64,000 nt of DNA from Pseudomonas sp. B6002 (GTDB lineage Bacteria; Pseudomonadota; Gammaproteobacteria; Pseudomonadales; Pseudomonadaceae). The stretch lies in assembly GCF_013385985.1 (NCBI RefSeq), contig NZ_JACAOY010000005.1:83084-147083 (forward strand), in the 5' to 3' direction. The position numbers and the translations under genes were made by a program. The notes beneath the pieces were generated by a model. It ran no database searches. It was given only the letters and a program-made list of their open reading frames with translations, and had not been told where the DNA came from. Positions 1-64,000 of this stretch are shown here, piece after piece; positions within the stretch are counted from its first letter, which is position 1; each line of letters begins with the position of its first letter.

Positions 1-1
1 C

Positions 2-424
2 GTCGACCTGGCTGACCTGTGTGTGCTGGCCACGCCGCACATCGCCGGTTACAGCCTGGACGGCAAACAGCGCGGCACCGCACAGATTTATCAGGCGTTC
101 TGTGCGCACCTGGGCCAGAAACCCAGCCTCCAACTGAGCGACTTGCTGCCGCCACCCTGGCTGGCCGAAGTGCACTTGAATGCCGCCACCGACCCCGCCT
201 GGGCCTTGGCCACCTTGTGCCGCAGCGTGTATGACCCGCGCCGGGACGATGCGGATTTCCGCCGCAGCCTGGTGGGCAGCGTGGACGAACAGCGCAAGGC
301 GTTTGACCTGCTGCGCAAGCACTACCCGGAGCGCCGCGAGATCGACGGCTTGAAGGTGCGCATCAATGGAGAGTCCGCTGTGCTGTCGTCGATCGTCTCT
401 GCGCTGGGCGCCGACGCGCTCTAA
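2..424 (+). CDS. pdxB: Erythronate-4-phosphate dehydrogenase, C-terminal part (cut by window edge)
   Basis: The reading frame is open from base 2, so the start lies outside the window; about 140 C-terminal residues are seen. PdxB oxidises 4-phosphoerythronate in pyridoxal 5'-phosphate synthesis, in the cytoplasm. The segment [12 protein letters not shown] carries the HIAGYS motif (catalytic His) of D-2-hydroxyacid dehydrogenases, and the remaining ~110 residues match the PdxB-specific dimerisation domain. The stop TAA is followed directly by a REP palindrome. The call rests on motif recognition only, because the NAD-binding domain is not in view. Confidence 0.9.
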
Positions 425-435
425 ATTGTGCCCAT

Positions 436-501
436 TGTAGGAGCCGGCTTGCCGGCGATGGCAATCGCAAGAACGCCATCGCCGGCAAGCCGGCTCCTAC
501 A
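436..501. repeat. REP palindrome pair (REPIN), GTAGGAGCCGGCTTGCCGGC type
   Basis: Two copies of a ~26-base unit beginning TGTAGGAGCCGGCTTGCCGG lie in opposite orientation around a short spacer, forming a large hairpin. It sits between the pdxB stop and the convergent gene at 556-735, the usual location for such elements in fluorescent pseudomonads. Confidence 0.9.
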
Positions 502-510
502 GGGGGGCAT

Positions 511-537
511 AAAAAAACCGGCCACCAGGGCCGGTCT
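511..537 (-). terminator. Rho-independent terminator of the 556-735 gene
   Basis: On the minus strand the stem ACCGGCC / GGCCGGT is followed by a run of seven T. It lies about 20 bases after the stop of the minus-strand gene at 556. Confidence 0.85.
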
Positions 538-555
538 TGAAAGAGCTTGGGCGCG

Positions 556-735
556 TTAGCCTTGCTTGGCAGGCTTGACCAGTCGCTGTTCCAGTTCGCG
601 GCATGCTTGCTGGATCATGGCTTCGGTAATCGGCACTTCGCGCCCTTGGGCGTCGATAATCGAGCAACCCAGGTCTGCTTGCTGCGCTTTGCGGACGACT
701 TCTACTTTGTCAGTGCTGCTAGTGTGCAAGGTCAT
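556..735 (-). CDS. PA1571-family small protein
   Basis: A 59-residue protein of unknown function, with the family-typical core CSIIDAQGREVPITEAMIQQACRE... near the middle (residues about 25-45). The ATG at 735 is preferred over an ATG 15 bases upstream because AGGAGA lies 7-8 bases before it. It has no membrane segment or signal peptide. It is probably a single-gene unit, ended by the terminator at 511-537. I recognise the family but know no function for it. Confidence 0.75.
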   Translation of the reverse strand: MTLHTSSTDKVEVVRKAQQADLGCSIIDAQGREVPITEAMIQQACRELEQRLVKPAKQG

Positions 736-971
736 GGCCTGTCTCCTCATCAGGTTGTGTACCTACCTTAAAACCCCCGCGTGACCGAGCTGTTACAACT
801 CCATACACAATCAGCGGTTCGAATACCCAGTCCACCAGAAACCGATACAAATTTCCAGACGGGCATTAGACCGATAGCCTCTAGGGGTCAGCATCGGCGG
901 GCATAATTAACCTGACTCATTGTTATTTACTCAAGTTCCCCCAATGTAGGTGTACAGGTTCCTCATTGGTG

Positions 972-2756
972 ATGCCCTCCATGTTCTCAGTCCGTCAACG
1001 TCGTGCGATCCGCCTGGCCAGCCGCTTCATTGCACCCTACCGCTGGCACGCGTTCGGTGCCCTGTTGGCGCTCATCGTGACGGCGGGTATTACCTTGTCC
1101 ATGGGGCAGGGCATTCGCCTGTTGGTGGACCAGGGGTTCATGACCCAGTCGCCACACTTGCTCAACCAGTCCATCGGTTTGTTCATGATCCTGGTACTTG
1201 GCCTGGCCGTGGGCACGTTTGCACGGTTCTACCTGGTGTCGTGGATCGGCGAGCGGGTGGTGGCGGATATCCGACGACAGGTGTTCAACCACCTCATCTA
1301 CCTACACCCGGGCTTCTATGAGAACAACCGTAGCTCGGAAATCCAGTCGCGGTTGACCACCGACACCACCCTGCTGCAATCGGTGATCGGTTCGTCGCTG
1401 TCGCTATTCTTGCGCAATGCCTTGATGGTGCTGGGGGGCATCGTGTTGCTGTTCGTCACCAACCCCAAGCTCACCAGCATTGTGGTGGTGGCGCTGCCGC
1501 TGGTGCTGGCGCCGATCCTGATCTTCGGCCGACGTGTTCGCAGCCTGTCGCGCCTGAGCCAGGACCGTATCGCCGATGTGGGCAGCTATGTGTCTGAGAC
1601 CCTCGGGCAGATCAAGACCGTACAGGCCTACAACCATCAGGTGCAGGACGAGCAACGTTTCGCCGTGACGGTGGAGGACGCGTTCACCACCGCACGCAAG
1701 CGCATCGTCCAGCGCGCGTGGCTGATTACGTTGGTGATCATGCTGGTGCTGGGGGCTGTGGGCGTGATGCTGTGGGTGGGCGGCATGGACGTGATAGGCG
1801 GGCGTATTTCCGGTGGTGAGCTGGCGGCGTTCGTGTTCTATAGCCTGATTGTGGGAAGCGCCGTGGGCACGTTGAGCGAAGTGCTTGGCGAGTTGCAGCG
1901 CGCAGCTGGCGCGGCGGAGCGGATCGGCGAGCTATTGCAGTCGAGCAATGAGATCACGGCCCCGTCCACCGATACCGTGCCGCTGCCGGAGCGTGTCAGC
2001 GGCCGCATGGAGCTGCAGGACCTGCGCTTTTCCTACCCGTCACGGCCGGACAGCTACGCGATCGATGGCTTGAGCCTGACCATCAACCCGGGGGAAACCC
2101 TGGCGCTGGTCGGGCCATCCGGTGCGGGTAAATCAACGATCTTCGACCTGCTGTTGCGTTTCTACGACCCCCAGCAAGGCCGCATCCTGCTGGAAGGCCG
2201 GTCATTGACCGAGCTTGATCCGATGGACCTGCGCCGCCACTTTGCCCTGGTGTCCCAGAACCCGGCACTGTTCTACGGCAGCGTCGAAGAGAACATCCGC
2301 TACGGCAACCCGACGGCAAGCCGCGAGCACGTGGAAGCCGCCGCCCGCATCGCCCACGCCCATGATTTCATCCTGCAAATGCCCGACGGCTACCAGACCC
2401 ATCTGGGGGATGGCGGCATGGGCCTGTCCGGTGGTCAGCGCCAACGCCTGGCCATTGCCCGTGCGTTGCTGGTGGATGCGCCGATCCTGCTGCTGGATGA
2501 GGCGACCAGCGCCCTCGACGCTCAGAGTGAACACCTGATCCAGCAAGCGTTGCCGCAACTGATGCAAGGGCGCACTACGCTGGTGATCGCCCATCGCCTG
2601 GCGACCGTGAAGCACGCCGACCGGATCGCAGTGATGGACCAGGGCAAGCTGGTGGCGGTGGGCACGCATCAGCAGTTGATTGCGAGCAACCCGTTGTATG
2701 CGCGGTTGGCGGCGTTGCAGTTCAGTGATGAGGTGCAAGAACCCACCTCTCACTGA
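972..2756 (+). CDS. ABC exporter, fused permease/ATPase (MsbA-like)
   Basis: About 594 residues: an N-terminal six-helix ABC transmembrane domain (residues ~15-310) and a C-terminal ATPase domain. The ATPase has Walker A GPSGAGKS, the signature LSGGQRQRLAIARAL, Walker B ILLLDEATSALD and the H-loop in VIAHRLAT. This half-transporter layout fits export of lipid or drug-like substrates by homodimers in the inner membrane; the substrate cannot be read from sequence. The start is uncertain: in-frame TTG (966), ATG (972) and ATG (981) are close together and none has a strong ribosome site. It stands alone and ends in a bidirectional terminator. Confidence 0.85.
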   Translation: MPSMFSVRQRRAIRLASRFIAPYRWHAFGALLALIVTAGITLSMGQGIRLLVDQGFMTQSPHLLNQSIGLFMILVLGLAVGTFARFYLVSWIGERVVADIRRQVFNHLIYLHPGFYENNRSSEIQSRLTTDTTLLQSVIGSSLSLFLRNALMVLGGIVLLFVTNPKLTSIVVVALPLVLAPILIFGRRVRSLSRLSQDRIADVGSYVSETLGQIKTVQAYNHQVQDEQRFAVTVEDAFTTARKRIVQRAWLITLVIMLVLGAVGVMLWVGGMDVIGGRISGGELAAFVFYSLIVGSAVGTLSEVLGELQRAAGAAERIGELLQSSNEITAPSTDTVPLPERVSGRMELQDLRFSYPSRPDSYAIDGLSLTINPGETLALVGPSGAGKSTIFDLLLRFYDPQQGRILLEGRSLTELDPMDLRRHFALVSQNPALFYGSVEENIRYGNPTASREHVEAAARIAHAHDFILQMPDGYQTHLGDGGMGLSGGQRQRLAIARALLVDAPILLLDEATSALDAQSEHLIQQALPQLMQGRTTLVIAHRLATVKHADRIAVMDQGKLVAVGTHQQLIASNPLYARLAALQFSDEVQEPTSH

Positions 2757-2768
2757 TTGATCACCCAT

Positions 2769-2804
2769 AAAAAATGCCCGCATCGTTCAATGCGGGCATT
2801 TTTG
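2769..2804. terminator. Bidirectional terminator between the ABC exporter and slt
   Basis: The stem AAAATGCCCGCAT / ATGCGGGCATTTT has A and T tracts on both sides and serves the convergent genes ending at 2756 and 2820. Confidence 0.9.
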
Positions 2805-2819
2805 TTTCTGGGTTACGCC

Positions 2820-4748
2820 TTATTGATCATCAAAATAGCGCTCGTGCCAATCCACCAGCGGCTGCGGCGAATTGAGCTTCTGCCCGTAGATCACCGAATA
2901 AGACAGCACGTTCTGCACGTATTGGCGGGTTTCGTCGAACGGGATGCTTTCCACCCATACGTCGAAACTCAAGTGGTCGGCACCGCGCAGCCATTGGCGC
3001 ACGCGACCGGGGCCGGCGTTGTAGGCGGCGGAGGCGAGCACACGGTTGCCGTTGAACTGGCTGTGCACCTGGCTCAGGTAGGCGGCGCCGAGCTGGATGT
3101 TTTTGTCCGGGTCGAGTACCTGGGCAGGGGAGGCCAGGGGGATGCTGAACTTGCGTGCGGTTTCCTTGGCAGTGCCGGGCATCAGTTGCATCAGGCCACT
3201 GGCGCCAACGCCGGAGCGGGCGTCGTCCATGAAGGCGCTTTCCTGACGGGTGATGGCGAATACCCAGCTGGAATGCAGGCCACGCACCTTGGCTTCACGC
3301 ACCAGGGTGTCGCGGTGGGCCATCGGGAAACGAATGTCCAGGTCATCCCAGTACTGCGCCTGGCTGATGGTACGGATCGCCGGGAAGTACCACTTCATGT
3401 CGTAGGCCAATTTGGCCTGGGCGACCATCTCATCGCGGTTGAAGTGACGGCTGACGTGGTACCACTCGCGGCGGCCATCCACTACTTGGCCGCGGGCGTA
3501 GAACTCCAGGGCACGACGCACACCAGGGGTGTTGCGCACCTTGTTCATCAGCGCCTGGCTCATGACCAGCGGCTTGTTGGTCAGCTGGTAGGGCGATTTG
3601 GAACGGTCGGCGGCGAGAAAGCCGTAAAAGTCCCGCTCCTTGGCCACGTTTTTGTACAGCACCAGGGCTTGTGGGTTTTTCGGTTCGGCCAGTTCCAGGC
3701 TGCGGGCCTGCCAGTAGCGCCAGCGGTTGGTGGTGGCCAGGTCCTGTGGGAGTTTGCGGGTCAGCTGGTAGGCATCTTCCCAACGGGCCAGGCGCAAGAG
3801 CAGGCGCAGGCGCCATTCGGACACGGTGTTGTCACGCAGTTCCGGGTCGTACTTGGTCATCACGTCCAAGGCGCGCGGGTCATAGCGACGGGCCAGGGTC
3901 AGGCCGATTTCTCGGGCGATCGACACTTTTTCGTCACGGGAGAAGTGCATGCTGCTGGCGTAGCCGTCGAGCAGGGCCATGGCCTTGTCCGGGTCCTGGC
4001 GTGCCAGGCGGCGCAGGCCCAGGCCCACGGCGTCAGACATGGCCTCGTTGGCCGGCAGGAAGCGTGATGGGTCGCCGAGCAGGTTGGGGTTCTGTGCTAC
4101 GTCCACCATCAGGCGGCCTTGGGCGCCGAGGGTTGGCAGGGTTTTCACCAGGCTGTTGGCCAGTGCGTAGTTGCGCGCTTCGGCAGCGAGTTTGGCGCGG
4201 TCCCAGATCTTCTGTTCGGTGAGCTGGCCATCAGCGGCCCATTGACCGAAGGTGGCGTCGCAGGCGGCCGGTTGGGATTTGCCGGTAAGCCAGAGTTTTT
4301 CGGTGTTCTTGTAGCCTTCGGCTTTTAAGTTGTGGGTGAGCTGGTACTGAGCGTGAAGGCAGTCCAGTTCGACGAAATTAAGCTTGGCGTCGTAGTACTT
4401 TTCAAAGGTCTGCCAGTCGCCACGGTCGGAGAGCCAGCGCAGCCAGCGCAGCTTCATCCAGTTGGCCTGGGGCAGGTCACCGTTCTTGGCGAGGAATTGC
4501 TCGATTTCTTCGTTGCTCGCGGTTTTCAGGCGGGCGGTCAGCTCGTCATAGGCCAGGTACGGCGTGAGCGGGTAGTCGGCCAGGGCGGCGCTGTATTGCA
4601 TGTACGGGCCGCTGTCGCCTTTGGCCAGGGCGCGTTTGGCTTCATCGTAATATTGACGTTGGGTGGTGAGGTCCACGGCCTGGGCGGATTGAACGGCGGT
4701 GGCGGAAAGAATCAGACAAGACAAAAAATTGAAAAGGCGACTGCGCAT
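2820..4748 (-). CDS. slt: Soluble lytic murein transglycosylase (Slt70 family)
   Basis: A 642-residue periplasmic enzyme that cleaves the MurNAc-GlcNAc bond of peptidoglycan, forming 1,6-anhydro-muropeptides. The chosen start MRSRLFNF begins a Sec signal peptide ending near VQSAQA; in-frame codons up to 4796 are open but not needed. A long helical superhelix (U/L domains) is followed by the C-terminal lysozyme-like domain with family 1 motifs: QESAF (catalytic Glu near residue 500), GASGLMQLMPGTA and SAAYNAGPGR. The length matches E. coli Slt (~645). It lies divergent from uup. Confidence 0.93.
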   Translation of the reverse strand: MRSRLFNFLSCLILSATAVQSAQAVDLTTQRQYYDEAKRALAKGDSGPYMQYSAALADYPLTPYLAYDELTARLKTASNEEIEQFLAKNGDLPQANWMKLRWLRWLSDRGDWQTFEKYYDAKLNFVELDCLHAQYQLTHNLKAEGYKNTEKLWLTGKSQPAACDATFGQWAADGQLTEQKIWDRAKLAAEARNYALANSLVKTLPTLGAQGRLMVDVAQNPNLLGDPSRFLPANEAMSDAVGLGLRRLARQDPDKAMALLDGYASSMHFSRDEKVSIAREIGLTLARRYDPRALDVMTKYDPELRDNTVSEWRLRLLLRLARWEDAYQLTRKLPQDLATTNRWRYWQARSLELAEPKNPQALVLYKNVAKERDFYGFLAADRSKSPYQLTNKPLVMSQALMNKVRNTPGVRRALEFYARGQVVDGRREWYHVSRHFNRDEMVAQAKLAYDMKWYFPAIRTISQAQYWDDLDIRFPMAHRDTLVREAKVRGLHSSWVFAITRQESAFMDDARSGVGASGLMQLMPGTAKETARKFSIPLASPAQVLDPDKNIQLGAAYLSQVHSQFNGNRVLASAAYNAGPGRVRQWLRGADHLSFDVWVESIPFDETRQYVQNVLSYSVIYGQKLNSPQPLVDWHERYFDDQ

Positions 4749-4961
4749 GAGACGTCCGTGCAGAGAAATCACGACTAGCACCGGCACCGCCGACACTGAT
4801 TGCCCCTAGCTTAGCCTTTTGCCCGACGCGTGCGAAAGCTTTGCCGGCCGGTTCGTTCAGCTTGGCCAGAAATGTCCTACAGAACGTGTCGGCCATGAAA
4901 ATGCCGGCCGCATCCCACCCTCAACTCAGGTAGAATGCGCGCCCAGTTTTTGGAGAAGCGT

Positions 4962-6884
4962 ATGACCCTGCTCAAATTCAGCGATGTGTCCCTTGCTTTC
5001 GGCGCTATGCCGTTGTTGGACAAGGTGTCCTGGCAGATCGCCCGTGGTGAGCGGGTGTGCATCATCGGCCGCAACGGCACCGGCAAGTCCAGCATGATGA
5101 AGCTGGTAAAAGGCGACCAGAAGCCCGATGACGGCTCTGTGTGGCGTGCCCCGGGCCTCAAGATTGGCGAATTGCCGCAAGAATTGCCGGTGGCCGACGG
5201 ACGGACCGTGTTCGACGTGGTTGCCGAAGGCCTCGACGGTGTTGGCGCCTTGCTCGCCGAATACCATCACCTGGCGCAGAACTGCGTCACCGAGGAAGAC
5301 CTGGACAAGCTGATGCACGTCCAGCAAGACCTCGAAGCCCGTGACGGCTGGCGCTTGCAGCAACTGGTCGACAGCACCCTGAGCCGCCTGCAACTGCCGG
5401 CCGACAAGACCCTCGCCGAATTGTCCGGTGGCTGGCGTCGTCGCGTGCTGCTGGCCCAGGCCCTGGTGTCCGAGCCGGATTTGCTGCTGCTCGACGAACC
5501 GACCAACCACCTGGACATCGGCGCGATCGCCTGGCTGGAAGAGGCCCTCAAGGACTTCCAGGGCGCCGTGTTGTTCATCACGCACGACCGTTCCTTCCTG
5601 CAGAACCTGGCCACCCGCATCCTGGAACTGGACCGTGGCGGCCTGATCGACTGGAACGGCGACTACGCCAGCTTCCTGGTGCACAAGGAAGCGACGCTGG
5701 CGGCCGAAGAAACCGCCAACGCGCTGTTCGACAAGAAACTGGCCCAGGAAGAAGTCTGGATCCGCCAGGGCATCAAGGCCCGTCGCACCCGTAACGAAGG
5801 CCGTGTGCGTGCCTTGAAGGCCCTGCGTGTTGAGCGCAGCGAACGCCGCGAGCGTACCGGCAAGGCGAATATCCAGCTGGATACCGCCGAGAAGTCGGGC
5901 AAGCAAGTGATGGTGCTGGAAAACGTCAGCTTCCATCACCCGAACGGCCCGTTCCTGATCAAGGACTTTTCGATGGTCCTGCAGCGCGGCGACCGCATCG
6001 GCCTGCTGGGCGCCAACGGTACCGGCAAGACCACCTTGCTCAAGCTGATGCTCAGCGGCCTGCAGCCGACCAGCGGCAAGGTCGAGGAGGGCACCAAGAT
6101 CGACGTGGCCTACTTCGACCAGTTGCGCCATCAGCTGGACCTGGAAAAGACCGTGATCGACAACGTCGCCGAAGGCCGCGACTTCATCGACATCGACGGT
6201 CAGAGCCGCCATGTGCTCAGCTACCTGGGCGACTTCCTGTTCAGCCCGCAGCGTGCGCGTACACCGGTGAAGGCCTTGTCGGGTGGTGAACGTGCGCGCC
6301 TGCTGCTGGCCAAGTTGTTCAGCAAGCCGGCCAACCTGCTGGTCCTCGACGAACCGACCAACGATCTCGACGTGGAAACCCTGGAACTGCTGGAAGAGGT
6401 CCTGCTGACCTTCAACGGCACCGTGCTGATGGTCAGCCACGACCGGGCATTCCTCGACAACGTGGTGACCAGCACCCTGGTCTTCGAAGGTGAAGGCAAG
6501 GTGCGTGAATACGTGGGCGGTTATCAGGACTGGCTGCGCCAGGGTGGTTCGCCGCGCTTGCTGGGCGTGACTGAGAGCAAGTCCGGCAAAGCCGACTTGA
6601 ATTCGGCGGTGGTGGCGCCGGTGGCCGCTGCACCGGCTCCGGTTGCAGAAGCCGCGCCGGCGGGCAAGAAGAAGCTCAGCTACAAGCTGCAGCGCGAGCT
6701 GGAAGCCTTGCCGGGCGATATCGATGCCAAGGAACAGCAGATTGCCGCGGTAGAAGCAGAAATGGCTGATGCGGGTTTCTACCTGCGTCCGGCGGCGGAA
6801 ACTGCCAAGGTGATTGCTTCCCTGGAAACGTTGAACCAGGAACTGGAAGCGCTGGTGGAGCGTTGGGCTGAGCTGGATGCCTGA
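4962..6884 (+). CDS. uup: ABC-F family ATPase Uup
   Basis: A 640-residue soluble protein with two ABC ATPase domains and no transmembrane helices. Domain 1 has Walker A GRNGTGKS and LSGGWRRRVLLAQAL; domain 2 has GANGTGKT and LSGGERARLLLAKL. The linker of the ABC-F class lies between them, and a C-terminal coiled coil follows a proline/alanine-rich hinge (residues ~550-640), which is typical of Uup. ABC-F proteins act on ribosomes; Uup also affects transposon excision and DNA intermediates. The start ATG at 4962 has GGAGAAG before it. It is ended by a strong terminator. Confidence 0.92.
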   Translation: MTLLKFSDVSLAFGAMPLLDKVSWQIARGERVCIIGRNGTGKSSMMKLVKGDQKPDDGSVWRAPGLKIGELPQELPVADGRTVFDVVAEGLDGVGALLAEYHHLAQNCVTEEDLDKLMHVQQDLEARDGWRLQQLVDSTLSRLQLPADKTLAELSGGWRRRVLLAQALVSEPDLLLLDEPTNHLDIGAIAWLEEALKDFQGAVLFITHDRSFLQNLATRILELDRGGLIDWNGDYASFLVHKEATLAAEETANALFDKKLAQEEVWIRQGIKARRTRNEGRVRALKALRVERSERRERTGKANIQLDTAEKSGKQVMVLENVSFHHPNGPFLIKDFSMVLQRGDRIGLLGANGTGKTTLLKLMLSGLQPTSGKVEEGTKIDVAYFDQLRHQLDLEKTVIDNVAEGRDFIDIDGQSRHVLSYLGDFLFSPQRARTPVKALSGGERARLLLAKLFSKPANLLVLDEPTNDLDVETLELLEEVLLTFNGTVLMVSHDRAFLDNVVTSTLVFEGEGKVREYVGGYQDWLRQGGSPRLLGVTESKSGKADLNSAVVAPVAAAPAPVAEAAPAGKKKLSYKLQRELEALPGDIDAKEQQIAAVEAEMADAGFYLRPAAETAKVIASLETLNQELEALVERWAELDA

Positions 6885-6900
6885 GTGAGCTCAGTGCATT

Positions 6901-6942
6901 AAAAAAGCCCGGCGTTCATTCGTGTGAACGCCGGGCTTTTTA
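6901..6942 (+). terminator. Terminator after uup
   Basis: A 15-bp stem (AAAGCCCGGCGTTCA... / ...TGAACGCCGGGCTTT) ends in a T-run. An A-run on the left arm also allows function in the other direction. Confidence 0.92.
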
Positions 6943-6960
6943 TATGAAACGCGATCAAAA

Positions 6961-7056
6961 AAATGTGGGAGCTGGCTTGCCTGCGATAGCGGTCTGTCAG
7001 TCGATGCATTTGGCGACTGATACACCGCTATCGCAGGCAAGCCAGCTCCCACATTT
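6961..7056. repeat. REPIN, GTGGGAGCTGGCTTGCCTGC type
   Basis: Two inverted copies of the unit TGTGGGAGCTGGCTTGCCTG, extended by CGATAGCGGT on one side and ACCGCTATCG on the other, around a ~30-base spacer. It lies between convergent genes. Confidence 0.92.
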
Positions 7057-7071
7057 TGATCTCGGTAGGAC

Positions 7072-7512
7072 TTAAGGGGTTTTGACCAGCTTGACGGCCA
7101 GCACGTCGCACGGTGCGCCGTGCAGTACGTCATTGGCGGTAGAGCCCAGCAACAGCGCCAAGCCATGACGGCCGTGGCTGCCGACCACGATCAGGTCGCA
7201 AGCCTTTTCCTTGGCCAGGTGGTGGATTTCCTGGCGCGGTTGGCCGTAAGTCAGGTGGCAGTCTTCCTTTTTCAGGTGTGGGTATTTGAGGATCAAACGG
7301 TCAAGGCGCTCTTTGGCCTGGTCGAATTGTTGTTGCTGCAACTGGGAAAGGTCCATCGGCACGTCACCCCCAAAGGCCATGGCCATGGGCTCGACGATAT
7401 GCACCAGCGACAGTATGGCGCCATTGGCGATTGCAGATTCCTGCGCGCGCTTGATCACTGGGTCGCACTCTTCGGTCAGGTCGACAGCGACCAGAATATG
7501 TTGGTAGGGCAT
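7072..7512 (-). CDS. Universal stress protein (UspA family)
   Basis: A 146-residue single-domain Usp. It starts MPYQHILVAVDLTEE, with the conserved Asp of the ATP-binding fold, and has the nucleotide motif VGSHGRHGLALLLGSTAND (G-2X-G-9X-G-S/T) near its end, so it probably binds ATP. The start is chosen at the ATG preceded by GGAGGAA; the frame is open 84 bases further upstream. It is cytoplasmic and monocistronic, divergent from the gene at 7619. The exact role is unknown. Confidence 0.9.
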   Translation of the reverse strand: MPYQHILVAVDLTEECDPVIKRAQESAIANGAILSLVHIVEPMAMAFGGDVPMDLSQLQQQQFDQAKERLDRLILKYPHLKKEDCHLTYGQPRQEIHHLAKEKACDLIVVGSHGRHGLALLLGSTANDVLHGAPCDVLAVKLVKTP

Positions 7513-7618
7513 GAGGCGTTCCTCCAGAGGGACTGCAATAAGTTCAGTATGGCTGCTTTCAAGCGGATGGGGTTGCGTCAGATCAAATCCGCTCATCTAG
7601 AAATTCGGGAGTACACAT

Positions 7619-8056
7619 ATGACGGTCTGGATAGTGGTGTCAATCCTTGTGGTGGTTCTGAGCCCCCTGGCATGGTTGCGCCCGTCGCGCCATCAGAGCG
7701 GGCGCATGGCCTTGCGCATGGAAGCCCGCCGCATCGGCCTGGCCATGCAATTGGCGCCCCAGGAGTGGCCACACTGGCTCAAGCAGGAGCCGCCGAGCCC
7801 GTGCGCGCAGTACTGTCGGCCACGGCGGGGTAGCACGCCGGCGATCTGGAGTTACTGGCAGTTGGAGCCGGGGGTGTGGGTCAACCAATGGCGCGAAGTC
7901 TGCGAGGACGAGAAGTTGTTGCCGCATTTTGCAACGCTGCCGGCCAACGTCTACAAGGTCGAGGCCGACAAGCAGATGATTGCCCTGTATTGGGGGGAGA
8001 AGGGCGAGGCGAGCGTGTTGAAGGACATCGATACCTTGCTCAAGGCCCTGGCCTGA
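7619..8056 (+). CDS. Conserved small protein with N-terminal membrane anchor
   Basis: A 145-residue protein with one strongly hydrophobic helix at residues 3-20 (VWIVVSILVVVLSPLAWL). A basic linker and a soluble domain rich in Trp follow (WPHWLKQE, WSYWQLEPGVWVNQW). The ATG has GGGAG 8 bases upstream. I do not recognise a named domain. The position next to a usp gene and before fadBA seems conserved in pseudomonads, from memory. Most likely an inner-membrane protein with a cytoplasmic domain, since arginines follow the helix. Confidence 0.7.
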   Translation: MTVWIVVSILVVVLSPLAWLRPSRHQSGRMALRMEARRIGLAMQLAPQEWPHWLKQEPPSPCAQYCRPRRGSTPAIWSYWQLEPGVWVNQWREVCEDEKLLPHFATLPANVYKVEADKQMIALYWGEKGEASVLKDIDTLLKALA

Positions 8057-8085
8057 TATCCGACCCCGACGGCCACTGCCGACCC

Positions 8086-8170
8086 TGTAGGAGCCCGGCT
8101 TGCCGGCGATGACGTCCTGATGTCCTGTGCAATATTTGTGGGCCCAATCGCCGGCAAGCCGGGCTCCTAC
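8086..8170. repeat. REPIN, GTAGGAGCCCGGCTTGCCGG type
   Basis: Inverted copies of the unit GTAGGAGCCCGGCTTGCCGG flank a ~40-base spacer, directly after the gene ending at 8056. Confidence 0.9.
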
Positions 8171-8204
8171 GAAGAGCGCGCCAGTCATGGCGAAACCGCG
8201 GGCA

Positions 8205-8237
8205 ATAAAAAGCCCGACATCATCATCGGGCTGGAGT
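8205..8237 (-). terminator. Terminator-like hairpin on the minus strand
   Basis: Read on the minus strand: stem AGCCCGA / TCGGGCT, loop of eight bases, then TTTTTATTG. No minus-strand protein gene lies upstream of it, so it may end a small RNA. Confidence 0.55.
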
Positions 8238-8675
8238 TGGCCAGGCAGGCCGGTAAATCTGTGTTTCACGCGTCGGATGTTCATCACGGCGCGCTACGGT
8301 TGCGCCTAGCCTAGCCGGATATCCCGTTCTGTACAGCCTTTTCCCACATCTTTTCCATTATTGATTTCGTGAATATTTGAATATTGACGAGGCGCGGGCC
8401 TATGGTTGGGGTTCTGAAATGACTGGAAAGTCGCGTTTTTCCTAGCCTTTGGAGCGATTGACAATTGCCCGGAATTGGATGAAGGTGGCGTACCCAAATC
8501 AAACGGGCGTATGAATTGAGCGTTTGTCTGTCAGACTGCTCATACAGAACCCCGACTATCGCATTGGCGGGTGTGCCTGGCGGATTGGCGTGAACATTGA
8601 CCCAATCATCAATGTCCAACCAGAGGCCAGCGTCCAGTGTGTACTGTTCAGCTTCCATATCGTGGAGATCAGTTG
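8238..8675. other. Gene-less leader upstream of fadB
   Basis: About 440 bases with no convincing protein gene on either strand. The minus-strand frame at 8311-8658 has no recognisable features or ribosome site. The region contains a possible PsrA-type operator at 8500-8513 and AT-rich stretches near 8350-8390. It must hold the fadBA promoter, but no clear -35/-10 pair stands out. Confidence 0.6.
8500..8526 (+). promoter_or_regulatory. Candidate PsrA operator of fadBA
   Basis: CAAAC-GGGC-GTATG (8500-8513) is one mismatch from the CAAAC-N4-GTTTG form found at the psrA promoter in this window (17779-17792). A matching half-site GTTTG follows at 8522. PsrA is known to repress the fadBA operon in P. 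aeruginosa, so the location makes sense. Confidence 0.45.
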
Positions 8676-12028
<3,353 letters not shown>

Positions 12029-12046
12029 GCGTTGGGTTGACGGAAG

Positions 12047-12077
12047 CCGGGGCCCAGTGCCCCGGTTTTTGTTTTTT
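12047..12077 (+). terminator. Terminator of fadBA
   Basis: The stem CCGGGGC / GCCCCGG is followed by TTTTTGTTTTTT. Confidence 0.9.
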
Positions 12078-12126
12078 GGCGGTTTTGTATTTTTTTTTTT
12101 AACAAATTTTGTAAGAGGGCCAGAGC

Positions 12127-12363
12127 ATGAAAGTCGAACCAGGGCTCTACCAGCATTATAAAGGTCCGCAGTACCGTGTTTTCAGTGTGGCGCGGCATTC
12201 CGAGACCGAAGAAGAAGTGGTGTTCTACCAAGCACTGTATGGCGATTACGGCTTTTGGGTGCGCCCATTGAGCATGTTTGTGGAGACCGTCGAAGTTGAC
12301 GGCGAGCAAGTCCCGCGCTTTGCTTTGGTCCAGGCCGAACCCAGTCTTTTTTCAGGGCAATAA
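12127..12363 (+). CDS. DUF1653 domain protein
   Basis: A 78-residue cytoplasmic protein almost wholly made of the DUF1653 fold. It starts MKVEPGLYQHYKGPQYRV, continues VARHSETEEEVVFYQALYGD and contains WVRPLSMF, the family signature. AGAGG lies upstream of the ATG. The function of the family is not known. It sits alone between fadBA and topA. Confidence 0.85.
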   Translation: MKVEPGLYQHYKGPQYRVFSVARHSETEEEVVFYQALYGDYGFWVRPLSMFVETVEVDGEQVPRFALVQAEPSLFSGQ

Positions 12364-12477
12364 CGGCAGGTCGCGCAGAATGCTGCGCTTGACCTCACCT
12401 TGTTGCCACTATATATAGCGTTGCCGCGACAGGCGCCAACTGCCTTTCACTTCTCGAATTCAGGAATTTTCCGATCC

Positions 12478-15099
12478 ATGGGCAAATCGCTGGTCATTGT
12501 GGAATCCCCGGCTAAGGCCAAGACCATCAACAAGTACTTGGGCAACGAGTACGTGGTGAAGTCGAGTATCGGCCATATCCGAGACCTGCCCACCAGCGGT
12601 TCGGCTAGCGCCAGCAAGGAGCCAGCCGCCAAGCGCGGCAAGGCGGCTGCGGGCGAAGGTCCGGTGCTCACCCCTAAAGAGAAAGCGCGCAAGCAGCTGG
12701 TCTCGCGCATGGGTGTGGACCCGGATCATGGCTGGAAGGCCAAGTACGAGATCCTTCCGGGCAAGGAAAAGGTCATCGAAGAGCTGCGCCGGCTCGCCAA
12801 GGATGCCGACACCATCTATCTCGCAACGGACTTGGACCGCGAAGGGGAAGCCATTGCCTGGCACCTGCGGGAAGCCATCGGCGGTGATGACAGCCGCTAC
12901 AAGCGTGTGGTGTTCAACGAAATCACCAAGAAAGCCATCCAGGAAGCTTTCTCCAAGCCGGGCGAACTGGACATCGACCGTGTCAACGCCCAGCAGGCCC
13001 GTCGTTTCCTCGACCGCGTCGTGGGCTACATGGTTTCGCCGCTGCTGTGGGCCAAGATCGCCCGTGGCTTGTCGGCCGGCCGTGTGCAATCGGTTGCCGT
13101 GAAGCTGGTGGTGGAGCGTGAGCGCGAGATTCGTGCGTTCATCCCTGAAGAATACTGGGAAGTCCATGCTGACCTCGGCACCGCCAAGGGCGCCAACGTG
13201 CGCTTTGAAGTGGCCCGCGAAAAAGGCGAAGCCTTCAAGCCGCTGAACGAAGCCCAGGCCATGGCTGCGCTGGAAAAGCTCAAGGCGTCCAGCTACAGCA
13301 TCGTCAAGCGCGAAGACAAACCGACCAGCAGCAAGCCGTCGGCGCCGTTCATCACCTCCACCCTGCAGCAGGCCGCGAGTAACCGCCTGGGCTTCGGCGT
13401 GAAGAAAACCATGATGATGGCCCAGCGTTTGTACGAAGCTGGCTACATCACGTATATGCGTACTGACTCCACCAACCTGTCGGTGGACGCGGTCGCGATG
13501 GCGCGTACTTATATTGAAGGCGAGTTCGGCAAGAAGTACCTGCCGGAGAGCCCGAACGTCTACAGCAGCAAGGAAGGCGCACAGGAGGCTCACGAAGCGA
13601 TCCGTCCTTCCGACGCCAACACCACGCCTGCCAAGCTGAGCGGTATGGAGCGTGACGCTGAGCGCCTCTACGAGCTGATCTGGCGCCAGTTCCTGGCCTG
13701 CCAGATGCTGCCGGCGCAATACCTGTCCACCACGGTTACCGTGGCGGCCTCCGACTTCGAGCTGCGCGCCAAGGGCCGTATCCTCAAGTTCGACGGCTAC
13801 ACCCGCGTGATGCCGCAGATCGCCAAGCCTGGCGATGACGACGTGCTGCCGGACATGGCCCAGGGCGATGTGTTGAAGCTGATCAAGCTTGATCCGTCCC
13901 AGCACTTCACCAAGCCACCGGCGCGCTACTCGGAAGCCAGCCTGGTCAAAGAGATGGAAAAACGCGGTATCGGTCGTCCTTCGACCTATGCGGCGATCAT
14001 CTCCACCATCCAGGACCGTGGCTACGTGGCGCTGCACAACCGTCGTTTCTACTCGGAAAAGATGGGCGACATCGTCACCGAGCGACTGTCCGAGAGCTTC
14101 TCCAACCTGATGGACTACGGCTTCACGGCTGGCATGGAAGAGAACCTCGATGACGTGGCTCAGGGCGAACGCGACTGGAAAAACGTACTGGACGAGTTCT
14201 ACGGTGACTTCAAGAAGAAACTCGAAGTAGCCGAAAGCCCGGAAAGCGGCATGCGCGCCAACCAGCCGGTGATGACTGACATCCCGTGCCAGACCTGCGG
14301 CCGTCCGATGCAGATCCGTACCGCCTCCACTGGCGTGTTCCTCGGCTGCTCGGGCTACAGCCTGCCGCCGAAAGAGCGTTGCAAGGCCACCGTCAACCTG
14401 GTGCCGGGCGATGAAATCGCCGCCGATGACGAGGGTGAATCCGAGTCGCTGGTACTGCGTGGCAAGCACCGTTGCCCGATCTGCAGCACGGCGATGGATG
14501 CCTACCTGCTGGATGAAAAGCACAAGCTGCACATCTGCGGTAACAACCCGGACTGCAACGGCTACGAGATCGAAGAGGGCACCTACCGCATCAAGGGCTA
14601 TGAAGGCCCGAGCCTGGAGTGCGACAAGTGCGGCAGCGAGATGCAGCTCAAGACCGGCCGTTTCGGCAAGTTCTTCGGTTGCACCAACCCGACGTGCAAG
14701 AACACCCGCAAGCTGCTCAAAAGCGGCGATGCGGCGCCGCCGAAGATGGACCCGGTGAAGATGCCTGAGCTCAAGTGCGAGAAGGTCAACGACACCTACA
14801 TCCTGCGTGACGGTGCTTCGGGGCTGTTCCTGGCTGCCAGCCAGTTCCCGAAAAACCGCGAGACCCGTGCGCCGCTGGTGCTGGAGATCGTGCCGCACAA
14901 GGATGAGATCGATCCGAAGTACCACTTCCTGTGCGAAGCGCCGAAGAAGGATCCCGATGGTCGTCCGGCGGTGATCCGCTACAGCCGCAAGACCAAGGAG
15001 CAATACGTGCAGACCGAAGTGGACGGCAAGCCTACGGGCTGGAAAGCGTTCTACGACGGAGGCAAGTGGAAGGTCGAGGACAAGCGCCAGGGCGCTTGA
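12478..15099 (+). CDS. topA: DNA topoisomerase I (type IA)
   Basis: 873 residues; relaxes negative supercoils. The start [16 protein letters not shown] is the family N-terminus (TOPRIM domain); the frame is open upstream to 12400 but without family sequence. TOPRIM acidic residues are in [15 protein letters not shown]; the catalytic Tyr is in [10 protein letters not shown] (about Tyr326). The C-terminal part has three four-cysteine zinc ribbons (CQTCGRPM..., CPICSTAM..., CDKCGSEM...) and a further C-terminal domain without cysteine pairs. A terminator follows within 20 bases. Confidence 0.96.
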
Positions 15100-15118
15100 T
15101 CGACTAGTCTGCGAAATA

Positions 15119-15149
15119 CAAAGGCCGCCTTCATAGGCGGCCTTTTTTT
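15119..15149 (+). terminator. Terminator of topA
   Basis: The stem AAAGGCCGCCT / AGGCGGCCTTT is followed by a T-run. Confidence 0.93.
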
Positions 15150-15175
15150 GGTGTAGAGGCGAGGGGCGCCTAGCC

Positions 15176-15260
15176 CTTGCTCGCGAAAATTGTTAACGAT
15201 GACGTGGGAGGCCTGATACATAATGGCGCTCTCAGGTTGTTCGCGAGCAAGCTTGCTCCC
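15176..15260. repeat. Diverged REP-like inverted repeat (CTTGCTCGCGAA type)
   Basis: CTTGCTCGCGAA at 15176-15187 is matched by TTCGCGAGCAAG at 15240-15251, extended by CTTGCTCCCG. This core differs from the other REP units in the window. Confidence 0.6.
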
Positions 15261-15302
15261 GTGCCGCCAGCATCACGCCTATTCGTTGTGGAGATTGCCG
15301 TC

Positions 15303-15824
15303 ATGGCCAACGAACTCTATACCCGTACCAATCAGAAAATTTACTTCGCGGGTTTGTCCCTGGAAGCCCTTGGCCGCGCCGAGGAAGGGAAAGAGATGAA
15401 CGCCATCGCGCTGGTCCAGGCGGGGCGTGAAGCGGCCTTGTTTCACCTGTACGGCGCCTTGCTGGGCCTATGCCATGAAATCGCCGGGTTCTACCGCTTG
15501 CCTCAGGCCGGTTCGCCCCGTGCAGAGATGATCATGAATCGCGAAGTGTTGGACACGATGGCGATTCCCGAGCTGGCCGAATTGGTGGAAATGGCTCAAA
15601 GCCCTGACAGTTGGGTCGCGCGTTTGCTCAAGGCTCATGCGGATATGTTCCAGCCGCCGCGTATTCCTCATGTGCCGAAGGGCGACGTGACGCAGCCATT
15701 GATCGTCGCGGTTGCAGTGGAAGAGGAAGAGCCCAAGCCATTGAGCCGGGAAGAGCTGGAGAGCTGGCGTCAGGAATTGAAAAAGATGGCGCTGCGCTTT
15801 CGCGAAGGCCTTAACGAATGCTGA
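15303..15824 (+). CDS. DUF6586 family protein
   Basis: A 173-residue cytoplasmic protein starting MANELYTRTNQKIYFA, with GGAG ~10 bases before the ATG; the longer frame from 15177 runs through repeat DNA. It is mainly helical, with an acidic stretch EEEEPKPLSREELESW near residues 142-157. I recognise it as the Pseudomonas family DUF6586, usually next to the small gene that follows. No catalytic motif is visible; function unknown. Confidence 0.75.
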   Translation: MANELYTRTNQKIYFAGLSLEALGRAEEGKEMNAIALVQAGREAALFHLYGALLGLCHEIAGFYRLPQAGSPRAEMIMNREVLDTMAIPELAELVEMAQSPDSWVARLLKAHADMFQPPRIPHVPKGDVTQPLIVAVAVEEEEPKPLSREELESWRQELKKMALRFREGLNEC

Positions 15825-15830
15825 TGATTG

Positions 15831-15917
15831 TGTAGGCGCCGGCTTGCCGGCGATGCGGACGCCTCGGTGTGTCAGGCACATCGCGCTGATGGCATCGCCG
15901 GCAAGCCAGCTCCTACG
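15831..15917. repeat. REPIN, GTAGGCGCCGGCTTGCCGGC type
   Basis: Inverted units TGTAGGCGCCGGCTTGCCGG and the partner reading CCGGCAAGCCAGCTCCTACG enclose a ~35-base spacer between two plus-strand genes. The arms are not perfectly matched (GGCGCC against CAGCTCC). Confidence 0.85.
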
Positions 15918-16021
15918 CGTCAACGACCATTCATCAAGCTGTAAAGAAACCTCTTCAGATCCTCAGCGGGGCCGGGTGGATGACTGATATAATCCCGGCC
16001 TTTCGTGGAGAACAGACTTTT

Positions 16022-16255
16022 ATGCCGACGTCCTTTCTGGAAATTGTTGAGTTGCCTGACGGCCGAATCGAGCTGCGCCGGGCAGAGGACGAGGGTTCTC
16101 TGGTTATTCTGGATTTTTCCGAGGACGCCAAAGCGTTCCTGCAAGGCCAGCACGTGGAAGTGGCGAAAGCCATGTTGAGCGTGGGTGTGCAGATGGCCGG
16201 TCGTTTGGCCGAAGGCGAACCGGAAAAAGAAGAGGGGCCGCGGGTTCTGCACTAA
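16022..16255 (+). CDS. Conserved 77-residue protein of unknown function
   Basis: Starts MPTSFLEIVELPDGRIEL, with GGAGAA ~11 bases upstream. It is an acidic soluble protein: a beta-rich N-terminal half (IELRRAEDEGSLVILDF), a helix (residues ~38-60) and a charged tail. No known domain is recognised. The position just before the sulA-lexA unit seems conserved in Pseudomonas (from memory). It lies convergent with sulA across a large palindrome. Confidence 0.65.
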   Translation: MPTSFLEIVELPDGRIELRRAEDEGSLVILDFSEDAKAFLQGQHVEVAKAMLSVGVQMAGRLAEGEPEKEEGPRVLH

Positions 16256-16291
16256 ACCCTGTGAAGACGCCGTCTATGATTGCGCGATTTT

Positions 16292-16422
16292 TGTAGTGAG
16301 CGGGCTTGCCCGCGCTGGGCTGCGAAGCAGCCCCAAACCAGGCACCGCGTAATTTCTGATATACCGCTTTAGTCAATTTAGGGCTGCTTCGCAACCCAGC
16401 GCGGGCAAGCCCGCTCACTACA
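16292..16422. repeat. Long REPIN of the GTAGTGAGCGGGCTTGCCCG type
   Basis: The arms are about 40 bases each: TGTAGTGAGCGGGCTTGCCC continuing through CGCGCTGGGCTGCGAAGCAG, and its inverse ending at 16422. They enclose a ~45-base AT-richer loop. It is a different family from the GGAGC-type units and reappears as a single unit at 59911-59957. Confidence 0.92.
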
Positions 16423-16451
16423 GAAGCCCAGCGCAGGCTTGGCTACCCTGT

Positions 16452-16925
16452 TTATCCCAATCGAATATTCAAACTCTGCGCATCACCCGTGCGTGCAGCA
16501 CTGATCAGCTGTTGCTTGGCCGCAGCATTCAGCGGGTTCAACCAGCTTACCACCGTGTGGCTACGCCCCAGGCGCAACGCCTCGCACGTCAATTGTTGAG
16601 CGCTCTGCGTGCCGCGGGGTTGCAGCAGCAGGATACGCTCACGATTGAGGCCTGCGTCCCGCAACCAGGCCTGGGTCAGGCTGGCCGGTGGGGCGATCAG
16701 CGTCAGCCAGCGAGCATCCTGCTCTTCGCTCAATTCACGCAGGACTGGCGCCAGCAGGCTCAGGCAGCTCCCGGCCGTACCGCGCAACGACAATTCACTG
16801 AACGCCTCAGGCTCGGCGCTCCAGGGCGCTTCGACCGTTTCCTTGAGGATGGGCGCAAGGGGTTGGGCCATGAAGGCCTCGAACAGCGACAGTTGTGTGT
16901 GTTGTGGGGTATGAACGAGCTGCAT
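16452..16925 (-). CDS. sulA: SOS cell-division inhibitor SulA
   Basis: 157 residues. SulA blocks FtsZ polymerisation during DNA damage. Its core, with ELSLRGTAGSCLSLLAPVLREL, WLTLIAPP and RILLLQPRGTQSAQQLTCEALRLG..., follows the RecA-like SulA fold. The ATG has AGGAGG 5 bases upstream. It starts 10 bases after the lexA stop on the same strand, so it is expressed from the lexA promoter and induced by SOS through the two LexA boxes; no separate LexA box is seen in the 10-base gap. Confidence 0.88.
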   Translation of the reverse strand: MQLVHTPQHTQLSLFEAFMAQPLAPILKETVEAPWSAEPEAFSELSLRGTAGSCLSLLAPVLRELSEEQDARWLTLIAPPASLTQAWLRDAGLNRERILLLQPRGTQSAQQLTCEALRLGRSHTVVSWLNPLNAAAKQQLISAARTGDAQSLNIRLG

Positions 16926-16935
16926 GGTGCCTCCT

Positions 16936-17544
16936 TTAGCGGCGAATAACGCCGACGCTCAAGCCTTCGATCACCAGGTCCTGATCTTTCAGGTTCACTT
17001 CAATCGGGGCGAACTCAGGGTTCTCGGCCAACAGCCAGACCTTGCTGCCTTCACGCTTGAAGCGCTTCACGGTGACTTCATCACCGATACGGGCAACGAC
17101 GATCTGGCCATTACGGGCTTCGCGGGTGGTATGGACGGCCAGGAGGTCGCCATCGAAAATGCCCACGTCCTTCATGCTCATGCCATGGACCCGCAACAGG
17201 TAGTCGGCGCGAGGATGGAAGAAGGTCGGATTGATGTTGCATGACTCTTCGACGTGCTGTTGCGCCAGGATCGGCGCACCGGCTGCGACGCGACCGATGA
17301 TCGGCAGTGTCGATTCGTCGGCCTTGGCTTCGAAACCAGGAATGCGGATACCGCGTGAAGCCCCCGGAGTCATCTCGATCGCGCCTTTGCGGGCGAGGGC
17401 CTTGAGGTGTTCCTCGGCGGCGTTGGGGGACTTGAATCCCAGTTCCAGCGCAATTTCCGCTCGTGTCGGCGGGTAGCCGTTGTCATCGAGGCAGCGCTTG
17501 ATAAAAGCCAGAATCTCAGCTTGGCGTGGCGTCAGTTTTAGCAT
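16936..17544 (-). CDS. lexA: SOS repressor LexA
   Basis: 202 residues. The N-terminal winged helix (1-70) has the DNA-contact segment [23 protein letters not shown]. The C-terminal S24 peptidase domain has the self-cleavage bond Ala88-Gly89 in RVAAGAP, catalytic Ser123 in HGMSMKD and Lys160 in EVTVKRF. It represses SOS genes until RecA filaments trigger autocleavage. It is first in a two-gene unit with sulA and controlled by itself through the boxes at 17555-17589. Confidence 0.97.
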
Positions 17545-17554
17545 GTTGATCGCT

Positions 17555-17589
17555 CTGTCTTTTTATACAGTGACTGGGATTATATACAG
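17555..17589 (-). promoter_or_regulatory. Two tandem LexA (SOS) boxes
   Basis: CTGTCTTTTTATACAG (17555-17570) and CTGGGATTATATACAG (17574-17589) both fit CTG-N10-CAG. They lie 10-45 bases upstream of the lexA start and imply autoregulation of lexA-sulA. Confidence 0.92.
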
Positions 17590-17748
17590 TGAACTGCGCT
17601 TGGCAATCATCCTTTTCCAGCACTCCGCTGGACGGTCATTCGTCACCCTTCCTACAAGGCAGGGATAGCGCTGCCTACAGACCTCGATGGATGTGATTAA
17701 ATAGCGATGAAATAGATGACTGCCCGGCCGGAAAACGGACCCTCAGGG

Positions 17749-17777
17749 TTGACAAGACACAACCTGAAACGTATGTT
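17749..17777 (+). promoter_or_regulatory. psrA promoter (sigma-70 type)
   Basis: TTGACA at 17749-17754 and TATGTT at 17772-17777 are separated by 17 bases, upstream of the psrA start at 17808. The -10 element is covered by the operator below. Confidence 0.75.
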
Positions 17778-17792
17778 TCAAACAAGTGTTTG
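17766..17792 (+). promoter_or_regulatory. Two overlapping PsrA operators
   Basis: GAAAC-GTAT-GTTTC (17766-17779) and CAAAC-AAGT-GTTTG (17779-17792) are perfect palindromes sharing one base. They fit the published PsrA motif (G/CAAAC-N2-4-GTTTG/C) and cover the -10 region, so PsrA should repress its own gene. Confidence 0.85.
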
Positions 17793-17807
17793 TCAGGCGG
17801 AGTAGCC

Positions 17808-18515
17808 ATGGCCCAGTCGGAAACCGTTGAACGCATTCTCGATGCTGCCGAGCAATTGTTCGCGGAAAAAGGATTTGCTGAAACCTCATTGCGGCTGATC
17901 ACCAGCAAGGCCGGGGTCAACCTCGCCGCAGTGAACTACCATTTCGGCTCGAAAAAAGCCCTGATCCAGGCGGTATTCTCGCGCTTCCTGGGGCCTTTCT
18001 GCGCCAGCCTCGACCGTGAACTGGAGCGTCGCCAGACCAAGCCCGACAACAAGCCAAGCCTGGAAGACCTGCTGGAAATGCTGGTCGAACAAGCCTTGGT
18101 GGTTCAGCCGCGCAGCGGTAACGATCTGTCGATCTTCATGCGCCTGTTGGGCCTTGCGTTCAGCCAGAGCCAGGGGCACTTGCGCCGTTATCTGGAAGAC
18201 ATGTACGGCAAAGTTTTCCGCCGTTACATGCTGCTGGTCAACGAAGCCGCGCCGCGTATTCCTCCGATCGAGTTGTTCTGGCGTGTGCACTTCATGCTGG
18301 GCGCCGCGGCCTTCAGTATGTCTGGTATCAAGGCGCTGCGTGCGATTGCCGAGACCGATTTCGGCGTCAACACCTCCATCGAGCAGGTCATGCGCCTGAT
18401 GGTGCCGTTTCTCGCGGCTGGCATGCGTGCCGAAACCGGCGTCACCGACCCGGCCATGGCCGCCGCGCAGCTGCGCCCACGCAGCAAATCGACACCGGCT
18501 GTCGCCAAGGCGTGA
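17808..18515 (+). CDS. psrA: TetR-family regulator PsrA
   Basis: 235 residues. The N-terminal TetR helix-turn-helix (residues 8-55: ERILDAAEQLFAEKGFAETS, then ITSKAGVNLAAVNYHFGSKKAL) precedes a helical ligand domain. In pseudomonads PsrA senses long-chain fatty acids, represses fadBA and itself and activates rpoS. The position beside lexA and nagZ, as I recall from P. aeruginosa, and the self-operators support the name. The start at 17808 has GGAG 6 bases upstream. Confidence 0.93.
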   Translation: MAQSETVERILDAAEQLFAEKGFAETSLRLITSKAGVNLAAVNYHFGSKKALIQAVFSRFLGPFCASLDRELERRQTKPDNKPSLEDLLEMLVEQALVVQPRSGNDLSIFMRLLGLAFSQSQGHLRRYLEDMYGKVFRRYMLLVNEAAPRIPPIELFWRVHFMLGAAAFSMSGIKALRAIAETDFGVNTSIEQVMRLMVPFLAAGMRAETGVTDPAMAAAQLRPRSKSTPAVAKA

Positions 18516-18669
18516 CCGCCCCGGGTGTGCGCGGCCGCTTGCATCCGCTAAGCTAGCTGCCCATGCCGAATTCAGCTATTTACTCGCAACCCGCGGTTCT
18601 CACTGAGCCCTCATTGTTAATGGGGTCAGGTGAGGGCAGCGGGTTGTGTGCGTTATTTAAGGAAGGTTT

Positions 18670-19680
18670 ATGACTGCTGCCCTGCAAGGTTCATTGATGG
18701 TTGACGTTGCCGGCACCTGGCTGACGGCCGAGGATCGCCACCTGTTGCGCCAGCCGGAAGTGGGCGGGCTGATCATTTTTGCGCGCAATATCGAGCACCC
18801 GCGCCAGGTGCGGGAACTGAGCGCGGCCATTCGTGCAGTGCGTCCGGACCTGCTGTTGGCGGTCGACCAGGAAGGCGGCCGCGTGCAGCGCCTGCGTCAG
18901 GGGTTCGTGCGTCTGCCTGCCATGCGCGCACTCGCAGATAACCCCAACGCTGAATATCTGGCCGAGCAGTGTGGCTGGATCATGGCGACCGAAGTGCTGG
19001 CCGTGGGCCTGGACCTGAGTTTCGCCCCCGTGCTTGACCTGGACTACCAGCGCAGCGCCGTGGTGGGCACCCGTTCCTTTGAAGGCGACCCAGAGCGCGC
19101 AGCGCTGCTGGCTGGCGCGTTCATTCGCGGCATGAACAGCGCCGGCATGGCCGCCACCGGCAAACACTTCCCGGGCCATGGCTGGGCGGAGGCCGATTCC
19201 CACGTGGCCATCCCCAATGACGAGCGCAGCCTGGAAGAGATTCGTGCGAATGACCTGGTGCCTTTCGCACGCCTGAGCCAGCAGTTGGCGGCAGTGATGC
19301 CGGCTCACGTCATCTATCCGCAGGTTGACGCGCAGCCGGCAGGCTTCTCGCGCCGCTGGCTGCAGGACATCCTGCGTGGTGAATTGCAGTTCGACGGGGT
19401 GATTTTCAGTGATGACCTGTCGATGGCGGGGGCGCATGTGGTGGGCGACGCCGCCAGCCGCATCGAAGCGGCGCTGACAGCGGGTTGTGACATGGGGTTG
19501 GTGTGCAATGATCGCGCGGCTGCAGAACTGGCGTTGACCGCCGCCCAGCGTATGAAGGTCAAGCCATCGGCTCGAATCGCGCGGATGCGCGGCCAGGCGA
19601 TGGCGTCGACGGACTACAAGCAGGATCCGCGTTGGTTGGCGGCAGTTACCGCGCTGCGTGAAGCGCAGTTGATCGGCTGA
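18670..19680 (+). CDS. nagZ: Beta-N-acetylhexosaminidase NagZ
   Basis: 336 residues, glycoside hydrolase family 3, single TIM barrel. It removes GlcNAc from 1,6-anhydro-muropeptides in the cytoplasm during cell-wall recycling and so influences AmpC induction. The family motif KHFPGHGWAEADSHVAIP carries the mobile catalytic Asp-His loop; the nucleophile is in FSDDLSMAGA. AGGAAGG precedes the ATG. It recycles products made by transglycosylases such as slt in this window. Confidence 0.94.
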   Translation: MTAALQGSLMVDVAGTWLTAEDRHLLRQPEVGGLIIFARNIEHPRQVRELSAAIRAVRPDLLLAVDQEGGRVQRLRQGFVRLPAMRALADNPNAEYLAEQCGWIMATEVLAVGLDLSFAPVLDLDYQRSAVVGTRSFEGDPERAALLAGAFIRGMNSAGMAATGKHFPGHGWAEADSHVAIPNDERSLEEIRANDLVPFARLSQQLAAVMPAHVIYPQVDAQPAGFSRRWLQDILRGELQFDGVIFSDDLSMAGAHVVGDAASRIEAALTAGCDMGLVCNDRAAAELALTAAQRMKVKPSARIARMRGQAMASTDYKQDPRWLAAVTALREAQLIG

Positions 19681-19696
19681 AAACTGCGGTGCGCCC

Positions 19697-19780
19697 ATCG
19701 CAGGCAAGCCAGCTCCCACATTCGACCGCAGTTATCTTGAAGAAACGCGGTCACCTGTGGGAGCTGGCTTGCCTGCGATA
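19697..19780. repeat. REPIN, GTGGGAGCTGGCTTGCCTGC type
   Basis: Units reading TCGCAGGCAAGCCAGCTCCC and its inverse enclose a ~37-base spacer between the convergent nagZ and helicase genes. Confidence 0.9.
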
Positions 19781-19792
19781 GCGATCTGACAG

Positions 19793-22483
19793 TCAGCGCT
19801 TTTCCTGTTTGTGGGGCAACGGCGCAAACAACGCTTCAATATCCTCGTTGCCCAGCTGCCAATCCCCGGTCGTACGCCCGTCCAGTACTCCTGCCGCCAG
19901 ATCGGATTTCTCCTTCTGCAGGTGCTGGATTTTCTCCTCCACCGTACCCCGGGCAATCATCTTGTAGACGAACACCGGCTTCTCCTGGCCAATGCGATAC
20001 GCCCGATCAGTCGCCTGGTTTTCCGTGGCGGGGTTCCACCAGGGGTCGTAGTGGATCACCGTGTCGGCTTCGGTCAGGTTCAAGCCCACGCCGCCGGCCT
20101 TCAGGCTGATCAGAAAAATCTGCAGCTTGCCGCTCTGGAAGTCCTTCACCGGCGTGCGACGATCCCGGGTCTGGCCCGTCAGGAGTGCGTAGGCCACGCC
20201 ACGTTTTTTCAGCTCGGCTTCGATCAGGCTCAGCATTGAGGTGAACTGGGAAAACAGCAGGATTCGCCGACCTTCCGCAAACAACTCCTCAAGCATTTCC
20301 ATCAAGCTGTCGAGCTTGCCCGAGCTGCTGCCACGGGCGGGCAGGGTGGTATCGTTGACCAGCCGCAAGTCGCAGCACACCTGACGCAGCTTCAGCAGCG
20401 CCTCAAGAATGATGATCTGGCTGCGTGCCACGCCCTTGCGGGTGATCTCGTCGCGCACCTTCTTGTCCATGGCCAGGCGCATGGTTTCGTACACATCACG
20501 TTGGGCTTCGTTGAGGTCGACCCAATGGATGATTTCGGTCTTGGGCGGCAGCTCGGTGGCCACTTGTTCCTTGGTGCGGCGCAACAGGAACGGCTTGATC
20601 CGACCGTTCAGGTGCTGCAATCGCACATCACTGGCGCGTTTTTCAATCGGCACACGGTAATCGCGGTTGAAGCTTTTCACGTCGCCCAGCCAGCCGGGCA
20701 GCAGGAAGTGAAACAGCGACCACAACTCACCCAGGTGGTTTTCCAGCGGTGTACCACTGAGGCACAAACGCTGCCGCGCATTCAGCTCACGCGCCGCCTG
20801 GGCTGCCTTACTCGACGGGTTCTTGATGTACTGGGCCTCATCAAGGATCAGCACGTGCAAGGGCAGGGCAGCGAGCTGTTCGATGTCCTTGGGCAGCAGC
20901 GCGTAGGTGGTCAACAGCAGGTCGTAATCCTGCAGGTTGGCGAAATGTTTCTTACGCCCGGCGCCATACAACGCCAGCACCTTGAGTTGCGGGGTGAAGT
21001 GCGCTGCTTCGTCGAGCCAATTGGGAATCAGGCTGGTAGGCATCACCACCATGCAAGGACGGTCGAGGCGCCCAGTGGCTTTCTCCGTGAGAATATGCGC
21101 CAGGGTCTGCAGGGTTTTACCCAAGCCCATGTCGTCTGCGAGAATCCCGCCAACGTCCAACTGGCGCAGTGACTGCATCCAGCTCAAGCCTTCCAGCTGG
21201 TAGGGGCGCAAGGTGGCGTTCAAGCCTTCGGGCGCCACGCAGGTGAAGTCCCTGATATCCCGCAGGCGCTGGGCAAAGTTGCGGATCTTCTCGCCGCCTT
21301 CCCATTGCAGGGGCAGGTCTTCCAGCGGGTTCAACCGGATCGCGTCGGCCTTGGCCAGTCGCAAAGCCGTCGTACCCGATTCCTGCAGGTAAAACTCGCC
21401 GAGGGTGGCCAGCACCGGTTTCAGGCGGCCATAGGGCAACGCGACCTGTATCGGGCCGTGACCATTTGGCAGGCCCGGGATGTTCACCAGGATCAGCTCG
21501 TCATCGCGGCGTCGCGCCAGTTTCTCCGGGTTGAGGATCTCGGTGTGGGAGCGCATCAGGTTCAGCAGGATCGGCAACAGGCTCAGCCGCTCGCCGTTGA
21601 CGATGATCCCCAGTTCCAGGTCGAACCAGTCGCGCTCCGGCCCGTCATCGACCGTGGCGTACCAGTCATCGACGGCGCTCAGGTCGAAACCGAAGTCCTC
21701 ATCGATCTGCAGCTCCCAACCTTCGGCGCGTAAACCCGGCGAGGCGTTGAGCGTGAAGTTCAGCCAGGCACTGTCATTGACCATCTCGAACAGCTCGCCT
21801 GCGCTTTCCGGCAGGGCTTTGCTCTGGCGCGTAGCGATCTTGAACCCCAGCAGGCGCAGCTGTTCGCGATAGGGTTGTTCCAGTTCGGGATGGCGCTTGA
21901 TGCGCAGGCTCTGGGTTTCCTGGCGCACGATGATGTCGGCATTTTTCTGCCCGCTGACATAGTTGCCCAGGTAGTTGAAGGACAGCGCCGCTCGGTGCTG
22001 GATATAGCGCTGCATCTTGCCGTTGCGCGGCTCAAACGCGCTGAACTCCACGCTGGCCATCCACAGGCGCGGCACGGGGAGCACATCTTCCATCACCACT
22101 TGTGGCAATACCACGCGGTTATCCAGCACCGCCTGGAGTTTCTCCAGCAGCTCGGCATCCTGGGCGGCGGCTGGATAGGCCAGGGTTTCCTGGACCTTGA
22201 GCAGCACCGCGGCGATGTGTTTGCAGTTGGTGTGCACCGGGCAGGTACAGCGGCTGTCCACCAGAATCAAGGTGCCCTTGGCCGACTCGCGCAGTGAGAT
22301 GGTCTGCCGATACACGTTGCCACCCGAGCCTTCGCAGCTGGCGACGATGGTGCTGTCACCGGACTCGACGATGCGCACCCGGTTTTCCAGGGCATAGCGC
22401 CGGCCACGCTCAAGGCTTTGCTCTTTAAAGCGATTGGCCCACGAAGGGGCCAGGGGTTTGGTCAAGGACGACGTCAGGGGCAT
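19793..22483 (-). CDS. SNF2-family helicase with N-terminal SWIM zinc finger
   Basis: 896 residues. The N-terminal SWIM motif CTCPVHTNCKH (residues ~98-108) probably binds zinc. A middle DUF-type region precedes the SNF2 core: motif I DDMGLGKTLQTL, motif II DEAQ in LILDEAQYIKN, motif III LSGTPLEN, and the helicase C domain with ALLTGQTRDR and DPWWNPATENQATDRAYRIGQ. It is likely a DNA translocase remodelling protein-DNA complexes. Its start lies 9 bases after the csiV stop, so it is third in the mfd-csiV-helicase unit. Confidence 0.88.
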   Translation of the reverse strand: MPLTSSLTKPLAPSWANRFKEQSLERGRRYALENRVRIVESGDSTIVASCEGSGGNVYRQTISLRESAKGTLILVDSRCTCPVHTNCKHIAAVLLKVQETLAYPAAAQDAELLEKLQAVLDNRVVLPQVVMEDVLPVPRLWMASVEFSAFEPRNGKMQRYIQHRAALSFNYLGNYVSGQKNADIIVRQETQSLRIKRHPELEQPYREQLRLLGFKIATRQSKALPESAGELFEMVNDSAWLNFTLNASPGLRAEGWELQIDEDFGFDLSAVDDWYATVDDGPERDWFDLELGIIVNGERLSLLPILLNLMRSHTEILNPEKLARRRDDELILVNIPGLPNGHGPIQVALPYGRLKPVLATLGEFYLQESGTTALRLAKADAIRLNPLEDLPLQWEGGEKIRNFAQRLRDIRDFTCVAPEGLNATLRPYQLEGLSWMQSLRQLDVGGILADDMGLGKTLQTLAHILTEKATGRLDRPCMVVMPTSLIPNWLDEAAHFTPQLKVLALYGAGRKKHFANLQDYDLLLTTYALLPKDIEQLAALPLHVLILDEAQYIKNPSSKAAQAARELNARQRLCLSGTPLENHLGELWSLFHFLLPGWLGDVKSFNRDYRVPIEKRASDVRLQHLNGRIKPFLLRRTKEQVATELPPKTEIIHWVDLNEAQRDVYETMRLAMDKKVRDEITRKGVARSQIIILEALLKLRQVCCDLRLVNDTTLPARGSSSGKLDSLMEMLEELFAEGRRILLFSQFTSMLSLIEAELKKRGVAYALLTGQTRDRRTPVKDFQSGKLQIFLISLKAGGVGLNLTEADTVIHYDPWWNPATENQATDRAYRIGQEKPVFVYKMIARGTVEEKIQHLQKEKSDLAAGVLDGRTTGDWQLGNEDIEALFAPLPHKQEKR

Positions 22484-22492
22484 GGTGCTGGA

Positions 22493-23062
22493 TCAGTCCT
22501 GGATGTCGGGCGGTGGTGCGCTGGGCGGTTTGGCGGTGAGCGAAGTGATCTTGATCAGCAGCGCCAGGTGGCCGCCGTCCAGGTAATTGAGTTGGTTGTT
22601 CTTGGTACGCACGTCTTTCTGGCTCAGGTGTTCGCTGGCGACCACGCTGCCGTTGCTGTCGAACTGGTTGATCCAGAAGTCGGCATCAATATCGGTAAAG
22701 CGGCCCAGTTGCAGGCTCAACACCCCTTCGAGCGGGAACTGGCCGAACTGCTCCGTGCCGTCGGTGATCGCGACCTTCACCGGCTGGTCGCCCAGGTTCT
22801 GTTCCCAGGCCTTGTGCGCCAGCACGGTATAGCTGTTGTCGGCACTGAGCTTGTCGACAATGTTGTTCAGGCGCGGCGGGCTCATTTTATCGGTGCCCAG
22901 GCGCGCTGCACCGGCATCCCAGTTTTCCGGCGCGGCACGGCTGTTGATCACCGGCTCTGCGTTCTGGCGCACCAGGATCATTTCCACCTGGTACGGGCTG
23001 TCGGCAAAGGCCGCCGGCGCCACGACCACCAACAACAGGCTCAACATGCGGAACAGGCGCAT
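22493..23062 (-). CDS. CsiV-family periplasmic protein
   Basis: 189 residues. A Sec signal peptide (MRLFRMLSLLLVVVAPAAFA, cleavage after AFA) is followed by a domain beginning YQVEMILVRQN, typical of the CsiV family (named after CsiV of Shewanella or Vibrio, linked to envelope and c-type regulation). A TTG further upstream is less likely; the ATG at 23062 has AAGGA before it. It starts 11 bases after mfd and ends just before the helicase gene. The function in Pseudomonas is unknown. Confidence 0.75.
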   Translation of the reverse strand: MRLFRMLSLLLVVVAPAAFADSPYQVEMILVRQNAEPVINSRAAPENWDAGAARLGTDKMSPPRLNNIVDKLSADNSYTVLAHKAWEQNLGDQPVKVAITDGTEQFGQFPLEGVLSLQLGRFTDIDADFWINQFDSNGSVVASEHLSQKDVRTKNNQLNYLDGGHLALLIKITSLTAKPPSAPPPDIQD

Positions 23063-23073
23063 TGGGGCGTCCT

Positions 23074-26000
23074 TCAAGCAGATTTCGGGATGAGGCGCTC
23101 GAACAGCGCCTCCAATGTATTAAAGCGTTCTTCGGCGCGTTCCATCGGCACCATGAACTTGAACAGCGTAGCCCCTTCGAACTTGTAGCGGTTGGGCTGG
23201 CCCTGGATCAGCTTGATCAGCACCAGTGGGTCCACCGGTGTCTGCGCTTCGAATTCGATGCGCCCGCCTTGCGGCCCGGCGTCGACTTTCTTGATGCCAA
23301 GCTGCTCGGCCTGCAATTTGAGCAGGGTCAGGCGCACCAGGTTCTTGGTCGGTTCCGGCAACAGGCCGAAACGGTCGATCATTTCCACCTGCAGGTCCTT
23401 GAGGCCTTCTTCGTCGGTGGCCGAGGCGATGCGCTTGTACAGGATCAACCGCGCATGCACGTCCGGCAGGTAGTCTTCAGGGATCAGCGCGGGCAGGCGC
23501 AGGTTGATTTCCGGACCGCCACCCAGCGGTTGATCGAGGTTCGGTTGCTCGCCCTTGCGGATGGCTTTCACCGCGCGCTCAAGCATTTCCATATAAAGGG
23601 TGAACCCCACCGCCTGGATCTGCCCGCTCTGGCCGTCGCCCAGCAGTTCGCCGGCACCCCGGATCTCCAGGTCGTTGGTGGCCAGCACAAAGCCGGCGCC
23701 CAGGTCCTGGGTGTTGGCGATGGCTTCCAGGCGTTTCTCGGCGTCGCCGGTGATCTGTTGGCGCGGCGGCGTCAGCAGGTAGGCGTAGGCCTGGTGGTGA
23801 CTGCGCCCGACGCGGCCACGCAGCTGATGAAGTTGTGCCAGGCCGAACTTGTCGGCGCGCTCGATGATGATGGTGTTGGCGCTCGGCACGTCGATGCCGG
23901 TCTCGATGATGGTCGAGGCGATCAGCACGTTGAAGCGCTTGTGGTAGAAGTCGCTCATCACCTGCTCGAGTTCGCGCTCGCGCATCTGCCCGTGGCCAAT
24001 GGCGATACGCGCCTCCGGCACCAGCTCAGCAAGGTCGGCGGCGCATTTCTCGATGGTCTTCACGTCGTTGTGCAGGTAATACACCTGGCCGCCGCGCAGC
24101 AATTCGCGCAGCAGCGCTTCCTTGACCGTGCTCTTGTTCTGCTCCATCACAAAGGTGCGCACCGAGAGACGTCGCGCGGGCGGCGTGGCGATGATCGACA
24201 GGTCGCGCATGCCCGACACTGCCATGTTCAGCGTGCGCGGAATCGGCGTAGCGGTGAGGGTCAGGATGTCGACTTCGCTGCGCAGGGCCTTGAGCTGTTC
24301 CTTCTGGCGCACGCCAAAACGGTGCTCTTCGTCGATGATCACCAGGCCCAGGTTCTTGATCTTCACATCATCGGACAGCAGCTTGTGCGTGCCGATCACG
24401 ATGTCGATCTTGCCTTCGGCCAAATCAGCGACGGCAGCATTCACTTCCTTGGCCGACTTGAAGCGGCTCATCACCTCCACGGTCACCGGCCAGTCGGCAA
24501 AGCGGTCGCGGAAACTGTTGTAGTGCTGCTGGGCGAGCAGGGTGGTGGGCACCAGGATCGCCACCTGCTTGCCACCGTGTACCGCAATGAAGGCCGCGCG
24601 CATGGCCACTTCGGTCTTCCCGAAGCCCACGTCGCCGCACACCAGGCGGTCCATCGGCTTGGGCGCGAGCATGTCGGCGCGCACCGCTTCAATGGTGGTT
24701 TGCTGGTCCGGGGTTTCTTCGAAGGCAAACCCTGCGCTGAAGGTGGCGTAGTCGGCCTTCGGGTCGGCGAACGCATAACCTTCGCGGGCGGCGCGGCGTG
24801 CGTAGATGTCGAGCAGTTCGGCGGCCACATCGCGCACCTGTTCGGCGGCCTTGCGCTTGGCTTTCTGCCAGGTCTCGGAGCCCAGGCGGTGCAACGGCGC
24901 CAGCGCGTCGTCGCTGCCGGTGTAGCGCGCAATCAAATGCAGGTTGGCCACCGGCACATAGAGCTTGGCGCCCTCGGCGTATTCCATGGTGAGGAATTCG
25001 GCGGCCTGGTTGTCGATCTCCAGGGTCTGCAGGCCCAGGTAGCGGCCCACGCCGTGGTCGATGTGCACCACCGGCGCGCCTTCGCGCAGCTCGGTGAGGT
25101 TCTTGATCACCGCGTCGTTGTTGGCGTCGGCGCGTTTTTCGCGGCGACGTCGCTGCATCACGCGCTGGCCGAACAACGGGCTCTCGGCGATCAAGGCCAG
25201 GGCCGGGTCGTCCAGCAGCAAGCCTTCATCCAGCGGCGCGATGGTGATCGCCAGGCGGTCTTTGCTTTTTACAAAGTCGGGCCAGCTGTCGACGGTTTTC
25301 GGCCGCAGCTTCAGGCGTTCGAGCAATTCCAGCAGCACTTCGCGGCGGCCGGCGGATTCGGCGGTGAACAGCACGCGGCCAGGGAAGTCACCGAGGAAAT
25401 TGGACAGCGCTTCCAGCGGCTGGTTGGCCTTGGCCTGGATGGCCAGGTCCGGCAGCGTTTGCGCGGGGAAGCGCTCGCGGCCGGCGCCACTTTCCACGTC
25501 CTGCTGACTGGCGACCACGCGCGGCCAGCTTTTCAGGCGGGCGAAGCAGTCTTCTACCGGTAGGAACAGCTCGGCCGGCGGCAATAAAGGGCGGGACGGA
25601 TCGACACGGCGCTCTTCATAGCGGTTGCGCACGTCGTTCCAGAAGTTTTCCGCCGCCTGTTCGATGCCCGGCAGCGAGAACACCTGGGTGTCCTGGGGCA
25701 GGTAATCGAAGAGGGTGGAGGTTTCGTCGAAGAACAGCGGCAAGTAGTACTCGATACCGGCTGGTGTAATCCCGCTGCTTAAATCCTGGAAGATCGGGCA
25801 GCGACGGAAGTCCACGTCGAAACGTTCACGAAAGCGCGCCTTGAAGCGGGTGACCGCGTCTTTTTGCAGCGGGAATTCCCGCGCCGGCAGCAGCTTGACC
25901 GACTCCACCTTGTCGATGGAGCGTTGGTTCTCGGGGTCGAAGGTGCGCAGGGTCTCGATTTCGTCATCGAACAGGTCGATGCGGTAGGGCAGTTTGCTGC

Positions 26001-26523
26001 CCATCGGGAACAGGTCGATCAGCGCCCCACGCACGGCGAACTCACCGTGTTCGTACACCGTGTCGACGCAGCGGTAACCACTGGCTTCCAGGCGCGTGCG
26101 CATCTGCTCGACGTCCAGCTTCTGGCCGACGTCCAGCACCAGGCTGCTGCCCAGCAGGAACTTGGTCGGCGCCAGGCGGTGAAGCGCGGTGGTGATCGGC
26201 ACCACCAGCACGCCGTGGGCCAGTTCCGGCAGGCGGTACAGGCTGGCGATGCGCTGGGAAATGATGTCCTGGTGCGGCGAGAACAGATCGTAGGGCAGGG
26301 TTTCCCAGTCGGGGAAATGCAGCACCGGCAAATCGGGGGCGAAGAAGCTCAGCTCCTGCTCCAGCCGTTCGGCGCTTTGGCTGTCGGCGGTGAGCAGCAG
26401 GGTAAAGCGCTTGGCTGCGCTGGCAGCCTCGGCAATGGCCAGGCTCAGGGCGGCACCGGGCAGGTTGCCCCAGTGCTGTTTGCCTGCCGCAGCAGGGAGA
26501 AGCGGTAGACGCAGGACGGGCAC
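23074..26523 (-). CDS. mfd: Transcription-repair coupling factor Mfd
   Basis: 1149 residues with a GTG start. Order: UvrB-like UvrA-binding region (1-~340), RNA polymerase-interaction domain (~480-550, PVVHIDHGVGRYLGLQTLE), RecA-like translocase domains with Walker A CGDVGFGKTEVAMRAAF and DEEHRFGV, the TRG motif region, and the C-terminal D7 domain. It displaces stalled RNA polymerase and recruits UvrAB. It is first gene of a minus-strand unit with csiV and a SNF2 helicase and divergent from gap. Confidence 0.97.
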   Translation of the reverse strand: MPVLRLPLLPAAAGKQHWGNLPGAALSLAIAEAASAAKRFTLLLTADSQSAERLEQELSFFAPDLPVLHFPDWETLPYDLFSPHQDIISQRIASLYRLPELAHGVLVVPITTALHRLAPTKFLLGSSLVLDVGQKLDVEQMRTRLEASGYRCVDTVYEHGEFAVRGALIDLFPMGSKLPYRIDLFDDEIETLRTFDPENQRSIDKVESVKLLPAREFPLQKDAVTRFKARFRERFDVDFRRCPIFQDLSSGITPAGIEYYLPLFFDETSTLFDYLPQDTQVFSLPGIEQAAENFWNDVRNRYEERRVDPSRPLLPPAELFLPVEDCFARLKSWPRVVASQQDVESGAGRERFPAQTLPDLAIQAKANQPLEALSNFLGDFPGRVLFTAESAGRREVLLELLERLKLRPKTVDSWPDFVKSKDRLAITIAPLDEGLLLDDPALALIAESPLFGQRVMQRRRREKRADANNDAVIKNLTELREGAPVVHIDHGVGRYLGLQTLEIDNQAAEFLTMEYAEGAKLYVPVANLHLIARYTGSDDALAPLHRLGSETWQKAKRKAAEQVRDVAAELLDIYARRAAREGYAFADPKADYATFSAGFAFEETPDQQTTIEAVRADMLAPKPMDRLVCGDVGFGKTEVAMRAAFIAVHGGKQVAILVPTTLLAQQHYNSFRDRFADWPVTVEVMSRFKSAKEVNAAVADLAEGKIDIVIGTHKLLSDDVKIKNLGLVIIDEEHRFGVRQKEQLKALRSEVDILTLTATPIPRTLNMAVSGMRDLSIIATPPARRLSVRTFVMEQNKSTVKEALLRELLRGGQVYYLHNDVKTIEKCAADLAELVPEARIAIGHGQMRERELEQVMSDFYHKRFNVLIASTIIETGIDVPSANTIIIERADKFGLAQLHQLRGRVGRSHHQAYAYLLTPPRQQITGDAEKRLEAIANTQDLGAGFVLATNDLEIRGAGELLGDGQSGQIQAVGFTLYMEMLERAVKAIRKGEQPNLDQPLGGGPEINLRLPALIPEDYLPDVHARLILYKRIASATDEEGLKDLQVEMIDRFGLLPEPTKNLVRLTLLKLQAEQLGIKKVDAGPQGGRIEFEAQTPVDPLVLIKLIQGQPNRYKFEGATLFKFMVPMERAEERFNTLEALFERLIPKSA

Positions 26524-26878
26524 GGAAGGTTGAGCTCCAAGCGTTGCGACAAAGTCGGTAATTGTAACGGTCCGAGGCGCCGTCTGTCAGTTGCTGACTG
26601 AGCCTATTACGGTTTGTAGGAAATGTAGTGGCTAAGACAAACAATGCTGGGTTTTGACTCAATATGTAGTGTCAAAAAGCACGAGGTTTTCGGAGGGTTA
26701 CGGACAAGTCACGCTGGCAGCCAACTAGGTGGCCTTCTGGAGCCCGCGTATTTACTGGGCTGCAGAGGGGTGTCAATTTTTCGCAAGCACTTTTTGTTGC
26801 CTGTGGCGCATTGCTCCGAGGGCGACCGGGCGGCATAATGTAGCCCCTTTTTTCTGCCCCTACATGTGGAAGGTTCCC
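26524..26878. other. Divergent promoter region between mfd and gap
   Basis: 355 bases without a credible gene. It contains the inverted repeat TTTTGAC-N12-GTCAAAA at 26652-26677, a possible operator. The direct repeat TGTAG (26615, 26627) is noted but weak. Confidence 0.5.
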
Positions 26879-28327
26879 GTGACTCAGAAGCCCGACCAGT
26901 GTCTTGGTGAATGGATCGACCGTGAAGCGCTCGCTGAAGCGATGATTCCGCTTATCGGTCAGCTGTACCGCAATAACAATGTGGTGAGCTCGATCTATGG
27001 CCGCAGCCTGATCAACCAATCAGTCATCGCGATTCTCAAAGCCCACCGCTTTGCTCGCCATCGCTCCGCCGACGACAGCGAACTCTCCGTCCACGAAACA
27101 TTCCCCCTGCTCAAGGCCATGAGCGAGCTCAAGCTCGGCGCGGCTTCGGTAGACCTGGGCAAGCTGGCCTACAAGTTCCGCAAAGAAGGCGCCGGCCGTA
27201 CCGCCGAGCAGTTCGTGCGTGAAGAAATGGCTGACGTGGTTGGCCAGCAAAACGCCGCAGCCCGCAAAGGCACCGACGTGGTCCTCTACGGCTTCGGTCG
27301 TATCGGCCGTCTGCTGGCGCGCATCCTGATCGAAAAAACCGGTGGCGGCGACGGCCTGCGCCTGCGTGCCATCGTTGTGCGCAAAGGCGCCGAGAACGAC
27401 CTGACCAAACGCGCAAGCCTGCTGCGTCGCGATTCGGTACACGGCCCGTTCAACGGCACCATCGTCATTGACGAAGAAAACAACACCATCACCGCCAACG
27501 GTAACCTGATCCAGGTGATCTACGCGAAGAACCCGACTGAGGTGGACTACACCCAGTACGGCATCAAGGACGCCCTGCTGGTGGACAACACCGGCGTATG
27601 GCGTGATGCCGACGGCCTGGGCCAGCACCTGGCCTGTCCGGGTATCGACCGCGTTGTCCTGACCGCACCGGGCAAGGGCAAGCTGAAGAACATCGTTCAC
27701 GGCATCAACCATGGCGAAATCACCGCTGACGACAAGATCGTGTCCGCCGCTTCCTGCACCACCAACGCCATCGTGCCGGTGCTGAAAGCTGTGAATGACA
27801 AGTTCGGCATCGTTAACGGTCACGTTGAAACGGTCCACTCGTACACCAACGACCAGAACTTGATCGACAACTTCCACAAAGGCGATCGCCGTGGTCGTAG
27901 CGCCGCGCTGAACATGGTCATCACCGAGACCGGTGCTGCCACCGCTGCTGCCAAGGCCCTGCCTGAGCTGGCTGGCAAACTGACCGGTAACGCGATCCGT
28001 GTGCCGACGCCAAACGTGTCGATGGCCATTCTCAACCTGAACCTTGAGAAAGCCGCCACCCGTGAAGAGATGAACGATTACCTGCGCTACATGGCGCTGC
28101 ACTCCGATCTGCATAAGCAAATCGACTTCGTCAACTCGCAGGAAGTGGTGTCCACCGACTTCGTAGGCTCGCGCCACGCCGGTGTGGTGGACGCCGAGGC
28201 GACCATTACCCAGGACAACCGCGTTGTCCTGTACGTGTGGTACGACAACGAGTTCGGCTACAGCTGCCAGGTGGTTCGCGTGATGGAAGACATGGCCGGG
28301 GTCAACCCGCCGTCGTTCCCGCGCTAA
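26879..28327 (+). CDS. gap: Glyceraldehyde-3-phosphate dehydrogenase, long form
   Basis: 482 residues, start GTG (VTQKPDQCLGEW) with GGAAGG 6 bases upstream. The NAD-binding motif LYGFGRIGRLLARI starts only near residue 140, and the catalytic Cys (SAASCTTNAIVPV) is about residue 293 against ~150 in ordinary GAPDH, so there is a ~135-residue helical N-terminal extension. The C-terminal part has WYDNEFGYSCQVVRV. It is probably the gluconeogenic paralogue, which in pseudomonads lies next to mfd. Terminator at 28344. Confidence 0.88.
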   Translation: MTQKPDQCLGEWIDREALAEAMIPLIGQLYRNNNVVSSIYGRSLINQSVIAILKAHRFARHRSADDSELSVHETFPLLKAMSELKLGAASVDLGKLAYKFRKEGAGRTAEQFVREEMADVVGQQNAAARKGTDVVLYGFGRIGRLLARILIEKTGGGDGLRLRAIVVRKGAENDLTKRASLLRRDSVHGPFNGTIVIDEENNTITANGNLIQVIYAKNPTEVDYTQYGIKDALLVDNTGVWRDADGLGQHLACPGIDRVVLTAPGKGKLKNIVHGINHGEITADDKIVSAASCTTNAIVPVLKAVNDKFGIVNGHVETVHSYTNDQNLIDNFHKGDRRGRSAALNMVITETGAATAAAKALPELAGKLTGNAIRVPTPNVSMAILNLNLEKAATREEMNDYLRYMALHSDLHKQIDFVNSQEVVSTDFVGSRHAGVVDAEATITQDNRVVLYVWYDNEFGYSCQVVRVMEDMAGVNPPSFPR

Positions 28328-28343
28328 GCATCAGCGCTGAATG

Positions 28344-28373
28344 AAAAAGCCCCGACTGGTTCGGGGCTTTTTT
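28344..28373 (+). terminator. Terminator of gap
   Basis: The stem AAAAAGCCCCGA / TCGGGGCTTTTT ends in a T-run; the A-run also permits minus-strand use. Confidence 0.9.
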
Positions 28374-28407
28374 ATGCCTGTGGGATTTGTGTTGATTGGT
28401 AGGGCCT

Positions 28408-28483
28408 CATCGCCGGCAAGCCAGCTCCCACATTTGGATCTGTGAATACCTTCAAATGTGGGAGCTGGCTTGCCTGCGATGAC
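28408..28483. repeat. REPIN, mixed CGCCGGC / CGCAGGC cores
   Basis: ATCGCCGGCAAGCCAGCTCC at 28409 and the opposite unit AATGTGGGAGCTGGCTTGCC at 28455 form an inverted pair between two convergent genes. Confidence 0.88.
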
Positions 28484-28489
28484 GGCTCA

Positions 28490-29788
28490 TCAGGCGCCAC
28501 CTACCACCGAAGCCTGCGCGGTCCGCAGCTCATGCCGATTGCCTTTAAACAGCACCAGCGTCGCAATCAACCCCAACACCGCCGCGCCACTCAACCAAAT
28601 CCCCGGCGCCGCCTTGTTGTCCAGCACATGGATCAGGTAGGTACACGCCGCCGGCGTAAACCCACCAAAGGTCGCCGTCGCCAAGCTATAGGCAAGAGAG
28701 AACCCGGTGGTACGCACTTCCACCGGCATGATCTCGGTAAGCGCCACCACCATCGCGCCGTTGTACGAGCCGTACAGGAACGACAGCCACAACAGCACGA
28801 TCAGCAGGTGGCTGAAACTCGGGTTGACCACCAGCCACGACAGCGCTGGGTAAGCCGTAAGAATCGCCAGAATCGTCGCACCCAGCAGCAGGGGCTTACG
28901 CCCGATCTTGTCAGACACCGCCCCCATCACCGGCAACCAGATGAAGTTGGAGATGCCCACGCACACCGTCACCAGCAGCGCGTCGAAGTCCGACAGGTGC
29001 AACTCGGCCTTGCCGAAGGTCGGGGTGTAGGCGGTGATCAGGTAGAACGACACGGTGGTCATCACCACCAGCGCCATGCCCGCAATGACTACGCCGAAGT
29101 TCTGACCGATAGAGCGGACGATTTCCTGCAGGGTAGGGCGGTGCTTGCGCGCCTGGAATTCAGGGGTTTCTTCCAGGGAGCGGCGAATCACGAAGATCAC
29201 CGGCACGATCAGGCAGCCGATCAGGAACGGTACGCGCCAGCCCCAATCGCCCATTTGTTCGGGGCTGAGCCAGTGGTTCAGACCCACGCCCAGCAAACCG
29301 GCGAACACCACCGCGGCCTGTTGGCTGGCAGACTGCCAACTGACGAAGAAGCCTTTGCGGCCGGCCGTGGCGATTTCCGCCAGGTACACCGACACACCGC
29401 CCAGCTCGACGCCGGCCGAGAAGCCCTGCAGCAAGCGGCCGAACAGCACCAGCAGCGGTGCGGCGACGCCAAGGGTGGCGTAACCGGGCACGCAGGCGAT
29501 AAGGATGGTACCGGCGGCCATCAGGGCCAGGGTGATCACCAGGCCTTTCTTGCGGCCGTGACGGTCGATGTAGGCGCCGAGGAAGATGGCGCCGAGTGGG
29601 CGCATGAGGAAGCCGGCGCCGAAGGTCGCCAGGGACAGCATCAGGGAGGCAAAGGCGCTGTCGGTGGGAAAGAAGGTCTTGGCAATGGCCGTGGCGTAGA
29701 AGCCGTAGACCATGAAGTCGAACATTTCGAGGAAGTTACCGCTGACAACGCGAAAAATCGCTTTGCCTTTGCCCGTAGAAGTGGACAT
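28490..29788 (-). CDS. MFS transporter, citrate/tricarballylate type (MHS family)
   Basis: 432 residues with 12 predicted membrane helices. It closely resembles the CitA/TcuC group: [20 protein letters not shown] near the start, [13 protein letters not shown] as the MFS loop 2-3 signature, and [24 protein letters not shown]. Probably a proton symporter for citrate or a related tricarboxylate in the inner membrane. The ATG at 29788 is chosen; a GTG lies 9 bases upstream. It stands alone; no regulator or tcu/cit catabolic gene is adjacent, so the substrate is inferred from the family only. Confidence 0.82.
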
Positions 29789-29930
29789 GTCATTCACTCA
29801 TCTTGGCTATCTTATTAGTGATTCCCTGGTCGCTGTTCGTCCTTGCGGTGTTTTGTAACCATATGTGTATTGGCCACTACCCGCAACAGAAACCGATAGC
29901 AAGCTGACTAAATGCCAATGATGAAAACCT

Positions 29931-30018
29931 TGTAGGAGCTGGCTTGCCAGCGATAGCGGTGTGTCGGTTAAAGAGTATCCGCCTGACGATCGCTATCGCT
30001 GGCAAGCCAGCTCCTACA
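29931..30018. repeat. REPIN, GTAGGAGCTGGCTTGCCAGC type
   Basis: TGTAGGAGCTGGCTTGCCAG and its inverse, ending CTCCTACA, form a near-perfect ~30-base-arm hairpin. Confidence 0.92.
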
Positions 30019-30045
30019 GAGGGTTGTGGTGGTTTTGGGAGGTGA

Positions 30046-30588
30046 TCAGTTGAGGAGGGCTTTGCGCAGGCTATCGGACAGGCCCTTGGGCGCGAGCCAG
30101 ATGCCTAGGTAAGCCTTTGCCAGCTCGTCGTTGCGACTGCTGAACACCACCTGGTCATTGATCTCCAGGTCCAGGCCGCGTCCGGGACGAAAATCCAGGG
30201 CGTAGCGGTCGCCGCTGCGGATGTCGCGGAAACTGGCATGCAGTTGATCCAGTTCAGGCTTCAAGCGGGCGAGGGTGGCAGCGGTCTGCTGGCGTTCGAG
30301 GGCGGTGGTGGCGGCCTTGATCACGTCGCTGCGGTCGATGTCGCGAAAGTAGTACAGCGCCAGGCGCAGGTCCTTCTGCTCGTCCCAGGCCTGTTTGGCA
30401 CTGAGGTTGGATGGGGCGTACAGCGCAGCGGCGTACACATCGGCCCAGAGATAGACCAGCACGGCCTGGTTCTTCAGCGCCAACGCGTGGGATTGGGTGG
30501 GGAAGTTGGCCTGCTTGAGGCGGTCCGCTTCACTGGCCTGCACCGTGATCGACAACATCAGCAATAAACAGAAAACGACATGCCGCAT
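30046..30588 (-). CDS. Chalcone-isomerase-like periplasmic protein
   Basis: 180 residues. A signal peptide (MRHVVFCLLLMLSITVQA) is followed by a chalcone isomerase-like domain: VYLWADVYAAALYAP and LRLALYYFRDIDRSDVIKA, ending LGIWLAPKGLSDSLRKALL. Bacterial members are not known to isomerise flavonoids; ligand binding in the periplasm is possible. It is a single gene divergent from sthA, an arrangement I recall in P. aeruginosa. Confidence 0.8.
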   Translation of the reverse strand: MRHVVFCLLLMLSITVQASEADRLKQANFPTQSHALALKNQAVLVYLWADVYAAALYAPSNLSAKQAWDEQKDLRLALYYFRDIDRSDVIKAATTALERQQTAATLARLKPELDQLHASFRDIRSGDRYALDFRPGRGLDLEINDQVVFSSRNDELAKAYLGIWLAPKGLSDSLRKALLN

Positions 30589-30822
30589 AATGGCTCGTCC
30601 TGCAAAGGTGCGTGCCGACAGTGTAATTGCAATTTCCTAAGCGTGTAGTTAAGGCAATACTGGCCTACGACGCGACCAAGGGTTAATGTGCGCGGCGTTG
30701 AGCCTTATATAGACTGTGCCCCGGTTCACACACTTGAGCCAAATTGTCCTTCATGACCGCTGGCCGCGGCATGATTTAGCCCGGCGTCCAACCGTACGCC
30801 TGGCCTGTTCTGAGGAGTACGC

Positions 30823-32217
30823 ATGGCTGTCTACAACTACGACGTGGTGGTACTGGGTTCCGGCCCGGCTGGAGAAGGTGCGGCGATGAACGCCGCGAAG
30901 GCAGGGCGCAAGGTGGCGATGGTCGATAGCCGTCGCCAGGTCGGCGGTAACTGCACCCACCTGGGTACCATCCCGTCCAAGGCCTTGCGTCACTCAGTGC
31001 GCCAGATCATGCAGTTCAATACCAACCCGATGTTCCGGGCCATTGGTGAGCCGCGCTGGTTCTCGTTCCCGGACGTGCTCAAGAGCGCCGAGAAAGTCAT
31101 CTCCAAGCAAGTGGCCTCGCGCACCGGTTACTACGCGCGTAACCGTGTCGACCTGTTCTTCGGCACCGGCAGTTTCGCCGACGAGCAAACCGTTGAAGTC
31201 GTGTGCCCCAACGGTGTGGTCGAGAAATTGGTGGCCAAGCACATCATCATCGCCACCGGTTCGCGCCCGTATCGCCCGGCCGATATCGATTTCCACCACC
31301 CGCGTATCTACGACAGCGACACCATCCTGAGCCTGGGCCACACCCCGCGCAAACTGATCATCTACGGCGCCGGCGTGATCGGCTGTGAATACGCCTCGAT
31401 CTTCAGCGGCCTGGGTGTGCTGGTGGAGCTGGTGGACAACCGCGACCAATTGCTGAGCTTCCTCGACTCGGAAATTTCCCAGGCGTTGAGCTACCACTTC
31501 AGCAACAACAACATCACCGTGCGCCACAACGAAGAGTACGAGCGGGTCGAAGGCCTGGACAACGGGGTGATCCTGCACCTCAAGTCCGGCAAGAAGATCA
31601 AGGCCGACGCCTTGCTGTGGTGCAACGGCCGTACCGGCAACACCGACAAGCTGGGCATGGAGAACATCGGGGTCAAGGTCAACAGCCGTGGCCAGATCGA
31701 GGTGGACGAGAACTACCGCACCTGCGTGCCGAACATCTACGGCGCCGGCGACGTGATCGGCTGGCCGAGCCTGGCCAGTGCCGCCCATGACCAGGGCCGT
31801 TCGGCCGCTGGCAGCATCGTCGACAATGGCAGCTGGCGTTATGTAAACGACGTGCCGACCGGGATCTACACGATTCCCGAGATCAGCTCCATCGGCAAGA
31901 ACGAGCACGAACTGACCAAGGCCAAGGTGCCTTATGAAGTGGGCAAGGCGTTCTTCAAGAGCATGGCGCGTGCGCAGATCGCCGGTGAGCCGCAAGGCAT
32001 GCTGAAGATCCTGTTCCACCGCGAGACCCTGGAAGTCCTCGGCGTGCATTGCTTCGGCTACCAGGCGTCGGAGATCGTGCACATCGGCCAGGCCATCATG
32101 AACCAGCCGGGTGAGCAAAATACCCTCAAGTATTTCGTGAACACCACGTTCAACTACCCGACCATGGCTGAAGCCTATCGCGTAGCGGCCTACGACGGCC
32201 TCAACCGGCTTTTTTGA
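30823..32217 (+). CDS. sthA: Soluble pyridine nucleotide transhydrogenase
   Basis: 464 residues; an FAD enzyme that passes hydride between NADPH and NAD+. N-terminal FAD motif [14 protein letters not shown]; the segment [13 protein letters not shown] has only one cysteine, as expected for STH and unlike the CxxxxC of lipoamide dehydrogenase. The NAD motif is [19 protein letters not shown], then [17 protein letters not shown] and the dimerisation domain. AGGAG lies 8 bases before the ATG. Confidence 0.96.
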
Positions 32218-32259
32218 GCGGCTCCGGCCGGTGGCCTGAGCCGGCCGGGGAGACCGATT

Positions 32260-32982
32260 TCAGTAATTCTCGAGGGTGGCAGTGGCCAAACCGGGAAAGT
32301 CTGTAATCAGGCTATCTACGCCGAAGTCGGCGAGCCTGCGCATCAGCGCAGGTTCGTTGACCGTCCACACGGACACGTGCAAGCCCTGGCGCTGGGCTTT
32401 TTCCAGACGCTCAGGGGTGCACAACGTCCAGTTCAACGCCAGAATCTCACAGCCGTAGTTTTGCGCGACCTTCAGCGGGTCGAGCCAGGCGTATTCGGCA
32501 ACCAGGCCGCGTGACAGGTCCGGGGTGAGTTCAACCGCCGCTTTCAGCACTTCCCGCGAACTTGAAGTCACGGTGACTTTGTCCATCAAGCCATGGCGCA
32601 CGGCCATCTCGCGAATCGCCAGCACGGTGGTTGCGGCGCGGGTGCGCGAAGCGCTTTTGACTTCCAGTTGCCAGTGATCGAAGTCGCACTGTTCGAACAG
32701 CTCTTCCAGGCGAGGGATCGGGCAGGGTTTGACCCATCCCGGGCCGCCTTTGCGTGCGTCCATCTTCACCAGGTCCGCCGCCGAGTACTCGACGACTTTG
32801 CCGCGCCGGTCGGCGGTGCGCTTGAGGGTTGGGTCGTGGATGACCATCAGCTCGCCGTCCATGGACAGGTGCAGGTCCAGTTCGCAACGGCGCACGCCGT
32901 GCTTGAGGCACTCCTGAAAGCTGGTCAGGGTATTTTCCGGTGCTTCGCCTTTGGCACCGCGATGGCCGTAAATCAGGGTCAC
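32260..32982 (-). CDS. Glycerophosphodiester phosphodiesterase
   Basis: 240 residues, GTG start with AGGAG 5 bases upstream. A GDPD TIM barrel with the paired catalytic histidines in IYGHRGAKGEAPENT and VIHDPTLKRT, and metal-binding acids in CELDLHLSMDG. It has no signal peptide, so it acts in the cytoplasm, hydrolysing glycerophosphodiesters from phospholipid turnover to glycerol-3-phosphate (UgpQ-like). It is convergent with sthA and followed upstream by a PilZ gene on the same strand. Confidence 0.9.
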   Translation of the reverse strand: MTLIYGHRGAKGEAPENTLTSFQECLKHGVRRCELDLHLSMDGELMVIHDPTLKRTADRRGKVVEYSAADLVKMDARKGGPGWVKPCPIPRLEELFEQCDFDHWQLEVKSASRTRAATTVLAIREMAVRHGLMDKVTVTSSSREVLKAAVELTPDLSRGLVAEYAWLDPLKVAQNYGCEILALNWTLCTPERLEKAQRQGLHVSVWTVNEPALMRRLADFGVDSLITDFPGLATATLENY

Positions 32983-33026
32983 AGTTGCTCCTATGCGCCA
33001 GGGTGTCTGGCGGGGTGAATACGTAT

Positions 33027-33611
33027 TCAGGTGTCTTTGGCGTCGCTTTGTTCCCGCGCCAGGCGTCGTTCCTGGGCTTGTTTCTGCAGAATGTAGCGGG
33101 CGAGCAGTTGGCGTTGGGCGTCGGTCATGGACTCGAACTCCGTGCCTACGTCAAAACCATTGCCCTTGGGGTCGCAGTGGGTGACCCGTGCGCGCAGTAG
33201 CAGGCCCAGCGCCTGGGGCATCAGCACCAGCTTGACCGCCAGGTGCGCGCCGGTGGCGAGCGGGGTCGGGTGCTGGAAGTCGATGCCGCCTTCGGAAATG
33301 ATCACCGGCTGCGGCGCGCCGACCTCATCCAGCAGGCCGCGAGCCATGATCTGGCTGAGCAAATCGAGGCGTTTGTTCTGCACTTTGAGGAACGCGGCCA
33401 GGCTGCGGTCCTTCTCGCTGATCTGGCGCAACAGGTGCTGGGCTTCGAATTCGCTGAGGTGCAGTTCGCTGAGCAGATTGAACAGCGGCGAATCATCCAG
33501 CAACACTTCCTTGCTCGCCGCTTCGGGGGTGGAGAGGCTTTTGATTTGAAGTGCGATCATGTCGTCGATACGGTAGTATTCGCGGCGTTCTTCTTCATCT
33601 AATGTCGACAT
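33027..33611 (-). CDS. PilZ-domain protein
   Basis: 194 residues. The N-terminal RREYYRIDD fits the RxxxR c-di-GMP contact of PilZ. A helical insert (~60-90) precedes IISEGGIDFQ, a variant of the D/NxSxxG motif in which the first acidic residue is Ile. The C-terminal tail is basic and charged. A cytoplasmic c-di-GMP effector is likely, though binding could be weak given the motif change. It lies divergent from lolC, 94 bases away. Confidence 0.78.
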   Translation of the reverse strand: MSTLDEEERREYYRIDDMIALQIKSLSTPEAASKEVLLDDSPLFNLLSELHLSEFEAQHLLRQISEKDRSLAAFLKVQNKRLDLLSQIMARGLLDEVGAPQPVIISEGGIDFQHPTPLATGAHLAVKLVLMPQALGLLLRARVTHCDPKGNGFDVGTEFESMTDAQRQLLARYILQKQAQERRLAREQSDAKDT

Positions 33612-33705
33612 GGCGAACCCCAGGTAACGGTGATGGTCAGAGTGTAAAGCTGCTTACCAGACCCCGCCACCGGGACGTCTTCTTTTCCTCCGAACAAGCC
33701 CCGAC

Positions 33706-34956
33706 ATGTTCAGACCTCTCTTCGTATTTATCGGCACGCGTTATACCCGTGCAAAGCGCCGCAATCATTTTGTGTCGTTCATTTCCTTGACCTCGATGAT
33801 CGGGCTCGCCTTGGGCGTGGTCGTGATGATCGTGGTGCTGTCGGTGATGAACGGCTTCGATCATGAGATGCGCACCCGCGTGCTGGGCATGGTGCCCCAC
33901 GCGACCATCGAAGGCGATGCGCCCATCAGCGACTGGCAAAGCCTGGCCGAGAAGGTCAAGCAGAACCCCAAGGTGCTGGCCGTTGCGCCGTTCACCCAGA
34001 TGCAGGGGCTGCTGACCAATGACGGCAAGGTGCAGAAGATCCTGCTCAATGCCATCGACCCGGCCCAGGAGCGCAAGGTCTCGATCATCGACAAATTCAT
34101 GCTCTCGGGCAAACTCGATGACCTGGCGCCCGGCGAGTTCGGCATCGTCATCGGCGACAAGGCGGCAGCCAAGCTCGGCGTGGGCCTGGGCGACAAGCTC
34201 ACCTTCGTCGCCCCGGAAGTCACCGTGACCCCGGCCGGCATGTTCCCGCGCATGAAGCGCTTCACCGTGGTCGGCACCTTCCACGTGGGCGCTGGCGAGA
34301 TCGACGGTTACCTGGGCCTCACCAATCTCACCGACCTGGCCCGCCTGCACCGCTGGCAGCCGGACCAGGTGCAGGGCCTGCGCCTTAAGTTCAACGACCT
34401 GTTCGATGCGCCGCGTGCCTCGTGGGAAATCGCCCAGCATTTGGGTGAGTCCCAGTACTACGCCCGCGACTGGACACGCACCCACGGCAATCTGTACCAG
34501 GCCATCCGCATGGAAAAAGCCATGATCGGCCTGCTGCTGTTGCTGATCGTTGCGGTGGCGGCCTTCAACATCATCTCCACGCTGGTGATGGTGGTGAATG
34601 ACAAGAAGGGCGATATCGCGATTCTGCGCACCCTTGGCGCCACACCAGGGCAGATCATGGCGATCTTCATGGTGCAGGGCACCGTGATCGGCGTGGTCGG
34701 CACCTTGATCGGCACCGCCGTCGGCATTCTGGCTGCGCTGAATGTCAGCGCCGCCATCGCCGGCCTCGAAACCCTGATCGGCCACAAGTTTCTCAACGCC
34801 GACGTCTACTTCATCGACTACTTGCCGTCCCAGGTTCAAGCCCAGGACGTGTTGATGGTGGGCGGCGCCGCGTTGGTATTGAGTTTCCTTGCCACCCTGT
34901 ATCCAGCCTGGCGCGCGGCACGTACCCAGCCAGCACAGGCCTTACGTTATGAGTGA
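33706..34956 (+). CDS. lolC: Lipoprotein-releasing ABC permease LolC/LolE family (first copy)
   Basis: 416 residues. One N-terminal membrane helix ([24 protein letters not shown], residues ~24-47), a large periplasmic domain and three C-terminal helices, the FtsX/LolC topology. With LolD and the second permease it extracts lipoproteins from the inner membrane and gives them to LolA. Which of the two permeases equals E. coli LolC cannot be read with certainty; the name follows gene order. Its stop overlaps the lolD start by 8 bases. Confidence 0.88.
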
Positions 34957-35647
34957 ATCGGGCATGAGTGAAAAAGCAATCCTGAGCTGCCGCAACCTGG
35001 GCAAATCCTACGAGGTAGGCCCTGAGTCGGTGGTGGTGCTGTCAGACCTGCAACTGGAGTTGCACCCGGGCGAGCGCGTGGCGATCGTCGGCAGTTCCGG
35101 TTCCGGCAAAAGTACCTTGCTGAACCTGTTGGGCGGCCTTGATACGCCGTCCAAGGGCAGCGTATGGCTGGCGGGTGAAGAACTGTCGGCCCTGGGCGAG
35201 AAGGCCCGTGGCCAGTTGCGCAACCGTTCGCTCGGTTTTGTGTACCAGTTCCACCACCTGCTGCCGGAATTCACCGCCCTGGAAAACGTGTGCATGCCGC
35301 TGCTGATCGGCAAGACCGCGATCCCGGAAGCCCGCCAGCGTGCCAAGGCGCTGCTGGAGCGCGTCGGCCTGGGCCATCGCCTGGAGCACAAACCGGCTGA
35401 ACTGTCGGGTGGCGAGCGCCAGCGTGTGGCAATCGCCCGCGCCCTGGTGAACAACCCGGGCTTGGTGATGCTCGACGAGCCTACCGGCAACCTCGACTCC
35501 CACACTGCCCAGGGCATCAAGGACTTGATGCTGGAGCTGAGTACCCAGATGCGCACCGCGTTCCTGGTGGTGACCCATGACATGAGCATGGCTCGCCAGA
35601 TGGACCGTGTATTGCACCTGCAGGAAGGTCATCTGGTCGCCATCTGA
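34949..35647 (+). CDS. lolD: Lipoprotein-releasing system ATPase LolD
   Basis: 232 residues; ABC ATPase of the MacB/LolD type with Walker A GSSGSGKS, the Q-loop in [18 protein letters not shown] (a LolD-typical segment), signature [15 protein letters not shown], Walker [12 protein letters not shown] and H-loop VVTHD. The first ATG (34949), inside ATGAGTGA of the lolC end, is chosen; another ATG follows at 34964. It energises lipoprotein release. Confidence 0.94.
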
Positions 35648-35655
35648 CCTGTTTC

Positions 35656-35690
35656 AAGCCCGGTGCCAGGCACCGGGCTTTCTATTTTTC
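35656..35690 (+). terminator. Terminator-like hairpin inside the lol operon
   Basis: AGCCCGGTGCC / GGCACCGGGCT followed by TTCTATTTTT, between lolD and lolE. It may attenuate lolE or mark a separate transcript. Confidence 0.7.
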
Positions 35691-35705
35691 CAACGGTGCC
35701 CGCGA

Positions 35706-36950
35706 ATGTTCAGACCGTTATCGATTTTCATCGGCACGCGCTATACCCGCGCCAAGCGCCGCAACCGTTTTGTCTCGTTTATCTCGATGACCTCGATGAT
35801 CGGTCTCGCCCTGGGCGTGCTGGCGATGATCGTGGTGCTGTCGGTGATGAACGGCTTCCAGCGTGAAATGAGCTCACGCATCCTCGGCATGGTGCCCCAC
35901 GCCACCATCGTTGGCGTGAACCCCATCGACGACTGGCAGCCGGTGGCTGCTGCCGCCATGAAGAACCCGGAAGTGACCGCTGCCGTGCCGTTCACGCAGA
36001 TGGACGGCATGTTCTCCTACAAAGGTGCGATGCAACCGATCGAGATCAGCGGCGTCGACCCGGACCAGGAAGGCAAGGTGTCGATCGTGGCCCAACACAT
36101 CGTGCGAGGCAGCCTGCAAGACCTCAAGGCCGGTGAGTTCGGCGTGGTCATTGGCGACATCACCGCGCGGCGTTTCCGCTTGAACGTGGGCGACAAGCTG
36201 ACCCTGATCGTGCCGGAAATCAGCACTGCCCCGGGCGGCATCACCCCACGCATGCAGCGTTTGAACGTGGTCGGTATCTTCAAGGTGGGCGCCGAGCTGG
36301 ACGGCTCCATGGCCCTGATCAACATGGCTGATGCCGCCGAGATCCAGCATTGGCAGCCCAACCAGGTGCAAAGCGTGCGTCTGGCGGTAAAAGATTTGTA
36401 CGCAGCCCCGAAGGTTTCGGCAGACATTGCCGCCAGCTTGGGCGCGGCCTACAAGCCGGATGACTGGACCCACACCCAGGGCAGCCTGTTCAGCGCGATG
36501 AAAATGGAAAAGACCATGATCGGTCTGCTGTTGCTGATGATCGTGGCCGTGGCGGCGTTCAACATCATCGCTACCCTGATCATGGTCGTGAACGACAAGG
36601 GCGCGGACATCGCGATCCTGCGCACCATCGGCGCCACGCCCCGGCAGATCATGGCGATCTTCATGGTGCAGGGCACGGTGATCGGCATCGTCGGCACTTT
36701 GATCGGCGGCGTGCTGGGCGTGATTGCGGCGTTGAACGTGAGTGAGCTGGTGGGCTGGATGGAGCGGGTGACCGGCCAGCACATCTTCAGTTCGGACGTG
36801 TACTTTGTCAGCAACCTGCCTTCGGAGCTGCAGGGTGGGGATGTGGTACTGATCTGCACGGCCGGGTTTGTGTTGAGCTTTCTGGCAACCTTGTACCCGG
36901 CGTATCGCGCGGCGAAGATTGAGCCGGCGCATGCGCTGAGATATTCATAA
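35706..36950 (+). CDS. lolE: Lipoprotein-releasing ABC permease LolC/LolE family (second copy)
   Basis: 414 residues, clearly a paralogue of the protein at 33706: [20 protein letters not shown] against [20 protein letters not shown], and the same FNIIATLIMVVNDKGADIAI block near the first C-terminal helix. Topology is four membrane helices with a large periplasmic domain. It is expected to form LolCDE with lolC and lolD. The 58-base gap from lolD includes the hairpin at 35656. Confidence 0.88.
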   Translation: MFRPLSIFIGTRYTRAKRRNRFVSFISMTSMIGLALGVLAMIVVLSVMNGFQREMSSRILGMVPHATIVGVNPIDDWQPVAAAAMKNPEVTAAVPFTQMDGMFSYKGAMQPIEISGVDPDQEGKVSIVAQHIVRGSLQDLKAGEFGVVIGDITARRFRLNVGDKLTLIVPEISTAPGGITPRMQRLNVVGIFKVGAELDGSMALINMADAAEIQHWQPNQVQSVRLAVKDLYAAPKVSADIAASLGAAYKPDDWTHTQGSLFSAMKMEKTMIGLLLLMIVAVAAFNIIATLIMVVNDKGADIAILRTIGATPRQIMAIFMVQGTVIGIVGTLIGGVLGVIAALNVSELVGWMERVTGQHIFSSDVYFVSNLPSELQGGDVVLICTAGFVLSFLATLYPAYRAAKIEPAHALRYS

Positions 36951-36964
36951 GCCTTTAGACTGCT

Positions 36965-37033
36965 ATCGCCGGCAAGCCGGCTACTACAGTGGATCGCGTT
37001 TTACCTGTAGGAGCCGGCTTGCCGGCGATGGCG
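36965..37033. repeat. REPIN, GTAGGAGCCGGCTTGCCGGC type
   Basis: TATCGCCGGCAAGCCGGCTA (36966) and TGTAGGAGCCGGCTTGCCGG (37010) are inverted copies, between convergent lolE and copS. Confidence 0.9.
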
Positions 37034-37034
37034 A

Positions 37035-38375
37035 TTAGGCAGGCAACTCAATAACAAACCGTGTCCACCCCACCCCAGACTCACAAAATATCCTCCCCCC
37101 ATGGGCCCGCACGATCGATTGGGTGATCGCCAGCCCCAATCCTGCATGCTCACTGCTGCCTTCACGACGCGCCGGGTCCGCTCGGTAGAATCGATCAAAC
37201 AACCTCGGCAGCAGTTCCGCTGGAATGCCTTTCCCAGTGTTCTCCACCGATAGTCTTACCCCGTCTTCAATGCGCACGCGCACTTCGCCACCGGGCGGGG
37301 TAAACCGCAGCGCGTTATCCAGCAAATTCGACAATGCCCGGCGCAACATCCCGCGATCACCCGTGGTGTGGGCCGTGCCCTCGCGCACCAGGCTGACGTG
37401 CCCGTCTTCCGCCAGCAGCGCGAAGAACTCCAGCAGCGCATCGACCTCATCCTCCAGCGCCAAGGTTTCGCGCTTGGGCACCAGCAAGCCGTGATCCGCC
37501 TTGGCCAGGTACAACATGTCATTGACCAGCTGCGCCATCCATTGCAGCTCTTCGAGGTTGCTGTGCAGCGCCTCACGGTAATCCTCCAGCGGGCGTGGCT
37601 GTGTGAGGATGACCTGGGTCTGGGTCAGCAGGTTCGACAACGGCGTGCGCAGTTCATGGGCGATGTCGGCAGAGAACGCCGAGAGGCGCTGGAAGGCATC
37701 ATCCAGGCGGCCGAGCATGGCGTTGAAGGTTTGGGCCAGTTCGGCCAGTTCCACCGGCATTTGCTGCTGCGGCAGGCGCTGAGTCAGCGAATGGGCCGAG
37801 ACGCTGGCAGCCACTTCACCCATGCGCCGCAAGGGTCGCAGCCCACTGCGTGCCGCCCAGGCGCCGAGCAGTGCGGTGGCCAGGGCCGAGAGCCCGACGG
37901 TGAGCCAGATCAGGTGCTGCATGCGTTGCAGGAAGTGCTGGTGGTGGGTGATGTCGAGCATCAGGGTGAGTTGCGGCGAGTCGGCTTGGCCGACTGTCAA
38001 CGGTGTGTTGTAGACGCGATAGTCGGTGCCGGCATTTTGCAGGCTGTGCAGGCCGGGCGCCGTCGGCAGGGCGACATCCGGCGCGCCGTCGAACCAGCGT
38101 TTCCCGGCCGCTGTGATACGCAGGGCGAGGTCGGGTTGGCGGTTGAGTTCGGTGCGCAATTGCGCTTCTCGCTCGGCGAAAGACGCGGCGGAGTCGACTC
38201 CTTGCAGCGTGCTGCGCAGCGCCACCAGCTTGCTGTCGAGCAGTTGTTGATCCAGCTCGATAAAGTGCGCCTCGCTGGCATGGTTGAACAACACGCCTGC
38301 CAACAACGACACCACGGCGGTGCAGCCAGCAAACAGCAGTGCCAGGCGGCTGGCCAGGGACAGGCGCTTGATCAA
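37035..38375 (-). CDS. copS: Heavy-metal sensor histidine kinase (CopS/CusS type)
   Basis: 446 residues. Two membrane helices (~9-29 and ~155-177) enclose a periplasmic sensor region; then HAMP, the phosphoacceptor motif [15 protein letters not shown] (His in the H-box), N-box [15 protein letters not shown] and ATP-lid motifs ([16 protein letters not shown]). It probably senses copper and phosphorylates CopR. The start is a TTG inside TTGA, overlapping the copR stop by 4 bases, which indicates translational coupling. Confidence 0.87.
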
Positions 38376-39052
38376 TTGAGGCGCTCCTCCAGCACGTAGC
38401 CCATGCCGCGCACCGTATGGATCAGCTTGTTGGGGTAGTGGTCATCGACTTTCAGGCGCAGGCGGCGGATCGCTACTTCGATGATGTTGGTGTCGCTGTC
38501 GAAGTTCATGTCCCACACTTGGGAAGCAATCAGCGATTTGGGCAGCACCTCGCCCTGGCGTCGCAACAGCAGTTCCAGCAGGGAAAATTCCTTGGCGGTG
38601 AGGTCGATGCGTTGGCCGTCGCGCTCTACGCGACGGCGGATCAGGTCCAGGCGCAGGTCAGCTAGTTGCAGCGCGGTTTCCTGGGGCGTGCTGCTGCCAC
38701 GGCGCAACAGGCTGCGCACCCGGGCGAGCAGTTCGGAAAAGGCAAAGGGTTTGACCAGGTAGTCGTCGGCGCCCAGTTCCAGGCCATGGACGCGGTCTTC
38801 CACGGCGTCGCGGGCGGTGAGAAACAGCACCGGGATATCCAGGCCGGCACTGCGCACGGCCTGGAGAATTTGCCAGCCGTCGCGGCCGGGCAGCATCACA
38901 TCGAGGATCAGCAGGTCAAAGTCGCCGGTCAGCGCCAGGTGCTGGCCCGTGATGCCGTCGGCCACCAGTTCGGTGGTAAAGCCAGCCTCGGCCAGGCCCT
39001 GGCGCAGGTAATGGCCGGTCTTGGGTTGGTCTTCGACGATCAGCAGTTTCAT
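38372..39052 (-). CDS. copR: Heavy-metal response regulator (CopR type)
   Basis: 226 residues, OmpR family. Receiver domain begins [16 protein letters not shown]; the phospho-acceptor Asp is in [14 protein letters not shown] and the switch Lys in [15 protein letters not shown]. The C-terminal winged helix (from ~130) has [20 protein letters not shown]. It likely activates copper-resistance genes, including the divergent cupredoxin gene at 39209. The start ATG is chosen at the family N-terminus. Confidence 0.88.
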
Positions 39053-39117
39053 GGGCAGCTCTTGGCAACGGGTGACGACGAGCTTTATACCGTGGGTGGC
39101 AGGGCAGGGGCGCAACC

Positions 39118-39131
39118 TTACAAAGTTGTAA
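39118..39131. promoter_or_regulatory. Candidate CopR box between copRS and the cupredoxin gene
   Basis: TTACAA-AG-TTGTAA is a perfect palindrome in the 156-base divergent promoter region; it resembles the direct or inverted TTACA/TGTAA-type cop boxes reported for pseudomonads. Confidence 0.55.
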
Positions 39132-39208
39132 TCTAGCAGTCAGCTGGCTGGCAGCGGCGCAATCTTAGAGTGCTCCCCTGGCCAGTCATACATTTTTGGA
39201 GAAGAGCG

Positions 39209-39730
39209 ATGGCGTTGCGTACACCCCTGTTGTTGGCGGGTTGCCTGTTGGCGTTGAGTTTTGATGCGATTGCCGATGCTGCCCACACGTATTCGTTTGG
39301 CCAGCCGGCGACGGCCGATAAAGCCACGCGCACTGTGGAAGTGACGCTGCAGGATATTTCCTTTTCGCCCAAGTCCCTCGACGTAAAAGCCGGTGAGACG
39401 GTGCGCTTTGTGCTGGTCAACAAAGGCCAGTTGCTTCACGAATTCAACCTGGGCGACGCGGCGATGCATGCCGAGCACCAGAAAGAAATGTTGCAGATGC
39501 AGGCCAGCGGCATGCTCACCGCCACCGGCATGGGCAAAATGGACCACAGCGCCATGGGCCACGGTGAGATGGGCGGCATGAAGCATGATGACCCCAACAG
39601 CGTGCTGGTGGAGCCCGGTAAAACCGCCGAGCTGACCTGGACCTTTACCAAGGCCACGGGCCTGGAGTTCGCCTGCAACCTCCCGGGGCACTACCAGGCG
39701 GGCATGGTGGGCAAGCTCAACGTCGATTGA
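39209..39730 (+). CDS. Cupredoxin (CopI-like copper protein)
   Basis: 173 residues. Signal peptide MALRTPLLLAGCLLALSFDAIADA; then a cupredoxin fold whose copper ligands are His in LLHEFNLGD and Cys-His-Met in FACNLPGHYQAGM. Between the ligands is a Met/His-rich stretch (MHAEHQKEM..., MDHSAMGHGEMGGMKHDD) suited to binding extra copper. It is periplasmic and likely protects against copper under CopR control. GGAGAAG precedes the ATG. Divergent from copRS; queF follows 70 bases later. Confidence 0.9.
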   Translation: MALRTPLLLAGCLLALSFDAIADAAHTYSFGQPATADKATRTVEVTLQDISFSPKSLDVKAGETVRFVLVNKGQLLHEFNLGDAAMHAEHQKEMLQMQASGMLTATGMGKMDHSAMGHGEMGGMKHDDPNSVLVEPGKTAELTWTFTKATGLEFACNLPGHYQAGMVGKLNVD

Positions 39731-39799
39731 TCCGGCAGCGTTTAGGCGCGGGGGCAAAGGCTGGTAGACTGGCGCGGTTTATTTAGCCAGGTTTCCGCC

Positions 39800-40630
39800 A
39801 TGCATCCCGCAGCCGAACATTCGCCGCTGGGCAAGTCCAGTGAATACATCTCCACCTACACCCCGTCGTTGCTGTTTCCGATCCCTCGCGCCGCCAAGTG
39901 GGCCGAGCTGGGCCTGAGCGCCGAGACCCTGCCTTACAAAGGCGTGGATTTCTGGAACTGCTTCGAACTGTCCTGGCTGTTGCCGTCGGGCAAGCCGGTG
40001 GTGGCCATCGGCGAGTTCAGCATCCCGGCCGACTCGCCGAACATCATCGAGTCCAAGTCCTTCAAGCTGTACCTCAACTCGCTGAACCAGACCGCATTCG
40101 CCGACACGGCGAGCCTGGAAGCGACCCTGCGCACCGACCTCAGCGCGGCCGCCGGCAAGCCCGTGACCGTGCGTATTCGCAAACTGGCCGAAATCGAGGC
40201 TGAAGGCGTGATGGCCTTGCCGGGCGTGTGCATCGATGATCTGGATATCAACGTCAGCAGCTATGAACATCCGCGCCCGGAACTGCTGCGCTGCGATGAT
40301 TCGCGTGTTGTCGAAGAGAGCGTGCACAGCCACCTGCTCAAATCCAACTGCCCGGTCACCAGCCAGCCGGATTGGGGGAGTGTGGTGGTGGAGTACCGTG
40401 GTTCGGCGTTGGATCACGCCAGCCTGCTCGAGTACATCGTGAGCTTTCGCCAGCACTCGGACTTCCATGAGCAGTGTGTGGAGCGGATCTTCCTCGACCT
40501 TCAGCGCCTGCTGAAGCCGGAGAAGTTGACGGTGTATGCGCGGTATGTGCGCCGGGGTGGGTTGGATATCAACCCGTACCGCAGCACTGAGGATGTGGCG
40601 TTCCAGAACGTGCGCCTGGCTCGCCAATAA
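39800..40630 (+). CDS. queF: NADPH-dependent 7-cyano-7-deazaguanine reductase
   Basis: 276 residues, bimodular (YqeY/QueF-II) type. It reduces preQ0 to preQ1 in queuosine synthesis. The substrate motif [15 protein letters not shown] and the catalytic Cys184 with Asp191 in [14 protein letters not shown] are present, matching E. coli QueF in length and position. It is soluble. There is little ribosome site (CCAGG 12 bases upstream). Confidence 0.96.
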
Positions 40631-40650
40631 ACTTCACCCAAAAACTGACT

Positions 40651-40767
40651 GTGGGGGCTGGCTTGTGTGGGAGCTGGCTTGCCTGCGATAGCATCAACTC
40701 AGCGCAACTGAAAAACCGAGGTGTCTGCATCGCAGGCAAGCCAGCTCCCACACAAGCCAGCCCTCAC
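40651..40767. repeat. Nested REPIN with duplicated outer arms
   Basis: The usual GTGGGAGCTGGCTTGCCTGC pair is enclosed by a second inverted pair, GTGGGGGCTGGCTTGTGTGG and CACACAAGCCAGCCCTCAC, giving arms of about 45 bases. This nesting is not seen at the other REP sites in the window. Confidence 0.9.
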
Positions 40768-40798
40768 ATTGAGGTCTGCGGTTGAGTTTGAATCGGGA

Positions 40799-41065
40799 TC
40801 AGATCCCGATATTGCCCAAGGTGATCATGATATTGCGCAACGTCCCGGAAATGACCGGGTGCTCAGCGTCGAATTCTATGGCGGCTTGGTTCACATCGTC
40901 GGAGATGCTCGGCGTTTGAGTCGCCGGCTCAAGTTCAAGCTGCAATTCAAACTTGGCAATTAAGGCTTCCAGCGCTTCACGTTTTTCTTCCGACAGCGGC
41001 GGTTCCTGTACCAACTGCCCGCGCAGGATTTCGACCTGTTCTTCGAGTTTTTTGCGATCAGGCAT
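40799..41065 (-). CDS. DUF4404 family protein
   Basis: An 88-residue small helical protein: MPDRKKLEEQVEILRGQLVQ followed by EREALEALIAK-type coiled-coil heptads and the conserved tail HPVISGTLRNIMITLGNIGI typical of DUF4404. ATG chosen with AAGGAAA upstream; the frame is open further. Cytoplasmic; function unknown. Confidence 0.85.
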   Translation of the reverse strand: MPDRKKLEEQVEILRGQLVQEPPLSEEKREALEALIAKFELQLELEPATQTPSISDDVNQAAIEFDAEHPVISGTLRNIMITLGNIGI

Positions 41066-41175
41066 GACGTATTTCCTTTTATCGATAGGCACTGGCATAG
41101 ACCACGGCACGCCGAGAAAGGTCTACGGGCTGACCTGTAGATTAATCCACTGGCGCCGAGCGTGCATGATCCGTG

Positions 41176-41784
41176 TCAGGGCTTCTCGCCTTTGAGCTGG
41201 CGCAGGCTGATATCGGCCAGGCAGGTGCCCAGTTCGCCAAGGTGATCGATCACCGAGTGAACCCCCAGCCCGTACAGCGCAACCGTGGCCTTGCCGCGCT
41301 TGTGCTCGCGTTGTTGCTCGGTGAGTGCCTGCCATTGCTCGGGCGCCAGGCCGCACAAGGAGCCGCAGGACGCCAGGCCGATGGTCCACAAACCGGCATT
41401 CAGGCCGGCTTGCAGCAAGCGTGGCTCACCGCTGACCAGGACGCAGCCTTCCAGCCGCTCGATATTCAGCTCCATCAAGGCTTGCCAACAGGCGTTTGGC
41501 GCAGGCCAGCGGATAGCTGAGGGGGAAGTGGCTTTAATCCACTTGGGCAGTGTGGCGGCCAGCGGGGTGGTGACCGTGGTGGGTAGCTCGTCCAGCCAGG
41601 CACAGGGGATGCCTTGCTCCTTGAGGCTACGCAGGATAGCCAGGGCACCGGGCGTGGCTTGGGAATCGGGGGCGGGGGCGTCGGTGCGCGCCTGGGAACC
41701 GAAATCCACCAGGCAGCCACTCAGGCCAAACAGCACGGCAGTCAATGAGGGTGCGCTGGCAACGGCAATTTCGGCGTGAGGCAT
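41176..41784 (-). CDS. HAD-superfamily protein, nucleophile apparently lost
   Basis: 202 residues resembling a phosphonoacetaldehyde-hydrolase-like HAD core: VLFGLSGCLVDFGSQAR at residues ~17-33, against VxxDWAGTTVDFGS in PhnX. The position of the nucleophilic Asp is Gly here (FGLSG), and motif II Thr/Ser is not clear. Later blocks CVLVSGEPRLLQAGLNAGLWTIGLA keep the motif III/IV shape. A conventional phosphatase reaction seems unlikely; a non-catalytic role is possible. Coding appears intact, with no frameshift. Confidence 0.65.
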   Translation of the reverse strand: MPHAEIAVASAPSLTAVLFGLSGCLVDFGSQARTDAPAPDSQATPGALAILRSLKEQGIPCAWLDELPTTVTTPLAATLPKWIKATSPSAIRWPAPNACWQALMELNIERLEGCVLVSGEPRLLQAGLNAGLWTIGLASCGSLCGLAPEQWQALTEQQREHKRGKATVALYGLGVHSVIDHLGELGTCLADISLRQLKGEKP

Positions 41785-41914
41785 TTCGAGATCCCTGAAA
41801 TAGCTGTGACGCTATCGAGATCGGATGACAAGCGGATGACACTTATGAGTAATTGTAGGGATTTTGTGCATTTATCATTAAGACAATTCCTACCGACTGC
41901 CTAATTTGACACTT

Positions 41915-41931
41915 CCGTCATATACTGACGG
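41915..41931 (+). promoter_or_regulatory. Palindrome overlapping a TATACT element upstream of mlaA
   Basis: CCGTCA-TATAC-TGACGG is a perfect 6-base inverted repeat centred on TATACT, 50 bases before the mlaA start. It could be a repressor site on the -10 element; no good -35 at 17 bases was found. Confidence 0.45.
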
Positions 41932-41981
41932 TCTTATTCAGGGCATAGCGCCCATGACAGACTATTCAAGGAGCCAAAGCT

Positions 41982-42671
41982 ATGCGCTGGAGCCACTACT
42001 TCGCTCAGCTATCTGTGTGTGCCACTGTTCTATTGGCCCCGTTTGCCGCCCAGGCCGCGTCGGAAGACGATCCATGGGAAAGCGTCAACCGCCCGATCTT
42101 CACCTTCAACGACACCGTTGATACCTACGCGCTCAAGCCATTGGCCCAGGGTTACCAGTTCGTCACCCCGCAGTTCGTGCAGACAGGCATTCATAACTTC
42201 TTCCGCAACATCGGCGATGTCGGCAACTTTGCCAACGACGTGTTGCAGCTCAAGCCCCACGCAGCGGGCGTCGACACGGCTCGTTTGCTGGTGAACACCA
42301 CCTTTGGCGTGCTGGGCTTTATTGATGTGGGCACCAAAATGGGCCTGCACCGCAACGACGAAGACTTCGGCCAAACCCTCGGCTACTGGGGCGTCGGCAG
42401 CGGTCCTTACGTGATGCTGCCACTGCTGGGCCCAAGTACCCTGCGTGACGCACCGTCCAAATACGTCGACAGCTATACCCAGCCGTACCGTTACATGAAC
42501 GACATCGGTTGGCGTAACAGCACCTTCGGCCTGAACATTGTCGATACCCGTGCCAGCCTGCTCGACAGCGAGAAGTTGATCACCGGCGACAAGTACACCT
42601 TCATCCGTAACGCTTACCTGCAGAACCGTGAGTTCAAGGTCAAGGACGGCAAGGTGGTCGACGACTTTTAA
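41982..42671 (+). CDS. mlaA: MlaA (VacJ) family outer-membrane phospholipid protein
   Basis: 229 residues. MlaA removes misplaced phospholipids from the outer leaflet of the outer membrane. MRWSHYFAQLSVCATVLLAPFAAQA is a signal peptide with a signal-peptidase-I type end (AQA-A). The family core is ESVNRPIFTFNDTVDTYALKP, NFFRNIGDVGNFANDVLQ and GVGSGPYVMLPLLGPSTLRDA. No lipobox Cys occurs at the cleavage site, unlike E. coli MlaA. AAGGAG lies before the ATG. Terminator follows. Confidence 0.92.
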   Translation: MRWSHYFAQLSVCATVLLAPFAAQAASEDDPWESVNRPIFTFNDTVDTYALKPLAQGYQFVTPQFVQTGIHNFFRNIGDVGNFANDVLQLKPHAAGVDTARLLVNTTFGVLGFIDVGTKMGLHRNDEDFGQTLGYWGVGSGPYVMLPLLGPSTLRDAPSKYVDSYTQPYRYMNDIGWRNSTFGLNIVDTRASLLDSEKLITGDKYTFIRNAYLQNREFKVKDGKVVDDF

Positions 42672-42689
42672 GTCGTGATGTTTTGAAAT

Positions 42690-42721
42690 GAAAAAGGCGA
42701 CCCCAGTGGTCGCCTTTTTTT
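42690..42721 (+). terminator. Terminator of mlaA
   Basis: AAAAAGGCGACC / GGTCGCCTTTTTTT with a short loop; also usable by the convergent PilZ gene. Confidence 0.9.
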
Positions 42722-42733
42722 GTGTGCGGCTTT

Positions 42734-43039
42734 TTAGTGCATCTTCAGGATCTTGAGGCCCAGGTGCTGGTCTTCACCGCTCGCCTTGGCCCACACCACT
42801 TCGGTATCGGCCTCCAGGCCCCTGAGAGCGGCGTGCTCCGAGTCGATGCGTACGGTGAGCCTGTCACCCACCTGAAACTGGCGAGGGGCCTGCACCTGCA
42901 TGCCAGAGCTGGAAAGGTCCACGCAAACCCCGGCAATCTCCTGCCCGGCGTGGATCAGCGACACATCGGCATCCACTCGCATGCGGATGAAATCGCGTTT
43001 TTCGGCGTAGTCGCGCTCGTGTTCGCTCACAGGTTCCAT
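42734..43039 (-). CDS. Small PilZ-domain protein
   Basis: 101 residues, a lone PilZ domain. RDFIRMRVDADVSL gives the RxxxR c-di-GMP contact, and VDLSSSGMQVQAP matches D/NxSxxG (residues ~41-46). It likely acts as a c-di-GMP receptor or adaptor. Its ATG has AAGG immediately upstream. It ends next to the mlaA terminator. Cytoplasmic; partner unknown. Confidence 0.82.
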   Translation of the reverse strand: MEPVSEHERDYAEKRDFIRMRVDADVSLIHAGQEIAGVCVDLSSSGMQVQAPRQFQVGDRLTVRIDSEHAALRGLEADTEVVWAKASGEDQHLGLKILKMH

Positions 43040-43306
43040 CCTTACTTTGTGTTGTGGTTGTTGCTGTTCTTATAACTCCGGGTGATTTGCGGTGTAAAGA
43101 CGCTCGGCGACCATCGGCATGAGCTTGAAACCCCTGGCGGATGGGAGTACCGTCTGCGCCTTAGAAGGGCACCTCTGCTTTACTGTTGTGCGTAGGCCAA
43201 AAGCCCGTGCTTTGTAGGACAGAGTGGCTAGAAAGCGAATCCAGTACGTGAGCCCGGCCATTGTCGAGCCACCTACGCCAACCTAATTCTGGCGCCGTTT
43301 GCCCAC

Positions 43307-44488
43307 ATGCAAAAAACCAGTGCCACGCTGCTGATAATCGATGACGACGAAGTAGTGCGCGCGAGCCTCGCGGCCTATTTGGAAGACAGTGGCTTCAGCG
43401 TCCTGCAGGCCGGCAACGGCCAACAGGGTCTCCAGGTGTTCGAGCGCGACAAGCCCGACCTTGTGATCTGCGACCTGCGCATGCCTCAGATGGGCGGCCT
43501 CGAGCTGATTCGCCAGGTGACCGACCTTGCCCCACAGACGCCCGTGATCGTTGTGTCCGGTGCCGGGGTGATGAACGATGCCGTCGAGGCCCTGCGCCTG
43601 GGCGCCGCCGATTACCTGATCAAGCCCCTCGAAGACCTGGCTGTGCTGGAACACTCGGTGCGTCGTGCGCTGGACCGTGCACGCCTGCTGCTGGAAAACC
43701 AGCGTTACCGCGAAAAGCTCGAAACCGCTAACCGCGAACTCGAAGCCAGTCTGAACCTGCTCCAGGAAGACCAGAATGCCGGTCGCCAGGTGCAGATGAA
43801 CATGCTGCCGATCAGCCCCTGGACCATCGATGACTTCCAGTTTGCGCACCAGATCATCCCGTCGTTGTACCTGTCGGGTGATTTTGTCGACTACTTCCGC
43901 GTCGATGAGCGGCGTGTCGCGTTCTACCTGGCCGACGTGTCCGGCCACGGAGCTTCCTCTGCTTTTGTAACCGTGTTGTTGAAGTTCATGACCACACGGC
44001 TGTTGTTCGAATCCAAGCGCAATGGCACCTTGCCGGAGTTCACCCCCTCCGAGGTGCTGGGCCACATCAACCGAGGCCTGATCAGCTGCAAGCTGGGCAA
44101 GCACGTGACGATGGTCGGCGGCGTGATCGATGAAGAAACCGGTCTTTTGACCTACAGTATTGGCGGTCACCTGCCGATGCCTGTTTTATACACTCCTGAC
44201 AGTGTGCGTTACCTGGACGGGCGTGGTCTGCCGGTGGGCTTGTTCAATGAAGCCACCTACGAAGACCACATCCTGGAGCTGCCGCCGACCTTCAGCCTTA
44301 CGCTGATGTCCGACGGCATCCTGGACCTGCTTCCAGAGCCTACACTCAAGGAGAAAGAAGCCGCCTTGCCCCAAAAGGTCAAGTCGGCGGGCGGCAGCCT
44401 GGATGGCCTGCGGCAAGTGTTTGGATTGGCCACGCTAGGGGAGATGCCGGATGATATCGCCCTATTGGTGTTGAGCAGGAATCTTTGA
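43307..44488 (+). CDS. Response regulator fused to PP2C-type phosphatase (RssB-like)
   Basis: 393 residues. Receiver domain 1-125: LLIIDDDEVVRASLAAYLED, phospho-Asp in VICDLRMPQMGG, switch Lys in YLIKPLEDLAVL. A linking helix (~125-160) precedes a PP2C-like SpoIIE domain with SGDFVDYFRVDERRVAFYLADVSGHGASSAF and LMSDGILDLLPE, which carry metal-binding Asp residues. In Pseudomonas such proteins control sigma-S or partner-switching. Start 43307 lacks a clear ribosome site. The STAS gene follows by 1-base overlap. Confidence 0.85.
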   Translation: MQKTSATLLIIDDDEVVRASLAAYLEDSGFSVLQAGNGQQGLQVFERDKPDLVICDLRMPQMGGLELIRQVTDLAPQTPVIVVSGAGVMNDAVEALRLGAADYLIKPLEDLAVLEHSVRRALDRARLLLENQRYREKLETANRELEASLNLLQEDQNAGRQVQMNMLPISPWTIDDFQFAHQIIPSLYLSGDFVDYFRVDERRVAFYLADVSGHGASSAFVTVLLKFMTTRLLFESKRNGTLPEFTPSEVLGHINRGLISCKLGKHVTMVGGVIDEETGLLTYSIGGHLPMPVLYTPDSVRYLDGRGLPVGLFNEATYEDHILELPPTFSLTLMSDGILDLLPEPTLKEKEAALPQKVKSAGGSLDGLRQVFGLATLGEMPDDIALLVLSRNL

Positions 44489-44970
44489 TGAGTACCGGAA
44501 GAATCCAATTCGCCGAGCAAGACGGGACCTTTGTCCTGAAGTTTGTCGGTGAAGTGCGCCTGACCTTGTGTTCGGCGCTGGATGCGACGATTGAGCGGAT
44601 CTTCACAGCGCTGAATTTCTCGGCGATCGTGATCGATCTGACCGAAACCCGCAGCATCGATAGCACCACCCTTGGGCTGTTGGCCAAGTTGTCCATTCTG
44701 TCTCGGCAGAAGGTCGGCCTGTTGCCTACGGTCGTCACCACCCACGAAGACATCACCCGTCTGCTGCAGTCCATGGGCTTCGACCAGGTGTTCAACATTG
44801 TTGATCGCCCGATCCCTTGCCCGGAATGCCTGACCGACCTGCCATCCCAGGACCAGTCCGAGGAAGTGGTGCGGGTCAAGGTGCTGGAAGCGCACAAGAT
44901 CCTGATGGGGCTCAACGAGTCCAACCGCGAAGCCTTCCACGACCTCGTCAACGCCCTCGAGCGCCATTAA
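44488..44970 (+). CDS. STAS-domain anti-sigma-factor antagonist
   Basis: 160 residues. The STAS domain (1-~105) includes LKFVGEVRLTLCSALDATIE, AIVIDLTETRSIDSTTLGLL (with the phospho-acceptor Ser in DSTTLG) and ILSRQKVGLLPTVV. It is the likely substrate of the upstream PP2C phosphatase in a partner-switching module. The ATG overlaps the stop (TGATG). It has an extra acidic C-terminal tail of ~50 residues. No anti-sigma kinase gene is seen nearby. Confidence 0.82.
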   Translation: MSTGRIQFAEQDGTFVLKFVGEVRLTLCSALDATIERIFTALNFSAIVIDLTETRSIDSTTLGLLAKLSILSRQKVGLLPTVVTTHEDITRLLQSMGFDQVFNIVDRPIPCPECLTDLPSQDQSEEVVRVKVLEAHKILMGLNESNREAFHDLVNALERH

Positions 44971-44993
44971 TCTCGACTTGAAACACATTCTAA

Positions 44994-45082
44994 ATGTGGG
45001 AGCTGGCTTGCCTGCGATAGCGGTATGCCAGCCACCTATTCATTACTGACCCAACGCTATCGCAGGCAAGCCAGCTCCCACA
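44994..45082. repeat. REPIN, GTGGGAGCTGGCTTGCCTGC type
   Basis: Units AATGTGGGAGCTGGCTTGCC and the inverse ending AGCTCCCACAG enclose a ~37-base spacer between the STAS gene and tal. Confidence 0.92.
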
Positions 45083-45118
45083 GGTTGAACTGAGGTCGGC
45101 TTGAGAGCGGCGAAATGC

Positions 45119-45158
45119 ACAAAAAAGGGCGGCACCCGCAAAGGTGCCGCCCTTTTTG
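45119..45158. terminator. Bidirectional terminator between the STAS gene and tal
   Basis: AAAAAAGGGCGGCACC / GGTGCCGCCCTTTTT with loop CGCAAA; A and T tracts flank both sides. Confidence 0.92.
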
Positions 45159-45171
45159 CAACCGCCGCCTT

Positions 45172-46098
45172 TTACAACTTGGCAGTCAGCAATGCCTCTA
45201 GCTTCTCCTGGTCCCGAGCAAACTGACGAATCCCCTCCGCCAGCTTCTCAGTCGCCATCGCGTCCTCATTGGACTCCCAACGGAACTGCGCTTCAGTCAA
45301 ATGCACCCGCGCTTCACCGGCATGGCCTGGCGACAGCTTGCGCTCCAGCTTGCCGGTATCCGCCGCAAGCTTCTCCAGCAGGTCCGGGCTGATGGTCAGG
45401 CGGTCACACCCGGCCAGCTCTTCGATCTGGCTAAGGTTACGGAAGCTCGCGCCCATCACCACGGTCTTGTAGCCATTGGCCTTGTAGTAGTTGTAGATGC
45501 GCGTCACCGACTGCACGCCCGGATCATCCGCGCCGGTGTAGTCGTTACCGTTGGCCTTCTTGTACCAGTCGTAGATACGGCCCACGAACGGCGAAATCAG
45601 GAACACGCCTGCTTCAGCACACGCCACGGCCTGGGCGAAGGAGAACAGCAGGGTCAGGTTGGTCTGGATGCCTTCTTTTTCCAGCTTCTCCGCCGCGCGG
45701 ATGCCTTCCCAGGTGGACGCGATCTTGATCAGTACGCGGTCACGGCCAACGCCAGCCTTTTCATACAGGTCGATCAGACGGTGCGCACGCTTGAGAATGG
45801 CCGCTTCGTCGAACGACAGGCGGGCGTCCACTTCAGTGGAAATGCGGCCCGGTACTACCTTCAGGATCTCCTGACCCACAGCTACCGCAAAACGGTCGCT
45901 GGCCAGGCCCACGTCACCGTTGCAGTCCTTTACAGCCTCATCCAGCAACGGCGCATACGCCGAAATCGACGCGGCCTTGAGCAGCAGGGAAGGGTTGGTG
46001 GTGGCGTCTTGCGGCTTGAGTTTGGCGAGGGTGGAAAAGTCGCCGGTATCGGCTACGACAGTCGTGAATTGCTTGAGTTGTTCCAGCTTGGAAGTCAT
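45172..46098 (-). CDS. tal: Transaldolase
   Basis: 308 residues, class I aldolase of the pentose phosphate pathway. The Schiff-base Lys125 is in [17 protein letters not shown], with [13 protein letters not shown] near the N-terminus. The ATG is chosen at the family start [11 protein letters not shown]; the frame is open 57 bases further. Cytoplasmic, monocistronic, with the terminator at 45119. Confidence 0.95.
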
Positions 46099-46290
46099 GG
46101 GCGTGCTCTGTCCTATGGGTCTGATGACATTACCCGAGCGCCGACAGGCGCTCAAGGGCGCAAATGCGTTCGATCGTTTGCGAGGGCAACATCCTGAAAA
46201 CAGCCGTTTGAAACACCGGCCTACCTGCTCAATAGGAGGCTAAAACCTCCAGCAGGTTCAACCCAACTGCCCTCCAGACAACCCGCCCCC

Positions 46291-46322
46291 CCTGTAGGAG
46301 CTGGCTTGCCGGCGATAGCGCC
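46291..46322 (+). repeat. Single REP unit
   Basis: One unpaired unit TGTAGGAGCTGGCTTGCCGG followed by CGATAGCGCC lies between tal and the downstream MFS gene. No inverse partner is found nearby. Confidence 0.75.
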
Positions 46323-46360
46323 TTCACGATCACCGCAAACCTGGTGTCACGCGGACTGAC

Positions 46361-47650
46361 TTACGACAACCTCAACTTCCGCTTGGCAACCAGCAAGGCA
46401 CTGATACTAAGCGCCGCCGCCAGGATCAAGTAAAAGCTCGGCGCCAACTGCGACCCCGTCAACGCGATCAGCCCCGTGGCAATCACCGGCGCAAATCCAC
46501 CAAAGATCGTCACTGACAGGTTGTAGCTCAACGACATGCCCGTCACCCGGGTACGGATCGGGAACACATCGGCCATGAGTGAGGCCAGCGGTGCAAAGTA
46601 CACGGCCTTGATCAGCGCCATCATCGAGACAACCAGCAATAACGACGTTGCACTCGGCACTTTGTTCAGCCAGACGAAGGCCGGAAAAATACTCAGGATG
46701 TAGATGATCGAGGCCCACAGCATGATCTTGATACGGCTGACGAACCCGGCGATGAACCCGACAATGGGTGTCACCAGGGTCAGGATCAGACCGCCGGTCA
46801 GCGTCGCCAGAAAGCCCGACGACTGTGGAATATTCAACGTGGTTGAGGCATAGGACGGCATGTACTTCATCATGAAATTGGACGCCGTCGACACGATCAG
46901 CACGCCCATCGCGACCAGCAGCAAGGTCTTCTGTGAAAAAAATACCTCCCTTAAAGGCTGCGAACCCGGCTCGCTCTCCTTGAAGTCAGGCGACTCATCC
47001 ACCGTACGGCGGATATAAAGCCCTACCGGGCCCAGAATCAGACCAAAGAAAAACGGCACCCGCCAACCCCATTCAAGCATCTGATGATCATCCAGGCTGG
47101 TCGTCAGGAAGTAGCCGAACAACGAGGCGATCACCACGCCGAAGCCTTGACTGGCAAATTGCAGGCTCGCGACAAAGTTACGAGTCTTTTGCGGCGCGTG
47201 TTCCATCATGAACGCGGTTGAGCTGCCAAACTCACCACCGGCGGAGAACCCTTGCAGCAGGCGCGCGAACAGAATGCCTAGGGGGGCGATGACCCCGATA
47301 GCGGCATAGCTGGGCATCACCGCGATCATCGCCGTGCCGATCAACATTAGTAGGATGGACAGGCTCAAGGCTTTCTTGCGGCCTCGCCGGTCGGCATAGG
47401 AGCCCAGTACCGCAGCACCTAACGGGCGAATCAGGAACGAAATGCCGAACGTCGCGAACGCCAGAAACAGCGACACTGCCGGGTCTGCTGCAGGGAAAAA
47501 TACCTTGCTGATGGTTAACGCAAAGTAGGCGTAGACCGACAAGTCAAACCATTCAAGGGTGTTGCCGATCAAGGCGGCACCGACGGGTTTCCATAAGGGC
47601 TGGGCCCGTTCGATGGCCGGTGTGGCGGATGTGGACGACAACGCTGTCAT
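46361..47650 (-). CDS. MFS transporter, MHS (ProP/shikimate-like) family
   Basis: 429 residues with 12 membrane helices. GNTLEWFDLSVYAYFALTIS, GSYADRRGRKKALSL and GFSAGGEFGSSTAFMMEHAP are MHS motifs. It probably imports an organic acid or compatible solute by proton symport; the substrate is unknown. Its ATG has AGGAG 7 bases upstream. The M20 peptidase gene lies upstream on the same strand with a 69-base gap, so peptides or amides hydrolysed by that enzyme are a plausible cargo (inference). This block is not between tal and dusA in P. aeruginosa as I recall. Confidence 0.82.
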   Translation of the reverse strand: MTALSSTSATPAIERAQPLWKPVGAALIGNTLEWFDLSVYAYFALTISKVFFPAADPAVSLFLAFATFGISFLIRPLGAAVLGSYADRRGRKKALSLSILLMLIGTAMIAVMPSYAAIGVIAPLGILFARLLQGFSAGGEFGSSTAFMMEHAPQKTRNFVASLQFASQGFGVVIASLFGYFLTTSLDDHQMLEWGWRVPFFFGLILGPVGLYIRRTVDESPDFKESEPGSQPLREVFFSQKTLLLVAMGVLIVSTASNFMMKYMPSYASTTLNIPQSSGFLATLTGGLILTLVTPIVGFIAGFVSRIKIMLWASIIYILSIFPAFVWLNKVPSATSLLLVVSMMALIKAVYFAPLASLMADVFPIRTRVTGMSLSYNLSVTIFGGFAPVIATGLIALTGSQLAPSFYLILAAALSISALLVAKRKLRLS

Positions 47651-47719
47651 GTTCGACGCTCCTGGTTTTTTGTAAGTGTGTGAGCGGCAGAGATAAAGGT
47701 TGGATCAGGGCCCTGTTTT

Positions 47720-49105
47720 TCAGATGCAGGCTTGCGCCCTATCGCCCAGTTCCCAGAACAGTGCGGTCATGATTTGCAGGCCCTCCAGCACCACCGAACC
47801 CAGCAGGTGTTCATCCGGCGCATGTTGCGAGCAGCCGGGGTAGGAATGTGGAATCCACAAGGTCGGCAACCCCAATACATCAGCGAAAATGTCATTGGGC
47901 AGCGTGCCGGCAAGGTTAGGCAGTACGGCGATCGGCCGGGGTGTGGTGTCGCTGATGACCTTTTTGGCGAAGCGCACCCATGGATTGTCAGGGTCTAACC
48001 GAGTGCTGGGCGTGCAGCGATCAACAATGATGCTGACGCCGTGAAAGCCCTCAGCATCCAAGTGCTGGCGTAGCAGGTGCTCCAGGTTCTTCCAGTCAGT
48101 GCCGACCACAAAGCGCAATTGGCAATGCGCAATCGCCGACGGTGGAATGGCATTCACCGGCTTGGCCGGATTGCCCGCCGTGAACGCGAGAACTTCCAGG
48201 GTATTCCAGGCAAAGAGCCGTTCACCCAAGGTGAGGCCAGGCTCACCCCAGTCAACATCCAGGGGGCGGCCGAGGGAATGTTGATCAATGCCCAAGTCGT
48301 GGATGGCTTCGCGCACTGCGTCGGGTATGGAGGAGGGTACGAGCCCCCGGCACAGAATACGGCCGTGCTGATCCACCAGGCTGGCCAGTGCGTTGGCCAG
48401 CACAACGGCCGGGTTGGACATCACGCCGCCCCAGTTGCCAGAGTGCAAGCCCTTGTCGCGTGCCTGCACCTCAAGGGAAAACAGCGCCGAGCCGCGAGAA
48501 CCGAGAAAAATCGTCGGGCGCTTGTCACTCAAGCGCGGGCCGTCCGAGGCGATGAACACATCGGCTTGCAGTAATTGGCGATGCTCCGTGCAGACCTCGC
48601 GCAATCCGGGCGAGCCACATTCTTCGCCAGTCTCGAACAGCACCTTGACGTTAAACCCCAGCCGCCCCTCGCGGGCGTTGATCACCGCCTCCAGCGCCGT
48701 CAGGTTGATGCTGTGCTGGCCTTTGTTATCGGCGGTGCCGCGGCCATACCAACGATCGCCTTCCACGGTCAGCGCCCACGGGTTAAGGCCTTCACGCCAT
48801 TGCTCGGCATAACCTAGTACGACATCGCCATGCCCATAGGTCAGCACGGTTGGCAAGTCCGCGCCTTCATGACGCGAAGCAAACAGCAGTGGGCCCGCGC
48901 CCTTCGGGTTCTCAAGGGCCTGGCATTCAAACCCCATTCGCTCCAGCGCCGGTTGTACTTCCTCTTGCAGGTACCGCGTCAATTCCGGCGCTTGGCCGGG
49001 GGCCTGACTTTCACTACGAATAGCGACCCGGCGACGCAAGTCGGCTTCGAAATAGCCGTCAGTGAAGGCGTGGCGAACACTGTCGAGTGCGTGTTGCTTG
49101 GACAT
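47720..49105 (-). CDS. M20-family metallopeptidase
   Basis: 461 residues. Metal-ligand motifs are YGHGDVV (His, Asp), YGRGTADNKGQ (bridging Asp) and ETGEECGSPG (catalytic Glu); a late His occurs in GCSQHAPDEHLL. The dimerisation lid is in the middle. Dipeptidase or carboxypeptidase-like hydrolases of this group act on peptides or N-acyl amino acids; the substrate is unknown. ATG at 49105 is preferred, with GGAACG upstream; 49156 is possible. It is likely co-transcribed with the MFS gene and controlled by the divergent LysR gene. Confidence 0.82.
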   Translation of the reverse strand: MSKQHALDSVRHAFTDGYFEADLRRRVAIRSESQAPGQAPELTRYLQEEVQPALERMGFECQALENPKGAGPLLFASRHEGADLPTVLTYGHGDVVLGYAEQWREGLNPWALTVEGDRWYGRGTADNKGQHSINLTALEAVINAREGRLGFNVKVLFETGEECGSPGLREVCTEHRQLLQADVFIASDGPRLSDKRPTIFLGSRGSALFSLEVQARDKGLHSGNWGGVMSNPAVVLANALASLVDQHGRILCRGLVPSSIPDAVREAIHDLGIDQHSLGRPLDVDWGEPGLTLGERLFAWNTLEVLAFTAGNPAKPVNAIPPSAIAHCQLRFVVGTDWKNLEHLLRQHLDAEGFHGVSIIVDRCTPSTRLDPDNPWVRFAKKVISDTTPRPIAVLPNLAGTLPNDIFADVLGLPTLWIPHSYPGCSQHAPDEHLLGSVVLEGLQIMTALFWELGDRAQACI

Positions 49106-49225
49106 GAGCGTTCCGACAAAGGCTGAGTGATTCAGGCCAATATAGAAGTCGCCCATCGAACTGTATATTGCTGTTTTTTGAAGACTGGCATCTAATTAAT
49201 AGATGCCTTTATGCGCGGGAAACCC

Positions 49226-50110
49226 ATGGATTATCGTTATTTTCTGGCCGTGTTTGATTCAGGTTCGCTGGCCGCCGCCGGTGAGCGCCTGCATATCGCC
49301 CCCAGCGCGGTCAGCCGCCAGATCGCCCTGCTGGAGGAGAGTATCGGTGTGCCCTTGTTCGAGCGTCGGCCACGGGGCATGGAACCGACGGCGGCGGGCA
49401 GCGCGCTGGCCCACCACGCAAGGCGCGCTTCGCTGGAGGAGCAGGCCCTGCTGTCGGAGCTGCGCGGCGGTGATTACCCCGGCGCACGCGTCATTCGCCT
49501 GGTCTCGACAGAAGGCCTGTCGCGTTATTTTCTGCCGAACGTGCTGATCCAGCATTACACCCAGCACCCGGATTTCCAGTACGTGTTGGAGGTGATGTCA
49601 CCGTTCGAATGCGCAGAGAAAGTGAAGCGCGGCGATGCCGACGTCGGGTTGACGTTCAGCACTGAACCGACCGATGGTGTCGAGATCCTCTATTCCGGCC
49701 GCTCGGCGATACGCGCGATCATGCGCGCCGGCCATCCACTGGCGACGCACAAGCAATTACCCCTGACCGCACTCGCGCCGTTCCCCTTGGCACTCACCCC
49801 CAAAGGCACGACCCAGCGGCAGCTGTTCGACCTGGTCTGCGAAGTGGAAGGGCTGGCCTTCAACCACGTGATGACCTGCAATTACTCTGGGGCCATCCAC
49901 GAGTTTGTGCGCCACACCGACACCGTCGCGTTGGGCGGCGCAATCAGCCAACGGGTGAATGGCAGCGATGAGCTGGTGTCGATCCCGCTGACAAACCTCC
50001 GGTTTGCCGACCGCTCCGTTCAAGTCCTGACCATGCCCAAACGCACACTGCCACCTTCGTTGCAGCGGTTTATCGAGACCTTGATTGACTGCCTTAAGAC
50101 CGTCGGTTGA
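49226..50110 (+). CDS. LysR-family transcriptional regulator
   Basis: 294 residues. N-terminal winged helix with FDSGSLAAAGERLHIAPSAVSRQIALLEE (helix-turn-helix) and PLFERRPRGM; C-terminal periplasmic-binding-like effector domain. Start at 49226 (MDYRYFLAVF) with GGGAA upstream; an ATG 15 bases earlier is in frame. Divergent from the M20-MFS pair with a 120-base gap, so it probably controls them and itself. Convergent with dusA; only 6 bases separate the ends. Confidence 0.87.
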   Translation: MDYRYFLAVFDSGSLAAAGERLHIAPSAVSRQIALLEESIGVPLFERRPRGMEPTAAGSALAHHARRASLEEQALLSELRGGDYPGARVIRLVSTEGLSRYFLPNVLIQHYTQHPDFQYVLEVMSPFECAEKVKRGDADVGLTFSTEPTDGVEILYSGRSAIRAIMRAGHPLATHKQLPLTALAPFPLALTPKGTTQRQLFDLVCEVEGLAFNHVMTCNYSGAIHEFVRHTDTVALGGAISQRVNGSDELVSIPLTNLRFADRSVQVLTMPKRTLPPSLQRFIETLIDCLKTVG

Positions 50111-50116
50111 GAGCGG

Positions 50117-51136
50117 TTACCGTCCTTCCAGCAACGCCCCGGCCTGATCCAGCAGCGCCAGCGGATCACTCGCCTTATGAATATCCACCGACAACAACTG
50201 CCTGAACTTACGCGCTCCCGGAAACCCAGTCCCCAATCCCAAAATATGCCGAGTGACATGGTGCATCGAGCCACCGCTCGCCAAATGCTCGGCAATATAA
50301 GGCCGCAACTGCACCAATGCCTCGGCCCGGCTGATCACCGGCGCCGCACTGCCAAACAACTGCTGATCCACCTCCGCCAGCAAATACGGATTGTGATAAG
50401 CCTCGCGGCCCAACATCACCCCATCAAACGTCTGCAAATGCTCATGGCACTGCTCCAACGTCTTGATCCCACCGTTGAGGATGAACTCCAGCGCCGGGAA
50501 ATCCCGCTTCAACTGCGCCGCCACGTCATAGCGCAACGGCGGAATGTCGCGGTTCTCCTTCGGCGACAACCCCTCCAGGATCGCAATCCGCGCATGCACC
50601 GTAAAACTGGTGCACCCGGCATCCTTCACCGTCCCGACGAAATCACACAACTCGGCATAACTGTCCCGCCCATTGATCCCGATACGGTGCTTCACCGTCA
50701 CCGGAATCGACACCGCATCACGCATCGCCTTCACACAATCGGCCACCAGGGCAGGGTGCGCCATCAGGATCGCGCCGATCATGTTGTTCTGCACCCGGTC
50801 GCTCGGGCAGCCGACGTTCAGGTTCACTTCGTCGTAACCGGCGACCTCAGCCATGCGAGCGCAGGCGGCCAGATCAGCGGGGACGCTGCCGCCTAACTGA
50901 AGTGCAAGCGGGTGCTCGGCTTCGTTGTGACGCAGGAAGCGATCGTGGTCGCCGTGGAGGATGGCGCCGGTGGTGACCATCTCGGTGTAGAGCAGGGCGT
51001 GCTTGGAGAGCAGGCGCAGGAAGTAGCGGCAGTGGCGGTCCGTCCAATCCATCATGGGGGCAACGCTGAAGCGGCGTGACGGCTCTGAGCGGGAAGGGCT
51101 AGTGTTTACTGGAGATGCGGCTTTTTCGGAATTCAT
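50117..51136 (-). CDS. dusA: tRNA-dihydrouridine(20/20a) synthase DusA
   Basis: 339 residues; an FMN enzyme that reduces uridine 20/20a in tRNA. FMN-binding motif SVAPMMDWTDRHCR at residues ~24-37; catalytic Cys110 in NLNVGCPSDRVQNN; VKHRIGINGRDSY and ILNGGIKTLEQ follow. The 5' end of dusA is a recorded target of integrases. Here the truncated integrase starts 103 bases upstream of dusA, on the opposite strand. Confidence 0.95.
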   Translation of the reverse strand: MNSEKAASPVNTSPSRSEPSRRFSVAPMMDWTDRHCRYFLRLLSKHALLYTEMVTTGAILHGDHDRFLRHNEAEHPLALQLGGSVPADLAACARMAEVAGYDEVNLNVGCPSDRVQNNMIGAILMAHPALVADCVKAMRDAVSIPVTVKHRIGINGRDSYAELCDFVGTVKDAGCTSFTVHARIAILEGLSPKENRDIPPLRYDVAAQLKRDFPALEFILNGGIKTLEQCHEHLQTFDGVMLGREAYHNPYLLAEVDQQLFGSAAPVISRAEALVQLRPYIAEHLASGGSMHHVTRHILGLGTGFPGARKFRQLLSVDIHKASDPLALLDQAGALLEGR

Positions 51137-51193
51137 TAGTACTGATCTTTTATACAGCGGTTTTTACCCGTTTTCCCTTGTTTTCTAAAGTCG

Positions 51194-51233
51194 GTTGCTA
51201 CCTTGTAGCGATCGAATTCGGCAATGTAGCAAC
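51194..51233. promoter_or_regulatory. Inverted repeat upstream of the integrase fragment
   Basis: GTTGCTAC at 51194-51201 is matched by GTAGCAAC at 51226-51233. It may be an integrase arm site or operator; no function shown. Confidence 0.4.
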
Positions 51234-51238
51234 TGGAA

Positions 51239-51559
51239 ATGGGCACGATCACAGCACGTAAGCGCAAGGACAACTCGACAGCCTACACGGCGCAGATACG
51301 GATCAATCGGGATGGCAAGACAGTTTATCAGGAAAGCCAAACCTTCGACCGTAAGCAGGTCGCCCAGGCCTGGATCAAGCGACGGGAGACCGAGCTGGCC
51401 CAGCCAAGTGCAATTGAGCGGGCGAAACGGAACGGAGTAACGATCAAGAAGATGATCGAGCAGTACCTGGATGAGTACGAGAAAATCCGGCCGCTGGGGA
51501 AGACCAAGAGCGCGATCGACGAAACTTGGCTACAGGTACGAATAGGGGAACAGGGGTAA
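51239..51559 (+). pseudogene. Phage integrase, N-terminal fragment
   Basis: 106 residues. The N-terminal arm-binding domain of a tyrosine recombinase is recognisable: MGTITARKRKDNSTAYTAQI, QTFDRKQVAQAWIKRRETEL and a SAM-like core-binding start EQYLDEYEKIRPLGKTK. The sequence then departs (about residue 95) and stops, so the catalytic R-H-R-Y residues are missing. It is probably the relic of an integrase targeting dusA. Confidence 0.85.
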
Positions 51560-51795
51560 GCGTTTCAATAGATCCCTTTGTCCCGCCAACGGCATCGGCC
51601 ATTGAAGTTTTCATTAGTACGCAATCGCCGCCTGGCGGAACGGTGCGGGAGGGACGAGCGGGAAGTCTCCTGGTTGGTCCGGTCTTGAGTATCACCAACG
51701 AAGTAAACCAGAGTGTAAGCGTCGTTATAACGCTGGACAGCGTTGGCCGGAGCTTGAATTTTGCTTGTAATAGTGACGCAGGCGTACTTGGCTGA
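51526..51795 (+). CDS. Unrecognised 89-residue frame in the element
   Basis: Frame starting at TTG inside the integrase end, in another frame. It encodes SIDPFVPPTASAIEVFISTQ... and a repetitive Ser/Val/Thr-rich tail (VSVVITLDSVGR), ending 20 bases before the tail-assembly gene. It could be a C-terminal remnant of a tail fibre or other structural protein, but I recognise no family. Its reality as a gene is doubtful. Confidence 0.3.
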   Translation: MATGTNRGTGVSVSIDPFVPPTASAIEVFISTQSPPGGTVREGRAGSLLVGPVLSITNEVNQSVSVVITLDSVGRSLNFACNSDAGVLG

Positions 51796-51815
51796 GAGAG
51801 GATGAAGGACAGCTT

Positions 51816-52177
51816 ATGAGCTATGCAATTTGTGTTGATCGGCCAGCATTCGTGCCGTGGGTAGCCCCGACGAGGTTGGGCCTGGCGAATATTGGAGCCA
51901 GTACCCGCTCGATAGTGTCCCGTCGTTGCCAGGGGCCGAAGAGTTCGCAGCACAAGAGCGTGCATGGCGAGACAGTGCGCTGTCATCGGTCATGTGGCTG
52001 CGCGAGCGTCATCGTGATCAATTGGAGATTGCAATAGAAGCCAGTCTCAACGGTGAGCCGTTCACGGGGCTGTTGCTCTACATGCAGGTACTGCGCGACT
52101 GGCCGCAATCACCGGACTTTCCGGCGACTGATCATTGCCCGATCGCCCCGGCCTGGATTGCCGATCAATCCCAATAA
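51816..52177 (+). pseudogene. Tail assembly chaperone, frameshifted
   Basis: ATG at 51816 gives MSYAICVDRPAFV; the rest of the family sequence, VGSPDEVGPGEYWSQYPLD... RHRDQLEIAIEASLNGEPF... WPQSPDFP, continues in another frame from about 51857 to 52177. One frameshift near 51850 therefore splits the gene. Related proteins accompany tail fibres of contractile tails and tailocins in Pseudomonas. The parts together give ~120 residues, a normal length. Confidence 0.7.
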
Positions 52178-52208
52178 CGCCCCACATTGATGGGGCGTCT
52201 TCATTTCC
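52178..52208 (+). terminator. Terminator-like hairpin after the tail assembly remnant
   Basis: CGCCCCA / TGGGGCG with loop CATTGA, followed by TCTTCATTT. A second weaker hairpin with T-rich tail follows at about 52240-52262. Confidence 0.6.
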
Positions 52209-52276
52209 GTTACGCGTAACAGGAACATCCCACGGCCTCGCTTATGCGGGGCGTTTTCGTTTCTGGAGATTGCCCT

Positions 52277-52890
52277 ATGAGTTTCTTTCACGGTGTGACC
52301 GTCACCAACGTGGACACCGGTGCGCGCGTTATCTCGCTGCCGTCGTCGTCGATTATTGGTCTGTGAGCCACCTTCGCCCCAGGCCAACGGTGACGGCCAA
52401 GCCTAACCCGTTGCTGATGATCACCCACGGAAGCGAAGCGGTGGCAGCTTGGGGCGGAGACGCGACGATCACTAAATCCATCAAGGCGACCTACATGCGC
52501 TCCAAGGCGGTGATCGTGGCGTGCGGCGTCGAGACGCTGGCCATCCCCGCTTTGCATACCTCGGCCATCATCGGTGGCGAACTGGCCGATGTCCAGCGTA
52601 CCGGTCTATAGGCGCTGTTGGACGGTAAGAGCCGCTTTAATGCCCAACCCCGTTTGCTGATTGCGTCAGGGCATAGCGCGACACAAGCCGTGGCTACTTC
52701 AATGGACGCGCTCGCCGACACGCTGCGCGGTCTGGCCATCGTCGAGGGTCCAAACATTACCGACGAGGCGGTCATTCTCTGCGCCAAAAGCTTCGTCAGC
52801 AAGCGTGTGTTTCTAGTCGAATTGCGTAATGAGTGCCAAAAGCTCGGCCAGGCTGCAAAGCTGATCGCAGCAGTGGCCTTAGGGCAGTAA
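52277..52890 (+). pseudogene. Phage tail sheath protein, broken
   Basis: MSFFHGVTVTNVDTGARVIS is the N-terminus of contractile tail sheath proteins and has a good GGAG site. After 29 residues a stop occurs (52364-52366), but homology continues in another frame with TAKPNPLLMITHGSEAVAAW... and AIVEGPNITDEAVILCAKSF. An in-frame TAG at 52609 (likely CAG to TAG) splits that part. After residues SKRVFLV the sequence departs from the sheath family, so the 3' part is missing or recombined. Non-functional. Confidence 0.78.
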
Positions 52891-53007
52891 TCGCCTGCTA
52901 TCCATATGATTTTCAAGATAAAAATGCTTGGCCCAAGGAGCGTAGCGAGAGGAGGTCAGATTTTTTATGTACAATGCTCGATACAGGGAATTTTGGATCC
53001 GTTACAT

Positions 53008-53232
53008 ATGGACGCAACAAAAGCATTTAACTTATTTCATCTGGCTTTTCGAGCCGCCAGCGATCCTGATACGACCAAGGGTGACTTGAGAGAGCTTTCG
53101 TTATCTAGTGATGAGGTGGTTCGAGGGGCTGTGGTAATGAATAAATCCACCCCTTCTGACGTTATATCTCGAATGCGCAAAGACGAAAGCTTTCATGTTC
53201 AGGAATGTATTTTAGCCAGGGAAGCCCTATAA
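53008..53232 (+). CDS. Small HEAT/LRV-like repeat protein
   Basis: 74 residues beginning MDATKAFNLFHLAFRAASDP. The segments LSLSSDEVVRGAVVMNKSTPSD and VISRMRKDESFHVQECILARE resemble leucine-rich-variant/HEAT repeats (the VRxxVxxNxxTPxxVxxxLxxD pattern). It has no ribosome site of strength; a longer frame from 52906 is open. It ends 3 bases before the formyltransferase start, so the two are likely one transcript. Function unknown. Confidence 0.55.
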   Translation: MDATKAFNLFHLAFRAASDPDTTKGDLRELSLSSDEVVRGAVVMNKSTPSDVISRMRKDESFHVQECILAREAL

Positions 53233-53235
53233 ATT

Positions 53236-54420
53236 ATGCGTACCATTTGTATTGCAGGAAAAAATAATATAGCGGTAGAAGGATTGCGCTATTTTGTAGA
53301 GAATCATCCAGATCTAAATGTCGTATTCATACCAAATGAAACCGACAATGGAGTTGACGGCTGGCAGCTATCTTTTAGAAAATATGCCTTGTCGGAAAAT
53401 GTTCAGCAGGTGAATCTTTGTGATCTGTACGATGTCGAAGATTTGCTATTTATTTCGCTTGAATTTGCAGAAATAATTAAGCCTGAAAAATTCAGGTCAT
53501 CTGAACTTTACAATATGCACTTTTCGCTTCTCCCTAAATACAAAGGCATGTACACCTCTGCGCTGCCACTTCTGCACGGTGAGAGAGAGTCAGGTGTGAC
53601 GCTGCATAAAATTGATGCGGGCATCGATACGGGTAACATTATCAGTCAGCTCAGTTTTGAAATTGGGTTCTCAGATAATGCCAGAGACCTGTATTTTAAA
53701 TACCTGTCTGCGGCTAAAGAACTGTTTCTCGATAATATTGGCTCGGTGCTAAGTGGCGATTTTGTATCCTATAAGCAGCCAAGTTTCGGAGCCTCCTATT
53801 ACTCTAAGTCCGCGATTAACTACTCAGCGCTTTCGATTGACTTCAGAAAGTGCGCGTTTGAAGTTGCCAATCAGTTCAGGGCTTTTGCTTTTAGGGAATA
53901 CCAAATGCCACGCTTTGGCTCGTGGCAGATTGACGGAACTTTAATCCTGGACACTAAAAGCAATCTCAAGCCAGGGTCGGTAGTCGGCGAGACTGGCACC
54001 GGGATTGTTGTTTCGACGATCGATTACGACTTGTTGCTGATTAAAGACTATTACCCCGCACTGTGGCAGGCCTCAGAGCATGGAGACGTTGCAGGGATCA
54101 AGAGCGCCCTTGAGTTTGTTGATGACGTGGACCGTAGGAATGCAAAGGGGTGGAGTGCGCTGATCATCGCCGCGTATTCAGGCAATTCTGAAGCTGTCGA
54201 ACTGCTTTTGGACAATGGTGCAAGTGTATCTGTCACCGGATATAACGGCACCACCCCTTTGATGTATGCATTCAGCAGCTACGAGCGCTCAAATGATAGC
54301 CGTGCGTTTTATGCCATCCTTGAGCGTGGAGCCGACCCGTCAGCGCCGGATAGCAAGGGCAAGACCATAAAGGACTATATGGTTGAGCGTGGCTGTATTG
54401 ACCTGATTAGTTACGTCTAG
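53236..54420 (+). CDS. Sugar N-formyltransferase with C-terminal ankyrin repeats (QdtF-like)
   Basis: 394 residues. Formyltransferase core 1-~200: NMHFSLLPKYKG gives catalytic Asn93 and His95, and LHKIDAGIDTGNII gives Asp131, with the loop typical of methionyl-tRNA formyltransferase relatives. A linker (~200-270) with FRAFAFREYQMPRFG is followed by ankyrin repeats from ~275 to the end: ALWQASEHGDVAGIKSALEF, WSALIIAAYSGNSEAVELLLDNGAS and TPLMYAFSS. This architecture is that of Providencia QdtF, which formylates dTDP-Qui3N. It is cytoplasmic and probably formylates a nucleotide-linked amino sugar. The gene is intact in otherwise decayed DNA. Confidence 0.75.
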   Translation: MRTICIAGKNNIAVEGLRYFVENHPDLNVVFIPNETDNGVDGWQLSFRKYALSENVQQVNLCDLYDVEDLLFISLEFAEIIKPEKFRSSELYNMHFSLLPKYKGMYTSALPLLHGERESGVTLHKIDAGIDTGNIISQLSFEIGFSDNARDLYFKYLSAAKELFLDNIGSVLSGDFVSYKQPSFGASYYSKSAINYSALSIDFRKCAFEVANQFRAFAFREYQMPRFGSWQIDGTLILDTKSNLKPGSVVGETGTGIVVSTIDYDLLLIKDYYPALWQASEHGDVAGIKSALEFVDDVDRRNAKGWSALIIAAYSGNSEAVELLLDNGASVSVTGYNGTTPLMYAFSSYERSNDSRAFYAILERGADPSAPDSKGKTIKDYMVERGCIDLISYV

Positions 54421-54788
54421 ACTGGCAGGATAAACTCAGGTCCATTATTCCGCACGTAGCCCACAGCAGTGTCGAGGCCTCGGCTGGTTCGCCCTGGTGC
54501 AGCATCATCTGCTCTGGGCGCCCCTTGGGCGTGACCGGGGCCAGCCATTTACGGGCCAGCCCTATGGGGCGACGATCGTGGATGTCCACCATACCGAAGG
54601 CGTCATCGGCATGGTTCGAGTGGCCCGTCGAGCTCAACTTGCCCCGGCGCATATTCAACGAATTATCGCCATCACCGATGCCGGCGACCGAGGAATGATT
54701 ACCTGGCGAGCATGCCAAGTTTACGTCGAAGACGTCGTGCGATGACTTCTCCCTGACTCAATTCAATCAACATTGCAAAGGAGTGCGA
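54421..54788. other. Unassigned stretch between formyltransferase and methylase remnant
   Basis: About 370 G+C-rich bases. A plus frame at 54497-54745 ends in MITWRACQVYVEDVVR, which looks protein-like and may be a phage remnant, but no family is recognised. An overlapping minus frame (54407-54718) has no support. Confidence 0.4.
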
Positions 54789-55060
54789 ATGAACAGCTCT
54801 ATCATCCGCTGGATGGGCGGTAAACGCCGCCTGGCCGACCGCCTTATCCCGCTCTTCCCGCTCCGCGAGTGCTACTTCGAGGTATTCGCATGCGGCGCCG
54901 CGCTCTACTCATGCGTCCTCGGGTGGCGCCGGTTGATGTTCTCAACGACATCAACTGCAACCTGGTGACGCTGTACCGCGTCGACGAGCCAAGCCCGCAC
55001 CGGCAAGCCGTATGGAGCCGCGAAGATTTAAGAAGTGGCTGCCGGGACGGCATCGGTTGA
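54789..55060 (+). pseudogene. Phage DNA adenine methylase, frameshifted and truncated
   Basis: MNSSIIRWMGGKRRLADRLI is the start of Dam-type N6-adenine methyltransferases, with the SAM motif in YFEVFACGAALYS. Homology then continues in another frame with APVDVLNDINCNLVTLYRVD after a shift near 54907. The catalytic DPPY motif is not reached before the frame ends, so the enzyme is inactive. AGGAG lies 8 bases before the ATG. Confidence 0.8.
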
Positions 55061-55213
55061 GGTGGAGCGAGTCTTGCGCATGTAAAATAGCAAGGTAACA
55101 TCTCGATTTATTGCTTTGGCTGCATCAGGTTGATCAACCTACCGTCTGCGCTAGAGGCGAGCAAGCAATTACAGTATGATGCATATTTTTTCGGCCTAGG
55201 CGATATAATTAGA

Positions 55214-55627
55214 ATGTTCGCTTCAACTAAGTTGGCCATTTATTATGCTATTTTCGCAATAATTGCGACTCTAGCAAACATAGGCGCTCAGGATCTGGTA
55301 ACCCGCGCCTACAGCGGCGCCTTCGATATTATGTTCTCTGTAGTTGTGGGTACGGGGGTCGGGCTTGTTGTCAAGTACATCTTAGACAAGCGTTACATAT
55401 TCCGCTTCCGGGCGAGCAGCGTCGCCCACGACACCAAGACCTTCGCTCTCTACACTATCATGGGGCTGGCAACGACCGTGGCCTTCTGGGGATTCGAGTT
55501 TGGCTTCCATCATTTATTCGGGACCAAGGAAATGCGGTATATGGGCGGCGTTCTTGGGCTTGCTATCGGATACCTTATCAAGTACCACCTTGACAAGCGT
55601 TACGTTTTTCGTTCGGAGGCTGTATGA
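55214..55627 (+). CDS. GtrA-like membrane protein (probable undecaprenyl-linked sugar flippase)
   Basis: 137 residues with four hydrophobic segments (GtrA family). MFASTKLAIYYAIFAIIATL, GTGVGLVVKYILDKRYIFRF and VLGLAIGYLIKYHLDKRYVF carry the family's repeated KYxLDKRYxF motif. GtrA proteins move undecaprenyl-phosphate-glucose across the inner membrane in O-antigen glucosylation. The ATG at 55214 is chosen; a TTG at 55130 would add 28 residues not typical of the family. The 240-base gap to the next gene contains no gtrB. Confidence 0.78.
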   Translation: MFASTKLAIYYAIFAIIATLANIGAQDLVTRAYSGAFDIMFSVVVGTGVGLVVKYILDKRYIFRFRASSVAHDTKTFALYTIMGLATTVAFWGFEFGFHHLFGTKEMRYMGGVLGLAIGYLIKYHLDKRYVFRSEAV

Positions 55628-55867
55628 GGCTGTTTACTACCTGATGGATTTGGAACGCCGATCCGTATCGCGCCCTCAGTTTTAATTATCCGTCTAAGGC
55701 CAAAGCTCTCGTTTGCACTGAAAAGCATGGCATTACTTTGTAATCCGCAATAAGAGCCTCAGAAAAAAACTGCAACCAGAAACTCAGTTTTTTTGAAGCG
55801 CTTCCCCTTTATTAAGTATGATCTCAAGTTGATCTCATTACTGCGTAATTAAAACACAGGAGTAACT

Positions 55868-57601
55868 ATGTTGTTTGCAATGGAAATGAGAAGCGTAATA
55901 AGAAGTCGAGCATGTCAGTCTGTATTGTTAGCTCTGATAGCGATTTCTATAACGTTGATTTTAGGAAAGCCTCCAAGCTTATTTGTGGTTGGTTCAGACA
56001 AAGATCAAAGCAAGATTGAAAGAGTGGTAAATGCTCCACTTCATTTAGATGACGATGTCATGATATCGCTTAGATCTGGTTATATGATTCGAGAGACTGG
56101 TATTCCCTCATTTAATAGAAGTGATAAGGCGCAGCCGTCGACATCATACATCGCACCCTATGTATATGCAGCGTTAAGCGGTTTTTTTAGCGGGAATGTA
56201 GCAACATTATTGTATGCTGTTCTTGGCTTGATGGCCGTTTTTTTTACATTTTTAATTATACTGAAAAACTCTTCAAGTTTGATTAATGCTGGGCTAATGG
56301 TATTTCTTTTGGCGCTCAGTAAAACCAATCTTGAGTTTGCATTAAATGGCTGGGATCATTTATTTCAAGCTTTGTTTTTGTGTTTTGCGGTTGTTGTTGC
56401 CTTAAAGAATCAGCAGACTGCTCTGTCCTTGTTAATACTTTCTGTTGTTTTATCTATGGGGGCTCTATACAGGCCTGATGGGTTGTTGATCGCTCTTGGT
56501 ATTATTTTGGCAGCAATGCCGGTTTGTGAGAATAACAAAATCAATGTCAATAAAGCGCTGCTATTGATAGTTCCTTTTGTTCTTGTTGTTGGGGTGGTCG
56601 TTTATCTAAACTATAAATACTTTGGCTACGTCACGCCAACAACTGCCAGACTAAAGCTTGGCGCAAGTCCCGGCCTGCTTTATTCGTTTAAATATTTTTT
56701 GGTGAATGGGTTTTTAAGTTTTTCTTCGATAACATTTATATTTGTGGTTTCAGCTTTTTTTGTATTGATGCGCAAGGTGATTTCCTTTGATTATAGAGTG
56801 TATGCGATAATATCATCTGTGGCTCTAACCTTGCTTATTACATTTTTCAATAGTGATGTTTTTCCAGGCGCTAGGCTTTATTGGGTGTCGGCAACGGTTT
56901 TGGCAACATTGTTTGCATTGTTAAGTCCGAGAGTGTTTCGTTTTGATTTAAAGGGGATAGTTGTTTTAAATGCAGATACTCCGAATCAGAAGCATATCAA
57001 ATATCTGCTTGGTTTGATTTTTACCTTGTTTTTCGTTTTGACGTTAGTGAAGGGTTCTGTAAACGCTATTTATGATAATGTTGAAAAAGGTACCATTACC
57101 TCTAAGAATTCTTATGATAGTTACACTGGTCAGCAATACTTGATCACGAAATGGATTAAGGCGAATCTATCTCCTTCGGACGGCGCAATTGGTTTTTACT
57201 GGCTTGGTCTTGCGTATCACCTTCCTGAATTTGAAGCTGCTGATTTTTTAGGTAAGGCTGATGAAGTAATCGCACAATCTCCAGTTAGATGGGGACCTCC
57301 GGGCCATAATAAGTGGAATGAAGAAGTCACTTTGAAAAAATGGAATCCACAAGTGATTATTCCACCAGGTAATACAGATCCAACGAGGGATGGAATGACT
57401 GAGTACGCACAAAAAGCTATGAGTGATCGCGTTCCGTATGCTTTTGCTCCGAGTTTGATAGTAAATAAATCTGTGAATGAAAATTATCTTTATTGTTATC
57501 TTGATAATGGAGATCTTCCATATAAAGATACTTGGGGTTTCTTGGTTAGAAAAGATATTTATCTTAAGCAGCGTGATAAATTAATTTGTAATGGTGTATA
57601 G
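55868..57601 (+). CDS. Large membrane protein, GT-C glycosyltransferase-like
   Basis: 577 residues with ~11 membrane helices, strongly A+T-rich. The first extracytoplasmic loop has LHLDDDVMISLRSGYMIRET (DDD at 61-63), then GIPSFN and a periplasmic TSYIAPYVYAALSGF, resembling the GT-C fold of ArnT/PMT-type and mycobacterial arabinosyltransferases, which use a lipid-linked sugar. A periplasmic C-terminal domain runs from ~415. AGGAG is 7 bases before the ATG. With gtrA upstream it probably transfers a sugar to O-antigen or another surface glycan. The exact acceptor is unknown. Confidence 0.6.
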   Translation: MLFAMEMRSVIRSRACQSVLLALIAISITLILGKPPSLFVVGSDKDQSKIERVVNAPLHLDDDVMISLRSGYMIRETGIPSFNRSDKAQPSTSYIAPYVYAALSGFFSGNVATLLYAVLGLMAVFFTFLIILKNSSSLINAGLMVFLLALSKTNLEFALNGWDHLFQALFLCFAVVVALKNQQTALSLLILSVVLSMGALYRPDGLLIALGIILAAMPVCENNKINVNKALLLIVPFVLVVGVVVYLNYKYFGYVTPTTARLKLGASPGLLYSFKYFLVNGFLSFSSITFIFVVSAFFVLMRKVISFDYRVYAIISSVALTLLITFFNSDVFPGARLYWVSATVLATLFALLSPRVFRFDLKGIVVLNADTPNQKHIKYLLGLIFTLFFVLTLVKGSVNAIYDNVEKGTITSKNSYDSYTGQQYLITKWIKANLSPSDGAIGFYWLGLAYHLPEFEAADFLGKADEVIAQSPVRWGPPGHNKWNEEVTLKKWNPQVIIPPGNTDPTRDGMTEYAQKAMSDRVPYAFAPSLIVNKSVNENYLYCYLDNGDLPYKDTWGFLVRKDIYLKQRDKLICNGV

Positions 57602-57681
57602 TTTGTTGGCTGCTGAAGAGGCCGGACATATTTCCAGAGCGAGTAGCAGCTAAGATTTAGCTTGTGCGAGCTTACGCGTTT

Positions 57682-57714
57682 CACACATGAACTGTTGCAG
57701 GTTCATGTGTGTTT
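57682..57714 (+). terminator. Hairpin downstream of the GT-C gene
   Basis: CACACATGAAC / GTTCATGTGTG with a short loop and a short T-run (TTTCGG), ~80 bases after the stop. A weak terminator candidate. Confidence 0.55.
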
Positions 57715-58234
57715 CGGTGTATAGCCTTTCAGACTTTCCTATCGATACATGATAGGCATTCCTTTCTGCTCCGATTTGTGGGCTTTAAAGGCAAACATGA
57801 CGTTCTCGTTCAGTTTCACTAAGCCAGGGCTATTGTTGAGCTTTGGGTTGTCGCGGCTGTTTTAACAGGGGCGGCACGACGGAATTCGTCGAAATCTTAT
57901 AGTGCTCATCATGAGGCTTGCATGCGCCTAGTTTGAGGCCTCTATGCCCAACAGGCCGCTTTCGAAGATTCGATGCCGTCCGCGCTTTAGTCACCCAGGC
58001 TTGCTTCGCAGCGGTAGGCGTCATACGGCGACGCTTTTTCGAAAATTTGCTTTGGGTCGAAATTATTTATCTTGGGTTGATACAAACCGATGACGGAGCA
58101 TGCTCTAAACTATAGATTCCTTGAATATCAGTTTCAACTCAGTGCGAGAGGGCGGGTGGTGAGATGCCAGCTAACGAAGTATTATCATAAATATGCAACG
58201 AGTCGAATAAACCTCACCTTCTAAGTAGCGGGTT
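57715..58234. other. Unassigned stretch before IS66 remnants
   Basis: About 520 bases. Frames on either strand at 57830-58115 (e.g. minus 57830-58024, with RKRPVGHRGLKLGACKPHDEHYK) look like fragments but no family is recognised. No RNA gene is seen. Confidence 0.4.
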
Positions 58235-58895
58235 TTATGTTTGTCGTGACATCTCTAATGAGCAGTTCCACAGTAGCAAGGCTTCGAATTCTTCTACTGC
58301 GCCTGCTTGCGGTAACCGTTCAAGTGTGCGGCGCAGCCACGCGTAGGGCTCTTTGCCGTTGACTTTGGCTGTCTCGACCAAACTTTAAAGTTGATCGCTG
58401 GCCGTCGCGCCTTTGGGCGTGTCGCTGAACAGCTAGTTCTTGCGCCGTCACCTGAGGGTGCGTTTTCTCCAGCCAGGCGTGTAATTGCGCCAGGACTGGC
58501 AGACTGTTTTGCTGTCGACCTTCATGGCGAAGTTCATCGCCGGCTTTTTTTAAATCTCGCTCGGCACCGTACAGTTTGTTGATCCAACTCAAGGCTATAT
58601 CGGAACGCCCGTTTTTTCTCCTGAATTGCACTTTTTGCGCCCAGACACACTTGCGTCGCACTTGGATCCAGCAGCCTAAACGTTCGAAACCAGCCTGCGC
58701 GCCCAAGGCGTATAGCCGGCGTAATCGTCGGTCATCAAATAGCCGCGATAACCTTCGAGTAGGCGCGACGGCACTTCTTGCGCTCGGCCGGTCGAGTAAT
58801 CAAAGAGAATCACTGGCTGATTCTGCGGTCCACACGGTTTGTACCTTGCGGATGTGTTTTATCACGCGGATCTGCATCGGCATGATTTCTAGCTG
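58235..58895 (-). pseudogene. IS66-family transposase TnpC, degenerate
   Basis: Read on the minus strand in several frames: QPVILFDYSTGRAQEVPSRL and LEGYRGYLMTDDYAGYTPWA (DDE-type catalytic region), GCWIQVRRKCVWAQKVQFRRKNGRSDIALSWI, INKLYGAERDLKKAGDELRH, and the C-terminal ETAKVNGKEPYAWLRRTLER with LLLWNCSLEM and stop at 58235. Frameshifts and an in-frame stop separate the parts, and the N-terminal half of TnpC is absent. The element is dead. Confidence 0.82.
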
Positions 58896-59101
58896 CTCGC
58901 TGGTTTCTTAAAGCCGTTGCGTTCCCAATACAAAATCTTCACCCGATCGCGGGGTTTGTTGAGAAAGATGAAAGGCACCGGATTGAGTACCGACACTTTG
59001 ATATCAAACTGCACCAGCGCGGCTAGGCCGTCGATGCATTTTGGATGGTCTACTGGTTTAGGGTAGAGGTACACTTTTTCAACTTTGGTATCGGGACGCA
59101 T
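58889..59101 (-). pseudogene. IS66-family TnpB (Orf2), truncated
   Basis: MRPDTKVEKVYLYPKPVDHPKCIDGLAALVQFDIKVSVL and FLNKPRDRVKILYWERNGF match the IS66 TnpB helper protein. It stops early after ERNGF, near the TnpC remnant, and lacks the C-terminal ~45 residues. Upstream tnpA is not present. Confidence 0.85.
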
Positions 59102-59129
59102 GATGGCCGCTGGCTTTTGAAATAGATCG

Positions 59130-59534
59130 GTGGCACAGCATCAGGCATCAAATCGCGGTGTTGAATGTGGGGTTCGTGGAGCGGTTATCAAGGTCACGTT
59201 CAATCCGCCTTTTGCTTCAAATGCCTCGCCCTCTGATGCGAAGCTTCACGCAGCGGCTCAACGAGCAATTCATCATTACTTGCCCGAATCTGACGATGGC
59301 ACGCCAGTAGATCAGCCATTCAGAAACCTATTCTCCGTAAGCCCCAACACCGACACCCTCCTAGCCAACGCCTTCGAGAACCTCGCCTCCGCCAACCAAA
59401 TGGCCGCCACCCTGGCGTTCGACCTAGAAGAACCCCAACGCGCCATCGTCTTGGGCATCCAGCAACTCATCGACTTGGGCTCTCTGCTCGTCGACCGCGC
59501 CCAAGAGCAAGTCGCGCCAGCCGCCACGGCCTGA
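59130..59534 (+). CDS. DUF6124 family protein with unusual start
   Basis: The family (often MIKVTPNPP... at the N-terminus) is recognised from VIKVTFNPPFASNASPSDAKLHAAAQRAIHHYLP and LFSVSPNTDTLLANAFENLASANQM... through AIVLGIQQLIDLGSLLVDRA. Where an ATG is expected the codon is GTT (VIKV), at about 59184; the only upstream start is a GTG at 59130 that would add 18 residues with no family match. It may have lost its start codon beside the IS66 remnants. Probable size is 116-134 residues; function unknown. Confidence 0.65.
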   Translation: MAQHQASNRGVECGVRGAVIKVTFNPPFASNASPSDAKLHAAAQRAIHHYLPESDDGTPVDQPFRNLFSVSPNTDTLLANAFENLASANQMAATLAFDLEEPQRAIVLGIQQLIDLGSLLVDRAQEQVAPAATA

Positions 59535-59680
59535 CACCCAACCCCGTCGCCTTAGATCCAGGCGGCAACCTGAACCCTCCCTGTCCCCCCGCAAAGTTTC
59601 ATCATCCCCCACGCCTTCGAGGTCTACGATCCTCTTCAAGAGAGGACCTCCGCGCCTCCTGTCCATAGGGAACTGAAAAC

Positions 59681-59905
59681 ATGATCTCGAACCTCGTCAA
59701 AGTCGTGATGGTCGCTGGTGCGTTGCTATTGAGTGCTTGTTCGTCGGGGTCGTCGGGCGGTAGCAGTGACCCTTGTTTTTCGGGGGGATGCCAGGCGTTT
59801 GGTGACCACAGCCCTAGCAAAGCCGCCAAGATGAGTTTTGGTGGCGGGAGTGGGTTGGGGAGCAGTTTTGGGGAGTATGGGTCGGGGTTGATGCATGACG
59901 ATTGA
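59681..59905 (+). CDS. Small lipoprotein
   Basis: 74 residues. MISNLVKVVMVAGALLLSAC is a lipoprotein signal with lipobox LLSAC (Cys ~20); the mature part is Ser/Gly-rich with SGSSGGSSDPCFSGG and GFGGGSGLGSSFGEYGSG-like repeats. GGGAA lies ~9 bases before the ATG. Outer- or inner-membrane location is undetermined; the residue after Cys is Ser, which favours outer-membrane sorting. No family recognised. Confidence 0.65.
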   Translation: MISNLVKVVMVAGALLLSACSSGSSGGSSDPCFSGGCQAFGDHSPSKAAKMSFGGGSGLGSSFGEYGSGLMHDD

Positions 59906-59910
59906 TAAGG

Positions 59911-59957
59911 CATAGGGCTGCTTCGCAGCCCAGCGCAGGGCAAGCCCGCTCACTACA
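59911..59957. repeat. Single REP-like unit of the GGGCTTGCCC(TGCGC)TGGGCTGC type
   Basis: AGGGCTGCTTCGCAGCCCAG and GGGCAAGCCCGCTCACTACA make one arm of the long palindrome family seen at 16292-16422, without a paired second arm here. Confidence 0.75.
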
Positions 59958-59967
59958 GGGGGGCAAT

Positions 59968-60606
59968 TTAGGCTTGGACGTGAGTTGAGCCCAGGATCAG
60001 GCGTAGGCCCAGTGCGCCCATGACTAGGCCGGCGGTGCGGTCAAACCAGTGTTTTGAGCGCAGGTACGCTGCGCGGGGCCGTTCCGACGAGAACGCTAGC
60101 GCGACGATGGTGTACCAACCGGCCTCAATCGCAAAGATTGCCGGCAGCAGCACAGCAAAGGTCCAGACCGGGGCGTGCGCCGGCAAGAACGCCGCGAAGA
60201 TACTGCCGTACACAATCGCCGCTTTCGGATTGCTCAGTTGCGTCACCGCCGCCAGCGTGAAGGATTTGCGCGCGCTTTGCGGCCTGCCATCGGCGGTGGT
60301 GGGGACGACGATCGGGCTTTTTGCGGAGCGCCACAGCTGTACGGCCAGCCAGACCAGGTAGGCCCCGCCGAGTATTTTCAGGATCACGTACAGCCATTCC
60401 ACTTTGGCCAGCAGCGTTTGCAGGCCGAACAGGCCGAGCCCGCCGTACACCACGCCGCCGACGCCCATGCCCATGGCCGCCGCGAGTGCGTCGCGCCGGG
60501 AGAGGGCGATGGCGGTGCGGGTGACGAAGACGAAGCTGGGGCCGGGGCTGGCGGCGCCGATGGCAATGGCGCCGAGGATGCTTAATAAGGGGAGCGTGAT
60601 GTCCAT
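59968..60606 (-). CDS. LysE/RhtB-family amino-acid exporter
   Basis: 212 residues with six membrane helices. SILGAIAIGAASPGPSFVFV carries the LysE-family PGP motif, and GGVVYGGLGLFGLQTLL and QLSNPKAAIVYGSIFAAFL (NPK motif) match the family. It probably exports an amino acid or homoserine/lactone-like compound; the substrate is unknown. ATG at 60606 with AAGGG upstream. Confidence 0.88.
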   Translation of the reverse strand: MDITLPLLSILGAIAIGAASPGPSFVFVTRTAIALSRRDALAAAMGMGVGGVVYGGLGLFGLQTLLAKVEWLYVILKILGGAYLVWLAVQLWRSAKSPIVVPTTADGRPQSARKSFTLAAVTQLSNPKAAIVYGSIFAAFLPAHAPVWTFAVLLPAIFAIEAGWYTIVALAFSSERPRAAYLRSKHWFDRTAGLVMGALGLRLILGSTHVQA

Positions 60607-60673
60607 GGGGCCCTTCGTTTTATGTTGGGTTGTTTGAATCAACATAACAATTCAGGGCCCGCGTTTATTCCGT

Positions 60674-61861
60674 TCAGTGCCCGCCTTTCATGCGCCTTGC
60701 GATCAGGTAGAGGCCGAGCCCGATCAGCGCAGTCACCGCACCAATGTAACCCGTACTCGTCCACCCATACCCCGCCGTAATCGCCATCCCGCCCAACCAT
60801 GGCCCCAGCGCGTTCGCCAGGTTGAACGCCGCATGGTTCGACGCCGCCGCCAAGCTTGGCGCTTCATGGGCGATGTCCATCAAGCGGATTTGCAACGGCG
60901 CCGCCATGGCGATCATGGTGCCGACCAGGCCGATGCCCAGCAGTACGCTCCACAGCGAGCTGGCGGCGAAGGTGAAGAAGATCAGCACGGCCATCGACCA
61001 CACCATGATCCAGCCCACCGCGCGAAATTGCAGGCGGTCAAACAGCTTGCCGCCCGCGATGTTGCCGATGATGCCGCCCACGCCAAACGCGGCGAGGCCG
61101 AAGGGGATCCACTGTGGCGAGACTTTGGTCACTTCGAGCATGGTGGGGGCGAGGTAGCTGAACACGCAGAACATCCCGGCAAAGCCAATCGCGCCGATGG
61201 ACAGCGCCATCCACACTTGGGGCTTGGTGAAGGCGCGCAGTTCTTTGCGCGGGTCGCTGCGTTGTTCGTCGTGACGGTGAGGGACGAATTGCCAGACCAG
61301 CGCAATGGTGCACAGGGCTATCACGCTGACCAACGCAAACGCCGAGCGCCAGCCCAGGTGCTGGCCGAGGAAGGTGGCGATGGGGTTGCCGAGCAGCATG
61401 GCCAGGGTCAGGCCCATCATCACGCGGGCTACGGCGCCGGCGCGTTTGTCGTTGGGCACCATGCTCGAGGCCACCACCGCAGCAATCCCGAAATAGGCGC
61501 CGTGGGGCAGGCCGCTGATGAAGCGGAAGGCCACCAGTGAGCCAAAGGTCGGGGTAAATGCCGTGGCCAGGTTGCCCAGGGCATACAGCCCCATCAGCAA
61601 CAGCAGCATATGTTTGCGCAGCAGCTTGGCGCCGAGGATGGCCAGCAGCGGCGCGCCGACCATCACGCCCAGGGCGTAGGCGCTGATGGCGTGGCCGACT
61701 TGCGGTTCGCTCAAGCCCAGGTTCTGCGCGATATCGGGCATCAAGCCCATGATGGCGAACTCGCCGGTGCCGATCGCAAAGGCGCCCACGGCCATGGCCG
61801 CTTCCATTTTGGCGGCGCTGCGCGCGGGTAGCACGTGCCCGGGTGTTTGCTGGATAGTCAT
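60674..61861 (-). CDS. MFS transporter, DHA1 (AraJ/arabinose-polymer efflux-like) type
   Basis: 395 residues, 12 membrane helices. FAIGTGEFAIMGLMPDIAQN, GAPLLAILGAKLLRKHMLL and FRFISGLPHGAYFGIAAVVA match DHA1 carriers such as AraJ/YdhP. It likely exports small molecules. ATG at 61861 is chosen over 61888. It reads the same way as the LysE gene with a 67-base gap. Confidence 0.83.
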   Translation of the reverse strand: MTIQQTPGHVLPARSAAKMEAAMAVGAFAIGTGEFAIMGLMPDIAQNLGLSEPQVGHAISAYALGVMVGAPLLAILGAKLLRKHMLLLLMGLYALGNLATAFTPTFGSLVAFRFISGLPHGAYFGIAAVVASSMVPNDKRAGAVARVMMGLTLAMLLGNPIATFLGQHLGWRSAFALVSVIALCTIALVWQFVPHRHDEQRSDPRKELRAFTKPQVWMALSIGAIGFAGMFCVFSYLAPTMLEVTKVSPQWIPFGLAAFGVGGIIGNIAGGKLFDRLQFRAVGWIMVWSMAVLIFFTFAASSLWSVLLGIGLVGTMIAMAAPLQIRLMDIAHEAPSLAAASNHAAFNLANALGPWLGGMAITAGYGWTSTGYIGAVTALIGLGLYLIARRMKGGH

Positions 61862-62343
61862 GGGTAACTCTATTTGGATGGAGCGCACGAAGGAGAGCCG
61901 CCGATGCTACGCAACAGGCGGCGAAGCTGTCTAGAACAGCCTTTTGCGTGAGAGTTCCAGGCCTGTGACCCCAGGTCGCGCCTGTCGGGCTTGACACTGG
62001 CGCGTTAAAACCCGCGATTTAGAGCTGTCAATTGGCCAAACGGCGCATAAAGGCCATCTGCCGTGATATTCTGCGCGCCGTCTTGGTCTAGTCTTTCCTG
62101 GGTGCGTACATCCGTATACGTCCCAGCGATTGGCTGTCGCCCAGGTAGCTGAAGCCAATAATGATAAGAAGTCAGCGCAGAAGGGACATAAAAGTGAGGT
62201 CGACACGTCGGCCTTGTGTGCCCACCCTGCGGTCTCCTCGTGAATGTGCAAACCCCGCGGTGCGTTGCCTGGCGCACCGTGATGGAGGGCTGCCCATGAT
62301 CAGGGGCGGTGGGGCGGATGGCGTTTTATCATAGGTGCTACAG
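61862..62343. other. Divergent promoter region between MFS gene and mqo
   Basis: 480 bases with no gene I can support. Minus-strand frames (61931-62399) lack family features. AT-rich stretches around 62155-62200 may hold the mqo promoter, but no clear boxes were identified. Confidence 0.5.
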
Positions 62344-63990
62344 ATGTTTAAAAAACTGAACACTGCCCTGCTGGGGCTGGCTTTGTCGGTGGGGATCACG
62401 TCCGTTCACGCGGAAGAGGCAAAGAAAGTCGATGTGCTGCTGATCGGCGGCGGCATCATGAGTGCAACCCTGGGTGTATGGCTCAACGAGCTGCAGCCGG
62501 ACTGGTCGATGGAAATGGTCGAGCGCCTCGACGGCGTGGCCGAAGAAAGCTCCAACGGCTGGAACAACGCCGGTACCGGTCACTCGGCCCTGGCTGAACT
62601 GAACTACACCCCGGAAGACAAGAACGGCAACGTTGAGATCCCCAAAGCGGTCGAGATCAACGAAGCGTTCCAGATCTCCCGTCAGTTCTGGTCCTGGCAG
62701 GTCCAGCAGGGCGTGCTGAAGAACCCGCGTTCGTTCATCAACTCCACTCCGCACATGAGCTTTGTGTGGGGCGATGACAACATCAAGTTCCTGAAAAAGC
62801 GCTACGAAGCCCTGCAAGCGAGCCCGCTGTTCGCTGGCATGCAGTACTCCGAAGACCCGGCTGTGATCAAGAAGTGGGTTCCGCTGATGATGGAAGGGCG
62901 TGACCCGAACCAGAAAATCGCGGCCACCTGGACCCCGATCGGCACCGACGTGAACTTCGGCGAGATCACCCGCCAGTTCGTCGCTCACCTGCAAACCACG
63001 CCTAAGTTTGACCTGAAACTGTCGAGCGAAGTGCAGGACATCACCAAGAACGCCGACGGTTCGTGGCGTGTGAGCTACAAAAACCTGAAAGACGGCACCA
63101 AGACCGAAACCGACGCCAAGTTCGTGTTCATCGGCGCGGGCGGCGGTGCACTGCACCTGCTGCAAAAATCCGGCATCCCTGAAGCCCGCGAATACGCTGG
63201 CTTCCCGGTAGGCGGCTCGTTCCTGGTCACCGATAATCCGGCCATCGCCGAGCAACACCTGGCCAAGGCCTACGGTAAAGCGTCGGTTGGCGCGCCACCG
63301 ATGTCGGTTCCCCACCTGGACACCCGCGTGCTGGATGGCAAGCGCGTGATTCTGTTTGGCCCATTCGCGACCTTCTCGACCAAGTTCCTGAAAGAAGGCT
63401 CGTACCTGGACCTGCTGACCAGCACCACCACCCACAACATCTGGCCAATGACCAAAGTCGGTATTCGTGAATACCCACTGGTCGAGTACCTGGCTGGTCA
63501 ACTGATGCTGTCGGATGACGACCGCTACAACGCCCTGAAAGAGTACTTCCCGAACGCCAAGAAAGAAGACTGGCGCCTGTGGCAAGCCGGTCAGCGCGTG
63601 CAGATCATCAAGCGTGACGAAGAGCAGGGCGGCGTCCTGAAACTCGGCACCGAAGTGGTAAGCTCCGCCGACAACACCATCGCCGGCCTGTTGGGTGCAT
63701 CGCCAGGCGCGTCCACCGCGGCTCCGATCATGCTGACCGTGCTGCAAAAGGTCTTCAAGGACAAGGTCGCGACCCCTGAGTGGCAGGCCAAGCTGCACCA
63801 GATCGTACCGAGCTACGGCACCAAGCTGAACGACAGCCCTGAAGCGGTTGCCAAGGAATGGGCCTACACGGCTGGCGTCCTGCAACTGACTCCACCGCCT
63901 GCGATCCCGCAACTGGCTGCACCCAAGGCCACCGAGGCTGCCAAGCCTGCGGCAGAGCCAAGCAAGCCGGCGTCTGACCTGGCGCTGTAA
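62344..63990 (+). CDS. mqo: Malate:quinone oxidoreductase
   Basis: 548 residues; oxidises malate to oxaloacetate and reduces quinone at the inner membrane. After a signal-like N-terminus ([20 protein letters not shown]...VHA) the FAD motif [14 protein letters not shown] appears, then [34 protein letters not shown] and [11 protein letters not shown]. It ends in [16 protein letters not shown] and an Ala/Pro/Lys-rich tail (from ~520). The ATG at 62344 is chosen over the TTG-type start at 62335; AGGTG lies upstream. Confidence 0.93.
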
Positions 63991-64000
63991 GCCAAGCCCG

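Follow-up and report, generated by a model that had tools for sequence, protein, structure and literature searches.

N-formyltransferases are established enzymes of O-antigen synthesis, an example treated in PMC10924466 being WbtJ, which acts on dTDP-4-amino-4,6-dideoxyglucose (dTDP-Qui4N). As for the enzymes that modify 3-amino sugars, the closest described relatives of the protein discussed here are FdtF, the dTDP-Fuc3N N-formyltransferase of Salmonella enterica O60 (PDB 5uij, 5uik and 5uin, with TDP-Fuc3N in 5uik), and QdtF, the dTDP-Qui3N N-formyltransferase of Providencia alcalifaciens (PDB 4xcz, with TDP-Qui3N, and 4xd1); the Salmonella gene lies in an O-antigen cluster. Shorter relatives are WlaRD of Campylobacter jejuni (PDB 4lxq) and an enzyme of Helicobacter canadensis (PDB 7n7a); the fold search aligns both with the N-terminal part of the protein described here, over about 275 columns at 44% identity, and their chains of 270-280 residues are devoid of the ankyrin part, the phmmer match ending at about residue 234.

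In the window, the 64,000-nucleotide stretch of Pseudomonas DNA analysed here, an open reading frame of this type starts with ATG and has no internal stop over its 394 codons (Table 1), while the one frame read on the opposite strand contains many stops. Two Pfam families exceed their curated cut-offs, Formyl_trans_N (8e-15, residues 90-166) and Ank_2 (7e-13, residues 276-371). In phmmer searches of the PDB, the protein matched FdtF (5uij, 5e-96, 325 bits, 41% identity) and QdtF (4xcz, 3e-93, 316 bits, 40% identity) colinearly over residues 4-393, values that are not compatible with a chance match. The catalytic residues Asn93, His95 and Asp131 do not vary among the 22 sequences aligned, the query included, and Trp306, shared with both enzymes, aligns with the position changed from Trp to Ala in the W305A variants of QdtF (4xd1) and FdtF (5uin); this position belongs to the second, ankyrin-borne nucleotide-sugar site. 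The predicted structure, built from 20 sequences, had a mean pLDDT of 95 with no segment below 50 and contained helices between residues 273 and 384; its best Foldseek matches were the FdtF and QdtF structures, colinear over the whole length (3e-46, TM 0.81, rmsd about 4). Judged from its sequence, the protein is almost certainly a full-length relative of the sugar 3-N-formyltransferases FdtF and QdtF, and this is its predicted enzyme class. It leans weakly towards FdtF, and the gap between 325 and 316 bits is too slight to decide the substrate. The first-pass annotation had proposed an intact formyltransferase/ankyrin protein of QdtF-like architecture with these three catalytic residues, and had regarded a loss of sugar-binding residues as an argument against it; the architecture and the residues are as described, and the ankyrin Trp is kept.

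Table 1. Features of the island next to dusA; positions are those of the window, and the edges of the IS66 sequence are approximate.
Feature	Position	Strand	Evidence or remark
dusA, integration site of the remnant	50117..51136	-	Pfam Dus 7e-88; empty-site comparison
Truncated dusA-type integrase	51239..51559	+	PHROG integrase 4e-5; DNA similarity to the dusA prophages of genomes G005 and G021
Tail fibre 3' end, tail fibre assembly gene, tail sheath 5' part, scrap of a further tail gene	51535..52852	+	Frameshifts and stops
108-aa ORF, start codon uncertain	52906..53232	+	Stops 3 nt short of the formyltransferase ATG
Sugar N-formyltransferase with C-terminal ankyrin repeats (QdtF/FdtF type)	53236..54420	+	Intact, 394 aa
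Catalytic stretch Asn93 - His95 - Asp131	53512..53628	+	Residues checked in alignment
Ankyrin repeats, residues 276-371, containing Trp306	54061..54348	+	Pfam; structure and sequence alignment
Remains of a phage gene and an Rz-like spanin gene	54477..54745	+	Phage gene match lies inside minus-strand ORFs L096:17105-17812 and L102:6329-7009
Prophage Dam-type methylase, 5' fragment, frameshifted	54783..54983	+	Follows the formyltransferase
GtrA-family membrane protein, apparently intact	55130..55627	+	NF037976, 188 bits (cut-off 50)
577-aa protein, rich in hydrophobic stretches by eye	55868..57601	+	G+C 0.377
Decayed IS66 sequence, right edge of the island	58245..59110	.	TnpB_IS66 6e-15 (ORF 58889-59101); DNA matches to repeats in other Pseudomonas

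Regarding its position, the gene lies within a prophage remnant, with phage scraps on both sides, so that the decayed phage region recognised at first pass is confirmed by the truncated integrase at dusA and by the broken tail-fibre assembly, tail sheath, spanin and Dam genes. The tail segment (51535-52820) matches a prophage on another contig (C48) of the same genome, with 83% identity over 1290 bp. In another Pseudomonas genome (G017), dusA is about 1 kb from the gene found here at the right of the island, versus about 8.2 kb in the window, which identifies the island as an insertion; by the same comparison, this right-hand gene (59325-59534) is apparently short of its 5' end, lost to the IS66 debris. 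A search for an attachment-site duplication gave no usable long direct repeat flanking the region and, because IS66 debris also occupies the right edge, the ends of the element are not placed exactly. According to PMC4482086, dusA is a known site of prophages and islands whose cargo is mixed. In the dusA prophage of genome G021, dam is immediately followed by genes for a family-2 glycosyltransferase and a FAD-dependent oxidoreductase (L099:17020-19226), a candidate surface-changing cargo; this type of prophage can thus carry glycan-type genes near its right end, and at the same spot the prophages of G005, G011 and G016 have other genes, or none of glycan type.

The G+C content of the formyltransferase gene is 0.458, compared with 0.607 for dusA and 0.591 for the window. 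The 108-aa ORF that precedes it is similar in this respect (0.434) and gave one weak match to a leucine-rich-repeat variant (E 0.11), below the cut-off. The idea that this ORF travels with the formyltransferase family was rejected, as a comparison with the ORFs of the other loci gave no relative at E 0.01, copies of the window aside.

As for the substrate, none of the scanned neighbours was recognised as an amino-sugar gene, and the closest one of glycan type is that of the GtrA protein, in agreement with the first reading of this DNA, which had left two explanations: a precursor made elsewhere in the genome or a different substrate. The former is the better alternative, because a dTDP-3-amino-3,6-dideoxyhexose pathway is present on two other contigs, C17 and C4, available in the genome and not adjacent to the formyltransferase. 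The only FdtA-family match of the genome (C17:27832-28221) adjoins one of its two strong DegT aminotransferases, in an operon with the order isomerase, N-acetyltransferase, aminotransferase, ABC flippase, 297-aa protein, family-2 glycosyltransferase and 456-aa protein. The best PDB match of the isomerase is 2pa7 (1e-39), while the N-acetyltransferase matches 4mzu (4e-67) and the aminotransferase matches 5u1z (1e-129), which is WlaRG, the C3-aminotransferase of dTDP-Fuc3NAc/Qui3NAc synthesis according to PMC7725333. The flippase is PglK-like, below the cut-off of the PglK model, and no family was found for the 297-aa and 456-aa proteins. Other neighbours of the operon are, on below-cut-off matches, presumed to be WbpM-, WbpL- and FnlB/C-like. 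On C4, rmlB and rmlA adjoin each other, both over their cut-offs. Everything in this gene set points to a host able to produce a dTDP-3-acetamido-3,6-dideoxyhexose unaided, with the 3-amino sugar needed by the formyltransferase as a likely intermediate of this path. Which hexose is involved is a finer question: the isomerase is nearer to FdtA than to QdtA, yet it has Arg at both of two positions that are Arg/His in FdtA and Tyr/Arg in QdtA, hence its residues are mixed.

The reading that we prefer, with a probability of roughly 60%, is that the window protein is a dTDP-3-amino-3,6-dideoxyhexose 3-N-formyltransferase that takes the precursor of the C17 path in competition with the N-acetyltransferase, leaving the O-antigen partly or wholly N-formylated. 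RmlA and RmlB would supply dTDP-4-keto-6-deoxyglucose, which the isomerase and the aminotransferase of C17 would convert into dTDP-Fuc3N or dTDP-Qui3N; the 3-amino group, normally acetylated by the host N-acetyltransferase, would then be contended for by the formyltransferase with formyl-tetrahydrofolate as the donor, and the O-antigen repeat built by the C17 operon would carry N-formyl instead of N-acetyl groups, or a mixture of both. The enzyme itself would have been carried in and left by the prophage at dusA, or its gene would have landed in the remnant later. Given that the pathway has its own N-acetyltransferase, the formyltransferase would compete for an intermediate and not complete an unfinished path. 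From the genes we infer the activity, its substrate, the competition, the incorporation into the O-antigen and any benefit, such as altered phage adsorption or antigenicity; the acetyl-to-formyl switch has the same status, and the O-antigen glycosyltransferases, flippase or polymerase might reject the N-formyl sugar. A precedent for the competition comes from a bacterium with an N-formyl-perosamine O-polysaccharide: as described in PMC5981137, introduction of a heterologous N-acetyltransferase gave a polymer with both groups, and the added enzyme could stand in for the deleted formyltransferase. Acyl competition can accordingly remodel an O-polysaccharide, in that case in the opposite direction.

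The distribution of the genes was compared among 399 Pseudomonas genomes, seven of which, the source included, have a full-length relative of the formyltransferase; the other six proteins are 38-44% identical to it. All seven gave a strong FdtA match, at 2e-30 or better, versus 90 of the 392 others (Fisher 4e-5), a figure that leaves out 24 genomes with only weak FdtA hits. This co-occurrence is largely operon linkage, because the FdtA gene is close to the formyltransferase in five of the six other genomes (by coordinates in G351) and about 36 kb away in the sixth, G080; an aminotransferase is in the formyltransferase stretch in all six. The C17 operon, in turn, has counterparts of all its seven genes in genome G219 (76-96% protein identity), of six in G044 and of three to four in the stretches examined of G370, G334, G018 and G130, and the formyltransferase is absent from all of these six best-matching genomes; the operon thus occurs without it in related bacteria, and here the formyltransferase is an addition.

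Regarding the wider survey, it covered 28 distinct genome loci (29 rows, since L057 duplicates L081), at least 23 of which include a gene of FdtA type or of DegT type; neither was detected in L063, L064, L066, L075 and L076, the last being only a weak match to the query. It should be noted that such counts are lower bounds, as the simple gene finder misses genes (for example the FdtA gene of G351), each gene was tagged with its best marker only and some stretches end at contig ends; besides, the markers named rmlA and rmlB are one protein, an RmlB, and are read as RmlB type only. At six loci (L059, L067, L068, L073, L081 and L086), the order is isomerase, formyltransferase, aminotransferase, so that the formyltransferase occupies the position of the N-acetyltransferase of C17. 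Mutual exclusion of formyl- and acetyltransferase genes was also considered and dropped, since several loci hold both: in L063, L066, L071 and L072 an acetyltransferase-type gene is right beside the formyltransferase, which in these four is short, with a match that stops at about residue 270 or earlier, and in L056 and L062 it is a few kb away, or less. At L079:8109-8996 there is a distant Formyl_trans_N protein, presumably the siderophore enzyme PvdF, with an adjoining large ORF that resembles a peptide synthetase.

As for the origin of the gene, a tree built from 30 formyltransferase domains places the window protein in a group with a Treponema metagenome-assembled genome (L075), three betaproteobacterial sequences and one viral sequence (L108), with a support of 93/91, just short of the star of the tool; sequences of Pseudomonas, Acinetobacter, Photorhabdus and Paraperlucidibaca form a separate group (99/98). 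This place apart from the Pseudomonas group suggests that the gene probably arrived from outside the Pseudomonas pool sampled. The closest relative, that of Treponema, is 60% identical over the first 245 residues; at L075:10001-11184 it covers two overlapping ORFs and stands alone amid unrelated genes, in a stretch devoid of pathway markers. Since the nearest relatives in the tree are not Pseudomonas O-antigen enzymes and that of L075 is an orphan, the substrate could differ in detail. Among phage records, 23 had a match, none covering 80% of the query and all below 60% identity; in the viral contigs, the protein alone found no match and a profile found nine loci, the best 52% identical over residues 3-271. 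No close copy was thus present in the phages, plasmids or viral contigs searched, and for this reason the gene may have landed in the remnant after the phage.

An extension of the preferred reading, held tentatively and at clearly less than even odds, is that the formyltransferase came with the prophage and brought about lysogenic conversion by an acetyl-to-formyl exchange at the building-block stage; the gene would then have persisted after the loss of the phage on account of an advantage that the altered surface gives the host.

Of the alternatives, the one that survives best, unlikely as we consider it, is that the gene is an inert relic, open by luck or recently arrived and unexpressed, with an O-antigen that is N-acetylated only. 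Consistent with this, it sits among broken phage genes, the promoter-like sites in 52600-58000 (11, versus 8.6 ± 2.7 in shuffled sequences) show no excess over chance, and there is no close orthologue for a selection test, the best being the 60% identical relative over 245 residues. The state of the gene argues otherwise, as the remnant phage coding DNA, about 1.5 kb in the alignment, has a net five disabling changes, a count that omits paired indels that cancel, versus zero in the 1185 bp of the formyltransferase; this outcome has a chance of about 2% if the gene shares the rate and age of the scraps, and the argument is weaker if it arrived after the phage had decayed. In addition, the catalytic residues are retained and the full-length model is confident.

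Next to the formyltransferase, the island has an orphan gtr-like pair at 55130-57601, consisting of the GtrA-family gene (G+C 0.492) and that of the 577-aa protein, with no gtrB between them; the latter protein gave no family above cut-off, no phage match and no match in the 199 other Pseudomonas genomes searched, and as a guess we take it to be possibly a glycosyltransferase of GtrC type. The enzyme might thus serve a glycan cassette of the island and provide a formylated side sugar for the finished O-antigen, comparable to the glucose added by gtr-type converting phages, an explanation that we regard as improbable. The score of the GtrA-family protein, the G+C content of the two genes, below that of the window like that of the formyltransferase, and the cargo after dam in the related prophage of G021 are in its favour; the missing gtrB-type transferase, the lack of any recognised relative of the 577-aa protein in the searched sets and the phage scraps that part the formyltransferase from the pair speak against it. 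It is equally improbable that the formylated sugar is destined for flagellin or another glycoprotein glycan in place of the O-antigen: the relatives in the betaproteobacterial loci L054 and L061 are beside very large proteins, repeat-like by eye, but both loci also have FdtA- and DegT-type genes near, and the only FdtA match of the source genome belongs to an operon with a flippase and a glycosyltransferase, beside the genes presumed to be WbpM- and WbpL-like.

Finally, a different substrate, for instance a 4-amino sugar or formylmethionyl-tRNA, is very hard to credit, since Fmt, ArnA and enzymes of 4-N sugars (VioF, for example) share the formyltransferase fold but align in the fold search with about 20% identity over about 230-300 columns (41% and about 394 for FdtF), methionyl-tRNA formyltransferase is far behind in phmmer (6e-20 versus 5e-96), the NCBIfam fmt model fails (68.1 bits, cut-off 201.5) and the genome holds six further Formyl_trans_N matches. 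Hence, the nearest homologues are not of the tRNA type. Of the three findings that the first-pass annotation had named as contrary to its proposal (homologues of tRNA or non-sugar type, loss of the sugar-binding residues, lack of an amino-sugar pathway), none applies, and the annotation was correct in its observations and largely so in their interpretation; of its two explanations for the orphan gene, the precursor from elsewhere stands and the different substrate is the less favoured.

In conclusion, the type of enzyme is already known, and what is unusual is its place in a phage remnant together with the likely acetyl-to-formyl switch. The interest is in the setting, that of a lone gene in the remains of a mobile element that could swap a single acyl group of a surface sugar. 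If the preferred reading is right, one mobile gene could alter the surface antigen and phage receptor with the amine of the host and no new pathway, and mixed N-formyl/N-acetyl O-antigens would be missed by serotype predictions from the O-antigen locus alone; the switch, if real, would also bear on whether phage remnants alter surface glycans after the death of the phage.

Compared with the described systems, the window gene differs from those of FdtF and QdtF in being an orphan in a phage remnant. WbtJ likewise acts on a dTDP sugar in O-antigen synthesis; it differs in that its substrate is a 4-N and not a 3-N sugar and in being encoded in its own O-antigen locus (PMC10924466). Among viral sequences, the marine contigs L107-L113, whose viral nature rests on the source collection and on ORF reading, encode a short sugar formyltransferase with a domain 38-52% identical and a DegT-type aminotransferase gene close by; there the match stops at or before residue 271, with no ankyrin part, and other nucleotide-sugar genes are along, so that these are not orphans. 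An oxidoreductase of Gfo/Idh type was seen by eye in these contigs, and L109, L110, L111 and L113 also have an RmlB-type gene. The element itself is like the dusA-associated integrases and islands, for which PMC4482086 places the site at the 5' end of dusA with the integrase adjoining; in the window the integrase is truncated, hence autonomous movement of the element is not expected.

As for the seroconverting prophages, the parts concerned of PMC8787464 list phage genes that alter the O-antigen, namely gtrABC of P22, the O-acetyltransferases of Sf6 and Sf101, the cassette of D3 and the polymerase inhibitor of epsilon15; the term "formyl" does not occur in the main text of that source, and the open-licence literature gave no paper on a phage-borne formyltransferase in seroconversion. 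Those prophages operate through glucosylation, O-acetylation, gene cassettes or a polymerase inhibitor, whereas the N-formyltransferase of the window would act on a nucleotide-sugar precursor, in competition with an N-acyltransferase of the host.
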